From: Deltaproteobacteria bacterium
Lineage (GTDB): Bacteria > SAR324 > XYD2-FULL-50-16
DNA: 64,000 bases
Reading direction: 5' to 3'
Assembly: GCA_018657625.1 (NCBI GenBank)
Contig: JABHWU010000028.1
Coordinates: 1 to 64,000 of the forward strand
The notes beneath the pieces are model-generated. The model worked only from the letters and a program-made list of their open reading frames with translations. It was not told where the DNA came from and searched no databases. The translations under genes were made by a program, and so were the position numbers. Of the stretch, positions 1 to 64,000 are shown piece after piece; position 1 is the first letter of the stretch, and every line of letters starts with the position of its first letter.

Positions 1-709
1 CACTTTCATGATCACTATGAAGGATAAAGTAGAGGCGGGAGACATCATCATATGGTTGTTCAATTCCCATCATATGCGCAAAATTACCACCCATATCCAG
101 ATCAGGATTTGGTTCAATAATGTCACCACTCTTATATTTTAAACGATAGATAAATGCTGCGATCTGAGGCATTTTAGCTAATAAGCTCATTGAATCTTCA
201 TAAGTCGGTTTCCAAAAATCCTGCTTATTAAGACCTTGGTGATATTGAGTCACAAATTTTGATTCCCTTTGCATGGCAACAATTGCCGTGGAAAGCATTG
301 TCATTGGATGGGTGTCGATAGGCATTGCTTTTAAAATATCAAATACATATTCCGGTACGCTACTTCTTTTTTTGAAGGATTCACATAATTTGTTGACCTC
401 TGTTTCTGTAGGAATATCTCCTGTCAATAACAAAAAAAACAGACCTTCGACGTAGGGCATTTCACTTCCCGGGACTTTGGGAAGCTTTTCCAGTGTTTCG
501 GGAATGGTATATCCTCTGAATCTTATACCTTCATTTGGGTCTAAATATGAAATATCAGTCACAAGTCCCTTTATACCTCTCATTCCGCCGATTGCTTGGG
601 CGACGGTTACTTCTCCAATTTTAACATCACCGTACTGTCGTAATAGCTTTGTTGTTCTGGGTCTCCACTCTTCAATCTTAGTTGCTAATTTTTCTTTTAG
701 GGTTGCCAT
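1..709 (-). CDS. gltA: Citrate synthase, eukaryote-type, 5' part (runs off window start)
   Basis: Condenses oxaloacetate and acetyl-CoA to citrate, the entry step of the TCA cycle, in the cytosol. Translating the minus strand from ATG 709 gives about 236 residues with the order typical of mitochondrial and Geobacter-like citrate synthases: GMRGIKGLVTDISYLDP near the N-terminus, then the blocks RGYTIPE, EGLFFLLLTGD, THPMT, YEDSMSLLA and HSDHE at the cut end. HSDHE carries the conserved His of the oxaloacetate site. The C-terminal half with the remaining catalytic His and Asp lies outside the window. A strong ribosome site (GGAGAAAGG) sits just before the ATG. The sequence resembles the eukaryotic subgroup more than the Escherichia coli hexameric type, which fits a deltaproteobacterial host. 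It is divergent from the ATP synthase genes to its right. Confidence 0.93.
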   Translation of the reverse strand, partial: MATLKEKLATKIEEWRPRTTKLLRQYGDVKIGEVTVAQAIGGMRGIKGLVTDISYLDPNEGIRFRGYTIPETLEKLPKVPGSEMPYVEGLFFLLLTGDIPTETEVNKLCESFKKRSSVPEYVFDILKAMPIDTHPMTMLSTAIVAMQRESKFVTQYHQGLNKQDFWKPTYEDSMSLLAKMPQIAAFIYRLKYKSGDIIEPNPDLDMGGNFAHMMGIEQPYDDVSRLYFILHSDHES

Positions 710-1115
710 AACCTTTCTCCTTAATTATTGTACGGTATGAAATTACAAGGGGTTGTAAATCAGTTTCATGCGATAATGTTAAGTTAAAACTATCCTATTA
801 AATTACCATATTTTATACAAATTGCAACTGCTTAGGTTTTGAAAAAAAAAAATCTTAGATTTGTATTCATTTTCCCCCGAATTACATTGATTAGCATAAG
901 GTATTGAAATAAAATTGAAATAAAAAATCCAGATTTCTTTAGTGCTTTTTCATAACAATGTTCTATTTTAACCCAGTAGAAAATCGCTCAAATAAAAAAT
1001 ATAATTAAAATTAGAACGTTAAACTTAAAACATAATTTTATTTCAAATTGTCAACATTAGGTTAAAAAATTAAATGATAGAATTGATTTTTCAACAATTA
1101 CATCGAATATAAATA
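710..1115. other. Intergenic region between divergent gltA and atpZ
   Basis: This 406-base AT-rich stretch has no convincing gene. It must hold the divergent promoters of the citrate synthase gene and the ATP synthase cluster. A tandem direct repeat of ATTGAAATAAA occupies 903-913 and 914-924. A TTGTCA at 1048-1053 is a possible -35 box for the atp genes, but no good -10 follows, so I do not call a promoter. Confidence 0.6.
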
Positions 1116-1406
1116 ATGAGTAAAGAACCCGATTGGTATAAACATCTTCAATATAGCGCTATTGGCATAGAGATGGCGGCATCAGTGATTGTCGGTGGAT
1201 TAATAGGATATGGCTTAGATTGGTTGATGATCACCAAATTTGGGATTAAAACAGAACCCTGGTTATTTATCAGTTGGATGATATTTGGGATCATTGCTGG
1301 TTTCTTGGCATTATATCGAATGACTATAAAATTTCAAAAACAAGGCAAGCAAAATGAAGAAGAAAACGAAGAAGAAAACAACGATGAAGGATCCGATCGA
1401 ACGTAA
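1116..1406 (+). CDS. atpZ: AtpZ/AtpI-family small membrane protein
   Basis: Small inner-membrane protein of the AtpZ/AtpI family, thought to help assemble the c-ring or deliver Mg2+ to F1F0 ATP synthase. The 96 residues hold two membrane segments (roughly residues 18-37 and 48-66) with glycine-rich first helix IVGGLIGYGLDWL, typical of the family, and a very acidic tail rich in Glu and Asn. It is the first gene of atpZ-atpI-atpB-atpE and overlaps the next gene. In many deltaproteobacteria this F0 part is split from the atpFHAGDC genes, which are not in this window. The family assignment is good; the biochemical role is taken from the family. Confidence 0.8.
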   Translation: MSKEPDWYKHLQYSAIGIEMAASVIVGGLIGYGLDWLMITKFGIKTEPWLFISWMIFGIIAGFLALYRMTIKFQKQGKQNEEENEEENNDEGSDRT

Positions 1407-1770
1407 AAGAGTCATTTCCTTAAATATAACATTGGTTTCAATGTTTATCATCTTACCCCTGGGGGGATATTTTTTTAATGGTCTTGACTTTGCGAAAGCA
1501 ACCTTGTTAGGTTGCCTGGTGGTTGCGATTAACTTTTTTGTATCACAGCGACTATTATCACGTGTTATTACCGAGGGTAAGATACCAAAAATAGCGCTGT
1601 TTATTTACATGGCTAAATTGGGTGTTTCCGGTTTAATCATTTATCTTGCAATTGATAATGATTTTGATGCTTGGGGGCTAATGATAGGTCTCAGCTCTAT
1701 TTTCATTGCGATTATGATTAGTTCTCTTTTTAGAGGGCAGTCGTCGCAAGTTGACGGTGAAAAAGTTTAA
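1384..1770 (+). CDS. atpI: ATP synthase subunit I-like protein
   Basis: Four-helix membrane protein resembling ATP synthase I chain, an assembly factor for the c-ring. ATG 1384 (MKDPIERKRV) gives 128 residues and overlaps atpZ by 23 bases; an in-frame ATG at 1354 would add ten Lys/Thr-rich residues and is less likely. Hydrophobic segments fall at about residues 10-28, 33-52, 72-88 and 95-113. Its position directly before atpB, with its stop inside the lead-in of that gene, supports the role. Identity rests on context and topology more than on motifs. Confidence 0.72.
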   Translation: MKDPIERKRVISLNITLVSMFIILPLGGYFFNGLDFAKATLLGCLVVAINFFVSQRLLSRVITEGKIPKIALFIYMAKLGVSGLIIYLAIDNDFDAWGLMIGLSSIFIAIMISSLFRGQSSQVDGEKV

Positions 1771-1807
1771 CGCATTTTTTTTTATAACCAATTTCAAGAA
1801 AGTAATT

Positions 1808-2524
1808 ATGGCTTCAGGAAATGCATTTACTTGGGGATCACTTGCTCCTCCTGTTAATGATGCGCTGCATCATTTAGGAGTAGATGCCCATGTGGGTTTT
1901 GACGTTTTGGTTACTTCGGTATTATTAATTGCATTAGCCATTTTTGGTGGTGCGAGATATCGAAAGTCAGCCATGGTTGAGCCAAACGGGAAGTTGGATT
2001 TTTCGACTTTCTTTGAGATTGTAATTGGTGGGATGTATTCGTTTTTTAAGGGATTTATCAGTGAAAAAGCAAAACCAATGTTTTTCTTATTTGGAAGTAC
2101 TGCTCTTTTCATCCTGTTTAATAACTTAATAGGTTCTATCCCCGGATTTAATCCTCCTACTGACCAATTCAACGTTACAATCGTTCTTGGACTGATTATT
2201 TTTATTGCTACTCATATTGTAGGAATCTCTGTTCACGGTGGTTCATACATTAAGCAGTTTTTGGGGCCACTTTGGTGGTTATCCTGGTTGATATTCCCAA
2301 TTGAACTTATCAGTCATCTTGTAAGGCCTCTATCACTTGCCTTACGTTTATTTGGAAACATTACAGGAGATCATGCCGTTGGTGCACAATTCTTCTTATT
2401 GATTCCATTAATTATTCCTTTACCTTTCTTAGGTTTGGGAGTTTTTGTTGCATTTGTGCAGACATTTGTTTTTATTCTGTTATCCTTAGTTTATATACAG
2501 ATGGCAATGTCACACGATCATTAA
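1808..2524 (+). CDS. atpB: F1F0 ATP synthase subunit a
   Basis: Stator subunit a of the membrane F0 sector; it forms the two half-channels that load and unload ions on the c-ring. The product carries the family hallmark LVRPLSLALRLFGNITGDH, which includes the essential Arg on helix 5, and a C-terminal helix ending LVYIQMAMSH. I place the start at ATG 1808 (MASGNAFTWG, 239 residues) because it follows AAGAAAG and removes 19 residues that merely overlap the previous gene; ATG 1751 is the longer alternative. About five to six membrane helices are visible. It is followed 30 bases later by atpE. Confidence 0.95.
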   Translation: MASGNAFTWGSLAPPVNDALHHLGVDAHVGFDVLVTSVLLIALAIFGGARYRKSAMVEPNGKLDFSTFFEIVIGGMYSFFKGFISEKAKPMFFLFGSTALFILFNNLIGSIPGFNPPTDQFNVTIVLGLIIFIATHIVGISVHGGSYIKQFLGPLWWLSWLIFPIELISHLVRPLSLALRLFGNITGDHAVGAQFFLLIPLIIPLPFLGLGVFVAFVQTFVFILLSLVYIQMAMSHDH

Positions 2525-2554
2525 TAACAGCTATTTAATTTTAGAAGGAAAGAT

Positions 2555-2884
2555 ATGAAAAATTTAATTACAAAAATCAGCTTGATGCTTTTTGGTCTTT
2601 TAGTACCTGTTGCTGCTTTCGCTGAAACTGCAGCTACAGCTGGTGCAGATACTTACAAAAACTTAGGTTTGGCTCTTGGTGCTGGACTTGCTATCGGTAT
2701 CGCAGTCATTGGTGGTGCTAATGGTCAAGGTAAAGCTGCTGCTGCTGCTTTGGAAGGAATCGGAAGAAATCCTGGTGCTGCTGACAAGCTTTTTGTCCCT
2801 ATGATTATTGGTTTGGCTTTGATTGAATCACTAGTTATTTATGCTCTTTTGATTGCTTTCATGCTTTACGGAAAAATTTCCTAA
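2555..2884 (+). CDS. atpE: F1F0 ATP synthase subunit c with N-terminal signal sequence
   Basis: Rotor subunit that carries ions through the membrane. The 109-residue product begins with a signal-like segment ending VAAFA before ETA, leaving a mature chain of about 85 residues, the usual size for a c subunit. Helix 1 contains the glycine motif and GQG; the polar loop is IGRNPGA; helix 2 carries the ion-binding Glu in [10 protein letters not shown]. The combination of Gln in helix 1 and Glu-Ser with Tyr five residues after the Glu overlaps part of the Na+ ligand set, but the Thr after the Ser is replaced by Leu. A ribosome site AGAAGGAAAG precedes ATG, and a strong terminator follows, closing the operon. 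Confidence 0.95.
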
Positions 2885-2917
2885 TCCTGGAAGTACTAAG
2901 AAAGAAAAAGATTTGAT

Positions 2918-2961
2918 AAAGGCCGTTTTTAGATAATGATTCTAAAAACGGCCTTTTTTTT
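2918..2961 (+). terminator. Rho-independent terminator of the atp operon
   Basis: A perfect 16-base-pair inverted repeat (2918-2933 against 2941-2956) with a 7-base loop ends in a run of T residues. It lies 33 bases after the atpE stop and is the clearest intrinsic terminator in the window. Confidence 0.95.
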
Positions 2962-3127
2962 CGCCCTTTTTTTAAAACCTCACACCGATCTTATCTGGGA
3001 ACGTCAGTAGTATCTTCCCCTTTGAAATAATCACGAAGACTACACCTATAATAATAAGCAGGAAAAGTTAAAGACCAGCTATGTGCATTTAATTAACCCT
3101 TAATCTATAAAGAAGCTGTTGTCCGTA

Positions 3128-3337
3128 TTAGTCGTGCGCCACCTTTAGGCAATTAGTTTTTATAAAATTCAGATAATTAATCTGTATAGCAAGGAAGATC
3201 TTTGAAAAAAACCGGGATAGCAAACGTTCATTCCTGACCATTTTTTGAAAATTAAGTTCTATATCCTTCATATCATGTTCAATCAGCCCTTTTTCCATAT
3301 CTGTGTAAATATATTGCTCAACTCGGTTACATATCAC
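3128..3337 (-). CDS. Unrecognised 69-codon open frame
   Basis: A 69-residue basic product (starts MICNRVEQYI, ends CLKVAHD). I recognise no family. There is no clear ribosome site, and the surroundings are decayed, so it may be a fragment of a longer lost gene or a chance frame. It is listed because it is the longest frame in this stretch. Confidence 0.22.
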   Translation of the reverse strand: MICNRVEQYIYTDMEKGLIEHDMKDIELNFQKMVRNERLLSRFFSKIFLAIQINYLNFIKTNCLKVAHD

Positions 3338-3504
3338 TGGGTAGCATTTTCATGAGTGTTTTTTTGAGTGTAAAGTTTGAATATGGCAACCCCAAAACCT
3401 TTTAATATCAACAATTTTTTTAAATCATGATTTTTTAAGCCCATTTCTCTAGGGTGGAGGGGAAAATAAACAATAAACAAGATGTACTTATTACTAGACA
3501 GAAC

Positions 3505-3549
3505 TTAAATATATAGTGCTAGAAAGAATATAGCTAGCACCATATTTAA
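3505..3549. repeat. Imperfect inverted repeat upstream of the toxin-antitoxin pair
   Basis: TTAAATATATAGTGCTAG (3505-3522) is mirrored by CTAGCACCATATTTAA (3534-3549), with one two-base gap and a G/A difference, around an 11-base spacer. The inner arms GTGCTAG and CTAGCAC are perfect. It could be an operator, a transcript hairpin or the scar of an insertion. Confidence 0.45.
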
Positions 3550-3594
3550 TATTTCTGTCGAATTCACTGTTGGCACAATAAAAACAGAGACCTC

Positions 3595-3622
3595 TTGACA
3601 ATCAGTCCATATTTAGTACCAT
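3595..3622 (+). promoter_or_regulatory. Putative sigma-70 promoter of the Phd/ParE-type pair
   Basis: A consensus -35 TTGACA (3595-3600) is followed after 16 bases by TACCAT (3617-3622, four of six matches to TATAAT). It lies 45 bases before the antitoxin ATG. A promoter inside a cassette is usual for cassette-borne toxin-antitoxin modules. Confidence 0.55.
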
Positions 3623-3666
3623 AAAAGGACATATAAAACTTGCAATCTTTTAAAAAAGAGGCCCTC

Positions 3667-3951
3667 ATGAGTATTTCAACCGACATCAGACCTGTTAGTT
3701 ACTTGAAATCCAAATCAGCAGATCTATTAAAACAAATTAATGATACACACCGACCTGTCATTATCACTCAAAATGGTGAACCCAAGGCTGTTCTCCAAGA
3801 TCCAACAAGTTATGAGAAAATGCGTAACGCTATTGGTTTATTGAAACTAATATCTCAAGGTGAAGAAGATATAAAAAACAAGAAAACCACAACCCAAGAA
3901 AATGTATTCAAAAAACTGGAATCTAAGCTGAAAAAGAGAAAAAATGTCTAA
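3667..3951 (+). CDS. Type II antitoxin, Phd/YefM family
   Basis: Antitoxin that binds DNA through its N-terminal Phd/YefM fold and neutralises the following toxin. The 94-residue product starts MSISTDIRPVSYLKSKSADL and contains the family core RPVIITQNGEPKAVLQDP, followed by a charged, Lys-rich C-terminal tail that would wrap the toxin. ATG 3667 is chosen because AAAGAGG lies just upstream; a TTG at 3640 would extend it without support. Its last 8 bases overlap the toxin gene, implying coupled translation. The whole pair sits upstream of an attC-like site and so probably arrived as an integron cassette. Confidence 0.88.
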   Translation: MSISTDIRPVSYLKSKSADLLKQINDTHRPVIITQNGEPKAVLQDPTSYEKMRNAIGLLKLISQGEEDIKNKKTTTQENVFKKLESKLKKRKNV

Positions 3952-4276
3952 CCGTTATAAAGTGATATGGTCAAAAACAGCAAAGTTAGATCTTGAAACA
4001 ATAATTGAATATATTGCTGAGGATAGTATTACAAATGCACTTAACATCCTATCCAAGATAAAAACAAAGACATCTGTCTTGGTAAATTATCCCATGAGAG
4101 GTCGTATTGTTCCTGAACTCAAAGAATATAATATTTTACAATATCGTGAAATAATTTATAAACCTTGGAGGATCATATATAAGATAGCTGAAAACAAGGT
4201 TTATGTAGTATCAGTTATAGATGGAAGACGGAATGTTGAGGATGTATTATTGGATCGATTGATTAATCAAAAATAA
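3944..4276 (+). CDS. Type II toxin, RelE/ParE family
   Basis: Toxin of the RelE/ParE superfamily; members cleave mRNA on the ribosome or poison gyrase. The 110 residues show the expected order: basic start YKVIWSKTAKLDLETIIEYI, central PMRGRIVPEL, REIIYKPWRIIYKI and a final strand VYVVSVIDGRRN. The P-x-R-G-R-x-V-P-E motif and the WRIIY strand favour the ParE-like branch, though target choice cannot be read from sequence alone. It overlaps the antitoxin gene by 8 bases and stops only 3 bases before an attC-like site, the tight packing typical of integron cassettes. Confidence 0.88.
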   Translation: MSNRYKVIWSKTAKLDLETIIEYIAEDSITNALNILSKIKTKTSVLVNYPMRGRIVPELKEYNILQYREIIYKPWRIIYKIAENKVYVVSVIDGRRNVEDVLLDRLINQK

Positions 4277-4278
4277 AG

Positions 4279-4343
4279 TACCAACAAATTGTGTAACCCG
4301 AACTTTTTGCTACGCAAAAACTCGGGTTAGCATAGCGTTGGGT
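4279..4343 (+). other. attC-like integron recombination site 1
   Basis: This 65-base site ends in GTTGGGT (4337-4343), a perfect match to the R' box GTTRRRY. It begins with TACCAAC, five of seven complementary to that box. Inside, TAACCCGA..TTTTTGC (4294-4310) pairs with GCAAAAA..TCGGGTTA around a TAC loop, with an AC against G bulge like the extrahelical bases of attC sites. Unpaired spacers of 7-8 bases separate outer and inner arms, again as in attC. It abuts the toxin stop codon. A simple terminator is the alternative, but the boxes and bulge favour attC. Confidence 0.62.
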
Positions 4344-4448
4344 TTTTTCAAGTAGAATTATTCAATATATTCAGATAAAATGACAAACTGAATATTGACT
4401 TACAACTTGAATCTAGCTTTTACAGTAATCTTGAAGTGGAGGTAAATT

Positions 4449-6155
4449 GTGAATTTACAAAATACACCAGTTAAAACTAAGCTTTTGGTTTCATTTGGAA
4501 TAATTTGTGCGTTGTTCATTATCTCTGGTTATTTAGTTTTTAGCTACAACACTATTACTACTCAAAATTCACACAAAATTGCCGATGAGGTAATTCCTCA
4601 TGTTATCAATTTTACAAAAATACAGAGAGATGTTGAACAGATTCAAAGCTGGCTAACAGATATATCTGCTACGAGAGCAGCAAAAGGCTACGATGATGGC
4701 TTTACGGAAGCAGATAAATATTATGAAGATGCGGTAACGCGTATACATCAAGCAATAAAAGACCATCAAAAATATGGTGACGAAGAAATGGTCTCTCTTT
4801 TAAAAGATATGCTTGCAAGCCTCGATGCTTATTATGCCATGGGGGAAAAAATGGCCAATGCATATATATCAGGAGGTCCAGCGCAGGGGAATCCCATGAT
4901 GGAAAAATTTGACCCGTTTGCGGCAAAACTATCCTCCATCAATGAAAAACTTGTAAATGACCATAATAATGAGATGTTATCTCTTATTGATGCTCTTCAA
5001 GCAAATAGTAAAAAAACATCAATAACAGTCATTTTGTCAGTTGCGATTGCGATTTTACTGTCAATTGTAATAAGTCTACGACTGACAAAAGGTATTGTTG
5101 ATCAACTTGGGGGAGAGCCTTATGAAATGGTCAGTATTGCTCAAAAGATAGCTGGAGGAGATTTACGCATAAGTTTTGGCAAGAGTAACCTGACAGGTCT
5201 TTACAAATCGTTAGCAGTAATGACCGAAAGCCTGCAAAAAATAGTTGTCAGTATTTACGACAGCAGTAATCAGTTGGCTGCGGCATCGGAGGAATTTTCC
5301 GCGACATCTTCTCAACTGGCTGGCGGGACAGAAAAATTATCACTTCAAGCAGACAATGTCGCTTCTGCTTCAGAAGAAATAATGACAAATATGAGTTCTG
5401 TTTCAGCTACAATGGAGCAGTCAGCTAGTAATATAAACATGGTGTCAGTAGCGGCAGAAAAAATTTCTTCAACTTTGACAGCTATTAAGCAACGTATAGA
5501 AAAAGCAAAAGATATTTCAGAATCTGCTGTTGTTCAAGCCCAAAATTCAACTCAAGGAATTAGCAAATTAGGACGGTCCGCAAGTAACATAGGCAATGTG
5601 ACGGAGACAATTACTGCGATTTCGGACAAAACCAATCTTCTCGCACTTAATGCCACTATTGAAGCAGCCCGAGCAGGTGATGCAGGTAAAGGTTTTGCGG
5701 TCGTGGCCAATGAAGTTAAAGATCTCGCAAAACAGACAGTAGATGCCACTGTTGACATAAAAAAACAGATTAATGGTATGCAAAATATTACCGAAGAAAC
5801 GATTTCAGATTTAGGACAAATTGGTGAAGTAATAAATGAAATAAGCGATGTTATTAAAACAGTTGCCATCGCTGTAGAAGAGCAATCAGTAGCAACTATT
5901 GAAATTACCACCAACATTTCTCAAACATCGAGTGGCATAGCAGAAGTCAATGAAAATGTTGCGCAAAGTACAATTGCAATTTCAAGTATAACTCAAGATG
6001 TTTCAGGGGTTAGCAATGATTCGAGTGAAATTAACAAAAGTAGTAACACCATTAATGATAGTGCTTTAGAGTTATCAAGGCTTGCAAGTAATCTTAATAG
6101 TTTAGTTAATACTTTTAAGTTAAACAAAACCAATTCACCAATCAGTTCAATTTAG
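4449..6155 (+). CDS. Methyl-accepting chemotaxis protein (transmembrane chemoreceptor)
   Basis: Senses a periplasmic signal and controls the CheA kinase through CheW. Membrane segments lie at about residues 10-32 and 190-210, bracketing a helical periplasmic domain of about 155 residues. A HAMP region follows ([11 protein letters not shown]), and then a long coiled-coil signalling domain. The hairpin tip [20 protein letters not shown] with [12 protein letters not shown] is canonical. It lacks a C-terminal CheR-tethering pentapeptide. GTG 4449 is supported by the strong site GTGGAGG. The gene lies alone between two attC-like sites, so it appears to be a cassette gene, which would be unusually long for a cassette. 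A chemotaxis locus near 58 kb is decayed, so partners must be encoded elsewhere. Confidence 0.93.
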
Positions 6156-6175
6156 CTCACAGATCAACAACAGCA

Positions 6176-6253
6176 ACCGAACAAGTCGTTTGAGGCCGAA
6201 CACACCGCCGCGACTTCGTCGCTCTGGTGTATCGGCTCAACTCAGCGTTAGAC
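6176..6253 (+). other. attC-like integron recombination site 2
   Basis: The site ends in GTTAGAC (6247-6253), a perfect GTTRRRY R' box preceded by AGC. The left side ACCGAACAAGTCGTT has the general layout of known attC left ends. L'' (6191-6206, TGAGGCCGAACACACC) pairs with L' (6226-6239, GGTGTATCGGCTCA), leaving a single extrahelical G at about 6195, the hallmark that fixes strand choice by the integrase. The variable tip holds a further GCGAC/GTCGC hairpin. It starts 21 bases after the chemoreceptor stop. It is GC-richer than its surroundings. Confidence 0.72.
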
Positions 6254-6280
6254 AAAAAATATCGTTGCCACGATCAGTGA

Positions 6281-6433
6281 ATTATCAACTGCACGAAGAA
6301 ATTATATCAGATAGTTTCAGATTTAACTGAAATAGAAAAAATCAAAAGATTCAACGACCTTTTGACAGTAGAATTAAAATCCGTTAGGAAGAAAAGAACA
6401 GGAGCTTTTTGGGAGGATCGTTACCATGCTATG
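6281..6433 (+). pseudogene. Fragment of a REP-type (Y1/RayT, IS200-like) transposase
   Basis: An open stretch of about 50 codons bounded by stops ends KKRTGAFWEDRYHA, the conserved segment of REP-associated Y1 tyrosine transposases (typical RRSGAFWEDRYHAT). Both the N-terminal HUH-bearing part and the C-terminal part are missing. Homology stops abruptly at 6430, where a truncated toxin gene on the other strand begins. The fragment cannot encode a working enzyme. Assignment rests on one diagnostic motif. Confidence 0.5.
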
Positions 6434-6591
6434 TAATCCCCGATTAGATGGTGGTCTTTGTAACGCGGATCGAGTGGTTTTTCGTTAACAAGGATTTCAA
6501 TAGTAGTCTGAAATTTGGACAGCTCTTTATGTTGCTTCTTAACCCGTTTGCAATCCTTCTTAAACTGTGTGGAGTAGTAAATAGTCAGCAA
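6421..6591 (-). pseudogene. C-terminally truncated YafQ-type toxin gene
   Basis: Downstream of and overlapping the RelB/DinJ-type antitoxin, the minus strand encodes about 56 residues (TIYYSTQFKKDCKRVKKQHK, later DPRYKDHHLIGDYIAW) that match the first two thirds of YafQ-family mRNA interferases. The frame then hits TAA exactly where a REP-transposase fragment begins. The missing part includes the conserved region after the aromatic YIAW that carries catalytic His, Asp and Arg residues, so the toxin should be inactive. The start is probably TTG 6591, overlapping the antitoxin stop. Confidence 0.72.
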
Positions 6592-6845
6592 TTTAGTTCC
6601 TCAAAGAGATCGCTTACATTATTCACTTGATGAAGATTTTTGCCGTCTTCAGACTCTTTGAGTGTTTTCTGTGTTAACTCATTTGGAATCCTTATTTCAA
6701 ACGGGATACCTTGGTGTAAAGTGATTTGAGTTAGATACATGGCAATGGCTTCAGACATTGAAATGTGTAACTGACTTAGTATTCTTTGTGCTTCACGTTT
6801 AACTTCGAGGTTAATCCGAGCCTGAATTGTAGCTGATTTTTCCAT
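6585..6845 (-). CDS. Orphaned antitoxin, RelB/DinJ family
   Basis: Antitoxin with the RelB/DinJ ribbon-helix-helix fold: SATIQARINLEVKREAQRIL, then the helix LHISMSEAIAMYLTQITLHQ and the strand GIPFEIRIPNE. The 86-residue form from ATG 6845 is preceded by GAGG at good distance; a longer reading would add 14 residues without a ribosome site. Its partner toxin is truncated, so the antitoxin may be a relic that can still repress its own promoter or neutralise related toxins. It is oriented against the neighbouring cassette genes. Confidence 0.85.
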   Translation of the reverse strand: MEKSATIQARINLEVKREAQRILSQLHISMSEAIAMYLTQITLHQGIPFEIRIPNELTQKTLKESEDGKNLHQVNNVSDLFEELNC

Positions 6846-6862
6846 TTTGGACCTCGATTTTA

Positions 6863-6889
6863 GAATGTATTTACATATAACATACATTC
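6863..6889 (-). promoter_or_regulatory. Probable autoregulatory operator of the RelB/DinJ-type antitoxin
   Basis: GAATGTAT (6863-6870) and ATACATTC (6882-6889) form a perfect 8-base inverted repeat around TTACATATAAC, which is itself nearly symmetric. The element lies 18 bases before the antitoxin ATG, over the expected promoter. Antitoxins of this family bind such palindromes. Confidence 0.6.
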
Positions 6890-7012
6890 AGCATACAGAT
6901 TAAGATTTGCTTTTGCATGTATAGGCTTGTATCTAATTGATGTAATGTGTTAACAAGTTGCTGCAGCTGATGTTATGTGCGCAAAAATGAAGTTTATAAA
7001 TCAAACAGAAAC

Positions 7013-7165
7013 ATGAAGACAGATATAGATAAACTGACAGAACAAGAACTTATTAAGTTGAACCACAAGATTGTTGAAAGAATCAAGTTTCTACAATCTA
7101 TGCATACCGAGATAGGCAACAAAATTGAGAAGTGCTGTAGTTTTAGAAAATACCTAATAAAGTAA
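7013..7165 (+). pseudogene. Truncated small conserved protein gene
   Basis: ATG 7013 gives 50 residues beginning MKTDIDKLTEQELIKLNHKI and VERIKFLQSMHTE. From memory this is the N-terminus of a widespread roughly 80-residue hypothetical protein that normally continues into a basic beta domain (GDKVSF..., ..VTVITDDG). Here the tail becomes a short unrelated Lys/Cys-rich end, as expected after truncation or frameshift. It ends 2 bases before the convergent response regulator gene. The family recollection should be checked. Confidence 0.4.
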
Positions 7166-7167
7166 GC

Positions 7168-7845
7168 TTACATTTTTGAGTATTTATGTTCAGGACGCCC
7201 CTGGGTGCCATAAGTCAATTCTTTTTTAATGATTTTCTCCTTGGCCAGGTATCTCAAATATCTTTGGATGGTTGCGATAGAAAGGCCAGTTTCCTTTGTC
7301 AACTCTTCTGCACTCTGAGAAAAAGGATTTTCATTGAATTTACTGATGATCCGATCCATGGTGATCTGCTGCATTCCTTTAGGAAGTTTCCTGGTAATAC
7401 TTTGTGAAACTGTTTCATTAAGGATTAAAGCATCCAATGTTTGTTGTTCAAAGTCTTCACCCTGAAAGGCATTGTTAATTTGTAAAAATCGATCTAAAGC
7501 CTTTTTATACCGCTCATAAACACAAGGTTTGATGATATAATCAATCACTCCAAGTCTGAAAAAACGTTGGATCATTTGAGTTTCCTTGGCGGCTGTAACA
7601 GCAATGACATCAATGGATGTTTCTTTTTTACGAAGTTCCAGTAACAGTTGATAACCATCCATTTCAGGCATGTAAACATCCATAATAATCAGGTCAATTT
7701 TATTTTCTTTTAGTATTTTTAATGCTTCTTCACCATTTCGCACATCTGCTACAACACTGAAATTTGAATCTTTTTCGGTAAATTCTTTCCAAATTCCAGC
7801 GACGCGGAAATCATCTTCTGCGATTAACACTTGATATTGCTTCAT
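7168..7845 (-). CDS. Response regulator, CitB/DcuR family
   Basis: Cytosolic DNA-binding response regulator. The receiver domain fills residues 1-120 with acidic pocket AEDD and phospho-acceptor Asp about 56 (IIMDVYMPEMDG), Thr in VTAAK and Lys in IIKPC. The C-terminal part (about 165-220) is a winged helix of the CitB type (ETGLSIATIQRYLRYLAKE). It is 14 bases downstream of the cognate kinase gene and in the same orientation, so the two form an operon. In this family the pair usually senses C4-dicarboxylates or citrate and switches on uptake or fermentation genes; the kinase here has a different sensor, so the signal is unknown. Confidence 0.92.
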   Translation of the reverse strand: MKQYQVLIAEDDFRVAGIWKEFTEKDSNFSVVADVRNGEEALKILKENKIDLIIMDVYMPEMDGYQLLLELRKKETSIDVIAVTAAKETQMIQRFFRLGVIDYIIKPCVYERYKKALDRFLQINNAFQGEDFEQQTLDALILNETVSQSITRKLPKGMQQITMDRIISKFNENPFSQSAEELTKETGLSIATIQRYLRYLAKEKIIKKELTYGTQGRPEHKYSKM

Positions 7846-7858
7846 TTGCTATCCTGAT

Positions 7859-9799
7859 TTATGTACTTAATGTTGGAATAATAATTTCGAAGGTGGTACC
7901 GCCATTTGTTTTAAATTGTATGTTTCCACCCATACTAAATACGTGATTTTGAGTAATATAAAGTCCCATGCCTCTGTTTTGTTCTTTTTTGTTTTGTAAC
8001 TCGTCAGGATTATCAGTAGCATGCCCATGTTTAGTTGAGAACCCTCTTTCGAATATCTTGCTGGAAATTTCTGACGGTATACCCGGACCAGCATCTTTGA
8101 CAGCTATATATATCGATTTTTCAAACTCTTTGATAGTGATCCAGATTTTTCTGTTATTAGCTGGTTGCTTTAATACAGAATCTATGGCGTTATCAATCAA
8201 ATTTCCGATGACACTGACAAATCCATTTCTGTCCAGATAGCTAGGTAGCGTTTCTAAATTGGATTGCTTATCTAAAAATAGCGATATTCCCAATTCATTA
8301 GTTCGATTATATTTCCCAAGTAAAATAGCAGATATGGCGGGATCTTTGATTTTATCAACATATAATGAGATTCGTTGTTGATGAGAAAGCTGGATGGACT
8401 GAATATAATTTAACACCTCCTCTGTTTGATCCAATTGAACCATGCCTTGAATCGTCTGCAATTTATTCTTAAATTCATGGTTATTGGCTCTGAGTGCGTC
8501 AATATAAGCGTTAATTTGGGTTAACTGACCGGCTAATTTTGACAACTCTCCTTTTGCCTTAATACAGGCAATACACCCAATAGTATTATTATTCAGAATA
8601 ATCGGAATGCGGGTCACTAATATAGTGGCTTTACCCGATCTCATCTCTTGATTATATTCCGGGATACCCGTTTGCATAACATTAATTAAGGTAGAATCAG
8701 GAATAATCTCCTGGATATTCTTGCCAATACATTTATCAGTAACGCCTAATATTTCCTTTCCTTTGTGGTTGATCATTTTGATATTTGCAGAACGATCTAC
8801 CACAATCAAACCATCACTGACAGCTTGTAGAATTGCGGCTTGTTCCTGGATTAGCTTGGTCATGGCAAGCGGTTCCGAACCAAACAGAAACAGCGATATA
8901 ATCCCGATCAATATTGCCCCGAAACTGATTAAAATCAGGGATGTTTTTTGGCGATTTGAGAGTAAGTTTGATAATTGTGACTGTTTTTCTAATTCTTTTT
9001 GGACAGCGATAACATTGTCATTGACAAGCAAATTGATCAATCCTGCTTTTGACTTCATTAAAGGGATTAAATTTTGTATTTTATTATCTTCTTCAATCAA
9101 TTTATTCAAAACGGACATAAATTTTTTCAGATATCTGGCTGTGATTTTGTGTTTGTTTTGATAAAACTGATCCAGAAGTTCATTCGTTGCCACTTTATCC
9201 TGATAAAAGTCTAAGTATTCCTGTAACTGTTTTACCAGCCTTTTTTCAGAAGTTTCCGCATTATCTTTTAAAGAATTATTTTGGTATTCAAAATAGAGTA
9301 GCTTTATTGTTAGAAAGTTCGATTTTGATAGATGGCTCGTCAGAATATTTAAAATTTTGCTCAGGTCTCCGGATAATCCACTTTTGTTTCCAATACCTCT
9401 GTTGGATATTGTTTTAGTTAGTTTTTTTGATATTTCCAGATAATCTGTTGAAGATTTCACAATCACATTTGCTGCTTTCATTAGTTCTGAAATCTCTGTT
9501 TGATTAACTAAAAATACATATTCTTTGGCATGACGCTGTAAATAATTGATCTTATTTAAAACACGGTGTGCATGCATGGCACTTTTGTTTAGGAGGTACT
9601 CATCCTGAATGAGACGTGCTTCTGTAATATAACGATAAATAGTGTTAGATTGTATGACGATATCTGTATACAAACTTAAAGTTTGTTTGCTTTTATTAAC
9701 TTCAGTAAAGGAAAAGTAGCCATTAATAGCAACAACAATTAGAGAAAGCAATAGGGTTGCATTTCCAAATATGAGCTTGTTACGAACAGAAAATTTCAT
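7859..9799 (-). CDS. Sensor histidine kinase, CitA/DcuS (SpoOB-type) family
   Basis: Membrane kinase of 646 residues. A first membrane helix at about 10-30 and a second at about 284-305 enclose an unusually long, helical periplasmic domain of some 250 residues instead of the short PASC domain of CitA or DcuS. A cytoplasmic PAS domain (about 312-420, DGLIVVDRSANIKMINHKG) follows, then the SpoOB-type dimerisation helix with phospho-accepting His in NHEFKNKLQTIQG, and a HATPase with GNLIDNAIDSV, DAGPGIP and GRGMGLYI. It precedes its response regulator by 14 bases. The swapped sensor domain means the usual citrate or fumarate ligand should not be assumed. Confidence 0.92.
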   Translation of the reverse strand: MKFSVRNKLIFGNATLLLSLIVVAINGYFSFTEVNKSKQTLSLYTDIVIQSNTIYRYITEARLIQDEYLLNKSAMHAHRVLNKINYLQRHAKEYVFLVNQTEISELMKAANVIVKSSTDYLEISKKLTKTISNRGIGNKSGLSGDLSKILNILTSHLSKSNFLTIKLLYFEYQNNSLKDNAETSEKRLVKQLQEYLDFYQDKVATNELLDQFYQNKHKITARYLKKFMSVLNKLIEEDNKIQNLIPLMKSKAGLINLLVNDNVIAVQKELEKQSQLSNLLSNRQKTSLILISFGAILIGIISLFLFGSEPLAMTKLIQEQAAILQAVSDGLIVVDRSANIKMINHKGKEILGVTDKCIGKNIQEIIPDSTLINVMQTGIPEYNQEMRSGKATILVTRIPIILNNNTIGCIACIKAKGELSKLAGQLTQINAYIDALRANNHEFKNKLQTIQGMVQLDQTEEVLNYIQSIQLSHQQRISLYVDKIKDPAISAILLGKYNRTNELGISLFLDKQSNLETLPSYLDRNGFVSVIGNLIDNAIDSVLKQPANNRKIWITIKEFEKSIYIAVKDAGPGIPSEISSKIFERGFSTKHGHATDNPDELQNKKEQNRGMGLYITQNHVFSMGGNIQFKTNGGTTFEIIIPTLST

Positions 9800-9890
9800 A
9801 GTTCAATCTACTGGTTAATTAATCACATGTTGGCTGCAGTTGGTTGATAATATGATGATAGTTGGATTGTTGCGGCCAAAAATAGGTCTG

Positions 9891-10574
9891 TCAATCGGTG
9901 ATATTCAGTTTATAACCCACACCATAAATTGAAGTGATAATTTCCTGTTCAGGTATTGCATTGGTAATTTTTTTTCTAAGGTTCTTAATATGCGTATCAA
10001 TCGTTCGATCATATCCTTCAAAATCATTGCCTAAAACCTTGTTGAGTAATTCATTTCTGGAAAAGACTTTATTAGGATGCTGGGCCATTGTGGCCAGTAT
10101 TCCGAACTCACTGGGGGTTAAATCAAGGTTTTTGCCTTTGATTTGTGTAATTCTGGTATCCAAATTTAAATGAATGGGTCCCAGTCTAATATCCTGCTCC
10201 TGTATCGTCGGGTGGGCCCTTCTTAAGACAGATTTCACTCTGGCGACTACTTCACGAGGACTAAATGGTTTACAAATATAATCATCTGCACCGAGTTCCA
10301 GACCTATTAATCGATCAATTTCATCAACTTTGGCTGTTAACATTATAATGGGCAAGTCAGAAAATTTTCTGATTTCCTTGCAGATTTCAGTGCCATTTAA
10401 TCCGGGTAGCATTAAGTCTAATAAGATTAAATCCACCTGATTCTCTTTAACATAAGAAATAACCATTGAACCATTGCTGATCCAATGGGTTTTATAATCG
10501 TTTTGTTCCAGATAATCTTTTAAAATTGAAGCAATTTTTTCTTCGTCTTCTACGATTAATATATGATTATGCAT
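9891..10574 (-). CDS. Response regulator, OmpR/BaeR family
   Basis: Receiver plus OmpR-type winged helix, 227 residues. The acidic pocket VEDEE, phospho-acceptor Asp about 53 (LLDLMLPG) and Lys in ICKPFSPRE are present. The segment DRLIGLELGADDYICKPF closely matches BaeR-like regulators. The C-terminal domain (about 128-225) ends with the wing IITSIYGVGYKLN. It lies 13 bases downstream of its kinase. By analogy the pair controls an envelope-stress or efflux response; no target promoter can be read here. Confidence 0.92.
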   Translation of the reverse strand: MHNHILIVEDEEKIASILKDYLEQNDYKTHWISNGSMVISYVKENQVDLILLDLMLPGLNGTEICKEIRKFSDLPIIMLTAKVDEIDRLIGLELGADDYICKPFSPREVVARVKSVLRRAHPTIQEQDIRLGPIHLNLDTRITQIKGKNLDLTPSEFGILATMAQHPNKVFSRNELLNKVLGNDFEGYDRTIDTHIKNLRKKITNAIPEQEIITSIYGVGYKLNITD

Positions 10575-10587
10575 AATTGTTTTTCGA

Positions 10588-12066
10588 TTATGGGGTGCTG
10601 TTTAATGGCAAGGAAATCTTAATCTGAAGTCCATTTTGGAAATTGGAGGCTGAAATCTCACCCTGGTGATTGATGATGATATATTTGCAAATTGCTAAAC
10701 CGAGACCGCTGCCGCCGGTTTTGCGGTTTCGGGAAGTATCAACGCGGTAGAGGCGATCAAACAAGGAATCAATTGATCCATCTGGAACTCCGGGTCCGGA
10801 ATCCCGAACAGTGATGATCAGGTTTTGATGATTGATTTCTGATTCAAATATGACTGAGCCTGGTTGATGGGTATATTTTAAATTATTTTCCAGTAAATTA
10901 TGAAATACCTGGTGAAGTCTCTGTTCATCACCATGAATAATACTGCTACTGCTATTTAGATTATTGATAATTTTAAGTTTTTTACTATTAAATTCGTTCG
11001 TAAAAAAAAGGATACTTTTTTGTAATATGTCAATCGGAGCGATCGGTGATTTATCGAGTTGCATTGCACCCGTTTCTGCTAAAGAGAGTTCTCTTAAGTC
11101 ATTGACGATTTTACTAATGTGGTTGACTTCATAATGCAAAGATTCAAGATTTTCATTCGATGGCAAACGAATGCCATCCTGCAATGCTTCAATTTCACCC
11201 CTCAATATGGATAATGGTGTGCCTAATTCATGCGATATATCGGAAAACCATTGTTTCCTTAAATCTTCATAGCTTTCTAGGGTTTGAGACATTTGATTAA
11301 ACTGTTCAGCGAGATCATTAAATTCATCACCTGTATTTACAATTATTCTGGAATCAAATTTTCTGGAAGCGATGTTTTTAGTTCCACGAATTAAAGTTTT
11401 TATAGGTTGAAGCAGATGTCTGGACAATAAAAATGAGAAGATAGCAGCTAAAATCAGTATACCGGCACCAGTGAAATATAGAATTTGAGTTTGACTTTTC
11501 AAGAAGGTGATATCCAATGGATTAGTTAATTGCATCGCCTTTTTGTAACCCAGCCAACCGATAATTTCATTATTCAGTCTTAAAGGTTTAAGAAGATAAT
11601 CCTCTAAAGAGATATCATTTTCGTTATCAATGAGGGAATGTTTTTGAATATCAAGAAGCGTTAACCTTCTTCCTAAACCCATCATGCTTCCTCTTTGATG
11701 CATTGAATTTCCGGTTGTTTGATCAGTCGATAATCCCGTCATTCTTCGCCGGCGATATTTCCTTTGTTTATCACCCTGCCTGGGTTGGGAAAGTGTTCCC
11801 ATACCTCCGTCACCAATTGCCGACCATACTAATTGCTGCCATTTTGAATGGTTATTTTGAAAAGCATTCCAATTGAGTTTCTTTTGATAATGTGATTCCA
11901 GCGTTTGAGCAATGGTATCAAAACTATCTAATTCGATTTTGTTAATATAGGTGGAAAAGCTATCAGAAACATAATATTTTAAAATGAATATCATTAAACC
12001 GACGATCACCAGTGAGGTTGCAAAAAAGGAAAAAAAGATTTTATGGCTAAGTTTAAATTTGATCAT
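10588..12066 (-). CDS. Sensor histidine kinase, BaeS/CpxA-like
   Basis: Membrane kinase of 492 residues with helices at about 9-30 and 193-213. The periplasmic loop is odd: a Lys/Arg-rich, Met/Gly-rich middle (RKYRRRRMTG, QRGSMMGLGRR) that could bind a polyanion or metal. HAMP at about 214-268, then the phospho-accepting His in SDISHELGTPLSIL; the usual Arg after Glu-Leu is Gly here. The ATP-binding domain shows NLLENNLKYT, DSGPGVP, and TGGSGLGLAI. It forms an operon with the BaeR-like gene, 13 bases apart. It is divergent from the small gene at 12335. Confidence 0.92.
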   Translation of the reverse strand: MIKFKLSHKIFFSFFATSLVIVGLMIFILKYYVSDSFSTYINKIELDSFDTIAQTLESHYQKKLNWNAFQNNHSKWQQLVWSAIGDGGMGTLSQPRQGDKQRKYRRRRMTGLSTDQTTGNSMHQRGSMMGLGRRLTLLDIQKHSLIDNENDISLEDYLLKPLRLNNEIIGWLGYKKAMQLTNPLDITFLKSQTQILYFTGAGILILAAIFSFLLSRHLLQPIKTLIRGTKNIASRKFDSRIIVNTGDEFNDLAEQFNQMSQTLESYEDLRKQWFSDISHELGTPLSILRGEIEALQDGIRLPSNENLESLHYEVNHISKIVNDLRELSLAETGAMQLDKSPIAPIDILQKSILFFTNEFNSKKLKIINNLNSSSSIIHGDEQRLHQVFHNLLENNLKYTHQPGSVIFESEINHQNLIITVRDSGPGVPDGSIDSLFDRLYRVDTSRNRKTGGSGLGLAICKYIIINHQGEISASNFQNGLQIKISLPLNSTP

Positions 12067-12334
12067 TGAAGAATATTAAAAAGAGTGATGAACCATAAGA
12101 TTTTATTTGATTACTAATACTTATGAGATATTTAGCGTAGGGAAACCCATGCATTTGAACAACACGATTTCTTTTTAAAGTAAATGATAAAAATTATAAT
12201 ATTAAATTTCCTGTAGAAAGGGTAGTTAAAACTTAATAGCGACCATTTCAATAGAAACTTTTGGGCATAATTAATGCTTTGATATAACATAAGAATTTTA
12301 TTCACTGAAAAAAGAACCTGCCAAGGGGGAGAAT

Positions 12335-12538
12335 ATGATGAATAAACAGATGATAGATGCTATCGAACTATTAACCAATACTGTTGATTTAGAAAATAAA
12401 ACGAATTGCAATCTGCAAATATTGAAACATTTAAGAAATGAAGAAAAAATAGAGTTTGTGGCTGATCTTAGCAAATATGAAAGAATAGGTTTGTTGACTT
12501 GTTATCGGATCTGTATTGAAAAATTAATTAATGCTTGA
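12335..12538 (+). CDS. Small hypothetical protein
   Basis: A 67-residue soluble, mildly acidic protein (MMNKQMIDAIELLTNTVDLE) with predicted helices and two Cys. I recognise no family. It is credible because a very strong ribosome site (AAGGGGGAG) lies just before tandem ATG codons. It stands alone, divergent from the BaeS-like kinase gene, and could belong to the same response. A short inverted repeat after its stop (TGATCACTTTTTGTGAGTGACCA region) may end the transcript. Confidence 0.6.
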   Translation: MMNKQMIDAIELLTNTVDLENKTNCNLQILKHLRNEEKIEFVADLSKYERIGLLTCYRICIEKLINA

Positions 12539-12575
12539 TCACTTTTTGTGAGTGACCAAGAATTAATTAAACCAG

Positions 12576-12830
12576 CTAAATATAACTTAGTTCTTTAATC
12601 CGCCTTTTGACGCTAAACTCGAATGATTCATGTATCAACTCTTCCGCCTTTTCATCAATATTAGCGCTGGTCAATTGCGTCAATTTACCTTTGTCAGAAA
12701 CATAAGCACTGTAGTTGTTATCAATAAAGACTTCTCCAAGCCAATCAATTTTTACCTTGTGCTTTTTAGATGCAATCTGTGACAGCATCAATGCCGTGCT
12801 CAGCGCTTCCTTTACTCTCGTTTTATCCAT
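12576..12830 (-). CDS. Small hypothetical protein
   Basis: An 84-residue charged cytosolic protein (MDKTRVKEALSTALMLSQIA; later KVKIDWLGEVFIDNN). Helix, then strand, then helix is likely. The ATG is preceded by AAGGAAT. I recognise no family. It is convergent with the gene before it and is followed upstream on the same strand by another small gene at 12911, so the two may share a transcript. Confidence 0.6.
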   Translation of the reverse strand: MDKTRVKEALSTALMLSQIASKKHKVKIDWLGEVFIDNNYSAYVSDKGKLTQLTSANIDEKAEELIHESFEFSVKRRIKELSYI

Positions 12831-12910
12831 GGTATTCCTTAAGAAATTTAGTGATCAATATATTTTCTCTTTTTATCGGAATATAGTGGAATAACTTTAA
12901 TGGTGGGTGG

Positions 12911-13279
12911 TTATTTTTTTGTTTTTAGTCGGCCAATCTCTCGTTTAAGGCTTTTAATTTCTCGATAGTGGGCTTTTTTGAAAACTTCAAATTGCCTGGT
13001 GGTGATAAAGTTAGCACTGTTAAATTGGATTTCCTGATTGGCAATTTTCTTTTTTTTGATTATTTCCTGTTCTTTCTGCTGAATACCTGTCTGATGGATT
13101 TCCGACATTAAATTATTGATCTTAGCTTGCATGCTATTATTTTGGTTATTTTTTTGATAAATAATGACCACTAAATATATTTCAGAAATCAAAGTAAAAC
13201 ATATCAAAAAAATACTGAATATCTTCCAAAAATTAGATTTTGGTTGCTCCGGCAACCTGGATCTTATCATTTTTGCCAT
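12911..13279 (-). CDS. Small single-pass membrane protein with coiled coil
   Basis: A 122-residue basic protein with a short cytosolic N-terminus, one membrane helix (about residues 18-41, FWKIFSIFLICFTLISEIYL) and a long charged helix rich in Gln, Lys and Glu that probably forms a coiled coil, ending SLKREIGRLKTKK. The overall plan recalls small septum or DivIC/FtsL-like proteins, but no diagnostic motif supports that. Function unknown. Confidence 0.6.
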   Translation of the reverse strand: MAKMIRSRLPEQPKSNFWKIFSIFLICFTLISEIYLVVIIYQKNNQNNSMQAKINNLMSEIHQTGIQQKEQEIIKKKKIANQEIQFNSANFITTRQFEVFKKAHYREIKSLKREIGRLKTKK

Positions 13280-13510
13280 TGTTTTATAATCTGTAGTGGT
13301 TTAAATCGATTTTATTTACTTGAATACGATTCAATTGGATTTTTGATAGGGGATAGCCTAAAGTTAAATCAAAACCTTGGTTTTTAATACAAATGGTATC
13401 TGATAAACGTGAAATTTTGCAAGTGATTTAAGTAACTTGTAAGGCTAATTTTTGCAGGCATGTTCTGAAAATGTCAATAGTTGACAGTATTTTTGGGGAT
13501 AAATCTGTCC

Positions 13511-13696
13511 ATGGAAATAAAATCTGAGAGACCAAAAGGATTGAAAGTGAGTGCTTCTGGACTTATGGAAAATGATACAGAATCTCCACTGCCTAACCCT
13601 AAGAGTACCGGGAATTTAGAGATTATACGGTTTGCAAAGTCTGAAATTTTGAGAACGACTGCAGTAGTCAAAGAATGGATATCAAATTCGAATTAA
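13511..13696 (+). CDS. Doubtful 61-codon open frame
   Basis: ATG 13511 opens a 61-residue polar product (MEIKSERPKGLKVSASGLME). No family recognised and the nearest purine-rich site (GGGGAT) is too far upstream. An overlapping minus-strand frame (13474-13671) is of similar length, and its composition looks less protein-like. One of the two or neither may be real. Confidence 0.28.
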   Translation: MEIKSERPKGLKVSASGLMENDTESPLPNPKSTGNLEIIRFAKSEILRTTAVVKEWISNSN

Positions 13697-13791
13697 GGGA
13701 AATATAAACCTTGGTTGACTTTCCCTTAATATTGAAATTGAGTGGATATAAATCGCAATTTGGAAGAATTAGTTAATCAAACAGGTAGTTG

Positions 13792-14001
13792 TTATAAATA
13801 ATTTCTAGATCTGGCCAAAGCACGTTTTCTTTCTTTATGTCTGTTTTTTTCTGCTTCTTCACGCTTAAGTTTATTGTGAATTGAAGGTTTAGCGTAATAT
13901 CTTCTTTTTTTCAGTTCTTTAAACATACCTTCTTTAATCAGCAATCGCTTAAGTCGCTGCATTGCTTGTTCTACCTGATTATTAACTACATTTACTTCCA
14001 T
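13792..14001 (-). CDS. rpsU: Small ribosomal subunit protein bS21
   Basis: Component of the 30S subunit that helps mRNA Shine-Dalgarno pairing. The 69-residue basic product begins MEVNVVNNQVEQAMQRLKRL and contains the conserved block FKELKKRRYYAKPSIHNKLK followed by an Arg/Lys-rich tail, all typical of bS21. Monocistronic in this window, with ClC downstream on the same strand 140 bases later in the opposite reading order (rpsU is downstream of ClC). Confidence 0.95.
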   Translation of the reverse strand: MEVNVVNNQVEQAMQRLKRLLIKEGMFKELKKRRYYAKPSIHNKLKREEAEKNRHKERKRALARSRNYL

Positions 14002-14139
14002 AATGTTCCTACAAAAATGACTTGATAGTTATAATATAAAAATATTTATTTTTAAAAATGTTGCAATTTGTATCAATTTATTATGACAAACTAATTTTAG
14101 TGAATTGTCAATTTAAAAATGTTTATTCATGTGCAGAAT

Positions 14140-16209
14140 TTAAGATAGTCCTTTAACTAAATTAATCATTTTTATTTCACCGGCAACAATTAATCGATCC
14201 CCTTGTTTAATAATATATTCAGGTGTTGGAAATGCATTAATTTTAGTACCTTGATTTGTTTCGTGGCGAATGGATAAAACATTGACATTGTATTTGGCCC
14301 GGATATTTAAATCCTTAATAGACTGGTTAATAAAGGATTCGGGAATTTTAATTTCCGAGACAGAATACCCGCCCATAAATTGAACATCCTGTGTTGAATT
14401 TTGACGTACCAGTTTATCAACAAATGTTAATGCGATATCTTTTTTCTCTACTTCCTGGTTATAGGTTTTTAAAATATCTCGTCGCCAAATCATGCCCAGG
14501 ATTTTATTTTGTTTTTTGGGGTCCACCACCGGTAAACCGGAAAGGCCATTTCTGCTTAAGATGTCCAATACTATTTGACAATTGTCTTCAGGCGTTACTT
14601 TATCGAAATCTTTTTCCGCAATATCCCGTGCAATGACGATGTCTTGTAAATCCTGCATATCAAATAGGAAACTTTTAATATCATGAATAGAAATCATACC
14701 GATTAAGTCAGAATGGTCATTCTGAACGGCAAAATAAGGATCTTCTTTGGAAATTACTTTATTAACCACTTCGTTAAAGTTTGCTGTTTCGTGCACCGTT
14801 TCAAAAGTTGGTGTGAAGACATTACGGACAAAAATAGATTTCATGATATTGGTTTCTGTCCCTTCTTTTAAATTGATGTTTCTTAGCAGTAATTTTAAGG
14901 TGTATATTGATTCCCGTGATAGTTTTGAAGATAAAATAGCACTAATAATACAGGTGATCATTAAGGGCAGGATGATTTCATAATCCTTTGTGAGCTCAAA
15001 CACTATAATAATAGCAGTAATTGGTGCCCGGGTTGTACCGGCAACCAGACCACCCATTGCCACCAGAGCATACGCACCGGGTGACGCAGATATTGAAGGG
15101 AAGTAAGAGTGCACAAAGTATCCAAAAAAACAACCCAGCATCGCTCCCATAAATAGAGAGGGTGCAAAAATACCTCCGGATCCCCCGGAGCCGAGCGTAA
15201 ATGAAGTTGCCAGTATTTTTAGGAATATTAGTCCCAGTGCCATGTACCAAATTGTATTTCCGTGCAGGGCATCATTAATGGAATCGTAGCCAACTCCCAT
15301 AATTTGAGGAAATTTTAAGGCGATAATTCCAATAATCAATCCACCAATGGCAGGTTGTAGATAGGATGGAAGTTTAAGTTTATTATCAAAAAAATCTTCA
15401 AAAGCATATAGCACTTTTATAAACCCATAGGATGCAATCCCAGCTAATAAACCTAAAGCCGCGTAAAAAATCAATTCAAATGGGTTAACCAAATGATAAG
15501 GTGGCACCTGGAAAGCTGCAAAATTCCCTTCGTAATGGTGAGATATTACTGTAGCCATAACGGAAGATATGACAATGGGGGAAAATTGAACAAATGCAAA
15601 ATCCATTAAGATAATCTCAACGGCAAATAAAGCACCTGCGATAGGAGCATTAAAAGCTGCCGCAATCCCAGCCGCGGCACCACAACCCACTAGTGTTTTC
15701 ATGCGATTTCCGGACATTCTGAAAAATTGTCCGACAGTTGATCCCAGGCTGGCTCCAATTTGAATAATTGGACCTTCCCTGCCGACAGACCCCCCTGTTC
15801 CGATAGTAATAGAAGAAGCTAACGCTTTAACTAAGGCTACCCTGGGACGAATAACGCCACCTTTTAATAAGACAGCCTGCATTACTTCTGGAACACCATG
15901 ACCTTTAGCTTCTGGCGCAAAAAAGTAAATTAAGGGGCCAACTAATAACCCTCCGATAATCGGAATAATGATGACGATATACCAGGGGGCATTAATAATA
16001 TTATCTAATAAAGTCCCTGTACCCGGAAAAGAGAAGTTTGAGATGGTTTTTATCAGGGTTCGAATCGCAATTGCACCAAATCCAGCCAATGCTCCGATGA
16101 TAATCGCAATGATTATCATGAAAGTATGTTCTGTCATTTTGGCGCGGTCTACCAATGAAACTGTTTTCCTTGAACAGAAGGAATAGAAGGCTTTTAAACT
16201 TGCGGACAT
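14140..16209 (-). CDS. ClC-family chloride channel/antiporter with CBS and RCK_C-like domains
   Basis: Membrane protein of 689 residues. The ClC core (about 25-440) shows the anion-binding motifs GHGVPEV (about 103), GTGGSVGREGP with gating Glu about 145, and GSGGSGGIFAPSLF. Presence of the gating Glu is compatible with either a channel or a Cl-/H+ exchanger. A CBS pair follows (about 465-585), then a C-terminal TrkA-C/RCK_C-like module (GGYSVSEIKIPESF ... IIKQGDRLIVAG), a fusion known in some bacterial ClCs and suggesting ligand control. The start MSASLKAFYS is weakly supported; MTEHTF at residue 26 is an alternative. It lies between rpsU and the FmdB operon. Confidence 0.94.
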   Translation of the reverse strand: MSASLKAFYSFCSRKTVSLVDRAKMTEHTFMIIIAIIIGALAGFGAIAIRTLIKTISNFSFPGTGTLLDNIINAPWYIVIIIPIIGGLLVGPLIYFFAPEAKGHGVPEVMQAVLLKGGVIRPRVALVKALASSITIGTGGSVGREGPIIQIGASLGSTVGQFFRMSGNRMKTLVGCGAAAGIAAAFNAPIAGALFAVEIILMDFAFVQFSPIVISSVMATVISHHYEGNFAAFQVPPYHLVNPFELIFYAALGLLAGIASYGFIKVLYAFEDFFDNKLKLPSYLQPAIGGLIIGIIALKFPQIMGVGYDSINDALHGNTIWYMALGLIFLKILATSFTLGSGGSGGIFAPSLFMGAMLGCFFGYFVHSYFPSISASPGAYALVAMGGLVAGTTRAPITAIIIVFELTKDYEIILPLMITCIISAILSSKLSRESIYTLKLLLRNINLKEGTETNIMKSIFVRNVFTPTFETVHETANFNEVVNKVISKEDPYFAVQNDHSDLIGMISIHDIKSFLFDMQDLQDIVIARDIAEKDFDKVTPEDNCQIVLDILSRNGLSGLPVVDPKKQNKILGMIWRRDILKTYNQEVEKKDIALTFVDKLVRQNSTQDVQFMGGYSVSEIKIPESFINQSIKDLNIRAKYNVNVLSIRHETNQGTKINAFPTPEYIIKQGDRLIVAGEIKMINLVKGLS

Positions 16210-16434
16210 ATAGGATACTGCTTATAAAAAATTAAAAAGAACCTATAAACGTGGGTGGCGATAATATTAGCCGATTTACCAGTTTATATTCAATGGCTAT
16301 CATTTAATCTGCAACCTAGAAAATTAACCAAGTTATATCGTTAAATCAAGCTATTATTTTTAATTTTAACTCATGATGAAAGCATTAGAGGAATAAAGCC
16401 GGTGCGACTAAAACTGAAGGGGCTCTATTTTTAG

Positions 16435-16471
16435 AAGACAGAAGCTTTTTAACTGCTTTGGCTTCTGTCTT
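16435..16471 (-). terminator. Hairpin downstream of the FmdB-selenoprotein operon
   Basis: AAGACAGAAGC (16435-16445) and GCTTCTGTCTT (16461-16471) form a perfect 11-base stem with a 15-base loop. It lies 29 bases after the stop of the small minus-strand gene. There is no clear T run after it on the minus strand, so it may act as an mRNA end stabiliser or a weak terminator. Confidence 0.55.
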
Positions 16472-16499
16472 TATATAAATGGAACCATTAAAATTACTT

Positions 16500-16679
16500 T
16501 TAATGGTTGGAGGGATTATTGGTGTCTTCTTTTTGAGGTTCTTCTGTTTTTTTATTTGTATCTGTCGACACGCGACAGCTATTGGCACTCATTCAGGTTT
16601 GAACACCTAATTTAGGCAAAATCCATTTTTGCAGTACGAACCAAATAACGATAAAAATAATAAATGAGAATGATTCCAT
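16500..16679 (-). CDS. Candidate small membrane selenoprotein (in-frame UGA at codon 29)
   Basis: ATG 16679 follows AAGGAAT and opens a frame with a hydrophobic helix (SFIIFIVIWFVLQKWIL) and then LPKLGVQT. Codon 29 is TGA (16593-16595). Reading through continues in frame with MSANSCRVSTDTNKKTEEP and stops at TAA 16500, giving 59 residues. The product would have U29 and Cys35 exposed just after the membrane helix, a plausible redox or metal-binding pair. A hairpin fitting the bacterial SECIS rules lies 20 bases after the UGA. It is 46 bases downstream of an FmdB-type zinc ribbon gene on the same strand. The alternative is two unrelated 28- and 30-residue peptides coupled at TGA-ATG. Selenocysteine insertion is inferred, not proven. 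Confidence 0.6.
16562..16578 (-). promoter_or_regulatory. bSECIS-like hairpin downstream of UGA
   Basis: On the minus strand CTGTCG and CGACAG form a perfect 6-base stem with apical loop CGTGT. Twenty bases separate the UGA from the loop, and G is the second loop base. These match the published bacterial SECIS rules of a small loop, a G in the first two loop positions, and a 16-37 base distance from the UGA. Confidence 0.58.
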
Positions 16680-16725
16680 TAAATTCCTTTTTGAGTATCT
16701 CAAACTGAGATGTATGTTAGATTCC

Positions 16726-16932
16726 TCAACCACCGCCCGGGGAACAGGATGGCGCTTGAAATTGATTTGACCCACTTTGCCCGGCCACACTGCCCAGACT
16801 GGTGAGGCTGGGTAATTTCTTGGTGTCTGCCTTTTTACATTCCGGGCAAAGAGGCAGTTCAGTGGCTGTTGAAGACGTAAGCTCCTCAAATTGATAACCA
16901 CAATCATTGCATTTAAATTCAAAAAGCGGCAT
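16726..16932 (-). CDS. FmdB-family zinc ribbon protein
   Basis: A 68-residue protein starting MPLFEFKCNDCGYQFEEL with zinc-ligand pairs C8-x2-C11 and C29-x2-C32 and a Gly/Ser/Pro tail (SCSPGGG). This is the FmdB regulatory zinc ribbon family, small proteins of uncertain role sometimes linked to formamidase or metal-dependent regulation. Ribosome site AAAGGAG precedes the ATG. The next gene on the same strand is the candidate selenoprotein, and the pairing of the two should be tested for conservation. Confidence 0.88.
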   Translation of the reverse strand: MPLFEFKCNDCGYQFEELTSSTATELPLCPECKKADTKKLPSLTSLGSVAGQSGSNQFQAPSCSPGGG

Positions 16933-17123
16933 TTCAGACTCCTTTGATGTTATATTGGTTAAATTATGTTGATCAGTAAATTTGTAAAATTAATGATTTC
17001 TTACCAGTTAATTTTGAATTAGCTTTGAAATAATTTCAATGATTATGCCAATTTATTTTAAAATCTGTATAGCCCCTAAATATCATAATGAGATAAATGT
17101 GTTGTCAATTTAAGTATAATTGG

Positions 17124-17163
17124 GTAACGTTACTAAACTAGATTAATACGTAAAGTAACGTTA
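17124..17163 (+). promoter_or_regulatory. Two direct copies of a TAACGTTA palindrome before the sigma-54 activator gene
   Basis: GTAACGTTA occurs at 17124-17132 and again at 17155-17163, 31 bases apart (three helical turns), each containing the palindrome TAACGTTA. The second copy touches the first possible start codon. They look like cooperative binding sites, perhaps for autoregulation. A TATAAT at 17115-17120 may be the -10 of the promoter. Confidence 0.5.
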
Positions 17164-18584
17164 TGGTAACGGAAAAATATATCATGGATATTGAAAACTT
17201 TGATCATCGGTTCACCTCCCAATTGTTGAATGCAATGGCGGACGGGGTTTTTACATTGGATAATCAGGGGAAGATAACTTCCTGGAATCCTGCCATGGAG
17301 CGAATGACAGGATTTAAGGCTGAGGAAGCCATCGGAAAAAAATGTGGAATGTTGGCTTTTGATAAATGTGCAGATCGAGGCTGTTTAACTGATTTTACCA
17401 ATTGTGGTATTTTTCAGCCGGATGTACTTGAAGCCAAAGAGTGCCATTTAAAACATAGAGATGGCCGGGCCATACCCGTTTTAAAAAAAGCCAGAAAAGT
17501 TTTAAGTGAGGATGGAAATTTATTAGGGGTCATAGAGAATATTACAGATCTAACTGAAATCTATTTTTATCGAAATAAAATGGAATCGGTGCAGTCAAAA
17601 TTAGTCCAATTATATAGTTTCGATAATATTATCGGTAAAAGTCATATTATGAACCAGGTTTTTTCAGCTATAAAATCTGCCAGCGCTAGTGATGTTACAA
17701 CACTGATTCAGGGAGAAAGTGGTACCGGAAAAGAGTTGGTGACGAGCGCCATTCATTATCATAGTGTTCGGGCAAAGCAGCCATTAGTTATCGTAAATTG
17801 TAGTGCCTTATCAGAAACATTGTTGGAAAGTGAATTATTTGGTCATATCAAAGGAGCCTTTACCGGTGCAATAAGGGATAGAGCCGGTCGATTTGAAGAA
17901 GCGGAAGGGGGTACAATATTTTTAGATGAAGTCAGTGAGCTGAGTCCGTATATCCAGGTAAAATTATTAAGGGTTTTGCAGGAGCGTGAAATTGAGAGAG
18001 TCGGAGAGTCCAGGAAAAGAAAATTTGATATCAGGGTAATCGCGGCTGCGAATCAGGATCTGTTCCAGAAAATGAAAGAGGGTGTATTTCGTGAAGATTT
18101 ATATTATCGTCTAAAAGTATTTCCGATCAATGTTCCTCCCCTGAGAAAAAGAAAAGATGATATTCCTCTTCTGGTTGAAAAGTTTATCGACAGGCAGAAT
18201 TTTAAGACCCATAAAGATATTGATGGTGTTTCTCCTGATGTCATGCGCAAGTTGATGGACTATCAATGGCCAGGAAATGTCCGTGAATTGGAAAATGCTA
18301 TTGAACATGCTTTTGTCATCTGTAATCAAAAAACTATTGAATTGGTGGATTTACCGATAGAAATTCGGGAAGACAGACAATTTGACAGTGTTTCAACACC
18401 ATCACATCGGGAAAGAGCACCAAGAGTGAAAAACAACGTTGATCGGGAATCTTTAATTGAGTTATTAAAACAATGCCATTGGAATAAGGCTGAAGTAGCC
18501 AGAATTGTTGGAGTAAGCCGTACAGCCATTTGGAAATATATGAAAAAATGGGATATCCCTTTGCAAGAGGCTGATTTGGAGTAA
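17163..18584 (+). CDS. PAS-domain sigma-54-dependent transcriptional activator
   Basis: Enhancer-binding protein that remodels RNA polymerase-sigma-54 by ATP hydrolysis. An N-terminal PAS domain (about residues 15-130) contains five Cys within about 50 residues (KKCGMLAFDKCADRGC, NCGIF, KECHLK), suggesting an iron-sulfur or redox sensor. The AAA+ domain (about 155-390) has Walker A GESGTGKE, the sigma-54 contact loop GAFTGA, Walker B GGTIFLDE and the sensor region WPGNVRELE. A Fis-type helix-turn-helix (HWNKAEVARIVGVSRTAIWK) ends the 473-residue chain. ATG 17163 gives the longest form; ATG 17184 is equally possible. Targets are unknown; no matching sigma-54 promoter was identified nearby. Confidence 0.92.
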   Translation: MVTEKYIMDIENFDHRFTSQLLNAMADGVFTLDNQGKITSWNPAMERMTGFKAEEAIGKKCGMLAFDKCADRGCLTDFTNCGIFQPDVLEAKECHLKHRDGRAIPVLKKARKVLSEDGNLLGVIENITDLTEIYFYRNKMESVQSKLVQLYSFDNIIGKSHIMNQVFSAIKSASASDVTTLIQGESGTGKELVTSAIHYHSVRAKQPLVIVNCSALSETLLESELFGHIKGAFTGAIRDRAGRFEEAEGGTIFLDEVSELSPYIQVKLLRVLQEREIERVGESRKRKFDIRVIAAANQDLFQKMKEGVFREDLYYRLKVFPINVPPLRKRKDDIPLLVEKFIDRQNFKTHKDIDGVSPDVMRKLMDYQWPGNVRELENAIEHAFVICNQKTIELVDLPIEIREDRQFDSVSTPSHRERAPRVKNNVDRESLIELLKQCHWNKAEVARIVGVSRTAIWKYMKKWDIPLQEADLE

Positions 18585-18613
18585 ACAAATATTTTAACAG
18601 ACCTTATTTCACT

Positions 18614-18642
18614 TTGAATTTTGCCAGCATATATGCTAGCAT
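18614..18642 (+). promoter_or_regulatory. Promoter with overlapping palindromic operator for the PIN toxin pair
   Basis: TTGAAT (18614-18619), a 17-base gap and TAGCAT (18637-18642) make a sigma-70-like promoter. Two perfect palindromes, AGCATATATGCT (18626-18637) and ATGCTAGCAT (18633-18642), overlap the spacer and -10. This is the expected layout for autorepression by a ribbon-helix-helix antitoxin. Confidence 0.55.
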
Positions 18643-18672
18643 CAAAATAAAAATCTCTTATTATATTGCAAT

Positions 18673-19116
18673 ATGGGCAAAATCGTAATTGATACGAACA
18701 TCATTGTTTCAGCGTTGATAAGCAGGAGCGGTAGCTATTCAAGGAAAATCATTGAAAAAGTATTCGATAATTTAATTACTCCACTTATGGGAGAAGCTTT
18801 ATTTAACGAGTATACAGAGGTTACCAATAGACATGATATTTTCAAACTATGCGTTTTAAACAAAAAAGAAAGGCTAGAATTTCTTCAGGCATTCATGAAA
18901 TGCTGTTTATGGTGTAAAATATACTACAATTGGAGACCCAATCTTCAAGACGAAGGTGATAATCATATTATTGAATTGGCTGTTGCAGGGGGGGCAAATT
19001 ATATCGTCACAAAAAATATTAAAGACTTAAAAAGCGGTGAATTACTATTCAAGAAATTGCAGATTAAAACGCCTGATGAATTTATTAAGGAGAAATTATG
19101 GGAACAATCACAGTAA
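18673..19116 (+). CDS. PIN-domain toxin (VapC-like, COG1569 type)
   Basis: Predicted Mg2+-dependent RNase toxin. The 147-residue product starts KIVIDTNIIVSALISRSG, giving the first catalytic Asp, with Glu in NEYTEV, Asp in QDEGDNHIIELA and a final acidic site in YIVTKNIKDL, the ordering of the PIN fold. It resembles the putative toxin-antitoxin PIN family rather than classical VapC. It overlaps the following antitoxin gene by 19 bases, with toxin first, the less common order. The pair is followed by an attC-like site. Confidence 0.85.
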   Translation: MGKIVIDTNIIVSALISRSGSYSRKIIEKVFDNLITPLMGEALFNEYTEVTNRHDIFKLCVLNKKERLEFLQAFMKCCLWCKIYYNWRPNLQDEGDNHIIELAVAGGANYIVTKNIKDLKSGELLFKKLQIKTPDEFIKEKLWEQSQ

Positions 19117-19322
19117 GACTTCCAGATGACACACATAAAAGAATTAAAGAATTGGCTGCGACAAGAAAAACAAGCATAAACAAACTTTATGGGGAATTCA
19201 CTGTAATGGCTTTAACCGAATTTGATGCTGAAAATCGTTTTAGGGTTATAGCGAGTAAAGGTAGCAAAAAACGGGGCCTTGATTTGTTACACAAACTTCA
19301 ACACCATTACGGCGATAAATAA
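19098..19322 (+). CDS. Antitoxin with ribbon-helix-helix domain
   Basis: A 74-residue protein beginning MGTITVRLPDDTHKRIKELA, then TRKTSINKLYGEFTVMAL, the strand-helix-helix pattern of ribbon-helix-helix DNA-binding antitoxins, with a basic C-terminal tail that would bind the PIN toxin. Ribosome site AAGGAG precedes ATG 19098 within the toxin reading frame, implying coupled translation. It likely represses the palindrome-rich promoter at 18614-18642. It ends 8 bases before the attC-like site. Confidence 0.85.
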   Translation: MGTITVRLPDDTHKRIKELAATRKTSINKLYGEFTVMALTEFDAENRFRVIASKGSKKRGLDLLHKLQHHYGDK

Positions 19323-19330
19323 AAATTCCG

Positions 19331-19394
19331 GCTTAACAAATGGCTAAAGTTAGCGGACCGGTGGGTAAAATTCAACTTAACGCATTTGTTGAGC
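19331..19394 (+). other. attC-like integron recombination site 3
   Basis: This 64-base site begins with GCTTAAC, a perfect RYYYAAC, and ends with GTTGAGC, a perfect GTTRRRY; the two boxes pair with one G-U wobble. Pairing continues through AAATG/CATTT, is broken by a GC/CG mismatch, and resumes over AAGTT/AACTT around a 20-base loop. It follows a toxin-antitoxin stop by 8 bases, as in integron cassettes. The stem differs from sites 1 and 2, so it may come from another array. No integrase gene is present in the window. Confidence 0.6.
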
Positions 19395-19428
19395 AACAGA
19401 ATTAGTCATATGAGCTATAGGCTTACTC

Positions 19429-19788
19429 ATGGTAGGACAAAGTATGTTCTTAATAACTCCAATTGTTAAGAAAGTACTTTCCCAGGTTAATAAGAAACGG
19501 AAAAAGATCTTTAAACTAAAAATCAAAATACCTGAAGATTTTCGAACAATCATCTACGTTCATATCATTAGTTTTTAAAATCGCCTGCAGGAAACTGAAC
19601 AAAGCCCCAAGACCGTCAACAACTGATTATTTGTCTTGTCATCACTGTTTAATCATTTGGTCGAGCTCCAGTTAGTTTTTATCAACCCAGTTCAATCTGT
19701 GAAAAGAATGCGGATAAGCTCAATTCGGATGGCAGCCAAAGTCTTGGGTTCTTTTCAATTTATAGAGCCTCTACGAGTATTTTTATGA
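19429..19788 (+). pseudogene. Decayed tyrosine recombinase-like gene fragment
   Basis: One frame stays protein-like across 119 codons despite an internal TAA and TGA. It contains SPKTVNN*LFVLSSLFNH and LVFINPVQSVKRMR, the pattern of the N-terminal core-binding domain of XerC/D-type tyrosine recombinases, which usually read SPKTVNNYL..L..F...V....I..NP. No catalytic domain remains. It begins 34 bases after the third attC-like site. Recognition is from pattern only; a phage integrase or group-specific recombinase is possible. Confidence 0.38.
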
Positions 19789-19919
19789 TTTTACACCCCC
19801 TATTAAAAACCTCAATTTGAAATTTTAAAGTTAATTCAAAGTATTCCGATAATAAAATAAACACTAAAGTTATCGGATTTGTATGTATATTTGATTTAAT
19901 GTTGGAATGAGGTTTTAGA

Positions 19920-20102
19920 ATGGTTAAAAAAATAAAAAAATATAAACAGTCTTCGAAAAATGAATCTGGGAAACAAATTAATCGTGAAGAACTGGAACAG
20001 GCTATTAAGAAATATCTGGAAAATGGCGGAACAATTTCCAGGGTAGAGCCTGACTGGATTGAAGAAGGGCAAGTATATTGTTTTGATAATGATAATATCT
20101 AA
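19920..20102 (+). CDS. Small hypothetical protein
   Basis: A 60-residue product with a very basic N-terminus (MVKKIKKYKQSSKNESGKQI) and a conserved-looking core REELEQAIKKYLENGGTISRVEP. Short proteins with an EELEQAIKKYLENGG-like segment are common in bacteria, but I know no function for them. GAGG before the ATG supports translation. It precedes the PilZ gene by 121 bases and may share its transcript. Confidence 0.6.
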   Translation: MVKKIKKYKQSSKNESGKQINREELEQAIKKYLENGGTISRVEPDWIEEGQVYCFDNDNI

Positions 20103-20223
20103 TAACCCATAGAAAAAGTGAAAATATAAAATCGGATAATAAACTTGAATCGATTTTATAGGTGTAATATCTTATTATTCATACATACTTACTGTACAAT
20201 AAAAGATAATCAAAAAACGATAA

Positions 20224-20571
20224 ATGTTTGCAAAACGACGAAGTGAAAAAAGAAGAAACTTAATCTATTATTTGGAAGTTTATGATAATGAAAGCGGCGA
20301 ACTAACCGGGCATGTTATTGATATTACAAAGGGCGGCGTTCTCATTATTAGTGAATCCATGCTGGAACTAAATAAAATATTCAGCTTAAAAATAATACTT
20401 CCGTTTACGATCAATGAAATAGACTCCATTATTTTTGATGCTGAATGTGTCCGTTGTACCGTTTCTCAAAATAAGAGTCATTTTGATATTGGTTTCAAGT
20501 ACATTTCATTAGATGAACCTTTTTTGACGATCATTAATAAACTTATTCTGGAATATGGGTTCAGCAATTAA
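20224..20571 (+). CDS. PilZ-domain protein (cyclic-di-GMP binding)
   Basis: A 115-residue protein consisting of one PilZ domain. The RxxxR-like basic start (KRRSEKRRN) and the second motif DITKGGVLI (D/N-x-S-x-x-G form, with Thr for Ser) are both present, so c-di-GMP binding is plausible. PilZ proteins tune motility, adhesion and exopolysaccharide. Its end overlaps the next gene by 17 bases, and fliG follows, consistent with a motility context. Confidence 0.82.
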   Translation: MFAKRRSEKRRNLIYYLEVYDNESGELTGHVIDITKGGVLIISESMLELNKIFSLKIILPFTINEIDSIIFDAECVRCTVSQNKSHFDIGFKYISLDEPFLTIINKLILEYGFSN

Positions 20572-20884
20572 ATACCATCTAAAAAAGAAACTAATTGCCT
20601 GGTTAATCTTTATTCTGGCATCATTCAATATTACCTTTGGGGCAAATATTTCAGAATTAATCCTTAAAAAACAGAATTGGATTAAAGCAAATGGTACGGT
20701 GGTTTGGGTCGGTTTAAAATTCGAAAGAAAGAGAGTCATCGCTTGTCGTATGAACGATAACTATGTTTTAGTTTATAAGCCCTGGGGGTTATCAAAACAA
20801 TATAGCACGCAGGAAGTCATATATTGTCCTGATTTTTTTAACCAAATATCTTCAAAAAACACAATAACCAGTCAAGGAAAGTAA
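20555..20884 (+). CDS. Hypothetical secreted protein
   Basis: A 109-residue product with an N-terminal signal-like helix (KKKLIAWLIFILASFNITFG, cleavage probably after FGA) and a small mature domain rich in aromatic residues (TVVWVGLKFERKR, VLVYKPWGLSK) with two Cys. No family recognised. It overlaps the PilZ gene by 17 bases, so its translation is coupled to it. Probably periplasmic. Confidence 0.62.
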   Translation: MGSAIKYHLKKKLIAWLIFILASFNITFGANISELILKKQNWIKANGTVVWVGLKFERKRVIACRMNDNYVLVYKPWGLSKQYSTQEVIYCPDFFNQISSKNTITSQGK

Positions 20885-21049
20885 TATTCGGTATTTTTTT
20901 TGAATATCTAATTGAACTGATATTTCAATTACAGAGCAAAGTTTGTGATTGCGCTTGATTTTTCACCCTAAATCGTTTTAAAAACAGGTAGTTCTTAATA
21001 AATTTCTTATGAAAATTTTTAACATAATTACTATGGTGAGGTTAGTACT

Positions 21050-22063
21050 GTGAGTGTCGGAAAACTGACAGGTCCAAAAAAAGCAGCGATTCTTTTGCTG
21101 GCGTTGGGAGAAGAAGGTGCCTCTGACGTATTAAAAAACCTTGAAGATCGCGAGATTCAACAGGTTGGTTACTATATGGCACGTTTTACGGATGTCGCTC
21201 CCGAGGAATTGGATAATGTACTGGAAGAATTTTACCGTAAAGCCGCCATGCAGGATCAGGGTGTTACGATTAATGCCAGTGGTGATTTTGTTAAGAATGC
21301 TTTAACCAAAGCATTAGGAGATGATAAAGCCAAAGATTTAGTCGATAATTTAAAATCATCGACAGATGAAGGTTCTTTGGATTCACTGAAATGGTTGGAA
21401 CCAAAGATGATTGCCGGTTTTATTGTGAACGAGCATCCACAAACAATCGCTCTGATTTTAGCGCATCTGGATGATCCTGAACAAACAGCTATGGTATTAA
21501 AAGAACTTCCGGAGAATTTACAGGCAGATGTCACTTACCGGATGGCAATTCTGGAAGCGATACCACCTGGTGTTATTAAAGAAATTGAAGAAGTATTAGC
21601 TAAAGAATTGAAAGCTACCGGTGCGGCTTCCACTGCAAAAGTAGGGGGTGTTGAATCGGTTGCAGAAATGCTCAATACCATGGATAAATCAACTGAAAGT
21701 AGGATTTTGGCGACGATTGAGGAATCCAATCCGGATCTGGCAGAACAGATTCGTGAATTAATGTTTACTTTTGAAGATTTGGTTTTGGTGGATCCCAATG
21801 GTATGCAGACAATTTTAAAAGAAGTTCCTCAAAACGATTTGGTTCTGGCTCTAAAAACAGCTTCCGATGCTGTAAAAGAACATATTTTCAGTAATATGTC
21901 TGAAAGAGCCTCTGATATGGTTCGTGATGATTTGGACGCACTTGGCCCGGTACGGGTTGCCGATGTTGATATCGCTCAGCAAAAATTGGTTAAAGTGGCC
22001 AGGAAACTTGAAGAAGAAGGGAAAATCATTATCAGTGGTGGTGGTGGTGGTGATGTTGTTTAA
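21050..22063 (+). CDS. fliG: Flagellar motor switch protein FliG
   Basis: Rotor protein of the flagellar C-ring that converts ion flow through MotAB into torque and sets rotation sense. The 337-residue product is full length, with N-domain (MF-ring contact, GPKKAAILLLALGEE), middle domain motif EHPQTIALILAHL that binds FliM, and a C-domain with the torque helix MFTFEDLVLVDPNGMQTILK and RASDMVRDDL...GPVRVADV, all charged positions plausible. The tail is a Gly run (SGGGGGDVV). GTG 21050 is supported by GGTGAGG. No other flagellar structural gene is adjacent, which is unusual since fliG normally sits in the fliEFGHI operon. A hairpin follows. Confidence 0.95.
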   Translation: MSVGKLTGPKKAAILLLALGEEGASDVLKNLEDREIQQVGYYMARFTDVAPEELDNVLEEFYRKAAMQDQGVTINASGDFVKNALTKALGDDKAKDLVDNLKSSTDEGSLDSLKWLEPKMIAGFIVNEHPQTIALILAHLDDPEQTAMVLKELPENLQADVTYRMAILEAIPPGVIKEIEEVLAKELKATGAASTAKVGGVESVAEMLNTMDKSTESRILATIEESNPDLAEQIRELMFTFEDLVLVDPNGMQTILKEVPQNDLVLALKTASDAVKEHIFSNMSERASDMVRDDLDALGPVRVADVDIAQQKLVKVARKLEEEGKIIISGGGGGDVV

Positions 22064-22108
22064 AAAAACAGGTGTCTGTCCATAAATACGGCTAATGTCC
22101 CTGTTTTT
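22064..22108. terminator. Bidirectional hairpin between fliG and the ComFB-like gene
   Basis: AAAAACAGG (22064-22072) pairs with CCTGTTTTT (22100-22108) around a 27-base loop. The arms give T-rich exits in both directions, fitting the two convergent genes. Confidence 0.6.
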
Positions 22109-22394
22109 AAGAATGATTTGGATTTTCGATAACTTTTTCTATGGCGTGTCTGACTACTTTTTCAATGATTTTTTGATCATCATCCTTTTTCAAAATAATA
22201 GTTCCCTCCTGCACATACTTAGGTTTTATCTTGCTTAGACTCAGTGCATATATATCTTGTAAGCAAATTGAGCAACCGTCGCACTTATCGTATTCCGCCA
22301 ACAAGTTTTTCATAGCCTTAATCACTTTAATTTCATAAGAATTTCGAACATTAAGGAGTGAGGTTCCATTGATATCGTATATTTGTGCGTTCAT
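22107..22394 (-). CDS. ComFB-like protein
   Basis: A 95-residue protein with the Cys-rich core YDKCDGCSICLQDIYALSLS followed by KIKPKYV, the pattern of the late competence protein ComFB family. Such proteins, in cyanobacteria and others, have been tied to cyclic-di-nucleotide signalling and to pili or competence. Three Cys (CDGCSIC) could bind a metal. Its proximity to PilZ and FliG is suggestive of a second-messenger/motility neighbourhood. The function in this organism is unknown. Confidence 0.72.
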   Translation of the reverse strand: MNAQIYDINGTSLLNVRNSYEIKVIKAMKNLLAEYDKCDGCSICLQDIYALSLSKIKPKYVQEGTIILKKDDDQKIIEKVVRHAIEKVIENPNHS

Positions 22395-22676
22395 AGATCT
22401 TAGCTAAATAGTTGTGGTGTTGTTTTTAAAAAATAATTTTCAGTAGCACTAATTAACTATCAAAAATCTATACTAAATTGTAATGAGATGCTACATAAAC
22501 GATACACTCGTTAAAAACAGGTTGTGTAATCTTTTAAATGAATAGAAAGTGGATTTAAAAGCAAAATGGTGAAAACAGTTTTAAATTTGGTTTAAAAACA
22601 AAACTTACCAGTTAAGGCATAATTGTTATTGCCTGATAATTCAAGGAATTTCTAATGATATTAGCAAGAGGTTAAA

Positions 22677-23303
22677 ATGGGACTTTACGTGATTGATCAC
22701 CCACTCGTTAAACACAAAGTTGGTTTAATGCGGAAAAAAGACAGGTCTACCAAAGATTTTAGGAGTTTGTCTTCAGAAGTGGCACGACTGCTAACTTATG
22801 AAGCAACTAAGGATTTAGAAACCGAAAAAAAAGTCATTGAAGGTTGGGCATCAGAAATTGAAGTGGATCGGATAAAAGGGAAAAAAATTACTATTGTTCC
22901 AATTTTAAGAGCAGGGCTAGGGATGATGGATGGCGTATTAGATATGATTCCTTCTGCCAAGGTCAGTGTGGTTGGTTTTTATCGGAATGAAGAAACCTTA
23001 CAACCGGTCAAATATTATGAAAAACTAGCCAGAAATATTGAAGACAGAACGACTTTAATTCTTGATCCAATGTTAGCAACCGGTGGGACGCTTTTAGGAA
23101 CTATTGAACTCTTAAAAAAGGCAGGTTGCAAAAAGATAAAAGGACTATTTATTGTTGCAGCACCTGAAGGCATTGAAAAAATTCAATCTGCTCATCCTGA
23201 TGTCGACATTTATGTCGCTGCGGTTGATGAGTGTTTAAATGATATTGGCTATATTCTTCCAGGGTTGGGAGATGCCGGAGATAAGATTTTCGGAACTAAA
23301 TAA
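22677..23303 (+). CDS. upp: Uracil phosphoribosyltransferase
   Basis: Salvages uracil: uracil + PRPP gives UMP + PPi, in the cytosol. The 208-residue length is exact for the family. Landmarks are the N-terminal [30 protein letters not shown], the PRPP-binding loop [15 protein letters not shown] and the uracil-binding C-terminus [22 protein letters not shown] precedes ATG 22677. It stands alone, convergent with glnS and with a hairpin after its stop. Confidence 0.97.
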
Positions 23304-23311
23304 ATGTTGTG

Positions 23312-23339
23312 ACCTGGTTCTTTTTTATTTGAGCCAGGT
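23312..23339. terminator. Hairpin between convergent upp and glnS
   Basis: ACCTGGTTC (23312-23320) pairs with GAGCCAGGT (23331-23339), including one G-U pair, around a TTTTTTATTT loop. No T run follows on either strand, so termination efficiency is uncertain. Confidence 0.5.
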
Positions 23340-23358
23340 TCTAAAACCCTTAATGACC

Positions 23359-25065
23359 TTATTTCTTTTGCTGTCGATTTGCCTTTTCAATTTTAGCCCA
23401 GGAATCTCTCAAGGTTACAGTCCTGTTAAATATCAGATGGTCTGGTTTTGAATCGTTGCGATCCACACAGAAATATCCCTGACGCTCAAATTGAAACGGT
23501 TCTTCAGATTTTGCCTCAATTAAACTTTTCTCAAGTTTACAGTTCTTTAATATCTTCATTGATTCAGGATTTAAGAATTCTTTAAAATCTTTTCCTTCCT
23601 TATTCCCGGTAGGGTTCGCTACTGTAAATAATCGATCATAGAGTCTAACTTCCGCATCAATGGCATGACTAGCCGATACCCAATGGATGGTTCCTTTTAC
23701 TTTTTTGATAGAAGTGCCGGTTCCACTTCTTGTTTCAGGATCATAGCTGCATTTTAGAGTAACGATTTCCCCAGTTTGAGGATCTCTAATAACAGCTTCG
23801 CATTTGATAATATATCCATAACGCAATCTAACCTCACCACCAGGTTTTAAACGGAAAAACTTTTTGGGTGGATCTTCCATAAAATCATCCTGTTCAATAT
23901 ATAGTTCTTTTGTAAAAGGTAGTTTTCGGGAGCCAAATATATCGTTATAAGGATGGAATGGCGCATCCATTTCTTCATCTTTATCAGGGAAATTTTCAAT
24001 AATTACCTTAAGTGGTTGTAATACTGCCATAACCCGGGGGGATTTCTGATCCAGGTCTTCCCTAACACAAGTTTCCAGAGCACTCATTTCAATATAGTTC
24101 TCTTTTTTTGTGACACCGATACGATCACAAAATTCACGAATAGCTGAAGGTGTATAACCTCTTCGTCTCATTCCCATCAAGGTTGGCATTCTAGGATCAT
24201 CCCAGCCATTTACCAAACCTGTATCTACCAATTCATTTAGTTTCCGTTTACTGGTGACGGTATAATGCAAAGCCAGTCGTGAAAATTCAATTTGCTGGGG
24301 ATGACAGGGTGAGTCAGTATTGTCTAAAACCCAATCATACAATGGTCTGTGATCAGCAAATTCAAGAGAACATAATGAGTGCGTGATACCTTCAATCGCA
24401 TCAGATAGGCAATGGGTAAAATCATATAAAGGATAAATACCCCATTTGTCACCGGTACGATGATGCGATACTTTCAAGATTCGATAGATAACAGGATCAC
24501 GCATATTGATATTTGGAGATGCCATATCAATTTTTACTCTAAGCACATGTGCACCGTTCTCATGTTTACCGAGTTTCATCTCTTCGAACAGTTCCAGATT
24601 TTCAGTAACCGAACGGTCCCGATAAGGGCTGTTGACTCCGGGCTCTTTAAGAGTGCCTCTTTGTGCCTTAATCTCTTCCGGTTTTAAACTGCAAACATAG
24701 GCCTTGTTCCGCTTAATTAATTGAACTGCAAATTCATACAATTGATCAAAATAGTCGGATGCATGTCGCAATCTGTTTTCCCAGCCAAATCCGAGCCATT
24801 TGACGGAGTCTATAATTGAATCAGTATACTCTTTACTTTCTTTACTAGGGTTGGTGTCGTCAAATCTCAGATATGTTTTTCCGCCATACTGATTGGCTAA
24901 CCCAAAGTTGATGCAGATAGACTTTGCATGTCCGATATGTAAAAAACCGTTTGGCTCAGGTGGAAAACGGGTAATAATCTGTCCTTGATTTTTACCAGCT
25001 TCGATATCAGCGGTAATAATTTGTTGGATAAAATTTAATGGTGAGGAATGATCTTTCTTGTCCAT
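23359..25065 (-). CDS. glnS: Glutaminyl-tRNA synthetase
   Basis: Charges tRNA-Gln directly with glutamine. The 568-residue class I synthetase shows the HIGH site in PPEPNGFLHIGHAKS, the KMSKS counterpart TSKRKL, and the C-terminal beta-barrel anticodon-binding domain ending in FNRTVTLRDSWAK. Length and order agree with proteobacterial GlnRS. Having GlnRS argues that this organism does not depend only on the GatCAB amidation route for Gln-tRNA. ATG 25065 starts MDKKDHSSPLNFIQQII, which aligns with the family's normal start. Confidence 0.97.
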   Translation of the reverse strand: MDKKDHSSPLNFIQQIITADIEAGKNQGQIITRFPPEPNGFLHIGHAKSICINFGLANQYGGKTYLRFDDTNPSKESKEYTDSIIDSVKWLGFGWENRLRHASDYFDQLYEFAVQLIKRNKAYVCSLKPEEIKAQRGTLKEPGVNSPYRDRSVTENLELFEEMKLGKHENGAHVLRVKIDMASPNINMRDPVIYRILKVSHHRTGDKWGIYPLYDFTHCLSDAIEGITHSLCSLEFADHRPLYDWVLDNTDSPCHPQQIEFSRLALHYTVTSKRKLNELVDTGLVNGWDDPRMPTLMGMRRRGYTPSAIREFCDRIGVTKKENYIEMSALETCVREDLDQKSPRVMAVLQPLKVIIENFPDKDEEMDAPFHPYNDIFGSRKLPFTKELYIEQDDFMEDPPKKFFRLKPGGEVRLRYGYIIKCEAVIRDPQTGEIVTLKCSYDPETRSGTGTSIKKVKGTIHWVSASHAIDAEVRLYDRLFTVANPTGNKEGKDFKEFLNPESMKILKNCKLEKSLIEAKSEEPFQFERQGYFCVDRNDSKPDHLIFNRTVTLRDSWAKIEKANRQQKK

Positions 25066-25302
25066 TTTAACCTTGTTTACTTCATATGTTTACTGATTTA
25101 CGATTCAATAAATCATTGCTGAGAAATTAAAAAGTCTGGTGTATTTTGAGATGAGATTTGATTTTACCTGCCTTGGCGAGAAAAAAAGATTCCTGTCAAT
25201 CAGCCATGTTGCTTAATATATCCAAAACGCTTAATATCATCAAGTGTAATGGGTATAATTTGGGAATTTTCTTATTAAAACAGGAGATCCGGGGGATGTG
25301 AA

Positions 25303-26085
25303 CTATATCTCCAGTTTACTAAGTTCTTTAAATAGTATTTCAGCTGATTTTGTTTTAATTTCAAGCGTTTGCTTTAAGTAGAGATCCTGAATTTTCAGAA
25401 CTGAGATTAGGGTTTTCATCGGGATTTTTTCATATATATCCGCAGGGTGTACATCCAGTAACCATAATAATTTAATCATGGCTGGGGTTACAAGGTTTGT
25501 GGTATTTTGGGCACATGACTGACAGATTAGTCCAGATTCAATAACATCTAAATAATACATATTTTTACGAAATATTGTTTTGTTTTGTTGAGGTTTTAGG
25601 GTAGGCAGAAAACATGATAAACATAGGTCATAATTGATTCCAAAACCAATATTTTTAATAAGCTTGTCAATAAAGAATACCATTTGGTTGATTTCAAACT
25701 GATTCTGCCAATCAGTTTTTACATAATTGTTTAAAAGTGCTGTTAAATCCTTAGCCGGATTTCCGGGCTTAGCTATTTGACGGATGGTTTCCAGAAAATA
25801 GCAATGGAATAAAAAGTGCAAATAGGAAAAACGGTCTATATCAAGCAAAACAATTTTTTGAGAACTGTATATTTTAATGAAATCATTCCTCTCTTGAATT
25901 TGAAAATCAATATCTATATAATCACCCAAATGAAACGGGAAACTGGTTTGTTTTCCAATTTTTTTGCCGCCATATATTGTTGCGGATAAAAGACCATAAT
26001 TTGAGGAGAGCAAATTGACAATTAAATCAGAATCCCGATAAGGAGTGTTTGACAATATAAAAACGGATTCTTTTTCAATTTTCAT
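25303..26085 (-). CDS. recO: DNA repair protein RecO
   Basis: Recombination mediator that, with RecF and RecR, loads RecA on SSB-covered DNA. The 260-residue product has an N-terminal OB fold beginning EKESVFILSNTPYRDSDLIV, the characteristic ATIYGGKK-type turn, a helical C-domain, and a zinc site of two CxxC pairs (CLSCF and CQSC). The sequence is divergent, as usual for RecO. It is monocistronic, divergent from the cNMP-binding gene at 26240. Confidence 0.88.
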   Translation of the reverse strand: MKIEKESVFILSNTPYRDSDLIVNLLSSNYGLLSATIYGGKKIGKQTSFPFHLGDYIDIDFQIQERNDFIKIYSSQKIVLLDIDRFSYLHFLFHCYFLETIRQIAKPGNPAKDLTALLNNYVKTDWQNQFEINQMVFFIDKLIKNIGFGINYDLCLSCFLPTLKPQQNKTIFRKNMYYLDVIESGLICQSCAQNTTNLVTPAMIKLLWLLDVHPADIYEKIPMKTLISVLKIQDLYLKQTLEIKTKSAEILFKELSKLEI

Positions 26086-26239
26086 GAGCTTTTAAAAGGA
26101 AAAATTTATAAATACTATTGAATGACATCGTATTCGTATTAACTGTTAATTTCAAGCATCCCGGTTAAGGATTAATTCCGAGTTTAGAATTCAGACAATC
26201 CAGGCGTTTGGTTTTTAAGATTAAAAAAGGTTTGTAAAT

Positions 26240-28798
26240 ATGCAATGGGAATCTAACCACTACTATTCACTTAAAGAAGCAGATCCAATGTGTTTACAGA
26301 TTGTGATCAGCTTATTAAAGGCATACCCCTTGACCAAAGGTTGTCTGGATACGCTGGGGATCAAACTTCAGGAAAAATTGGCTTTTGGATTTTTTAATAT
26401 CGGTAAAGATATTATCACTGAAGGTGACTCAGGTAGAGATATTTTCCTGCTTTGTACGGGTAAAATGGATGTAATCGTAAATAATCAAGTGGTTGTTAAG
26501 ATGGAATCTCCCTCTTTGGTTGGGGAAAAGGGGATCATTTCTGAAAACTCGAAACGGGCAGCAACAATCAAGATCACAGATAAAGATGAAGCGCTGGTGG
26601 TAAAAATCCCGATGGGAAGCTTCCTGAGAGACTTTAATGATACTTCAATTAGAGATGATCAATTTACCCAGGTTGAAAAAATTTACCAAAATTTGTTTCA
26701 GGGTATACAGGAACGATTGTTTGATTATATTTATCTTCAGAAAAGTTTGTGGGAAGAAACAAATTCAACTTTAGAATTACTCAATACTCAGATGTTAGCC
26801 AAATCCCTGGATAATCAGAAAGATCCAGGTTGGGAGCCAGAAATTTGGAGTATAGTACAAAAACATTTAAAGCTAAAGCTTGGTTTAACCTGGCCGGCCA
26901 GTGCTCCTTTAAATATTGCTAATTTAAGGATTGGGGTTTTAAGATTTCTGGATAAGAAGTTTGCCAGTCTCGATGTTACAAAATCACATACCATCAAACA
27001 GATGGAATGGCGTAATTTTCTATTAAGTGTCAGTGAACGTGTTTTAAAAAGCCTGCCAGAAAACAAAAAATTATTTCCTCTACCTCAATTGGAACTTTTT
27101 AATCCCAGTATTTACCGAATGCGATTAATTGACCTTTTGAGGAAACTGGAAAAACGTTTTGAGAAAGCCAAAATAGAAAAAATGGTACCAGGGCATAATG
27201 ATTTTTTTGGTGTTGGTGATAGAAGTAATGAGTTTAATTTAATCAATTATCTGGCTAACTTTTATAAATATTTTAGGACAAAAAACCCCAGAAGAATTCA
27301 GGCTCAAATTGCTCAAAAGATAGCGTCTATTGCGGCTGAATGTGAAAATCAATTTAATCAATCAGCTGTTAAAATGCAGAATTTTATTACGGATGTTAAA
27401 AAAAGGAATATTGCGACTAAAAGTGAAGCTACGGAAAAACAAATTGATATGTCAAAAATTAATAAACTGGTGCTGATACTGCAACGAGGAATGGAAATTT
27501 ATAAAGACAATGCTGCGACATTTTTTTCAGGTGAAATTGGAAAGATCAAATTTGACCCTAATAAATTTCCAACATTTTCGACTTTTCAAGTGACAATGAG
27601 GTCTCAGGCCTTGAGAAAACAGATGCATAGTAGTTTTCTTTCTGTCTTAAAGGCCTTTAAGTTCCAAAAAGATATATTGACTAATGAAAGTTTGCATTCT
27701 CTTTTTCATATTTGTTTGATTGAAAAAAATGATACGATTTTACCTAATGAAATATATGCTAACTATTGGTTTACTTTTTCTGATCAAATTAAACTAAAAT
27801 ACGAAAATGAAATTTTATTAGATTCCAATCCCGGTATGGAAATTGGGGGTGAATATTGGGGCCTCCAAAAACAAAAAGGTGAAATAGAAACTGATTCCAA
27901 AGTTTCGCTTCAGGCTGAAAATACAAGTCTGATATTAATTTTACCGATTATTAATCTTCCCTGGACGAGTAATCAGAGCCCAACCAATCAGATCCTTATT
28001 GAAGAGTATTTACCGTTAATGCAGTGGTTATTTGATAAACAGATTGAACAGTTTGTGTTTTTAAAGGAGATGCGGGATCAGTTTGTTCAACAATGGTTGG
28101 AAATGAAAAAAGTTCTGGAACTGTCACAAAAAACAAATCAGTTTGAACAAAAAGCATTACGATTGCCAAGAGAGGAAGGGTTTCAAATATCCGCCTGGTT
28201 GAAGGATAACTTGGGACTAAATATCGATCAGAATGAAGCTATGATTTCAAACCAATTGTCAAAACGAATCTATAATTTTGTACTGCGCTCAACCAGCTCT
28301 GACAAACCAGATCTTTCCATTGAACAATGTGGTAACCTGGCTTATACTAAATGGCGAAACATTTTATTTGAAATTGTCGGTCAAATATCATCCTTAAACA
28401 AAATTGTAAGAGCTTTGCCAAATAATCCACCAGTACCTGCATTTGATCGCTTAGCCAAAAAATTAACACCTATTTTATCGCATATTTTGGAGGATACCTG
28501 GAAGAAACAAAACCCGATTCTTTCCGGTAATCCAGGCTTAAATATCCTCTCGATATTACACCCGGATAAACATAATAATAGTCAGGATATTATTAAATTA
28601 TACCAGTCAATATTTGAAATAGTTTCCGAACAATCATATCAATTATTGCTTGAAGTTAAGCAGCAAAAAACTTTCCTGGAAACAATGAAAGATAAATATT
28701 CTCAATTAGATACTACATCAGCTTCTGAGGTGAGTAAAATAGATATGATTCATGGTTTGGTAACCAGATTGGTCGCTCAATTGAAAAAAGCTTCTTGA
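26240..28798 (+). CDS. Large protein with N-terminal cyclic-nucleotide-binding domain
   Basis: An 852-residue cytosolic protein. Residues about 45-135 form a cNMP-binding domain: GKDIITEGDSGRDIFLLCTG, then the phosphate-binding cassette LVGEKGIISENSKRAATIK with the key Glu (about 96) and Arg (about 106) conserved, so real cAMP or cGMP binding is plausible. The remaining about 700 residues are helical, with no DNA-binding helix-turn-helix, kinase, channel or other domain I recognise; runs such as LIKLYQSIFEIVSEQ suggest long helices. The next gene follows after 31 bases and encodes another large unknown protein, making a two-gene operon. It could be a second-messenger-gated scaffold or regulator. 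It is not a CRP-type factor. Confidence 0.82.
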   Translation: MQWESNHYYSLKEADPMCLQIVISLLKAYPLTKGCLDTLGIKLQEKLAFGFFNIGKDIITEGDSGRDIFLLCTGKMDVIVNNQVVVKMESPSLVGEKGIISENSKRAATIKITDKDEALVVKIPMGSFLRDFNDTSIRDDQFTQVEKIYQNLFQGIQERLFDYIYLQKSLWEETNSTLELLNTQMLAKSLDNQKDPGWEPEIWSIVQKHLKLKLGLTWPASAPLNIANLRIGVLRFLDKKFASLDVTKSHTIKQMEWRNFLLSVSERVLKSLPENKKLFPLPQLELFNPSIYRMRLIDLLRKLEKRFEKAKIEKMVPGHNDFFGVGDRSNEFNLINYLANFYKYFRTKNPRRIQAQIAQKIASIAAECENQFNQSAVKMQNFITDVKKRNIATKSEATEKQIDMSKINKLVLILQRGMEIYKDNAATFFSGEIGKIKFDPNKFPTFSTFQVTMRSQALRKQMHSSFLSVLKAFKFQKDILTNESLHSLFHICLIEKNDTILPNEIYANYWFTFSDQIKLKYENEILLDSNPGMEIGGEYWGLQKQKGEIETDSKVSLQAENTSLILILPIINLPWTSNQSPTNQILIEEYLPLMQWLFDKQIEQFVFLKEMRDQFVQQWLEMKKVLELSQKTNQFEQKALRLPREEGFQISAWLKDNLGLNIDQNEAMISNQLSKRIYNFVLRSTSSDKPDLSIEQCGNLAYTKWRNILFEIVGQISSLNKIVRALPNNPPVPAFDRLAKKLTPILSHILEDTWKKQNPILSGNPGLNILSILHPDKHNNSQDIIKLYQSIFEIVSEQSYQLLLEVKQQKTFLETMKDKYSQLDTTSASEVSKIDMIHGLVTRLVAQLKKAS

Positions 28799-28829
28799 AA
28801 ATAGGATTGATAATCGGTATTTTAAAACG

Positions 28830-30731
28830 ATGAAAAAAAATATTATGGCTGCAAACAATATCGATGTAAAAATCGAAAGCTTTTTGGATAGACAAAATAA
28901 AATTGGTATTGACCTGGATAAGCGGCATGCTCGTGAAAACAAGACATTAAAAGATCTGGTGCAGACTTCAGAACCACTTTCGAAAGATATTGTAGAAGTC
29001 TTTTTCGATGGTGCCCATCAAGCATTATTAAATGACCGCGCCGTAGATGAAATCAATACTGTTCTTCATGGTATTTTAGAAAAAGTAAATGACTTCCCGC
29101 TGATTAAACGATTTTTCATTTTGAACACCATGAATTTTTTTAGTAGCAAAATAAGCATTGGAAAACTTGTTCCTGCGCTCATGGTAATGTCTGGAAATGA
29201 CCAGAAAAGAATTATCTGGGAATTTGTTTACCCAACTTTTTTGACCATTAATAACAATGTGGAAACATTGGTTTCAACTGATGACATTTTTGATAAAAAA
29301 GACCTACATATTGAAAGAGGAAGTCTTTATTTATTCGGGGCAGATATTGCCAAAGTAATTGTTAATTTGTTTAAACCCGAATACTTAAATAAGCTGGGTT
29401 CAGTCAGGTCCGTTATTGAACAGATTATGTTGGTCATAAAGCATGATAAAAAAGCAAATCCGGCTTTTAAAAATATTGTTGATGATCAGCAATGCATTTC
29501 TAAAATAGTTTTGAAATTCATAGATACAATTCAAACCCATGATACTTTGTTTGATTACTCTCTAAAACGTCATGAGTTCTATAAATTATTCCTGCTGAAA
29601 CTTACTACCAAGGATCGATTTAAAAAACTGAATCCCTTTCAAATTAGTAAAATCCTGGCTGGATGTATTGTCACCAATAATCAATTGAGACCCGATACAG
29701 CTCTGATTCAGGCAATGCTTAGTGAAAAGGAGCATGGATCAAAAAACACCTTTTTAGCCAAAAAAGCTTTTTTCAATCAAATTTCCCCCTCAAATATATA
29801 CACGCTTATTGGGCAAGTATTGGTACAGATTCAATTAATTTCTAAAGAAAACCTTTCTGAGGAATTTATTGAAGTTCAGAAAATGTCGGTAAAAACTATC
29901 CTGAAAAAAATCTGGACAAATGTAACGGACGTACTTGAATCCGGTACTGCTTCAGCGTCTGACCCGGTTTCAAATTTATTTTCGCAGATTACCAATACAT
30001 TTAAGACCTTTCAACTGTCTGAAAAGAAAAAATCCCAAAAAGTTGCCAGAAGAGAAAAAAGTCAAAAAAAATCTGGATATCAGGCAGATCAACCCATTGA
30101 AAAAGATCAGAATTGCCTGTCACAGCTTCAGAAACATTATACCCTTGTTGACCCGGATATATTAGCTTTTAGAGGGAAACATGAAGGTGCCAGTCAGAAA
30201 GATTATGGGTATAATATTCGCTTATTTAAACAGGATGATATTGCCATAATAAATTTTAACAAATGCTTTAATCGCTTATTTCAGAGTCAAAGCCAGGATG
30301 AGTTGTTCAAACAAATTTCCTTTAAAGGTCAAAAACGAATTTTAGAATTTGCTTCAGCCTATATTTTTGATAATTACTTGTTTTGTTTTGGAACCACACA
30401 TACCAAACAGCCGGGAGAGCAATTGATTCAGGAAAAAGATATTTTTCCTTATGCATTATTGTTTGAAAAAGGAGCAGAAAAACAATTTGGGAGGATTCTA
30501 AGCCGGGAAGTGGAGATCGATGGTAATAAACAAATCTATAACGAGAAACCCATGACCGGGGATAATATGATCATGTACTATGAAACCCTTTATTACATCC
30601 TCCATTTAATGCCGGAAAAGCACTGGTTGGCTGAAGATAGCCAACGTTGTCTATATTTTCTGGTTAGTGAAATACAGAAGCAGATGAAAAACAACAAATC
30701 AATGATGTATAGTGAATCATTGTTGCATTAA
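28830..30731 (+). CDS. Large hypothetical cytosolic protein, partner of the cNMP-binding protein
   Basis: A 633-residue protein with no signal peptide, no membrane helix and no recognised family. An N-terminal helical region (about 1-375) is joined by a Lys-rich low-complexity linker (EKKKSQKVARREKSQKKSG) to a C-terminal domain of about 220 residues containing mixed strands and helices (KDYGYNIRLFKQDDIAIINF, and YLFCFGTTHTKQPGEQL). The start ATG 28830 lacks a clear ribosome site; ATG 28845 is possible and translation may be coupled to the gene 31 bases upstream. It converges with the K+ channel gene 18 bases later. Confidence 0.7.
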   Translation: MKKNIMAANNIDVKIESFLDRQNKIGIDLDKRHARENKTLKDLVQTSEPLSKDIVEVFFDGAHQALLNDRAVDEINTVLHGILEKVNDFPLIKRFFILNTMNFFSSKISIGKLVPALMVMSGNDQKRIIWEFVYPTFLTINNNVETLVSTDDIFDKKDLHIERGSLYLFGADIAKVIVNLFKPEYLNKLGSVRSVIEQIMLVIKHDKKANPAFKNIVDDQQCISKIVLKFIDTIQTHDTLFDYSLKRHEFYKLFLLKLTTKDRFKKLNPFQISKILAGCIVTNNQLRPDTALIQAMLSEKEHGSKNTFLAKKAFFNQISPSNIYTLIGQVLVQIQLISKENLSEEFIEVQKMSVKTILKKIWTNVTDVLESGTASASDPVSNLFSQITNTFKTFQLSEKKKSQKVARREKSQKKSGYQADQPIEKDQNCLSQLQKHYTLVDPDILAFRGKHEGASQKDYGYNIRLFKQDDIAIINFNKCFNRLFQSQSQDELFKQISFKGQKRILEFASAYIFDNYLFCFGTTHTKQPGEQLIQEKDIFPYALLFEKGAEKQFGRILSREVEIDGNKQIYNEKPMTGDNMIMYYETLYYILHLMPEKHWLAEDSQRCLYFLVSEIQKQMKNNKSMMYSESLLH

Positions 30732-30749
30732 CGGAATGCTATCATTCAC

Positions 30750-33158
30750 TCAGTTGTGCCTCTCGATATATACCCTCCATCCTTTTTTGTCTGAACTCGC
30801 CAGTGAAATTAGTTTGGAATAAGGTTTGATAAGATAGTCTGCTTCAGGACTTAAAACTACTTGATTGGCGGATATGTCTTTTACTCTTTTTAGATCGATA
30901 ACAGAATCTGTAATTTTTGGTTCCAACTGTGCTCTTCGAATAACTTCAGCTTTTCTTACATATGTGTTTCCGGTTTCTTCTAAAATTCCGATGATCATTT
31001 TATCCAATTCTTTAGTACCTTCCAACAGTTCAGAAAATGGTTTATTGATATAGTTTGATGCGATGGGATTTAGGTGAAAGAGCCGATCTTCCAGATTTAT
31101 AATTGTATCAACAACATGAGTAACCCCCAGTCCATGAGCTCCATTTGATAACATGATTTGGTATATTTCATCCAGAGGGATGATCTCTTCGATATCTGAA
31201 TGTTTTAATGTTTCTTCATATTTTTGATTCAGAATTTCGACGATCTTATATGCCCGCTTGTTTAATTCATTGATTGACATGGCTGTTAGCACTGTTCGGG
31301 CGTCTATTTCATGATAGGAGCGTTTGGAGTCGATTTCAGCTAAAATCATTATTTTATTGGCTTTTTTAATACCTGCTTTGAGCAATACACTGCGATTAAC
31401 AAAATCTCCCCGGACAAGTTTAACACGTGAATCTTCTTTAAATTGATCATTAAATGTGTTTACGGCATCAGGTGTGATATCAGCTACAATCACTATTTGA
31501 TCCCATTCTGTCTCCCGACTGTTGTGATGTTTGAGCATAAAGTTAATCATATCGGGTAGGTGTGTTTTCCATCCGCAGATTAGTAATATAGAATCTGTTC
31601 TTGTTTTTTTATAGGGGGCTTGGCGTTTATTGTGTTTGTAATCAACTAACATTGCATCTAGTGCTTCATGTTCAGCTGTTTGTAGCTTGGATAGTTTTTT
31701 CTGATTTTCCAGTAACAGTGGAGATTTATTTTCATATAGAATATTGATTAAATTAATAATTGCTTCATCCAATTGTAATGATTCAAAAAGGTACCTGTTA
31801 TTTTTATAAAATACACCACAAACTTCATCATTGTATTCATACAATTCAATTTCTAATTCCTGAAGTTGTTTAGATAAATGCTGATGATGTTTATATTTAG
31901 GCGTAATTTCTGTTAATTTTGATGCAAGAAATTCCTGGTCAAAGGAAAAACCTTTTCCCTCATTTTCTTTAATTCTTTTTTGATACCAGTAATTAATTGA
32001 TTCAGGGTTAGTTTGAATATAAATTAATGAGCTGTTTTCCTTGATAGTATAGTTTGGTGTAGGATTGATCATCGGAAAATTACTTCGCATGTTCTTAATT
32101 TCCATCAATTTTTGGATCGCCAGTTGTATGGAAACTGATTTTTGAATGTCATGCATTTTCTCCTGCTTTAGCCAGGCAAGATCCCCTGAATTTTCAAGCA
32201 TCCCTATAACTAAAATATCGTTGTAATCCTGGGTTAATTCTACGAAAGTCTTCCCAATATATTTATCGGGCAAATCCAGAATCTGTAACAGTCCGGATTT
32301 GTTATTAAATAAGATGCGTATGATACTGTGTAAACCCGATAAAAGTGCCAGGTTTGAAGTTAAAGCGCGACAAGTATAGCGATTTGTAATGGTTTCTTCA
32401 ACATTAGCCCTGGTTAATGAAGAACCAAATTCAGGTTGAATAATCTCAGCAATCGTAAAAATTTTTGGATTTAAACGCTCAACTGCTTTAGCGGCTTGTA
32501 CTGTTTTAAAATCAATTTCATCCGCTGATTTTCCTGATTCTTCATCAGCCAGAATTAAAGCTTTCTCAGCTGATTCAATACAGATATTATGTAACACTTC
32601 AGTATTGGTGTAATTGCCTCGAAAATAATATAAATCCTGAAGGGCTGGGTATTGCCTCAAATTGTTGATTTTATTGATGTCTACATTATTGACCAATACC
32701 AGATATTTAGAGCTTTGTTGATGTAACTTTAATATGTTGATTAACAGTAATGGCATATCTGGTCGCCAGCCAAAAATCACCATATGATTTTGCTTGTTTT
32801 TCAAGGGAACTAACCCTAGCGCTTTTTTACGATTTTTTTCCACCAACCAGCTGGTAATGTTACCGGTTAATATCCCGGAGTAGCCGATCCCCATAAACAT
32901 AATGGCAACCGCTGCCAGTTTTCCCAGGGTTGAGAAAGGAGACATATCCCCATAACCGACTGTTGTAACCGTTACGACAGTAAACCAGAGAGATTGAAAG
33001 AAATCACTAAATTTTGAACTCTGTTGGCCAGATTCGATTGAGAACATCAATACAGCGGCAAATATTAAAAAAAACAGGAAACCAGCTGATGCCAGGAAGA
33101 AACCATTATTCCTCAATCTACTGAGAAAGGATCTTGTCTTTACTAGTATTTTTTTCAT
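30750..33158 (-). CDS. K+ channel with two RCK regions (GsuK/CASTOR-like)
   Basis: Inner-membrane potassium channel of 802 residues. Two helices (about 20-40 and 82-105) flank a pore with the K+ selectivity filter TVTTVGYGD (about 63-71). The long cytosolic part has two NAD-binding-like RCK domains, beginning near MVIFGWRPDMP (about 126) and ILLICGWKTHLPDM (about 537), each followed by an RCK_C-like region, as in Geobacter GsuK and plant CASTOR/POLLUX. Gating is likely by Ca2+, nucleotides or NAD+. Presence of one pore and tandem RCK units in a single chain means a tetramer carries eight RCK domains. Convergent with the gene at 28830. Confidence 0.92.
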   Translation of the reverse strand: MKKILVKTRSFLSRLRNNGFFLASAGFLFFLIFAAVLMFSIESGQQSSKFSDFFQSLWFTVVTVTTVGYGDMSPFSTLGKLAAVAIMFMGIGYSGILTGNITSWLVEKNRKKALGLVPLKNKQNHMVIFGWRPDMPLLLINILKLHQQSSKYLVLVNNVDINKINNLRQYPALQDLYYFRGNYTNTEVLHNICIESAEKALILADEESGKSADEIDFKTVQAAKAVERLNPKIFTIAEIIQPEFGSSLTRANVEETITNRYTCRALTSNLALLSGLHSIIRILFNNKSGLLQILDLPDKYIGKTFVELTQDYNDILVIGMLENSGDLAWLKQEKMHDIQKSVSIQLAIQKLMEIKNMRSNFPMINPTPNYTIKENSSLIYIQTNPESINYWYQKRIKENEGKGFSFDQEFLASKLTEITPKYKHHQHLSKQLQELEIELYEYNDEVCGVFYKNNRYLFESLQLDEAIINLINILYENKSPLLLENQKKLSKLQTAEHEALDAMLVDYKHNKRQAPYKKTRTDSILLICGWKTHLPDMINFMLKHHNSRETEWDQIVIVADITPDAVNTFNDQFKEDSRVKLVRGDFVNRSVLLKAGIKKANKIMILAEIDSKRSYHEIDARTVLTAMSINELNKRAYKIVEILNQKYEETLKHSDIEEIIPLDEIYQIMLSNGAHGLGVTHVVDTIINLEDRLFHLNPIASNYINKPFSELLEGTKELDKMIIGILEETGNTYVRKAEVIRRAQLEPKITDSVIDLKRVKDISANQVVLSPEADYLIKPYSKLISLASSDKKGWRVYIERHN

Positions 33159-33258
33159 AAATCTGTATTTTTTATATTTTTAATTCAGTAAAAATTGAAC
33201 TTATTATAGAAGGAACACAGATACCTGTAAATCTTTCAATATATTGATAATGCTATTT

Positions 33259-33891
33259 TTAAAAACCAAAGCCTATTGACGCTGATATTAGCCAGTGTTC
33301 GAATTCAATTTTTTCCACTATTGCCTCTTTGTCATCAATTGCCCCTCTCAGATATCGAATACTGGTATCAAAAACCATAAATTTTTCACCGCCATAAAAT
33401 CCAAAAGCAGCTGAAGTAACAGGTGTTTTGGTAGAAGATTCATGAGTGGTTTTGTCGATATTATTTCCAGAAGCTGTATATCGGTTTTCCTCAATGGTTA
33501 TATTTTGCTCGGCATACCCTACTGATACATAAGCGGTAATGAAATCAAATGGACCAGGTTCTGTAGAACTAATTGTTTGGTAATCCAACAAATAGACCAA
33601 AGAAGGTGCCTTATATTCTCCTGTGATTGTATAATTTGAAACTGAATTATCTGTTCTAGTCAGGGAGTTTTTGTTATGATATTCAAATTCGGGAATTACA
33701 GTGTAGCGTAATCCCCACTGTTGATTGAAGAATAGAGAGGCATCCCAAACAATCTGGCTGGTATCACTAAGGTAAGTTCCTCCGATTAAAGAATAGTGAA
33801 CAGCAAAACCATTTTGGCAAGTGAAGCCAAGGAAAAAGAGCACTGACAGCAAAATTAGTTTGATTTTAGGAATCAGTTCAGAAAGAAAGCG
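33259..33891 (-). CDS. Outer-membrane beta-barrel-like protein
   Basis: About 210 residues from ATG 33891 (MRFLSELIPKIKLILLSVLF), starting with a signal peptide that ends near GFAV. The mature part alternates hydrophobic and polar residues in strand-sized steps rich in Tyr, Ser and Thr, and the chain ends IGFGF, the terminal Phe typical of outer-membrane barrels inserted by BamA. An upstream ATG at 33921 would add ten residues ahead of the signal and is less likely. No specific function is visible. It stands between the K+ channel and serA on the same strand. Confidence 0.7.
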   Translation of the reverse strand, partial: RFLSELIPKIKLILLSVLFFLGFTCQNGFAVHYSLIGGTYLSDTSQIVWDASLFFNQQWGLRYTVIPEFEYHNKNSLTRTDNSVSNYTITGEYKAPSLVYLLDYQTISSTEPGPFDFITAYVSVGYAEQNITIEENRYTASGNNIDKTTHESSTKTPVTSAAFGFYGGEKFMVFDTSIRYLRGAIDDKEAIVEKIEFEHWLISASIGFGF

Positions 33892-34025
33892 CATTATTAT
33901 GAAATTTGATAGATCCGCCATGTTATTATGAAGACCTGATTTAATTGTTTAAGAATTTCTGAATGAAGACGATATCGTAGCTATCAACAGTGTTAATGTT
34001 AGAATTTATCATTGTAAATAAGTGT

Positions 34026-35615
34026 TTAAATAACAATGTGTTTCACTTTTTTTATTAGTTCATGATCCAAAAGTTGCTGAATAATTTCTTTGTTGACCGC
34101 TTCATCAACGACGACCAAGGCCATGGCCTTGCCACCTTTTTGATTCCTGGAAAGTTCAAATTGCTGAATGTTGATATTATTCTTTGCCAGTAAAGTGCCC
34201 ACAAATCCAATAACACCGGGTAAATCTACGTTTTCAATAGCTAATATCATGCCGTGTGGTTCGATTTCAAAAACAAAATTATTGATATAGCTCAGTCGTT
34301 GGATGTTACTTCCAAAAACCGTACCACCAATGCTTAACTGCGAATTCTCTCCTTTGATTGAGATTCGTATGGCAGATTCATAATTGGAAAAATGCTTGTC
34401 TTCTTTTTCTGAGATTTCAATATATTTTTCAGCTGCAATTTGTAAAACATTGACATAGGTTACACCAATATCGACGGTTTGACTTAAAAACTCTTTTAAA
34501 TAAGATAGCTTGATTAATGCCCAGTCTTCCGAGTGTAAATCCCCGTGATATAAAAATTTAATGTGTTTAGGCAGTAAATTTTTATCAATAAACTGACGAC
34601 TGAATGATCCTAGTTTCCCTGCTAGCTCGGCATATAGCTGTGTTTTTTGACCATGTATCGTGTGGACTTCAGGAAGATTAATTGGAGAGCTGACGATGCC
34701 ACCCTGTAAGGCTTTGATGGTATTTTCCGATACTGATTTAGCAATCCTGATTTGAGCTTCAACAGTAGAAGCACCAATGTGGGGGGTCATGACGATATTA
34801 TCAAAGTTTTTTAGCGGATGCTCAATAACGGGTTCAATATCCCAGGTGTCAATACCTCCACCCGCAATTTTTTCTGATTTCAATGCTTCCTGCAGTGCTT
34901 GTTCATTAACCAGTCCCCCTCTGGCTGTGTTGATAATAATGACTCCCTTTTTCGTTTTATTAATTTCCGGGGTGTCTATCATATTGATTGTTTCCTGATT
35001 TTTTGGAACATGGAGGCTGATAATATCAGATTGTGTCAGTAAAACGTCAAATTCAACCGGTTTAGCCTGATGTTTTTCACAATAGGATTTTGAAACATAT
35101 GGATCGTAAGTTAACACTTCGCAATCAAAAGCATTTAAAAAACGGGAAACACGGTGTCCGACGTTTCCCAATCCAATTAATCCAATTGTTTTCCCTTGCA
35201 ATTCAGTACCGGTAAACTCATGACGGTTCCAAAAGTTGCTTTCCATACTTTTATGGGCATTCGTTAATTTCCTAATCACCGCCAGCATTAGCATTAAGGT
35301 TAATTCTGCTGCAGAATTAGTGTTTTTCCCGGGAGTATTGAACACTAATACTCCTTTTTGAGTTGCGTAATTGACATCAATATTACCGATGCCTACTGCA
35401 GCTCTGGCGATAACAGATAATTTTTTCCCTTTTTCAATCAGGGCTGCGTCAATTTTTGTTTCAGAACGGCTGATAATGCAGTGGTAATTTTCAATAATCT
35501 TTAAAACCTGTACATAGGGTAGATCCGGTTGATAATCAATATCCAGATCTTTTTCTTCTTGAAATCGTTCCAATGCAATAGGATTAAGTGCGCCGGTAAT
35601 CAATACTTTTTTCAT
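34026..35615 (-). CDS. serA: D-3-phosphoglycerate dehydrogenase
   Basis: First step of serine synthesis: 3-phosphoglycerate + NAD+ to 3-phosphohydroxypyruvate. The 529-residue long form has the catalytic dehydrogenase unit (about 1-310) with NAD motif GLIGLGNVGHRV, catalytic Arg in NTARGG, Glu in DIEP and His in TPHIGAST, then the intervening allosteric substrate-binding domain (about 320-450), then a C-terminal ACT domain (about 455-529) for serine feedback. It is the mycobacterial/Bacillus-like long architecture. Its start MKKVLITGALNPIALE fits the family. Confidence 0.95.
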   Translation of the reverse strand: MKKVLITGALNPIALERFQEEKDLDIDYQPDLPYVQVLKIIENYHCIISRSETKIDAALIEKGKKLSVIARAAVGIGNIDVNYATQKGVLVFNTPGKNTNSAAELTLMLMLAVIRKLTNAHKSMESNFWNRHEFTGTELQGKTIGLIGLGNVGHRVSRFLNAFDCEVLTYDPYVSKSYCEKHQAKPVEFDVLLTQSDIISLHVPKNQETINMIDTPEINKTKKGVIIINTARGGLVNEQALQEALKSEKIAGGGIDTWDIEPVIEHPLKNFDNIVMTPHIGASTVEAQIRIAKSVSENTIKALQGGIVSSPINLPEVHTIHGQKTQLYAELAGKLGSFSRQFIDKNLLPKHIKFLYHGDLHSEDWALIKLSYLKEFLSQTVDIGVTYVNVLQIAAEKYIEISEKEDKHFSNYESAIRISIKGENSQLSIGGTVFGSNIQRLSYINNFVFEIEPHGMILAIENVDLPGVIGFVGTLLAKNNINIQQFELSRNQKGGKAMALVVVDEAVNKEIIQQLLDHELIKKVKHIVI

Positions 35616-35696
35616 GGTTTAGTGCCTAAAAAAAATAAAATGATAAATATCCTAAAAATTGCTTGAAGACTTTTTAGTTTAGGGGGGATGTAAATA

Positions 35697-37049
35697 CTAC
35701 CCTAAAAATTTCAATATAACGAGTGTTGTTCCAAAATAGCTAAGCAAACCCAGGTTATCAATGGTAGTCGATACAAATGGGCCTGTTGCCACTGCAGGAT
35801 CAATATGCAGCCGTTGGAAAATAATTGGCATCAGTGATCCAATTGTTGCTGCAATGATCATTGATGATAACATACCAATGGCTACACTGATGCCGATAAT
35901 GGAGAAATCCTGGAATTGTAATGCTGAAACAATACCAAGCAGGATTCCAAAGAAAATCCCGAGTAATACACCAATGGAAACCTCCTTGATTAACACTTCC
36001 CAAAGCTCGGTGACGAGAATTTTCCCCGTTGCCAGTCCTCTAACGACAATAGTAGACGACTGGGAAGCAATATTTCCCCCCATTCCGGCGATAATTGTAA
36101 TAAATGCCATTAATTCAATATGGGCAATTTTTGTAGAAAAAAACAGATTAGATTGAATGGTTAGCATGCCGCCAATAAATGAAACTAATAGCCACGGCAT
36201 CCTTCTTAAGAAACCTTTATAGGGAGATTGTAATGAGAATTCTTCTTCAGTGGTACCAGCCAGTTTCATGATATCTTCAGTGGCTTCTGAGCGAATAATA
36301 TCAATGACATCATCCACTGTAATAATCCCTACCAGTTTGTGTCTTTCATCTACAACGGGGACAGCCATAAGGTTGTAGCGCTCCACCACTGAGGCTACCT
36401 TTTCCTGATCCATCGTTACTGGAATCGATATGATCTCCTTTTGCATGATATCTTTCATGGCAAAATGGTTCGGTTTGGTTAGTAAGTCCCTTAAAGATGA
36501 GACTCCAACCAGATGCTGGTGATCATCGATTAAATATAAATAGTATATTAACTCCGCGTCATGAGATTCTTTCAAGGCATTAAAGGCCTCCAAAACAGTC
36601 GCTTTTTCATGAATACAAAAATACTCGGTGGTCATAATCCGACCAGCTGCTTCATCATTGTACCTTAACAATGAAGCGGCTTCCACCGAATCTTCTATTT
36701 TCATATTTGAAAAAGCACGATCTTTTAATTCGTCAGGTAAAACCGAAATAATTTTAGCAGAATCATCCGGGTCCAGATCTGCGAACAATGGTGCGAATTG
36801 TGAGTCATCCAGTGATTGGATAAGATTCCGAATTTCGTCATCTTCCATTTCATGCAGTATTTCGCTAAGATTGGATAGTTGGCGAACCTCATTCAAAAAA
36901 GCTTCGTTATAATCTTCATCAATATGTGAAGTGAGGTAGGCGATATCTGTCGGAAATACCCCTTGCAAAAAATTTTTTAACTTATCGGTATCTTCTTTTT
37001 GGATAAAATTTTCGATTAATTCGATTGTTTTCCCGTAATCTCTTAACAT
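35697..37049 (-). CDS. mgtE: Mg2+ transporter MgtE
   Basis: Channel-like Mg2+ uptake protein with intracellular Mg2+-gated domains. The 450-residue chain has an N-domain of helical repeats (about 30-130, MEDDEIRNLIQSLDD; LDPDDSAKIISVLPDE), a CBS pair (about 135-260) and five C-terminal membrane helices with GMGGNIASQSSTIVVRGLA and the Mg2+-coordinating Asp in TTIDNLGLLSYF. The acidic residues of the gate are present. It is on the same strand as serA, 81 bases upstream of it; a joint transcript is possible. Confidence 0.95.
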   Translation of the reverse strand: MLRDYGKTIELIENFIQKEDTDKLKNFLQGVFPTDIAYLTSHIDEDYNEAFLNEVRQLSNLSEILHEMEDDEIRNLIQSLDDSQFAPLFADLDPDDSAKIISVLPDELKDRAFSNMKIEDSVEAASLLRYNDEAAGRIMTTEYFCIHEKATVLEAFNALKESHDAELIYYLYLIDDHQHLVGVSSLRDLLTKPNHFAMKDIMQKEIISIPVTMDQEKVASVVERYNLMAVPVVDERHKLVGIITVDDVIDIIRSEATEDIMKLAGTTEEEFSLQSPYKGFLRRMPWLLVSFIGGMLTIQSNLFFSTKIAHIELMAFITIIAGMGGNIASQSSTIVVRGLATGKILVTELWEVLIKEVSIGVLLGIFFGILLGIVSALQFQDFSIIGISVAIGMLSSMIIAATIGSLMPIIFQRLHIDPAVATGPFVSTTIDNLGLLSYFGTTLVILKFLG

Positions 37050-37245
37050 ATGCTCTCTTTATCAATGTGATATAAGGTACTATCTGTGTCATCAATTGAT
37101 TTGTATTCCGCTGTCTTTGAGACGTATAAATAAATATCTAACGGTGTAAAATTGATATATTTGCAGTTTTTATAAACTTTAGCTAGCCAGGAAGTTAAAT
37201 AATGCAGAATTAATAGCTGGTAATCGGGTTTTCTGATGAAATCAG

Positions 37246-37275
37246 TCCTCCCCCGTATTTTTAAATGAGGGAGGA
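37246..37275 (-). terminator. Hairpin downstream of the TolC-family gene
   Basis: TCCTCCC (37246-37252) pairs with GGGAGGA (37269-37275) across a 16-base loop, 28 bases after the TolC stop. The stem is GC-rich compared with the surroundings, but no clean T run follows on the minus strand. Confidence 0.4.
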
Positions 37276-37302
37276 ATGAGCGAGAGCAAAACGGGTTTCA
37301 GT

Positions 37303-38901
37303 CTAAATGTTATACTGTTGATGGATTTGATCGGTTAGAACCAAAAGAGATAAATATATTTTTTCGTAATTAATCCGGGCTTGAATTTCATCTTTTTGAG
37401 CATCTGATAAATCCTGCCGAACCTGGGCAACTCGAAAACTGGTGCTATTCCCCAGTTTGAATTTTTCCGTTTCCTTATTCATTAGATCTTTAGCTAAATC
37501 TGTGCTGATTTCTGCTAATTTAATACCCTCTTTTGCCAATTCCAGGTTTCTTAATATACCCTGTAATTGAACTTTTATTTCTGTTTGCCTGTTTTGAACA
37601 TTTACCATCAACTTAGCATGTTCTAAAGCTGCTTTGTTAATTTTCTGAGGCGTTATCTTGTCATTAAAAGGGATCGACCAGGTTAAACCAACATAATAAC
37701 CGTGCATTTTCGTTTTTGAAAAACCAGCTGTGGTTTCAGTCAGTGATTCTCCATAACCATTCATGGTATATTGCAGCGATAAATCCAAATTATTTTCATT
37801 GGCATCTTCAGCTGCTAATTTATCTAACCCGTTAGACTTGATATCGGCCTGTAAAATCTGTAAATCAGGGTCTTTTTTGAATGAAAGCTCTAATAGTTCA
37901 TCATAGCTTTGTTTAACAGGATGAATAGCCAGCTCTTCTGTCGGTAAATAACCGAAAGGAAAATCTTCCAGATTTAAGGCAGCTTTGATCTGATCTTCTA
38001 TCTCTTTTTTGGCAATTTTTTCGGCTAATAGTAACTGTTTTGCTCTGGCCAACTGGCTTTCGCTTTGTTTTACTTCAACAATATCCAACAATCCAAGGTC
38101 ATAACGGACTTTATTATCCTCTAAAAACTGTTGGGAAAGAACAACGCTGCTTTCTAACGTTTCTATTGTTTTTAATACTCCAACCAGGTCCCAGTATATT
38201 CCTGCGATGGTGGACAATAAACTCAGGGTTTGTTTTTTATTACCTAATTGTGTTTGTTCCAAACCGATAGTGCTTTTAAATTCAGCCAGTTTATTAATAT
38301 CTCCCCAACCCTGGTAAAGCGGAATTGATACAGCGGCTGTAAGGTTCCCTGAATGGATTTGATCACTCCCGGATTCCCAACCTTCGACAGAACTACCCTT
38401 ATCAGCAACTGAACCGGTAGTGGTCTCACTCTGTGTGTCTGAAAGGGTCAAGCTGTATTGAATGCCATTATCGATCATTTGCTGCCAGGAAGTACTCAAT
38501 GTTGTTGTATTGGTATTTGAAAGGCTTAAATAGGGACTGCTTCTGTATTGATCATCAAGATCGGAACCGGTCTTTGAGATCGTTTTACCCAGGCCAACTG
38601 AGTTGACCAATTTAGGGTTGTAAATTTCCTTATTGGCTGCCAAGGCTTCCTGTGCAACTTGTTGATCAATAGCAATAATTTCCATAGTAGGTGCCCGATC
38701 CAAAGTCAGGGCTAAAATGGCTGACATATTGACCTTGACTACTTTTTGACCGTCCTGCTCGGAAAATTGGAAGTTTTTTAGTAAGTCTGGATCAATGCTA
38801 TTGGACTGTCCAAAAAGAAAATTGGCAGTTGATAAGTAAAAAAAGCTCAAGAAACTAAATAAGATGATTTTTTTTATTTTCTGAAAAAGTACTTTTTCCA
38901 T
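37303..38901 (-). CDS. TolC-family outer-membrane efflux protein
   Basis: Outer-membrane channel of type I secretion or tripartite efflux. The 532-residue product has a signal peptide (ILFSFLSFFYLSTANFLFG) and two halves of long coiled-coil helices (for example VVLSQQFLEDNKVRYDLGL and the related MNKETEKFKLGNSTSFRV), the duplicated structure of TolC. The repeat motif KxxLG, preceding a turn, is present in both halves. No inner-membrane pump or adaptor gene is adjacent, so its partner cannot be named. It lies on the same strand as mgtE and serA with 253 bases between. Confidence 0.9.
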   Translation of the reverse strand: MEKVLFQKIKKIILFSFLSFFYLSTANFLFGQSNSIDPDLLKNFQFSEQDGQKVVKVNMSAILALTLDRAPTMEIIAIDQQVAQEALAANKEIYNPKLVNSVGLGKTISKTGSDLDDQYRSSPYLSLSNTNTTTLSTSWQQMIDNGIQYSLTLSDTQSETTTGSVADKGSSVEGWESGSDQIHSGNLTAAVSIPLYQGWGDINKLAEFKSTIGLEQTQLGNKKQTLSLLSTIAGIYWDLVGVLKTIETLESSVVLSQQFLEDNKVRYDLGLLDIVEVKQSESQLARAKQLLLAEKIAKKEIEDQIKAALNLEDFPFGYLPTEELAIHPVKQSYDELLELSFKKDPDLQILQADIKSNGLDKLAAEDANENNLDLSLQYTMNGYGESLTETTAGFSKTKMHGYYVGLTWSIPFNDKITPQKINKAALEHAKLMVNVQNRQTEIKVQLQGILRNLELAKEGIKLAEISTDLAKDLMNKETEKFKLGNSTSFRVAQVRQDLSDAQKDEIQARINYEKIYLSLLVLTDQIHQQYNI

Positions 38902-39353
38902 TTTTAGACCATTTGAAAAAGAGTTTTGATGTTGGAGATATTTGATTTAAAAATACAAAATCAAATTGTAAAATTACCCATAATTAAATGAAATTATGAT
39001 TTACAGCAAGAAAATTGCTGCCACGTATCGGTGTAATATTGACATTCAAAGACTATAGACGAATCTTTTTGCTCAATAAGTTTTAATTAAAGTTATCTGA
39101 TTTTTAAAACCTTTCCAATGATAGGAAAAAAAAATCCCTTTCAAACTAATTTATGAGTGTTGCAGAAGAATCGTTTAAAAAGGAGTAATTATTAAAAAAT
39201 TGAAACCTTGTTGATGGCATTAAAACTATTTTTTTTATTTTTTACAGATTTAATTTGATCAATGGTTTTAAATGGATTATTAAAGTTTGCCGGGTATAAT
39301 TCATTGCGGTGTTGTTAAAAAAAGTAATAAAATGTAACAAATTAAAAAAAATT
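38902..39353. other. Gene-free AT-rich region
   Basis: About 450 bases between the TolC-family gene and the YvlB-like operon. No frame, tRNA or clear hairpin is visible. It should hold the promoter of the TolC-family gene at its left side; AT tracts are abundant. Confidence 0.6.
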
Positions 39354-39761
39354 CTATTGATATTTTACATAAATTTTTATGCTGGTTCCGTCTTCAGTAC
39401 TGAAATTTAAGATTTCCTGATCCTCACCAATAGACATTTTAGGAATACTGTTAAGTATTTCCTGAAGATTTATCCCATTCATTTCAAACTCTGAAATTTT
39501 GTCTTTGGTTACCATATTGAGCATAAATCTAGCAAATTCTACCGGTAAATTAAGCTTAATCAGCTCACAATCTGTACTTTTAATCTCTATGATAATATTC
39601 CCTTCATTGAGATCCTGGTTACTTGACTGTTCAATTTTATTGATGGATTTTGGTACCTTTGAAGATTCTTTGCCATGAATGGCATTCAACAATCTTTCAC
39701 CGTCGTCGGCTGATATTTTTCCTTCTGATATCATTTCCAGTATTTTTTCAGTTTCAGTCAT
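39354..39761 (-). CDS. YvlB/SHOCT-like small protein, last gene of a three-gene operon
   Basis: A 135-residue protein whose N-terminus, EKILEMISEGKISADDGERL, is a short helix-turn-helix module known from YvlB/LiaX-type proteins. The rest (about 55-135) is a beta-rich domain with hydrophobic strands (NIIIEIKSTDCELIKLNLPV and GTSIKIYVKY). It is the third gene of the DUF2089-DUF4097 operon, 37 bases after the second. The shared module suggests the proteins interact with each other. LiaX-like proteins respond to cell-envelope damage in Firmicutes; a similar role here is only inference. Confidence 0.72.
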   Translation of the reverse strand: MTETEKILEMISEGKISADDGERLLNAIHGKESSKVPKSINKIEQSSNQDLNEGNIIIEIKSTDCELIKLNLPVEFARFMLNMVTKDKISEFEMNGINLQEILNSIPKMSIGEDQEILNFSTEDGTSIKIYVKYQ

Positions 39762-39798
39762 AGCATTCCTCCTTATATAGTATATTGATTCAATCGCT

Positions 39799-40731
39799 CT
39801 ACTTCAGTGCTTTGATTAGCCTTTCAGCTTCATCTATATTGATTTTACCATCCGAAACCATCTTTAATATCATGGCGACTTCATTTTGGTGTTTTTCTGA
39901 TTTTGGTTCCTGTTTTTCAGCATTGGGTTCACCGTCGATATCATCTTTATACGTATTAAACCCGGAAAATACATCCTTGATCATTGGCATGAAATCTTTA
40001 AATGGGAAAGATTTGATGGTTGGCATCTTCTTTTTGATATGAATCTTGTCTTTAGGAAAGGTTCCTTTAATATCGGTGTCACTACTCAAACTGGTGATAT
40101 AGATATGACGATCATTATGGTAACTGTGAACATTTAGATAAATATCCCCGGATACAGAGTTAATTTGGATGTCATCTTCCAGTTCAAAATCTGCGTTGAT
40201 ATAAATATCTCCAGAAACTCCTTTGTGACTGAAACCTTTTAAGTGGCCTTTTTCAATTAAAAATCGCCCACTGACACCTTTGCTTTTTATAAATCCATTT
40301 ACTTTTTCAATCCTGGTATCACCACTAATACAATCTATTTTAAGGGTATTGCACTGAATATATCCAATTTGAATGTCACCATTAACGGTTTTAAGCTTGC
40401 CATCCAATTTAATAGCATTAATGTCAATATCACCATTTACTGTAACAATGTTTCCTTCTACTGAAATGTTTTTAGGGATTTTTAACACTAATGTGGTTTC
40501 TAGCTCATCGTTGAAGAAGCTCATAGCCATCGGTAAAATGCTCCAGTCTTTTTCTTTGATTACCAGTTTGTCTTCCCAAAAACTAATATCAAATAACTCA
40601 CCAGAGGTTTTTTTTCTAAGTTCCTTAAAATCAATTTTCATATCTTCTCGCTCTTCTTCTTCGATTTCGATACTTGTTTTGTTCAGTTTGATATTTATAT
40701 CAAGATAGCTTTTTTCTAAAATAAAATTCAT
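39799..40731 (-). CDS. DUF4097 (Toastrack) beta-helix-like protein with C-terminal helical module
   Basis: A 310-residue protein made mostly of repeating strands with VNGDI, VSGDI-type turns (TVNGDIDINAIKLDGKLK; KGVSGDIYINADFE; NSVSGDIYLNVH), the DUF4097/Toastrack fold. The C-terminus, ILKMVSDGKINIDEAERLIK, is a copy of the short module seen in both neighbouring genes. There is no signal peptide, so it works in the cytosol or at the membrane. The first 50 residues are very acidic and charged. It is gene 2 of an operon (15 bases after gene 1). Toastrack domains often act with LiaF- and PspC-type stress sensors. Confidence 0.85.
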   Translation of the reverse strand: MNFILEKSYLDINIKLNKTSIEIEEEEREDMKIDFKELRKKTSGELFDISFWEDKLVIKEKDWSILPMAMSFFNDELETTLVLKIPKNISVEGNIVTVNGDIDINAIKLDGKLKTVNGDIQIGYIQCNTLKIDCISGDTRIEKVNGFIKSKGVSGRFLIEKGHLKGFSHKGVSGDIYINADFELEDDIQINSVSGDIYLNVHSYHNDRHIYITSLSSDTDIKGTFPKDKIHIKKKMPTIKSFPFKDFMPMIKDVFSGFNTYKDDIDGEPNAEKQEPKSEKHQNEVAMILKMVSDGKINIDEAERLIKALK

Positions 40732-40746
40732 TTGATCCTCCGATAA

Positions 40747-41112
40747 TTATTGGTTCATTTTTTTTAATTTATTCAACGCCACTTCAACATCAATTTCTCC
40801 TTGTTCCAGTTGCTCCAGAATTGAAGTATTGTCCTCTTTTGGCGTGTCCTGAACGCCAAGTGCTGTTTTAGTTTTTTTCAATAGATTTTTGATCTTGGGG
40901 TAAGAACAATTCATCAGTTTTTCACATTGCTTTATATTTCCCTCTGCATAAATAAAGACTTTGATAAAGCTGAGAAAGTCTTCCGGTACCTGTAGGTCAC
41001 CATTTGAAAGACTGAATTGGCTCTTAACCTGAGTTTGGCATTTAGAACATTCCAGTGTGCGGATAAACATTTTTTCCTGGCAAACTGGGCATTTTTCAAG
41101 GGGTTTTGTCAT
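40747..41112 (-). CDS. DUF2089 protein (zinc ribbon plus helix-turn-helix)
   Basis: A protein of about 121 residues. ATG 41112 is chosen because GGAG lies six bases upstream; ATG 41124 would add four residues. It has a zinc ribbon of CPVC and CSKC pairs (about 8-33) and a helix-turn-helix-like middle (VPEDFLSFIKVFIYAEGNIKQ then MNCSYPKIKNLLKKTKTALG), the DUF2089 layout. Its C-terminus, ILEQLEQGEIDVEVALNKLK, carries the module shared with the two following genes. A DNA-binding regulator of the operon is the likely role. First gene of the operon; the repeat-bearing region at 41125-41624 lies upstream. Confidence 0.82.
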   Translation of the reverse strand: MTKPLEKCPVCQEKMFIRTLECSKCQTQVKSQFSLSNGDLQVPEDFLSFIKVFIYAEGNIKQCEKLMNCSYPKIKNLLKKTKTALGVQDTPKEDNTSILEQLEQGEIDVEVALNKLKKMNQ

Positions 41113-41124
41113 AAAATTCTCCAT

Positions 41125-41624
41125 AATTAAGTTGATAAATTAATGATTGTTAAAAAAAAAGACTTAGTCAATAAAAAGTGTTAATATAATTAATAAAAAT
41201 ATTATTAAACATTAAATATACTAATATTACATTGCTTAAGAACATGACATCATTAACTTCACATTTTAAACCCTGATGAAATTAGCGATAATTGTTTCCT
41301 GGGACGTTACCCGTGATTTGTACCATAGCAATTTACAATTTCGTTGCCCTTATCTGTATGTTGAGCGAAGTCGAAGGACTACAAAACGACGTTTACCGAG
41401 CGAAGTCGAGGTATCGTTCTTTGCTCAGAGAATCGCAATTTCAGTGCTCAGTAAACTGTGTTCTGCAAACTGAATAAAGAATTAAAGATTAACTGAATAG
41501 TTACTAATTATCAAAGATTTTTGACAAACATTATGTTGTGCTACCGCAATTAAACTCTTAATATTTTAAAAAGTGTCATTGAGTTTGTAAAAACGATTTT
41601 TGAAATTGTTAATAATTGGAAAAA
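41125..41624. other. Region with two copies of a dispersed short repeat
   Basis: Five hundred bases separate the DUF2089 gene from the DUF924 gene. At 41361-41377 (TTGAGCGAAGTCGAAGG) and 41397-41411 (CGAGCGAAGTCGAGG) there are two direct copies of a repeat also found at 61011-61028. Open frames here have no recognisable content. The rest is AT-rich promoter-like DNA. Confidence 0.6.
41361..41411 (+). repeat. Dispersed GAGCGAAGTCGAAGG repeats (two copies)
   Basis: Two direct copies of a 15-17 base element (41361-41377; 41397-41411), a sequence type seen as intergenic repeats in many bacteria (CTGAGCGAAGTCGAAGG family). Its half is partly self-complementary (TTCGACTTCGC), so transcripts may fold. 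A third copy lies at 61011. Confidence 0.7.
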
Positions 41625-42164
41625 ATGAAATCTGAAATGATCATTAAATTCTGGTTTGAAGAGATTCCAACCCAGGCCTGGTTCAAGAAAGATGAAGCTT
41701 TTGATGTAGCATTAATTAATCGGTTTTCAGCCATTCATAAGGCTGCGGCCAAAGGAGAATTATTTAATTGGAGAGTAACTCCAGATGGGAGATTAGCTGA
41801 AATTATTATATTGGATCAGTTTTCCAGAAATATGTTTCGGAACACCCCAGAGGCTTTTTTTTATGATCCATTAGCTCTGATGTTGGCTCAGGAAGCAGTT
41901 TCCTTAAAACAAGATCAGGAAATATCTAAAGAAAAACGGAGTTTCTTGTATATGCCTTTTATGCACAGTGAATCTCTACAAATCCATGAAGTGGGCTTGG
42001 TACTATTTGCCGAGATGGGTAATGAGGGAACTTTGGAATATGAAAAGAAACATAAAGCAATTATTGAGAGATTTGGACGATATCCTCATCGCAATGAACT
42101 ATTAGGGCGAGAATCCACTCCTGAGGAATTGGAATTCTTGCAGCAACCCGGATCTTCTTTTTAG
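41625..42164 (+). CDS. DUF924 family protein
   Basis: A 179-residue helical protein from ATG 41625 (MKSEMIIKFWFEEIPTQ); a TTG nine bases upstream is the alternative. The family signature is present: IIKFWFEE at the start, WFKKDEAFD, LAEIIILDQFSRNMFRNTPEAF, and near the end RFGRYPHRNELLGRESTPEE. These proteins of the TPR-like fold are common in proteobacteria and of unknown function. It converges with and overlaps the next gene by 4 bases. Confidence 0.93.
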   Translation: MKSEMIIKFWFEEIPTQAWFKKDEAFDVALINRFSAIHKAAAKGELFNWRVTPDGRLAEIIILDQFSRNMFRNTPEAFFYDPLALMLAQEAVSLKQDQEISKEKRSFLYMPFMHSESLQIHEVGLVLFAEMGNEGTLEYEKKHKAIIERFGRYPHRNELLGRESTPEELEFLQQPGSSF

Positions 42165-42763
42165 TCTTTTTTGTAATCCGGTGGCACGAATCGGTAGTGT
42201 CCGGTGATTTTGAAATCGAATAACATATCTTCCAGTTTCGGTCCGATACCGATGTTATGCACCATTAAAGGTCGATTTCGACTGATGTTTTTCTGATCGC
42301 TGACAATACCAATATGGGGTAAATTTCCAGGTATCATCCAGGTGATCAGATCACCCGGATGATAATCATAAGGCTGATTTGATTTCCTTAATGTTTCCCC
42401 GAATCTTTTAAAATAGATCTGTAAATTCGGCACTCTTCTGTGATCAATATTTTTATCCGGTTTTTTTAAGCCCCAGATACGTTTGGAAGGATACAGTTTG
42501 AAGTTTTCAGACATATCTTCATGAACGGCTTTTTGTAGATCAAATCCAATCGCCCGATAAGATCGGATAATCACATCTGTACATACACCAATTCCTGCCG
42601 GGACATCTCCTCCAGGGTAAGCGATTGAATAATAGGACCCATCATACCGAACATCCTGAGTAGTGCGAAATAACGCTGCTTTAACAAGATCTTGTTGAAA
42701 TTCCCCCGCCCAAATACTTACTGGAAATATGCAAATTAAAAATAGAATTTTAATGATATTCAT
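42161..42763 (-). CDS. DUF1287 family exported protein
   Basis: A 200-residue protein with a signal peptide (IIKILFLICIFPVSIWA) and the DUF1287 core: YPGGDVPAGIGVCTDVIIRS, AVHEDM, and HIGIVSDQ, the last two containing the conserved acidic and His residues. The Cys in GVCTDV and His in HIGIVS resemble the NlpC/P60-like papain fold, so a periplasmic cell-wall hydrolase or amidase role is plausible but unproven. It overlaps the DUF924 stop by 4 bases on the opposite strand. Confidence 0.9.
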   Translation of the reverse strand: MNIIKILFLICIFPVSIWAGEFQQDLVKAALFRTTQDVRYDGSYYSIAYPGGDVPAGIGVCTDVIIRSYRAIGFDLQKAVHEDMSENFKLYPSKRIWGLKKPDKNIDHRRVPNLQIYFKRFGETLRKSNQPYDYHPGDLITWMIPGNLPHIGIVSDQKNISRNRPLMVHNIGIGPKLEDMLFDFKITGHYRFVPPDYKKD

Positions 42764-43183
42764 TGCTGATCCAGTCGATGTTATTTAATAAGTAATGAGA
42801 ATTTCTCTTCTAAATATAGGACAATTATGTCATTTAAAAAATTGAAATAAAAGCAGGATATTGGATTTTTTTATTTTGAAATTTGGAACACTGTTTTTAT
42901 GTCAGTTTGTCAGGTTCCTTTGTTAGAATGATTCGTGTCGTTCGTAGATACAATTCTGTTGATACATTAATTAAATTTGGTGTAAATAAGCTTACAGAGA
43001 ACTAAAAAACAGTAGTTGAAATGAATATTTTAGATTTTGTCGGAGAATTATTTTTAATCATAAAACCTTAATATCAGAATATTGACTTTAAAAAGAACAA
43101 GCATTATTGGTTCGACCTGGATGCACTTTCAAGAAAAAATAGTGTAATTTGTATTTCTTAAACTGCAATAATTTGTACGAAAT
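42764..43183. other. Gene-free region upstream of the Fe-S/DUF3786 gene
   Basis: About 420 AT-rich bases with no recognisable frame, RNA or strong hairpin. It should contain divergent promoters for the DUF1287 and DUF3786 genes. Confidence 0.6.
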
Positions 43184-43984
43184 ATGACTAAATTAACGAC
43201 CCCATTTGAGATCTATAAACTTCTGGATAAATCAAATTGTAAAAAATGTCATGAGAAGACCTGTATGGCCTTTGCCGGAGCAGTATATCAAGGTCAAAAA
43301 CAACTCAGCGAATGCCCATTACTTGATCCAGCTATAATTGCACAATATAGTGAGTTAATTAAAGGGCATGACAATCCTGACCAGGTCATGGAAAAAGTAA
43401 CAGCAGAATTAAAAGAAAAAATAAAACAAGTGGATCTCCCCGCTGTTGCTGATGATATTGGAGGAGTTTTTAAAAATGGGATGCTGTCAGTTAAGGCGCT
43501 TGGGAAAGATTTTTATATATACCCAAATGGAGACATAAGCTCAGAAATTCACTTGAATTCATGGGTGTTAATTCCTTTAATTGAATATATTACGCATCAT
43601 CAAAAAGAAGCAATTACTGGAAATTGGGTTTATTATCGGGATTTGAAGAACGCTGCACCCAAAGATCTTCTCTTCCGACAGCAATGTGAAAAAAGGCTTA
43701 AAAAAATTGCAGACGCTTATACCGGCCTTTTCGAGGATATGATTCATGTATTTAATGGTGAGCAAATTGAGAACCAAAATCAGTCAGATATATCTCTGGT
43801 TTTATATCCCCTTCCTAAGCTACCCGTATTAATCAGCTATTGGAAAGCAGATGGTGAATTTGAATCAGATTTTGTTTTTTGTTTTGATTCTTCCGCAAAT
43901 AAAAACCTGGATTTTGAGTCTATTTTTACAATCTGTGCTGGAATTGCTGCCATGTTTCAAAAGTTAAGTTTAAGGCATATCTAA
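43184..43984 (+). CDS. Fe-S cluster domain plus DUF3786 protein
   Basis: A 266-residue cytosolic protein. The N-terminal domain has C19-x2-C22-x4-C27-x16-C44 (NCKKCHEKTCMAFAGAV), the four-Cys pattern of the [4Fe-4S] domain in corrinoid Fe-S proteins and Fe hydrogenase-like partners. The rest is DUF3786 (SVKALGKDFYIYPNGDISS; LISYWKADGEFESDF), typical of anaerobic deltaproteobacteria and linked in literature to C1 and corrinoid metabolism only by fusion. Function unknown. It supports an anaerobic or microaerobic lifestyle. Confidence 0.88.
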   Translation: MTKLTTPFEIYKLLDKSNCKKCHEKTCMAFAGAVYQGQKQLSECPLLDPAIIAQYSELIKGHDNPDQVMEKVTAELKEKIKQVDLPAVADDIGGVFKNGMLSVKALGKDFYIYPNGDISSEIHLNSWVLIPLIEYITHHQKEAITGNWVYYRDLKNAAPKDLLFRQQCEKRLKKIADAYTGLFEDMIHVFNGEQIENQNQSDISLVLYPLPKLPVLISYWKADGEFESDFVFCFDSSANKNLDFESIFTICAGIAAMFQKLSLRHI

Positions 43985-44294
43985 AGTAGTGTTTCAACCT
44001 TAATCGCTTTTTTACTACATGTATTTAGAACCGGAAAAAATAAGGCTCTCGCCCGAGTCTTTCGATCGTCGTAACCGGTACCCGGTAGTCTGATCCAGAA
44101 TCTCTGGGCTGAAAAATAGATTAATAGATTTTTATTTTGACCAAAACATCCTATGTATTTAGATTAGCAGTTATTTAAGGTCAAAATTTATTGAATTGAT
44201 TGGTAAAATTGACGAAGCACGCATCAAAAAACGGTGACTCTGTTATAATTGTCGACCAACTGAGAATTAATATAAATTATATAGCAAAAAAATT
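43985..44294. other. Intergenic region with extended -10 promoter for the FlrC-like gene
   Basis: About 310 bases. The right side contains TGTTATAAT (44241-44249), an extended -10 that should drive the response regulator starting at 44295. A GC-richer patch at 44041-44100 with ACCGGTACCCGGT is folded-looking but does not match a tRNA. Confidence 0.5.
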
Positions 44295-45755
44295 ATGGTG
44301 ATCAAAAATCCAATTTTAATTGTCGATGATGAAGTTGAAATGAGAATAGCCATGTCGGCTGCTTTAAAAAAATGTGGTTATCCGGTTGAGCTTTCACATA
44401 ATGCGATTGATGCCTTAAATAAATGTAAAAAAAATGATTACAGCCTGGTGATCACTGATATGACCATGCCAAAAAGAAGTGGTTTGGAACTGTTAAAGGA
44501 TATCAAAAGTATCAACAGTAATATCCCGATTATTTTGATCACAGCTTATGGTACGATTGATACCGCAATATCAGCCATGAAACACGGTGCTTTCGATTAT
44601 GTTCAAAAACCGTTCGATTTTGATACATTTATCTTTTTGATTGAAAGAGCCCTGGCTTTTAAACAGGAACAACAACTAGCACCGGCACCAGACAACAACG
44701 GGAACAAAAGTGGGAAAAAATCGACGGGAGATGGTGTTAAAAACAAAGCGTCTTATAAAGAAATTATCACAGATGACAAGGGAATGATTAAGTTGCTGGA
44801 AATTGCCAGTAGTATTGCTCCCAGTAAAGCTACCGTTCTCATTCAATCTGAAAGCGGGACGGGTAAAGAATTATTAGCCAGATATATCCACAATCAATCC
44901 GAACGAAATGATAAGGCTTTCGTTGCTATTAACTGTGCAGCTCTACCTGAAAACTTGCTGGAAAGTGAGCTATTTGGTCATAAAAAAGGTGCTTTTACAG
45001 GAGCCATCAATGAGCATCGTGGAAAATTTGAACAGGCGAATGGGGGTACTATTTTATTGGATGAAATCAGTGAAATGCCTTTATCACTGCAGGCAAAGCT
45101 TTTGCGGGTACTTCAAGAATATACGATTGATCGTGTTGGTGGTACTGATACGATCCCGGTGGATGTTAGGGTTGTTGCCACCACCAATCGAAATTTGTTA
45201 GAATGTATTGAGAATGAGACCTTTAGAGAAGATTTATATTTCAGACTTAATGTAATTCCACTGGAATTATCACCCCTACGGGAACGTAAAAAAGATATCC
45301 GAATTCTGGCAGATTATTTTGTTAATAAATTTTCTGAAATTAGTGATAAACCCCTACCAAAAATTCAGGAAGATGTCTTTAGATTGCTGGAAAACTATAA
45401 TTGGCGAGGTAATGTTAGAGAATTGGAAAATGTCATCGAGCGTGCAGTACTCCTTTGTGATGGGAAATTTATTACCATAGCTGATTTACTGATGAATCCC
45501 AGTTCCATTACCAAACGTTCTAGAGAATCTGGTAAACCAGCTATTGTAGAAAGTAGTAGTACTTCAACTCGACAAACACTGGAACTTGAGGTTGGTGTAT
45601 CCTTAAGTGAAGCGGAAAAACAGTTGATTTTTAAAACTCTGACTAAAACCAATGGTAATCGTACTAAAGCGGCTGAAATCCTGGGAATCAGTATTCGAAC
45701 ATTGAGAAATAAACTGAATGAATATAAAGAAGCCGGTGATCCATGTAATTACTAA
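44295..45755 (+). CDS. FlrC/FlgR-like sigma-54-dependent response regulator
   Basis: Receiver, AAA+ and Fis-type helix-turn-helix, 486 residues. Receiver Asp is about 55 (VITDMTMPK). AAA+ has Walker A ESGTGKE, GAFTGA, and Walker B GGTILLDE. The C-terminus (SLSEAEKQLIFKTLTKTNGN then RTKAAEILGISIRTLRNKLN) matches flagellar activators FlrC, FleR and FlgR, which switch on class III flagellar genes with sigma-54. The linker after the receiver (residues about 130-150) is rich in Asn, Pro and Gly. No cognate kinase is adjacent. It is consistent with the intact fliG in this window. Confidence 0.92.
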   Translation: MVIKNPILIVDDEVEMRIAMSAALKKCGYPVELSHNAIDALNKCKKNDYSLVITDMTMPKRSGLELLKDIKSINSNIPIILITAYGTIDTAISAMKHGAFDYVQKPFDFDTFIFLIERALAFKQEQQLAPAPDNNGNKSGKKSTGDGVKNKASYKEIITDDKGMIKLLEIASSIAPSKATVLIQSESGTGKELLARYIHNQSERNDKAFVAINCAALPENLLESELFGHKKGAFTGAINEHRGKFEQANGGTILLDEISEMPLSLQAKLLRVLQEYTIDRVGGTDTIPVDVRVVATTNRNLLECIENETFREDLYFRLNVIPLELSPLRERKKDIRILADYFVNKFSEISDKPLPKIQEDVFRLLENYNWRGNVRELENVIERAVLLCDGKFITIADLLMNPSSITKRSRESGKPAIVESSSTSTRQTLELEVGVSLSEAEKQLIFKTLTKTNGNRTKAAEILGISIRTLRNKLNEYKEAGDPCNY

Positions 45756-45784
45756 ATATACCATTCCCGGCAAAGCAATAACTA

Positions 45785-46576
45785 TTAGCCGGGTTTGGCC
45801 ATAAATTTTAGATAGCATCTTTTTTCAACAAACTGAACCAAACTGTCCAGCATTAATCCCAAACAGCCAATAGCAAAAACAATGGCCAGCAAACGGTCAT
45901 ATTCCAAGGTATCTCTGGCATCGTTAATGCTGTAACCTAAACCACTCGATACTCCCAAAAATTCTGCCGGAACCAATATTACCCAGGCAATACCTAAAGC
46001 CAGTCGTAAACCAATGATCATATAAGGCAAAGCAGAAGGCAGAATAATTTTGGTCAGCAATTGCCAATCAGTTGCCCCCTGGTTGATCGCCATGTTTATA
46101 AAATCTTTATTAACCCTGTTAACCCCCTGGGCGGTATTTAACAGGATTGGCCAAACACAGGCCACTGTTATCAGAAAATAGATAGAGGAATCAAAAGAAG
46201 CAAATACCAAAATAGCAATCGGCATCCATGATAGCGGACTGATCATCCTTAAGAACTGAATCGGAAAGTAAGTAATTTGCCAGATCAGTTTATAAAATCC
46301 GATCAACATTCCTATCGGTATTCCCAACACCAATGAAAAACATAAGCCAACAATGATTCTATTTAAACTGGCTAATACTGAATTCCAAAATAAATCATCA
46401 AATAGTAAGTGATATAAGGCCTTAAATGTTGCTTTGGGGTGAAATCCGGCAAAGTGCTGAAAATCAGGATGAATGGTCAGCAAGTATCCGGCGCCGGTCC
46501 AAATCAGTAAAAAAATTACACTTCCTGCAATTCCAAAAATTAATTTTTCTTTGAATGTGTGGTTTGAATCATTCAT
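45785..46576 (-). CDS. ABC transporter permease (SsuC/TauC/NrtB-like)
   Basis: Inner-membrane permease of 263 residues with about six helices and the EAA loop (QGATDWQLLTKIILPSALPY) that contacts the ATPase. The segment EFLGVSSGLGYSINDARDTL is typical of the nitrate/sulfonate/taurine/bicarbonate import family. It is the last gene of the operon ATPase-substrate binding-permease, 14 bases after the binding-protein gene. Confidence 0.94.
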   Translation of the reverse strand: MNDSNHTFKEKLIFGIAGSVIFLLIWTGAGYLLTIHPDFQHFAGFHPKATFKALYHLLFDDLFWNSVLASLNRIIVGLCFSLVLGIPIGMLIGFYKLIWQITYFPIQFLRMISPLSWMPIAILVFASFDSSIYFLITVACVWPILLNTAQGVNRVNKDFINMAINQGATDWQLLTKIILPSALPYMIIGLRLALGIAWVILVPAEFLGVSSGLGYSINDARDTLEYDRLLAIVFAIGCLGLMLDSLVQFVEKRCYLKFMAKPG

Positions 46577-46590
46577 AATACGCTGAGATT

Positions 46591-47793
46591 TTAATTAAAA
46601 GCTATCATTTCTTCCCGGGACCAGGGTTTATTAATGTCTATTAGTGGAAACAGGTCGAACCCTCCAAGGTTCTTGATTGCTTCTTTTACAAAACGATCTT
46701 CGACCAAATCCTTGATGACAAACTGGCTGTCTAATTGATTTAAAAAGCTGTTACTCCCTTCAACTCTGGTCTTTTTCATGTTTTCAATAATTAAATTGGT
46801 AGCAGAAGGATAAGGGTAAGGTTGAAAATCAATACGATTGATTCCCCAGTCCGGATGACGTATCGCCTGGGGGCGTTGACCTGGTCCGTAAGTATTTAGG
46901 TCATATGCGCTTAAGGCTCTTTTTAAAACGGTTTCATTTTGGGGTAGTAATCGTAAACCTTGAGAGGATAATACTCTTGCTGCTTCTGTACGATTTTCAT
47001 TTAACCAGGATTGAGCTCTGACAATGGCGTTAGTGACTTTACCTGTAAAAACGGGGCTTTCCTTTATGAGTTTATCTTTGGCAACCACGACACAACAGGG
47101 GTGGTTTTTCCAGATATCACCAACAAATCGAAAAATTTTGGCTTTTAACTTGATTTCAGATAAAGCATTAAAAGGCTCAGCCACAATAAACCCATCGATT
47201 TTTCTGCCAAACAAAGCGTTCGGCATTTCTGGCGGTGGTAAAATAAACAGGTTAACTTCATTGGGTTTTAACGCTTGTGATTGTGGTTTAATAACTGGTG
47301 TTAGGCCTACAGTTCTTAGTCCCATTTGAAGTATCATGTTGTGCATCGAATACCAATAGGGTACTGCAATTTGTTTCCCACCAAAATCACTAAAGTTATT
47401 GATTCCTGAATCTGCTCGAACAGTAATTGCACTACCATTGGTATGATCCCAGGCTAGAACTTTTACGGGCATTTTATTTTTATAACGCATCCAGATAGGG
47501 ATAGGAAACAGCAGGTGCGTTATATTGAATCGATTTGCCATAAAAGACTCTGCCAATATTGACCACGTTCGTACCAATTTTGGTCGCGGTACTATTAATC
47601 CTTCATCTTGAAAAAAATTTTTGGCATAAGCAATCAATAAAGGTGCTGCATCAGTAATAGGTAAGTATCCAATTTTTAGGGTCCTTTGAGATTGGCTGAA
47701 TCCTTCGGGAATATAAATTTGGCTGGTAAAACCAGTGGCAATTAATCCGGTTGACTGTTTTACAAATTTTCTGCGGGAAATTTTATGAGTCAT
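46591..47793 (-). CDS. ABC transporter substrate-binding protein (NrtA/CmpA-like, Tat-exported)
   Basis: Periplasmic binding protein of 400 residues. The N-terminus, SRRKFVKQSTGLIATGF, is a twin-arginine signal. The mature protein (LKIGYLPITDAAPLLIAYAK) is of the NrtA/CmpA/SsuA type, with ligand-site blocks such as WDHTNGSAITVRADSG and GFIVAEPFNA. The family imports nitrate, bicarbonate, sulfonates or taurine; the two Cys in HPCCVVV and the specific ligand pocket cannot be resolved from sequence alone. Middle gene of the operon, 83 bases after the ATPase gene. Confidence 0.93.
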   Translation of the reverse strand: MTHKISRRKFVKQSTGLIATGFTSQIYIPEGFSQSQRTLKIGYLPITDAAPLLIAYAKNFFQDEGLIVPRPKLVRTWSILAESFMANRFNITHLLFPIPIWMRYKNKMPVKVLAWDHTNGSAITVRADSGINNFSDFGGKQIAVPYWYSMHNMILQMGLRTVGLTPVIKPQSQALKPNEVNLFILPPPEMPNALFGRKIDGFIVAEPFNALSEIKLKAKIFRFVGDIWKNHPCCVVVAKDKLIKESPVFTGKVTNAIVRAQSWLNENRTEAARVLSSQGLRLLPQNETVLKRALSAYDLNTYGPGQRPQAIRHPDWGINRIDFQPYPYPSATNLIIENMKKTRVEGSNSFLNQLDSQFVIKDLVEDRFVKEAIKNLGGFDLFPLIDINKPWSREEMIAFN

Positions 47794-47876
47794 TTTGTTT
47801 ATCTGCCTAAGAAAAATATTTATTGGTCAGATTGGTATTGTATTATAAAACATTTCAAACAAATAAAGCAAATCCG

Positions 47877-48632
47877 TTATAAATGGAATGCCATTCCAAA
47901 TTTTTTCAATAATTTGCGTTTTAATTTATCAAATAGTTGATGGGAATGTCTACGGGGGTATTCCAATGGTACATCCAAAATACTATCTATTTTTCCGGGA
48001 TTGTTGCTCATGATGATGATTCGCTGTCCAAGCACGATTGCCGACTCGATATTATGGGTAACAAAAACACAGGTCATACCACTTTCCTGCCAGATATAAA
48101 TAAGCTCATCCTGAAGTTTGCGTCGGGTATATAAATCCAGGGGTGCGAATGGTTCATCTAAAAGTAATATATCAGGACCTCCTACCAGGGCCCGGGCGAT
48201 GTCCACCCTTTTGGCCATCCCTACGGATAACTCATGGGGGTATGAATTTCTATGGTTATGCAACCCTATCATTTCAATATATTGCGCAACCCGGTCATCC
48301 AAGTTTTCAAAGTCTTTACGAATTTTACAACCAAAGGCAATGTTTTCCTTGACACTGAGCCACGGTAATAATGTTGATTTTTGAAAGATGAGAGAAATTG
48401 AAGAGTCTGGTCCTTTTAGATTTTCACCGTCGATAAGAACTTGACCGGAAGTTGGTTTCTGAAGACCGGATAAAGTATTCAGCAAGGTTGATTTTCCACA
48501 TCCGGATTCTCCTAACAAGACGATAAACTCACCTTTATTAATGGTAAAGTTTACATCTTCCAGAATATTCTCAGAGACATTATTATTATTTTGAGCAGTA
48601 TAGTTGAGATTCAAAGTTTGAATCTTTGCCAT
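47877..48632 (-). CDS. ABC transporter ATP-binding protein (SsuB/NrtD-like)
   Basis: Cytosolic ATPase of 251 residues, first gene of the import operon. Walker A GESGCGKST (about 41-49), Q-loop FQKST, signature ELSVGMAKR, a variant of LSGGQ, Walker B ILLLDEP and the His switch FVTHN are all present. It energises the permease at 45785 and binding protein at 46591. Confidence 0.95.
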   Translation of the reverse strand: MAKIQTLNLNYTAQNNNNVSENILEDVNFTINKGEFIVLLGESGCGKSTLLNTLSGLQKPTSGQVLIDGENLKGPDSSISLIFQKSTLLPWLSVKENIAFGCKIRKDFENLDDRVAQYIEMIGLHNHRNSYPHELSVGMAKRVDIARALVGGPDILLLDEPFAPLDLYTRRKLQDELIYIWQESGMTCVFVTHNIESAIVLGQRIIIMSNNPGKIDSILDVPLEYPRRHSHQLFDKLKRKLLKKFGMAFHL

Positions 48633-48765
48633 GATCTATTTTAATAAAAATTGGGTATTAAATTTTTAATTAGTTAACTTCAAAAACTATATGGAAAATA
48701 GCATTTTGTACATTAAATAAAGGATTTTACACGTATTGAGAGGCGATCAAATTATTAATCGAGTA

Positions 48766-50202
48766 TTACAATTCAATCATTTTTAAAAGAGTTTCAATTT
48801 CGTTTTGAATGATTTTTTGTTTTTCTGATTTTATTTTCAAATGACAAATTTTCTGGTAAATATCACTGGTAAATCGATTTAAATTTGTTGAGGCTGATTC
48901 CAAGGCCAGATCTATTCCTGCCAGTATTTGCAAATGGGTTTGCCATTTTTTATTACTTTGCTGGAGTCTCTCCTGCTCGCTTGCTTTCCTGGATTTTTGA
49001 AAATAATCGTGTTTCATAAACGATCCATAGATCAACTGATAATCTGCTAATATGGATTGAAATTCAATTTCATTGATCTGTAGAATGAGTTGGCTTTTAT
49101 TAAAGTAATTTTGTACCAGATGTTTTACGAGGATATCCATTTTCAAGTCATCCAGATTTATCTTTCCCAGGCTGATCATACCGATTCCTGGAATAGCAAT
49201 ATAGGCTTCTTTTTTGACAGCTGCATTTAATAGATTCTGGAAGGCGGATTCGTCATCATCTTGATATTCTGAATATAAATCATCCAGAACATCAATCGAT
49301 AAGGGGACATGATTGATGTTGTTTTCCCAATCATCCATGGATTTTAGAATTTTGGCACTGACCTTAAATAGTGCTGATGGGGAGGATACCTGATATCCAT
49401 AAATCGATGACATGATGTTGATTCTATTCCCTAATTTAAGTAAAGTTTTTCCAATATTAAACAGACCAACAGCAATACCGGTGCCGGGAAAATTTGTTGC
49501 TACGATAGCTCCCAGGGTAATATTAATGGTGGAATCATATTTTTGAATAAAAATACTGTAGTTGGGGCTATTATAAGGGTATAATTTTTCAATTAATATT
49601 TTACGATCCGCAGTGCTGAGCTTGCGGATATCTTCTATGGTGTTAATATTGGATTTGTTTAAGATTTTATTGGCTTTATCTAATATCCATGATTCTGTAT
49701 CTTCATAAAGTAGCAATTCCAGACCTTTTTTGGTATAAATCAGTGCGGCTTCTCTAGCTTTTGTGCCTAGATCCTGGTATTTATTCCTGGTTGCTTTTTG
49801 CAGATCCTGTGTTAACTCTACCAGCTTTTTTTCCAGATTTTTAAATTTAATGGTCGATGATTTTGGGAGAGTGTCTGTTATAAAATTTAATTTATTTAAA
49901 ATATCAGGTATTTGTGAACTTTTCGATCCTTTTTTGACATCAGTGATCAGGTTATTGATTTTAGACTTGGAGGTTTCCAGCCATTTAGAGTCTTTAATTT
50001 TATCACTGGTTGATTTGGAAAAGTTTTTTAATTTTCCAATTCCTTTTTCAATATTAGTGCGGGTTTTTTGAATGGTTTCCAGTCCTTTTCTACCTTCAAA
50101 TGGCTCTATGATACTATCCCGACAAATTTGTTGCAGAATTTGTTTTTCTTCCGGAGTCAGATTTGGCCAGGGCTGAAAATTATTTTCTTTTAGAGTATTC
50201 AT
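48766..50202 (-). CDS. Hypothetical protein with weak EcsC-like core
   Basis: A 478-residue cytosolic protein. The N-terminal 190 residues are charged helices likely forming a coiled coil (NIEKGIGKLKNFSKSTSDKI). The middle (about 230-290, GAIVATNFPGTGIAVGLFNI then GKTLLKLGNRINIMSSIYGY) has the glycine-rich hydrophobic helix followed by a conserved-looking segment similar to EcsC-family proteins, which are linked to ABC transporters and membrane traffic. It may be membrane-associated. It is divergent from hisD. Family assignment is tentative. Confidence 0.6.
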   Translation of the reverse strand: MNTLKENNFQPWPNLTPEEKQILQQICRDSIIEPFEGRKGLETIQKTRTNIEKGIGKLKNFSKSTSDKIKDSKWLETSKSKINNLITDVKKGSKSSQIPDILNKLNFITDTLPKSSTIKFKNLEKKLVELTQDLQKATRNKYQDLGTKAREAALIYTKKGLELLLYEDTESWILDKANKILNKSNINTIEDIRKLSTADRKILIEKLYPYNSPNYSIFIQKYDSTINITLGAIVATNFPGTGIAVGLFNIGKTLLKLGNRINIMSSIYGYQVSSPSALFKVSAKILKSMDDWENNINHVPLSIDVLDDLYSEYQDDDESAFQNLLNAAVKKEAYIAIPGIGMISLGKINLDDLKMDILVKHLVQNYFNKSQLILQINEIEFQSILADYQLIYGSFMKHDYFQKSRKASEQERLQQSNKKWQTHLQILAGIDLALESASTNLNRFTSDIYQKICHLKIKSEKQKIIQNEIETLLKMIEL

Positions 50203-50378
50203 TTACGTAATTATTTAATTTTTATAAGACTTATAATGTTCGAATAAAGAATGATATTTATTGAAATTTTAATTTCAAGATATTGACTTCGTTAGTTTTA
50301 GTATAGTCATAAATTGTTGACGGCTAAATTAAAAATGAATCAATGATTTATAATAAATTATATGGATGAGCAAAAGCT

Positions 50379-51653
50379 ATGCATTTGGTGGAAATAATTA
50401 AAAAAGATGATTTCAAAAACAGTGAACGGGCCAGTCTGATCAGTGATAATGAAACCCGACAGCTGGTTTCAGAAATTGTCTTCAATGTGATTGAAAAGGG
50501 TGATCAGGGAGTTGTGGAATATACCCGTAAATTTGATAAAGTAAATGTGTCTCAATCAAGAGTTCCTGAATCGAAAATTCTGGTAGCAGAAAATCAAATT
50601 GATCCACAGACTAAAGCTATTTTTGAAACGGCAATTGAAAATATCAAAGCTTTTCATAAACATCAAATTCAAACTGAATGGGCAAATATAGATAAAGATG
50701 GGACCCGTCTAGGTGAACTGGTGAGACCTATGGACCGGGCTGGAATATATGTCCCTGGTGGAAGGGCTTTTTATCCCTCATCCATGATTATGAATGCCAT
50801 CCCGGCATTACTGGCTGGTGTTTCTTCTATTGCTGTTGCATCGCCACCTGATAAAGATGGTTATCCCCATCAATTAGTACTGGGTATCTGTGCGATGTTG
50901 GGTATCAATGAAGTGTATGCGATGGGTGGGGCACAAGCCATTGCTGCACTGGCATATGGTACAGAAACAATTCAGCCGGTTTGTAAAATTACCGGTCCGG
51001 GAAATAAATATGTCGCTGAGGCTAAGCGGCAAGTTTATGGTAAAGTTGGTATTGATTCTATTGCCGGACCTAGCGAAATACTAATTTTGCATGATGTTCC
51101 AGAAATACCTGTTGAATTTATTGTCCGGGATTTAATTTCCCAGGCTGAACATGATGAGGATGCACAATCTATTTTGATTACAACAGTCCCGGAAACAGCT
51201 AAAGCGGTACAGAAACGCCTTGGTGAATTGGTACCAACGCTTCCCAGGAAAGAGATCATTGAGAAATCTTTAAAAAACCATGGAAAAATAATTCTGGTTG
51301 GAAATATTGAAGATGGTATTGAAATTTCCAATCAGATTGCTCCCGAACATCTTGAATTATTGCTGATTGATGAATCAAAAATAGATTGTATTAAAAACGC
51401 AGGAGCCATTTTTATTGGTCGCTGGTCTACTGAACCGGTTGGTGATTATATGGCAGGACCGAATCATACGATACCAACCAGTGGCGCAGCCCGTTTCTCA
51501 TCACCACTATCTGTCAGGGATTTTCAAAAATATAGTTCCATCATTCACTATTCAAAAAAACGCTTGATTAACCAGGGTAAGCAGATTGCTCGTTTCGCCG
51601 AGTTAGAAGATTTATTTGGCCATGCAGCTGCGATAACCGAAAGACTGAAATAA
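50379..51653 (+). CDS. hisD: Histidinol dehydrogenase
   Basis: Final two oxidation steps of histidine synthesis: histidinol to histidine with two NAD+. The 424-residue protein has landmark motifs PGGRAFYPSSMIMN, GAQAIAALAYGTETI, KITGPGNKYVAEAKR, the Zn2+ ligands in SQAEHDEDAQ and the final His region GPNHTIPTSGAARF. Length is normal. It starts a short operon with hisB 4 bases later; other his genes are not adjacent. Confidence 0.97.
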   Translation: MHLVEIIKKDDFKNSERASLISDNETRQLVSEIVFNVIEKGDQGVVEYTRKFDKVNVSQSRVPESKILVAENQIDPQTKAIFETAIENIKAFHKHQIQTEWANIDKDGTRLGELVRPMDRAGIYVPGGRAFYPSSMIMNAIPALLAGVSSIAVASPPDKDGYPHQLVLGICAMLGINEVYAMGGAQAIAALAYGTETIQPVCKITGPGNKYVAEAKRQVYGKVGIDSIAGPSEILILHDVPEIPVEFIVRDLISQAEHDEDAQSILITTVPETAKAVQKRLGELVPTLPRKEIIEKSLKNHGKIILVGNIEDGIEISNQIAPEHLELLLIDESKIDCIKNAGAIFIGRWSTEPVGDYMAGPNHTIPTSGAARFSSPLSVRDFQKYSSIIHYSKKRLINQGKQIARFAELEDLFGHAAAITERLK

Positions 51654-51657
51654 ACCT

Positions 51658-52245
51658 ATGGCAAATACTGCAAAATTTAAAAGAGAGACTTTTGAAACCA
51701 AAATTAAAGGTTCTATAAATTTAAGAGGATCTGGAAAAGGAACCATTCAATCAGGTATTGGATTTTTGGATCATATGCTGGAGCTATTTAAATTTCATGC
51801 CGGATTTGATTTGGAACTGGATGTAGAAGGTGATTTACACGTTTGCCCACACCATACGATTGAAGATATCGCACTGGCTCTGGGGGCAGCCTTTCAGAAA
51901 GCATTAAAAGACAAGAAAGGAATTCACCGTTATGCAACATGTTATTTACCGATGGATGAATCCCTTACCAGGACAGTAATTGACGTTTCTGGTAGAAGCT
52001 ATCATGTTTTTTTAGGGCAGTTCAATACAGAAAATGTCGGACAACTGCCGACAGAAATGATTAAACATTTTTTTCAGTCTTTTTCGTCTGCGGCAGGAAT
52101 AACCCTTCACCAGGAAATCCTATACGGAGATAATGACCACCATAAGATCGAATCTTTGTTTAAAGGATTTGCCAGGGCAATTTGCCAGGCAATTTCCAAA
52201 CGAGCCGGATTTGACGTACTACCGTCCACCAAAGGCGTTCTATAA
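51658..52245 (+). CDS. hisB: Imidazoleglycerol-phosphate dehydratase
   Basis: Seventh step of histidine synthesis. Monofunctional 195-residue enzyme with both metal-binding motifs HHTIEDIALALG and DNDHHKIESLFKG, and the C-terminal KRAGFDVLPSTKGVL. It begins 4 bases after hisD, which implies translational coupling. Confidence 0.97.
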   Translation: MANTAKFKRETFETKIKGSINLRGSGKGTIQSGIGFLDHMLELFKFHAGFDLELDVEGDLHVCPHHTIEDIALALGAAFQKALKDKKGIHRYATCYLPMDESLTRTVIDVSGRSYHVFLGQFNTENVGQLPTEMIKHFFQSFSSAAGITLHQEILYGDNDHHKIESLFKGFARAICQAISKRAGFDVLPSTKGVL

Positions 52246-52286
52246 ATTAATTGGATTGACTTGAAAAAAAGAGGAAAAAAATAAAG

Positions 52287-53279
52287 ATGCCGGATAAAAT
52301 CCTCATTCGAACGCCAAACTGGCTGGGTGATTTAATGATGTCCACTGCATTTATTCAGGCACTTTTAGAACGCAATAAAGATGCTCAGGTGGATTTGATT
52401 GTTCGGAAAGGTTTTGAGTCTATACCACTTCCCCAACGTGGTAGAACTATTGCGTATGATAAAAAACAGGTTTCATTATTTCAGTTTGCCAGGGAAATAA
52501 AAGCGGATAATTATGATCAGATTTTCGTCCTGCCCCCCAGTTTTTCATCAGCACTGATGGCCTTTTGGTCTAGAACACCTAAAAGAACGGGTTATCCGGG
52601 CGATGGACGAAGCATCTGGCTGAATGACTTAAAAAAATATCAAAAACCCCATCGAACACAGCACTTGATCAATGAATATTTACAATTACTGGAACCGCTA
52701 CCGGAAAAAACCTACCACCCATATTTACCCATGGATGAAAATTGGATTTCATCACAAATTCAACAATCAGGTTTAACACTTCCCCAAGATTTTATTGTTT
52801 TTGCACCTGGAGCTAAATATGGACCGGCTAAGATGTGGCCGGTGCAGCATTATAAAAAACTGGCTGAACAATTAAATGAGCACGGAATACCAGTACTGAT
52901 TATTGGTACTCAGGAAGAGGTGGAATTGGGTGATTCTATTGTATCTGAATCTAAACAGGATACTAATTTATGTGGTAAAACCAGTTTGTTGGAAATGATT
53001 GCTGTGATGGCAAGATCAAAATTGCTTGTCAGTAATGATTCTGGAACGATGCATGTGATGTCCGCTTTAGCAAAACCTCAAATTGCTTTATTTGGTTCGA
53101 CTTCAATAACCTGGACCGGCCCTGAAAATCCTCTAGCAGAAGTAATGACGATTAATTATAAATGTTCTCCTTGTTTTAAACGGACCTGTAAGTACCAGCA
53201 TTATGAATGTTTGACCGGAATTCTACCAGAATATGTTTTTGAATCAATATTAAAAATAATGAACCATGCAATCAAGTAA
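52287..53279 (+). CDS. waaF: Lipopolysaccharide heptosyltransferase II-like (GT9)
   Basis: Adds heptose to the LPS inner core using ADP-heptose. The 330-residue product has KILIRTPNWLGDLMMSTAFI at the N-terminus, the donor-site region VVFAPGAKYGPAKMWP and LVSNDSGTMHVMSALAKPQI, which fit WaaF better than WaaC. It shows the organism makes an LPS core. It is probably part of the hisD-hisB transcript, 41 bases after hisB, and overlaps the next glycosyltransferase by 14 bases. Confidence 0.9.
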   Translation: MPDKILIRTPNWLGDLMMSTAFIQALLERNKDAQVDLIVRKGFESIPLPQRGRTIAYDKKQVSLFQFAREIKADNYDQIFVLPPSFSSALMAFWSRTPKRTGYPGDGRSIWLNDLKKYQKPHRTQHLINEYLQLLEPLPEKTYHPYLPMDENWISSQIQQSGLTLPQDFIVFAPGAKYGPAKMWPVQHYKKLAEQLNEHGIPVLIIGTQEEVELGDSIVSESKQDTNLCGKTSLLEMIAVMARSKLLVSNDSGTMHVMSALAKPQIALFGSTSITWTGPENPLAEVMTINYKCSPCFKRTCKYQHYECLTGILPEYVFESILKIMNHAIK

Positions 53280-54417
53280 TGTAAGGAGTAAATCGCAGGG
53301 AATTATTATAACGATCAATGTTCGCTGGTGGAATGCTGAGGCGGCCTATGCCATCAATCTGACTAGAGCACTAACTAGCAGGGGAAATAAAATATGGTTG
53401 CTGGTTAATAAAGACAGTCCGGTTCATATTAAAGCACTGGACTATAATATTCCGGTGATTACGGATATTGAACTGGATTCTTTTTCCCTGATTAAGCAAC
53501 TATCCAATTTACGGAAAATATTAAAATATATCGATTTATATAAAATTCAGATTATTCATTCGTTTAAATCCAATGGTTCTTTTTTATTCTCGATAGCCCG
53601 ATATTTGAGACCACAACTGATACATATCAGAACCAGGGGAGAAGCCAGACCTCCCAAAAATCATTTTTTAAATCGCTTATCCTATGAAAAAAAATCCTGT
53701 GATGGAGTTATTGCCGTGGGGAATATTGTAAAAACCGGGATTAACAAATTAAACGCAAAAATTGACCAATTTGAAACAATTTATTATGGGGATTCTCCAG
53801 TTCCGTATAAACCGGATTTAAATCGTATCAATCATCCTCTGTTTAAGAGTCTTGGACCGGAAACGATTACTATGGCATTAGTCGGAAGAACACAGGATAT
53901 TAAGGGACATCAAATCGCTTTAAAAGCATTGGCAAAAATAAAAAGCTTGAAGATCCATCTCTTTTTCCTCGTTAAAGACTTAGAGGAATACCCTGACGAG
54001 TTGGTCAATATTAAACAAATCATCGAAGATGAAGAACTAGGGAAACAGGTAACGGTTACCGATTTTTTGCCGGATTTGGGTGATACGCTTTCATTAATCG
54101 ATTTTGGCATTATTCCATCGTTGGCAAGTGAAGTAAATTGCCGGGTAGCAGTGGAGTTTTTTTCACTTGCTAAACCGGTGATTGTTTTTCCGACAGGTAG
54201 CCTGCCGGAGGTTGTGAAACATAACTTATCAGGATTGGTTTGTGCCCATAAAACTTCCGATTCACTGGCCGAATCGATTCAGACATTGGCAAATCGATGT
54301 GATTTCCGAGCAAAGTTGGCAGAAAATGCGTTGTTGGAATATCAAAACAGATTTAGCTTATCTGTTTTAGCAAATAAAACTCTGAACTTTTATAAGATGT
54401 GTTCTCCGCATTCATGA
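53266..54417 (+). CDS. Glycosyltransferase, GT4-like
   Basis: A 383-residue GT-B enzyme. N-domain (IIITINVRWWNAEAAYAINL, IIHSFKSNGSFLFS) and C-domain (MALVGRTQDIKGHQIALKAL and IIPSLASEVNCRVAVEFFSL, SLPEVVKHNLSGLV) are typical for family 4. The C-domain has the conserved acidic and basic nucleotide-sugar residues. Overlap with waaF indicates a role in LPS core or O-chain assembly. Acceptor and donor sugars unknown. Confidence 0.88.
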   Translation: MQSSNVRSKSQGIIITINVRWWNAEAAYAINLTRALTSRGNKIWLLVNKDSPVHIKALDYNIPVITDIELDSFSLIKQLSNLRKILKYIDLYKIQIIHSFKSNGSFLFSIARYLRPQLIHIRTRGEARPPKNHFLNRLSYEKKSCDGVIAVGNIVKTGINKLNAKIDQFETIYYGDSPVPYKPDLNRINHPLFKSLGPETITMALVGRTQDIKGHQIALKALAKIKSLKIHLFFLVKDLEEYPDELVNIKQIIEDEELGKQVTVTDFLPDLGDTLSLIDFGIIPSLASEVNCRVAVEFFSLAKPVIVFPTGSLPEVVKHNLSGLVCAHKTSDSLAESIQTLANRCDFRAKLAENALLEYQNRFSLSVLANKTLNFYKMCSPHS

Positions 54418-54512
54418 ATACCAATAAAAATTTTAAAAATAAAATTATCGGTATATTTTTTGTACAGACAAAATAATAGATATATTTATCAAATTACATT
54501 TTTAGAGGTTCA

Positions 54513-54983
54513 ATGGTTATAAAGATTATTCGTTTTCTCTTTATTATACTGGTATGTGGTAGAGGGCTGTTAATTTCAAATCCCGCTTTTGCTCAGGATA
54601 AGGGGACCCCTGTTATGAGGACAGTTACATTTTATACCATAGGAGGAGCTGGTGCAGGTGCGGCTTTAGGGATGGCTTATTATATGCTAGACCCGTTAAA
54701 TCCTGATGCGGATATTCGAAATGATATGTTAGTCGGGATGGGTATTGGTTCTTTTGCCGGGCTAATTTTCAGCTTTGTTCAACTCAATAAACAAGTAGTT
54801 GTGCCTAATTCTTCACCTTTACCGGATAATGAATTTAACCAGCCTTATATAGGGGCATTGCCAGCTACCCCCATGCGAGATTATCAATTATCTCAAATGC
54901 CACATTTACAGGCTTCTGACAGATTTAACGAGGAGATAGATCATTCACGGATATTACTATTCGGAGTACAAGTACGATTTTAA
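54513..54983 (+). CDS. Hypothetical exported protein with glycine-rich hydrophobic segment
   Basis: A 156-residue product with a signal peptide (IIRFLFIILVCGRGLLISNP, cut near AFA) and a second hydrophobic, Gly-zipper-like segment (FYTIGGAGAGAALGMAYYML) and a third (MLVGMGIGSFAGLIFSFVQL). The C-terminus ends ILLFGVQVRF with terminal Phe, so it might be a small outer-membrane protein. Family not recognised. A hairpin follows immediately. Confidence 0.68.
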   Translation: MVIKIIRFLFIILVCGRGLLISNPAFAQDKGTPVMRTVTFYTIGGAGAGAALGMAYYMLDPLNPDADIRNDMLVGMGIGSFAGLIFSFVQLNKQVVVPNSSPLPDNEFNQPYIGALPATPMRDYQLSQMPHLQASDRFNEEIDHSRILLFGVQVRF

Positions 54984-55021
54984 CTCAAATCCGTTTTATA
55001 CTGCTTTAAAGGATTTGAGTT
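54982..55021. terminator. Bidirectional hairpin between the exported protein gene and metG
   Basis: AACTCAAATCC (54982-54992) pairs perfectly with GGATTTGAGTT (55011-55021) across an 18-base loop. It sits between two converging stop codons (54983 and 55031). Confidence 0.65.
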
Positions 55022-55030
55022 TGTTCCTTC

Positions 55031-57193
55031 CTATTTTATTTTACCATTTGCGACTATTTGTGTCGTAATCGTTTGATTATCGATCTGCAAGAGCTTGCTA
55101 TCAATATTAACCTGATTGTCTTTGACACTGATTTTAGCTTCAAAAAACGTGTCAATTGAGATGTCTTCAGGTCTATCAATGTATTCCCTATTTTCCATAG
55201 TAACGATTGAACCAACGGTGCGATCTTCCTGGGTAATAACTTCCAGCTTTTTCTTTTTCTCCGCAGTGAGTACCATTCCTTCAGACAAGACACCCCTTAA
55301 ATCCACCGGTTTTAGGTTTGTAGCAATTAATACCTTTTTTCCTAATAATTCATCGGGTTGATAATATTTAACCAACCCTGATACAATGGTTCGAAGCCGA
55401 CCTTCACCACAGTCAATTTCTTCCTGGTATAATCGATCGGCAGAGGGATGAACCTGTATTGACTTGATTTCTCCTACTTTAATCTCAATTTTATCCCAGG
55501 CGGATAGCGGATCAACAGTTTCTTCCTCTGGTTTGCCACCAAATTTATCTTTGAGTTGATTAATTTTTTTCTGTTGTAATTTTTGATAAAGAATTTCAGG
55601 GGCCTTTAGTTGTATATCACTTAATTGATCCCATTGCCCTAAATTTTTAAAATCCGCAGTTGAACCATCAATCATGGATAGGATTTTAGCTGAGGTTTCC
55701 GGCATATAGGGGAAAAGTAATATACCAATATCCCGGGCCAGATAAATTAAAGTGGTGAGTGTTGCTTGGGTGTATTCTGAATCTGTTTTAATGGTTGCCC
55801 ACGGCTCTGAATCCTGGAAATATTTATTTCCTTTTCGACCCAGTGCTAATATTTTGTTAAGAGTTTCTCGGATGGCGACGCTTTCAAAGGCTGACACAAT
55901 TTTTTTTTCTTCAGATAAGACTTCTTCCAGAAATTCCTGATGCCTATCGGATAATGATGGTTGTTTCAGTTTTCCTTTAAAATATCGGTTAAAAAATACC
56001 AGTACCCGGTTAAGCAGGTTACCGATATTGTCTATAAAATTGCTATTGATATCTTCAATAAAACCATCCCAACTAAAATTGGAGTCAGATTTTTCCGGTC
56101 GGTTGTGTAGTAGATAAAAACGCCATAAATCGATATGAATATCTATGTTCGTTACCTGGTTCGCAAAAACTCCTGTATTTCTGGACTTTGAAAACTTCTG
56201 GTTTTCATAGTTTAGATATTCAGTAGTGTTGATATGGTGTAACATGGTCCAATTTTGTTTGGTTCCCAGCAATGTAGCTGGAAAAATAACCGTATGAAAC
56301 GGGACATTGTCTTTACCCATAAATTGGTATAATTCTGTTTCATCGGGATTCTTCCACCATTGTTCCCAGGAGTCCGGTAAATATTTTTTGGTGGCGGAGA
56401 TGTATCCGATTGGTGCATCAAACCATACATAGAATACTTTGTTCTCATATCCTGCTCTAGGTACGGGAATACCCCATTTTAAATCCCTGGTGATAGGTCG
56501 GGGTAAAAGTCCTCTTTCTAACCAACTTCTACTAACACCCACAGCACTGTTACTCCATTTACCTTTATGATTAGATTTTTCCTGAAAATCTTTAATTTGC
56601 GGTGTTAATTCTGGCAATTTAATGTATAGGTGTTTTGTTTTTTTCTCGGTAGGTGTATTACCGCAAATCTGGCATTTAGGATTTTTCAGTTCCATTGGTT
56701 GCAATAGTTTTCCGCATTGGTCACACTGATCCCCTCGTGCACCATCATAACCACAAAAAGGACAATCTCCTTCCACAAAACGATCGGCTAAAAACATTTG
56801 GTCATGCTCACAATAAGTTTGTGCCGTTTCCTGCTCTTCCACCATTTTATTACATTCCAGATCCATGAATATTTGCTGAACGACCTCCGTCTGCTCCGGG
56901 TCTGAAGTTCTGCCAAAAAAATCAAAAGCAATATTGAATTCTCCGTAAATCTGTTTATGGATTTTATGATACTTGTCACAGATCTCCTTTGGAGAAACAC
57001 CTTCTTGTCTGGCTTTGGTTTCTGTGGCTGTACCATACTCATCGGTTGCGCAAATATAAAGGGTTTCATAGTCCATCACCCGACAAAATCTGGCATAAAC
57101 ATCCGCCGATAATACGCAACCAATAACATTGCCTAAATGAGGCACATTGTTAACGTAAGGAAGTGCCGATGTTATTAGCTTTTTTGCTTTCAT
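55031..57193 (-). CDS. metG: Methionyl-tRNA synthetase with C-terminal tRNA-binding domain
   Basis: Charges initiator and elongator tRNA-Met. The 720-residue class I enzyme has HIGH counterpart NNVPHLGNVIG, KMSKS site KFSKSRNTG, a zinc insert of repeated Cys pairs (CPFCGYDGARGDQCDQCG and CQICG), and a C-terminal EMAPII-like OB domain (about 615-720, WDKIEIKVGEIKSIQVHPSA) that aids tRNA binding and dimerisation. The long form is typical of many Gram-negatives and deltaproteobacteria. ATG 57193 MKAKKLITSALPYVNNVP is the family start. Confidence 0.97.
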   Translation of the reverse strand: MKAKKLITSALPYVNNVPHLGNVIGCVLSADVYARFCRVMDYETLYICATDEYGTATETKARQEGVSPKEICDKYHKIHKQIYGEFNIAFDFFGRTSDPEQTEVVQQIFMDLECNKMVEEQETAQTYCEHDQMFLADRFVEGDCPFCGYDGARGDQCDQCGKLLQPMELKNPKCQICGNTPTEKKTKHLYIKLPELTPQIKDFQEKSNHKGKWSNSAVGVSRSWLERGLLPRPITRDLKWGIPVPRAGYENKVFYVWFDAPIGYISATKKYLPDSWEQWWKNPDETELYQFMGKDNVPFHTVIFPATLLGTKQNWTMLHHINTTEYLNYENQKFSKSRNTGVFANQVTNIDIHIDLWRFYLLHNRPEKSDSNFSWDGFIEDINSNFIDNIGNLLNRVLVFFNRYFKGKLKQPSLSDRHQEFLEEVLSEEKKIVSAFESVAIRETLNKILALGRKGNKYFQDSEPWATIKTDSEYTQATLTTLIYLARDIGILLFPYMPETSAKILSMIDGSTADFKNLGQWDQLSDIQLKAPEILYQKLQQKKINQLKDKFGGKPEEETVDPLSAWDKIEIKVGEIKSIQVHPSADRLYQEEIDCGEGRLRTIVSGLVKYYQPDELLGKKVLIATNLKPVDLRGVLSEGMVLTAEKKKKLEVITQEDRTVGSIVTMENREYIDRPEDISIDTFFEAKISVKDNQVNIDSKLLQIDNQTITTQIVANGKIK

Positions 57194-57274
57194 GATTACT
57201 TTACAGTTTTAGATTATTTAAAATTAATGCTCAATGAGTATTCCATGTTCCTATTAACGACATCCTGGATAAAT

Positions 57275-57425
57275 CAATAATTAGTGGCTGAACGAAAATT
57301 CAATTATTGAATATTAGTCCGGTAATTAGGGTACACGTAACAACTTGGTATTTAATTATTAAAGTTTTTTCTACAAATTGTACATGTCCCCAAATTACCT
57401 ACTTTTCGTTCAGACAATAATTAGT
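57275..57425. mobile_element. MITE-like palindromic element with flanking direct repeat
   Basis: Terminal inverted repeats CTGAACGAAAA (57288-57298) and TTTTCGTTCAG (57403-57413) are perfect. Further in, GGTAATTAGGGTACACGTA on the left mirrors the right-hand GGTAATTTGGGGACATGTA, and ATTCAATTATTGAAT forms a further perfect palindrome on the left. An 11-base direct repeat CAATAATTAGT flanks the structure (57275-57285 and 57415-57425), consistent with a target duplication. There is no coding frame inside. It lies between metG and the decayed chemotaxis genes. Confidence 0.62.
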
Positions 57426-57740
57426 AAGTTCTTGAAAATTCAAGACTACCGGTGTTAGATAGATAGGTGTTTTCATGTTTACTGAAAACATCCAGTCAGC
57501 ACACAGTTTTTAGAGTCTTTTAGTGATTTCTTTCGTCAGATAAAAATAATCAGGATTATTATAATCCGGTTGATAAGTGGTGTATGGGATAATAAAAGAT
57601 GCCTTTTTGATAAGCAAATGAAGTCAATAACTATTCCATATAAGCAGGACCCGTCAACAACAATTTTGTAGTAAAGAAGTGGACCGGGAATTTTAGATTC
57701 CGAAAGATATCTGATATTTGCTATCGTCAGTTTATAGCTA
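57426..57740. other. Gene-free decayed DNA between the MITE-like element and cheA remnant
   Basis: About 315 bases with no intact frame. Minus-strand reading gives only short open stretches that may be the eroded C-terminus of cheA, but no motif is secure. Confidence 0.5.
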
Positions 57741-58306
57741 CTATAAAGATGCTAATCCTATTGACCTTGTACCAACCTGAAGAAAAACAATACTCAATAC
57801 AGTATCCAGGTTCGGATCAAGACGTTCACGATCCAGTAAATCCGAAAGACGGGAAACACCGATAACTTCACCTCTTAAATTAATGCCTTCTTTTTTCTTA
57901 ATCTTCTGAAGTTTACTTTGCCTGATTTCGATGGTCTCTATTACAGAATCTAATGGTATTGCAAATTTTTGATTTTGGTTTATTACCATTAGTGCATCCA
58001 CTACTGCCAGTGTCGGTGGCAGTAATAAGCGAATATGGGTGCAATGTCCTTATTCCGATTCTCCGGTTACACTAAACCTTTTTCAACGGCGATATCCAAA
58101 ACTCTGGCTGTGTCAATACCAGCACCGTCATCTATAAGGTCGATTGAGATATTTTGGAGTACGAGGAATCACAGTTACAGGTCGGGGGGCATTGCCTCTT
58201 TTACAGACATGATACCGATACCGTATAGTTCTTCCCCTATTTTGAAGGTGATATATTGTTGGCTGTTTTGCGTTTTTGCCGTAGATATTATGGGTATATT
58301 TTCCAT
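57741..58306 (-). pseudogene. cheW-cheA fusion pseudogene (decayed chemotaxis locus)
   Basis: From ATG 58306 the minus strand reads a CheW N-terminus (QYITFKIGEELYGIGIMSVK), then TAA and TGA-type stops, then a CheA ATP-binding fragment (IDDGAGIDTARVLDIAVEKG), another stop and a frameshift, then CheA's CheW-like regulatory domain (IRLLLPPTLAVVDALMVINQ) that stops at 57741 near TRSIGLASL. So cheW lost its 3' part, cheA lost most of its kinase, and the remainder is scrambled by stops and a shift of frame. It cannot encode functional proteins. An 86-residue open frame from 57741 to 58001 is only the remaining tail. Confidence 0.75.
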
Positions 58307-58567
58307 GTTTTCCTATCTGAAACAACTTTAGAAAGAAGAAAAAACTGTATTTAATATGTGTAATAAGGTTGTTTTTTTGATGATCCGGATCTTTATTTTT
58401 CGATGTAATATACTTTAAATATAGTATTTATAATATATTATCCGGTAAAGAGTCCACATAGAAAACATATCTCCAAACAAATTAATTCTGTTTACCATAA
58501 TGAAAAAAAAAAGTAATTAATAATTTTGTGAGATACCATGTCTCAAATGAATTTTTAAACGACTCCC

Positions 58568-59221
58568 ATGACATTACTAAATCCTTATCCTGATATTTGT
58601 TACTTTCATACTGACATCGTCTCTGAAGATAACAAAAAATTGCATTCTTTAGAAATATTGTGGAGTAATCAATTCAAGTCAGATCAACGGCGCTTAGAAT
58701 ATATTTCTGGTCGAAGATGTGCCCATTTAGCCATGGAACAGGCTGGGTTTTTCAATATTCCTATATTGACCAATCGGGATAGATCACCAAACTGGCCATC
58801 CTCCATTACCGGAAGCATTACCCATTCCAGCAGTGATGCAGCGGCTTTAATTGTCGGCCCTGGTCATCTTGTACAAGGGGTAGGAATTGACCTTGAAAAT
58901 TTGAAACGATCAGTTAATCCAAATATCAGCAGTCATGTATTAAATCCGGAAGAACAAAAGCATTGGTTTACTCAGAAATCAACAAGTCTTCAAAATCTTA
59001 AAATAATTTTTTCGATAAAGGAGTGTATCTTTAAATGCTTTTATCCTAAACATAAGGTATATTTGGGATTTATGGATGCTGCTATTTTAGACCTTAGCGA
59101 AAATAGTTTTAAAGCCGTTTTAACCAGAAGTCCGATTACCGGAAAATTAACAGAAATGGAAATTTCCGGCAGACTTCAAATTACAAAAGATTTGATTTTT
59201 AGTAGTATGGTCTGGATGTGA
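58568..59221 (+). CDS. 4'-phosphopantetheinyl transferase (EntD/Sfp-like)
   Basis: Transfers phosphopantetheine from CoA to a Ser of acyl- or peptidyl-carrier proteins. The 217-residue product carries GRRCAHLAM, GSITHSS, the Mg2+-binding motif GVGIDLE, and the downstream FSIKECIFKCFYP (W/F-S-x-K-E type). This is the Sfp/EntD class that activates nonribosomal peptide, polyketide or polyunsaturated fatty acid synthases. No such synthase is in this window. The start is at ATG 58568 with a weak ribosome site; it converges with the cytochrome gene. Confidence 0.9.
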   Translation: MTLLNPYPDICYFHTDIVSEDNKKLHSLEILWSNQFKSDQRRLEYISGRRCAHLAMEQAGFFNIPILTNRDRSPNWPSSITGSITHSSSDAAALIVGPGHLVQGVGIDLENLKRSVNPNISSHVLNPEEQKHWFTQKSTSLQNLKIIFSIKECIFKCFYPKHKVYLGFMDAAILDLSENSFKAVLTRSPITGKLTEMEISGRLQITKDLIFSSMVWM

Positions 59222-59225
59222 TTAC

Positions 59226-59564
59226 CTAGGGTAATTTGGATAGATGAGCAGCAATATTATGAATTTCCTGGGGTTTTATTTTGCTAATAGTTGGGAAAGT
59301 ATTCATCAAAATCGTCAAACCGTTTTTTCTGTTTTTTGATTGAATGTCCAAAAATTGGTTTCGGATATACATGGCGTCGTGACCGGCCAGATTTGGATAA
59401 TTTGGATAGATGGTCTTTCCTTGTACGCCATGGCAGGTGTGACATAAGTTTTCCATAAAAAGCTCCTGACCGGCATCCTGGGCGAAAATACAAAAGTTTA
59501 GCAGCATGAAATAAAGTAGCAGCAGTATGTTTTTTTTCCCTATTTTTGTATTAACCCATCGCAT
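59226..59564 (-). CDS. Periplasmic c-type cytochrome, class I
   Basis: About 112 residues from ATG 59564, immediately after the UGPase stop. It has a signal peptide (KNILLLLYFMLLNFCIFAQ), one heme site CHTCH with GVQGK, the distal helix LAGHDAMYIRNQFLDIQ and a probable Met ligand at TFPTISKIKP region (MNTFPT). It resembles cytochrome c4/c553-like single-heme domains that carry electrons to a terminal oxidase. A longer reading begins inside the neighbouring gene and is not supported. Operon with the UGPase gene. Confidence 0.85.
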   Translation of the reverse strand: MRWVNTKIGKKNILLLLYFMLLNFCIFAQDAGQELFMENLCHTCHGVQGKTIYPNYPNLAGHDAMYIRNQFLDIQSKNRKNGLTILMNTFPTISKIKPQEIHNIAAHLSKLP

Positions 59565-59565
59565 A

Positions 59566-60957
59566 TTATAGCTCTGCAAGTTGGATATTTCCAGTAAGTA
59601 CCTTGTTTTCCAGTTTGGCTGAATCAGGGATATGCAAAGCTTCTCCATCACAAACTAAAATGACATTCCCTTTGAGAATAATATCTTTCCCAAAATACAC
59701 TTTCCCTACAACAGTTAAAAGATCCAGTTCCAGAATATCCGGGATTTCTTGAAAATGTTTTTGATAATCGGCGATGGTTGAAAAATTTTCGCCAAGTCGA
59801 ATTAAAGGAAGACCTGCAAATTGTCGCTCCGGGTTCATTTTTAAAATCCCATTTTCTTCAATAAATAAGTTAGACTGAACCAGCAATAAGTCGTTTGTTT
59901 TTTTTACGGGTAAAAAACGCTTCCGAGGAACTTTAACAGCCAGGCTATCCCTAAATGAACTGATGCCTGAACCGATAGCAATTTCAAGCTGAATAACCTG
60001 GTGATGATTGACAGTCTTTTTGTTCACAATTAAATCAAGGTTCAGTGATCCCTCATTTAATTTTTGTTTGAGCTTTGCTAAATTCAACCAGATGTTATTA
60101 GTATTGAAAATTTTAAATTTTTTCACACTTTTAAACTCTTCCTGGTATTCAACCGGAACCTGGGCAAACTCAAGTAAATGCAAAGGCTTATCTTTTGTAT
60201 AAACCAGTGTTCCTCCTTTGACATCTGCTCTGGTTTTATCGGTAACTTCCATTATATATGGTGCTATTGTATCAGAAATTAATTTCAGGATGTTTAGGTC
60301 AACAGAAGCTCCCAGGTTATCTGCATTAGCGATATAAATAAATTTTTTTCCTTGTTTAATTAATTCATCCAGAATTCCTGAATCATTAATGCTATTAAAT
60401 ACATCTCCATGTCCTGGCGGGTAAAATGCCTGATCGCCAAATGATTCGACTGAAAGTGGTGTTAAGGCATCTTTGGTTAGACGAGGGAATTTATTTTGTT
60501 GAAAAGTTCTAATATTTAGATTGTTATTGTATTTTTTAATGATTCTATTTGTATCCTGATCGGTGTTGAAACTATTCATTAATAATAAGGGAACATTTAC
60601 CTGGTAAGTATCATTGATGTTTTGAATTTGTGATACTAATAAATCCAAAAAGCTTTTCCCATCTCTAACTTCGATCGCAGATTTGGGACCTAAACAACCC
60701 ATACCTGTGCCAAGTCCGCCGTTTAACCGGCAAACGACAAGTTGCGATAATAGTTGTTTGGCTTCTTGTTGATTGCAAGTTGGTATCTGTTCATAATTTA
60801 TAATAGATTGATCATCCGGTGAAGAAATGTTCTGCCAGTCAACTTTTTTTTCTTTATCACTGATATATCGTTCAAACAATGACCGAAATAATGTAATTTC
60901 ATGCTCTGAACAATGCTCTTTAAGCATTGACTTTTTGATAGAGTTAAAACTTCTCAT
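59566..60957 (-). CDS. UTP-glucose-1-phosphate uridylyltransferase, eukaryote-type
   Basis: Makes UDP-glucose from UTP and glucose-1-phosphate. The 463-residue enzyme is of the UDPGP (eukaryote and plant-like) family, not bacterial GalU: LNGGLGTGMGCLGPKSAIEV is the nucleotide loop, then PPGHGDVF, IANADNLGA, and a C-terminal left-handed beta-helix (VYFGKDIILKGNVILVC). UDP-glucose feeds LPS core and exopolysaccharide sugars. It is followed 1 base later by the cytochrome c gene, which is a surprising operon partner. Such enzymes occur in scattered bacteria, suggesting old transfer. Confidence 0.92.
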   Translation of the reverse strand: MRSFNSIKKSMLKEHCSEHEITLFRSLFERYISDKEKKVDWQNISSPDDQSIINYEQIPTCNQQEAKQLLSQLVVCRLNGGLGTGMGCLGPKSAIEVRDGKSFLDLLVSQIQNINDTYQVNVPLLLMNSFNTDQDTNRIIKKYNNNLNIRTFQQNKFPRLTKDALTPLSVESFGDQAFYPPGHGDVFNSINDSGILDELIKQGKKFIYIANADNLGASVDLNILKLISDTIAPYIMEVTDKTRADVKGGTLVYTKDKPLHLLEFAQVPVEYQEEFKSVKKFKIFNTNNIWLNLAKLKQKLNEGSLNLDLIVNKKTVNHHQVIQLEIAIGSGISSFRDSLAVKVPRKRFLPVKKTNDLLLVQSNLFIEENGILKMNPERQFAGLPLIRLGENFSTIADYQKHFQEIPDILELDLLTVVGKVYFGKDIILKGNVILVCDGEALHIPDSAKLENKVLTGNIQLAEL

Positions 60958-61010
60958 AATCGTTTTATGATATTTGTAGCAATTTTCAATTAAGTTGCCC
61001 CCTTCATTAT

Positions 61011-61028
61011 GCTGAGTGAAGTCGAAGG
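61011..61028 (+). repeat. Dispersed GAGTGAAGTCGAAGG repeat, third copy
   Basis: GCTGAGTGAAGTCGAAGG matches the copies at 41361 and 41397 apart from one C-to-T change. It lies in the 208-base intergenic region between UGPase and the CHAT-TPR gene, which otherwise has no gene. Confidence 0.65.
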
Positions 61029-61165
61029 GTTCAGACGTACGTCACTTTGTTTAACAGGGTTCAAAACAATTGCAATACGCAATCGAATGATAAAGAATCG
61101 GCAATAGGATGTTGCAAATTAAATGATTTTTTCTATTTTGGAAAAGGAATTTATCAATAAAATTT

Positions 61166-64000
61166 CTAGGATAAACTTTCCTGAGATATTTTATAGTATT
61201 TAGTTGAATTCTTACGATCTCCCAATTTATAGTATATTCCTCCCAGCTGGTTCGCCAGTTCCTTAATTTTCTCTTTCGTGCCTTTTTGTTTTTGATTTTC
61301 GTACATCCATTCCAAATGTCGAACTGCTTTTTGGTAATCTCCGGAATTATAATAATATTCCCATAATTTTTCATGAATCTGATCGGCTTGCTGGGTATCA
61401 TCAAGGGATTCCAGATAAACAGCGGCTTTACTCCAGAATTGACTACTTTTTTGAAATTGATTATCTTTTTGATATATTTCAGCCAATAGGAGGTAAGTTT
61501 TAGCGAATAAATGAACACTGATATTTAATTCGGTATATTTAGTGAATTTAGTTAAAGATTCTAAAGCTTCAGGGTATTTCTTCTCATGATATAAAATATG
61601 GCCATCAATTAACCATAATTTTTGAACATCCTCTTTATTTAACTTGTTAAAATTGAAGTTTTGTTGGCTTAAAAGATTTTGTAATTGGTCATATTCTTCA
61701 AGGTCTAATAACAGTAATGCTATCGTGATGATGTTTCGAGAGCGATTTGAAAAATTTTTAATATCATTATTTAACTGAATCGCTGAAGTTATTAATCCAA
61801 TAGCCTTCTCGGGCTGTTTGCGACGTGCATAAATTTCTGCTATTTTTACTTGCGTTTCGGCGACCATTAACCAGTTACGGTTTTTTTCCTCACCTTTTTG
61901 AAGCCATTCATATAAATTTAAAGCTTCAGCCCTGGATAGTTGATCTAGAATATCTATGGTGGTGATGATTGTTTTTTGAATTGTTTTTCGGTCTTTGGAT
62001 AAATAGGCAAATTCCAGACAAACACTAACTCCCTGTAGAAAAAAGTTATGGTAATTTAAATTGAACTGTAGAATTTTTCTTAGGTATTGTAAATATCTTT
62101 GTGTCGCAGCTTCAGCTGCGCCCAGTTCAGCAAAATAGCTGACATTGTATTGAAATCCAACAATTTCCATAAGGTCCGGAAGACGATCCTGGTTCAATAT
62201 GGAAATTTGAGATTGGATAATGTTCTCACAATGTTTTTTAAGTTGCTCTTTTGGAATTAGCTGATAAGTCTTAAATTGTAAGTTTATCTGGTACGGCATC
62301 CAGAAATTTCTAAAAGAGTAGTCCGCCTCAATGAGTCCCAGCTTGTATAAGTATTGAATTTCTTTTCCCAATTTTTTAGTATGGGTCAGCATTTTAAGAT
62401 AGGATATAGAAATTCGAGTTCTCAGAAAGAAGAGAATGAGTAGGATTTTTAATTTTAAAGTGGATAATTCTGGAAGTATCGTTTTAAAACTGGCTTTCCA
62501 GAGGGCTTTTACATTAGTTACTGAAGTAAATAGATCAAATAATTGAGAATTATTGGTATTTCGCGCAATTCTTAATAGAGAAAAATTCTCCATGTGTGAG
62601 GGGATATTTCTTTTTATCAAATCCACCCATTCTTCCGGTAAAAAATCTTCAAAATTATTTCTAATATCATCGATTGTGATCAGATTTGTATTGATAATAG
62701 TTGCTTTTATCCGGCTAATCTTTTTTCGACTGGATATCAGGATAATACGATAGCCGCTCTGTTTTTTTAAAAGGAGCCAGTTGTCCAATTCCGTGTCTAT
62801 CCTATCTGGTGGGTATAAAACGACCAGAAAACGAAGTTGGTTAGGTAAATCGTCAGAGGTGTAAATAACACTGCAACTTTGGTCGAAATATTCCTGAATG
62901 GCTTTTTCTTGAAAAAGAAAGGAAAATTGTTTAACAATTGATTTTGGAATGTTATGTTTTTCTGGCTGATGGTATCCCCATCGTTTATAATATAACAGCT
63001 CCAAATGGATGTTCTGATGGGCTCTTAGTCTGCGAAAATATTCAAAAATATAATCTTCAACCAGGCTTCCCTTTGAGGATAGAAGAATTAGGATTTTATT
63101 TTGGTCTTTTTTGTTAAGCTCAGATTGAATTTCAATAAACCGTGTATGATTGCCGCAAAACCTTCGAAATGTGTTAAATGAAGCTTGACGCAGGTGGCTA
63201 ATTTTAGTTGTCTTTTGAACCTCATTAATTAATCTGAAAGGTGCAAAAGGGACCTCTTTGTTGTTTTCGAGCAGAGATTTGTTAATGTGCAATTGAATCC
63301 ACGACCAATCCCAACTTAGTGGTAATGCTGATTGTATGTAGTTAATAGCAAAACGATGTGACTTTAAAATACTTTCACCATGGGCCAGATTATTAACAAA
63401 TCTCTGGAAGTAGTCTCTGAATCTTCTTTGTGAAACCCTGCCGTTGACGCTGATAATATAAGGAATACCACAATCAAAATACTTAGATAAGGGATCGTTG
63501 ATAAATTGTTTGGATTTTTCGATGAGATCTGAACTATTGAGTATTAAAATTCTCAGTCCCTGACGAATGGCTGTCGTCAAATGTTTTTGAAACTGTCCAT
63601 CATAAAATGAAATATTTTTATTTTTATCTGAATCGTCATCTTTTAAAACCCATCCATCTATACAATCATAACCGGTAAACATTAATATATCAGGTTCTTT
63701 TTCAAATTCATATAACAATGTCTGTTTGCTGCTATTCCCGTTGTAAGAAATGTTGATATTAGGATTACTCGCTAAATTTCCTCTGGAAAGTAGCTCGACC
63801 TGATTGATAAAATCAATCCCCTTATGGAGTGTTATAGGTTTACTTGGATCAATGCTGTTATCTGCAATCGGCGGGTAGGCATTTAACGAAATCTGAATCG
63901 ATGCTTTATTACTTAAATCGGGTGATAGCATTAACTGTTGTTTGGAATAATTAATGCGAACAACCCCCTGGGTTAAATTAAAAAAATTACGTCCATCATG
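61166..64000 (-). CDS. CHAT-like/NTPase-like/TPR protein with degenerate active sites, 5' end cut by window
   Basis: Over 944 residues are visible; the frame is open past the window end (HDGRNFFNLTQGVVRINYSK), so the true N-terminus is missing. Numbering from the internal Met at 63931: a CHAT-like caspase-fold domain (about 80-230; DILMFTGYDC ... LILNSS ... FDCGIPYIISVNGRVSQRRF), in which the usual catalytic His (GHG) is GYD and Cys (NAC) is NSS. An NTPase-like domain (about 255-440; FCGNHTRFIEIQSEL, then ILILLSSKGSLVEDY) lacks a P-loop Lys-Ser/Thr. A winged-helix-like segment (about 510-545) and TPR-like helices (about 690-920, QPEKAIGLITSAIQLN) follow. Probably a scaffold derived from a STAND-type protein. 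Unclear function. Confidence 0.75.
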   Translation of the reverse strand, partial: HDGRNFFNLTQGVVRINYSKQQLMLSPDLSNKASIQISLNAYPPIADNSIDPSKPITLHKGIDFINQVELLSRGNLASNPNINISYNGNSSKQTLLYEFEKEPDILMFTGYDCIDGWVLKDDDSDKNKNISFYDGQFQKHLTTAIRQGLRILILNSSDLIEKSKQFINDPLSKYFDCGIPYIISVNGRVSQRRFRDYFQRFVNNLAHGESILKSHRFAINYIQSALPLSWDWSWIQLHINKSLLENNKEVPFAPFRLINEVQKTTKISHLRQASFNTFRRFCGNHTRFIEIQSELNKKDQNKILILLSSKGSLVEDYIFEYFRRLRAHQNIHLELLYYKRWGYHQPEKHNIPKSIVKQFSFLFQEKAIQEYFDQSCSVIYTSDDLPNQLRFLVVLYPPDRIDTELDNWLLLKKQSGYRIILISSRKKISRIKATIINTNLITIDDIRNNFEDFLPEEWVDLIKRNIPSHMENFSLLRIARNTNNSQLFDLFTSVTNVKALWKASFKTILPELSTLKLKILLILFFLRTRISISYLKMLTHTKKLGKEIQYLYKLGLIEADYSFRNFWMPYQINLQFKTYQLIPKEQLKKHCENIIQSQISILNQDRLPDLMEIVGFQYNVSYFAELGAAEAATQRYLQYLRKILQFNLNYHNFFLQGVSVCLEFAYLSKDRKTIQKTIITTIDILDQLSRAEALNLYEWLQKGEEKNRNWLMVAETQVKIAEIYARRKQPEKAIGLITSAIQLNNDIKNFSNRSRNIITIALLLLDLEEYDQLQNLLSQQNFNFNKLNKEDVQKLWLIDGHILYHEKKYPEALESLTKFTKYTELNISVHLFAKTYLLLAEIYQKDNQFQKSSQFWSKAAVYLESLDDTQQADQIHEKLWEYYYNSGDYQKAVRHLEWMYENQKQKGTKEKIKELANQLGGIYYKLGDRKNSTKYYKISQESLS

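Follow-up and report, generated by a model that had tools for sequence, protein, structure and literature searches.

The eukaryotic selenoproteins SELENOS and SELENOK have a single membrane helix, carry selenocysteine (Sec) in a short cytosolic tail, and take part in thiol redox at the membrane. For prokaryotes, an inventory of 119 selenoprotein families and subfamilies was published in 2026 (PMC13188914). It covers UXX-star and other C-terminal Sec families (NF041114, NF041211) as well as the putative FmdB-family selenoprotein (TIGR02605) of the Global Ocean Sampling, in which Sec is located in CxxU or UxxU (PMC2398784; also PMC13188914). In this work we analyzed a 64,000-nt stretch of contig JABHWU010000028.1 (the window), in which a preliminary description had flagged a 59-codon frame with an in-frame UGA as a candidate selenoprotein gene next to an FmdB zinc ribbon gene. 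There is hardly any doubt that the flagged frame is a genuine gene, encoding a very small selenium protein anchored in the membrane.

The resemblance to SELENOS and SELENOK is an analogy of architecture only and no homology is claimed; the Sec of the micro-selenoprotein is positioned 5-6 residues from a Cys and near the membrane. The Global Ocean Sampling protein and the FmdB protein of the window have in common an FmdB-type zinc ribbon with Sec, but the former has Sec in CxxU or UxxU, whereas the latter has intact zinc-ribbon CxxC pairs and a putative Sec in the C-terminal tail. UXX-star and the other C-terminal Sec families resemble this FmdB in that no more than a few residues follow Sec, although their domains differ. 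A HesB-like selenoprotein (TIGR01911 / NF038090) is also small and is encoded directly upstream of the membrane gene in same-family genomes; it is of the IscA/HesB type with Sec in GUGGP, and its sequence is unrelated to the membrane selenoprotein. Weak resemblance to the YgaP-like TM domain (PF11127) was observed in the W-[IF]-L-x-K-L-G-x-x-C segment after the helix, and a PF11127 gene adjoins the membrane selenoprotein in a few loci. Membership in PF11127 was rejected: there was no Pfam match, and the profile match covered only 14 columns with 45% probability. The earlier suggestion that the membrane protein could belong to a new family is supported by the searches. The family had no match above cut-off in Pfam, no match at E <= 0.01 in NCBIfam 20.0 for any of 29 members, no match in a PDB profile search and none in a plasmid tblastn search with the family consensus. 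No entry of the 2026 inventory fits it when compared by name and motif, and the same comparison gave no match among the Haft and Tolstoy 2025 families in the form in which that inventory gives them (PMC13188914). Decoding is standard, but in these comparisons both the membrane family and the FmdB tail appear to be new.

The membrane selenoprotein gene is located on the minus strand at 16500..16679, with ATG at 16679, the in-frame UGA at 16595-16593 (16593..16595, U29) and TAA at 16502-16500, and comprises 59 codons including the UGA. The ribosome site ahead of the ATG is AAGGA; a good ribosome site had been noted before. The translation is MESFSFIIFIVIWFVLQKWILPKLGVQT-U-MSANSCRVSTDTNKKTEEPQKEDTNNPSNH-stop (59 aa; U29, C35). 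The codon of the partner cysteine C35 is at 16575..16577 (-), and a Cys at U+5 or U+6 is kept in 102 of 106 non-redundant genes. Residues 2-23, encoded by 16611..16676 (-), form the single membrane helix predicted by AlphaFold2 and hydrophobicity. The ATG is 37 bases past the end of the upstream FmdB gene when the latter is counted through its own UGA, and an identical membrane selenoprotein gene is found in the same-class genome G029. A perfect 11-bp hairpin spans the TAA stop (16483..16508, minus strand; fold z = -5.29) and may be a 3' processing or terminator element; the inverted repeat AGACAGAAGC...GCTTCTGTCT 3' of the gene (approximately 16434..16472, minus strand; fold z = -3.77) is a possible terminator. 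An Rfam scan of the region returned sub-threshold chance matches only.

Homologs are widespread. A first search matched 25 of 58 related genomes as well as 21 loci from other bacteria; 24 of the 25 genome matches contain a single TGA, and the remaining one runs off the end of its contig. In a 29-row family profile, L16, G25, U/C29 and C35 are invariant. Profile matches were detected in 167 of 395 genomes (~42%) sampled from the phylum of a Desulfobacteraceae genome, 70 of 297 (~24%) from the phylum of an Acidobacteriales genome and 40 of 392 (~10%) from the phylum of a Pirellulaceae genome, and the family is present in at least four bacterial phyla. Among 179 loci examined in detail, the UGA column contains UGA in 170 and a Cys codon in nine (for example GIRTCMSGAC and GMKTCLSGFC); TAA or TAG was found in none of the 179. 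The coding sequence past the UGA is conserved among homologs, and the Cys homologs align with the UGA. Frame 0 remains open for 15 codons past the UGA in 104 of 106 genes, as compared to 53-58 of 106 for the other frames. The homolog comparison proposed in the preliminary description therefore gave Cys in the UGA column and conserved sequence downstream of it, in favor of the selenoprotein reading.

A bSECIS hairpin, CTGTCG-cgtgt-CGACAG, is located at 16562..16578 (-). Counted from the UGA, its stem starts at +15 and its loop at +21, and the second base of the loop is G. The 6-base stem, 5-base loop and G at position two had been described correctly; the distance of 20 bases from the UGA holds for the loop and not for the stem. 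By itself the window hairpin is unexceptional (fold z = -0.90), so the case for it depends on the family. A bSECIS-type hairpin was scored in 103 of 124 distinct UGA genes; at the threshold used it was not found in the remaining 21. By comparison, 200 shuffles of synonymous codons, in which the protein is preserved, averaged 29.9 genes with a hairpin and never exceeded 42. With the strictest threshold, the count was 54 genes versus 2.9 in shuffles. Only two of eight Cys genes scored. The stems vary strongly among lineages, e.g. GCTTCCG-cgtga-CGGAAGC and CGTATTGA-gga-TCAATGCG. In 14 close sequences, 10 double-change cells were counted as compared to 4.7 in shuffled alignments, above every shuffle, although the inner stem pairs are the only ones that all 14 retain.

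The genome of the window encodes the Sec machinery; all four genes sought (selA, selB, selC and selD) are present, and its selD contains a UGA. The lack of selA, selB or selC, named in the preliminary description as refuting a selenoprotein, thus does not apply. The selB gene is on the same contig, ~0.4 kb beyond the window end (G000:C14:64371-66263, minus strand). SelB scored over the cut-off in 30 of 33 tested genomes with a family match, all but one or two of which carry the UGA form. In the Planctomycetota, SelB was detected in none of nine Cys-form genomes versus nine of 11 UGA-form genomes (Fisher p = 0.0003). SelB over the cut-off was not found in two UGA-form planctomycete and three other genomes, possibly due to incomplete assemblies.

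The gene upstream of the membrane selenoprotein is an FmdB-family zinc ribbon gene (16717..16932, minus strand), which scored over the curated cut-offs of TIGR02605 (51.6 vs 31.3 bits) and Zn_ribbon_8 (PF09723; 52.2 vs 34.4). Its apparent stop is a UGA at 16726..16728 (-) after residue 68, followed by GGA ATC TAA; read through this UGA, the putative product has 71 residues with Sec and ends in SCSPGGG-U-G-I. A bSECIS-like hairpin, ATCTCA-gtt-TGAGAT, is located at 16697..16711 (-) with its loop at +21. The coupling to FmdB proposed earlier holds up, but FmdB's own C-terminal UGA and hairpin had been overlooked. The same arrangement is present in 37 of 37 FmdB genes from the window's phylum and from the phyla of the Desulfobacteraceae and Acidobacteriales genomes, a sample drawn mostly from loci that also carry the membrane selenoprotein. 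All 37 end in UGA with a second stop within four codons, and the residue after the UGA is A in 25, G in 10 and S or C in the rest. In genome G003 the FmdB gene (L251, contig C82) and the membrane gene (contig C93) are on separate contigs, so the tail is independent of close linkage. Viral FmdB relatives are without the tail and without the hairpin, and a plasmid search gave two partial matches that both end short of the tail. Searched against NCBIfam, the extended FmdB gave no matches other than its own family model and some weak zinc-ribbon ones.

The codon counts at the UGA column, the co-occurrence with SelB, the family hairpins and the open frame together argue, at the level of sequence, that the UGA of the 59-residue protein in all likelihood encodes Sec, with very little room for doubt. 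Since the base following the UGA is A in 99 of 124 genes, many of which read ATG there, one could regard the UGA as a true stop that ends a 28-residue membrane peptide, with TGAATG as the stop-restart of a second tiny frame; but this is contradicted by the Cys homologs, which read straight through, and by the many genes in which the UGA is directly followed by GCG, ATC, GGC, ACC or ATT, codons that are not usual starts. The absence of TAA and TAG from the column in the 179 loci, and the way in which Cys and Sec forms track SelB presence, make this explanation very improbable. The frame open beyond the UGA would also fit decoding as another amino acid, by a changed genetic code or by read-through, yet the homologs without UGA have Cys at the column, the genome contains the whole Sec machinery, and UGA terminates 322 of 641 sampled neighbor genes of family loci; this is the least probable of the readings and can practically be dismissed. 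In view of the Cys homologs and SelB co-occurrence, we discarded both stop-restart and a changed genetic code. A further reading accepts the membrane selenoprotein but takes the UGA of FmdB for an ordinary stop, and the hairpin after it for a terminator or a chance structure. In its favor, just one to a few codons follow the FmdB UGA, and a Cys form of the tail was not found in the fetched loci or in the plasmid and viral searches; the latter is the chief weakness of the case for Sec in FmdB. Against it, a hairpin with its loop at +18 to +25 is present in 37 of 37 FmdB genes as compared to 31 of 322 (10%) ordinary UGA stops from the same loci, and the invariable UGA is followed by A or G in 35 of the 37. 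We consider an ordinary stop improbable, and C-terminal Sec a highly probable reading of the FmdB-type UGA sequences.

The gene neighborhoods are variable, and most family loci are without an adjacent FmdB or redox gene. In 23 of 179 loci, FmdB is the next gene upstream and is read from the same strand; in about nine more it follows the membrane gene at once or nearly so. Several phyla are represented, including that of the Acidobacteriales genome, where FmdB lies just downstream; the FmdB coupling thus outlasts a change of gene order, which agrees with the synteny expected in the preliminary description. Among 72 same-strand genes directly upstream, 14 encode FmdB, eight encode metallo-beta-lactamase-fold proteins resembling persulfide dioxygenases, seven encode rhodanese domains and a few encode thioredoxins or DsbD/CcdA. 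Seven Pyr_redox_2 proteins are encoded downstream; thioredoxin reductase and type III sulfide:quinone reductase-like proteins are among them. Same-family genomes have, one after the other, genes for a sigma-54-type activator, the HesB-like selenoprotein, the membrane selenoprotein and thioredoxin reductase. The HesB-like selenoprotein gene (GUGGP) lies ~100-450 bases upstream of the membrane gene in L199, L200 and L031, which makes two adjacent Sec genes. In the window, a divergent gene at 17163..18584 (+), named by eye from its sequence as a PAS / sigma-54-type activator, is a possible regulator; a similar activator gene adjoins the selenoprotein in same-family genomes. Two TAACGTTA palindromes (17124-17133 and 17156-17163) lie in the gap that separates the FmdB operon from the divergent activator gene and are a possible operator. 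A sigma-54 promoter 5' of FmdB was considered, and the one imperfect match (TGGCATAATCATTGA) is too weak to claim. Further along, 18673-19322 (+) encodes a PIN-domain-like protein and then a small ribbon-helix-helix-like protein (assigned by eye only), possibly a toxin-antitoxin pair.

In the AlphaFold2 model the helix extends over residues 2-23, with pLDDT of about 86-89 over residues 1-20 and low confidence past residue 23. The mean charge across the family is -0.7 for the first five aligned residues and +1.6 for the 11 residues before U. The acidic N-terminus and the basic stretch before U predict a cytoplasmic C-terminus, that is, an N-out, C-in topology, which would put U29/C35 on the cytoplasmic side of the membrane, the side on which one would expect thioredoxin, FmdB and persulfide dioxygenase. 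In the mechanism we propose, a two-gene operon would encode FmdB and then the membrane micro-selenoprotein, with Sec in both products inserted by the standard bacterial route of SelA/B/C/D and a hairpin after each UGA. The micro-selenoprotein would be a single inner-membrane helix with its N-terminus out. Its U29/C35 pair would lie close to the membrane on the cytoplasmic side and may carry out thiol-selenol exchange with protein disulfides or with sulfane sulfur (persulfides). Either thioredoxin together with thioredoxin reductase, or FmdB through its flexible Cys/Sec tail, could keep the pair reduced. Where the operon handles sulfide, the micro-selenoprotein would act on persulfides that sulfide:quinone reductase forms and persulfide dioxygenase-rhodanese uses up. 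The picture as a whole, a two-selenoprotein operon with the proposed function, appears reasonably likely to us.

The presence of thioredoxin, thioredoxin reductase, persulfide dioxygenase-rhodanese, sulfide:quinone reductase, CcdA and the HesB-type selenoprotein among the neighbors suggests that thiols or persulfides undergo redox exchange on the cytoplasmic side of the membrane; for this functional step alone, we put the chances at about even. The main functional rival is that a real selenoprotein binds metals or organometals (e.g. Hg, As, Zn) together with FmdB. Sec has a high affinity for soft metals, FmdB itself is a zinc ribbon protein, and ArsR-type and MerR regulators are found near some family loci; nevertheless, the commonest other neighbors are of the thioredoxin, thioredoxin reductase, persulfide dioxygenase-rhodanese and sulfide:quinone reductase types, and one of the ArsR neighbors also matches the persulfide-sensing BigR model, below its cut-off. 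A metal-binding role is unlikely, in our estimation. With the thiol/persulfide role, the FmdB C-terminal Sec and the membrane Sec/Cys protein may make up an undescribed selenium-dependent thiol/persulfide relay at the cytoplasmic membrane face in at least four phyla, a proposal that is tentative and a little short of even odds.

Selenoproteins are readily misannotated because UGA resembles a stop codon, and the shortest ones are missed most easily. Such a relay would have been overlooked since both frames seem to end at UGA, and FmdB and the micro-selenoprotein together have the look of a redox module that depends on selenium and has escaped notice. To the known selenoproteins, the findings add a membrane protein of minimal size that carries a Sec/Cys pair; to FmdB, a widespread and poorly understood family, they add a new putative Sec site. 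With these two observations, the role of FmdB becomes directly testable, and they hint at a selenium-dependent step in sulfide/persulfide handling.
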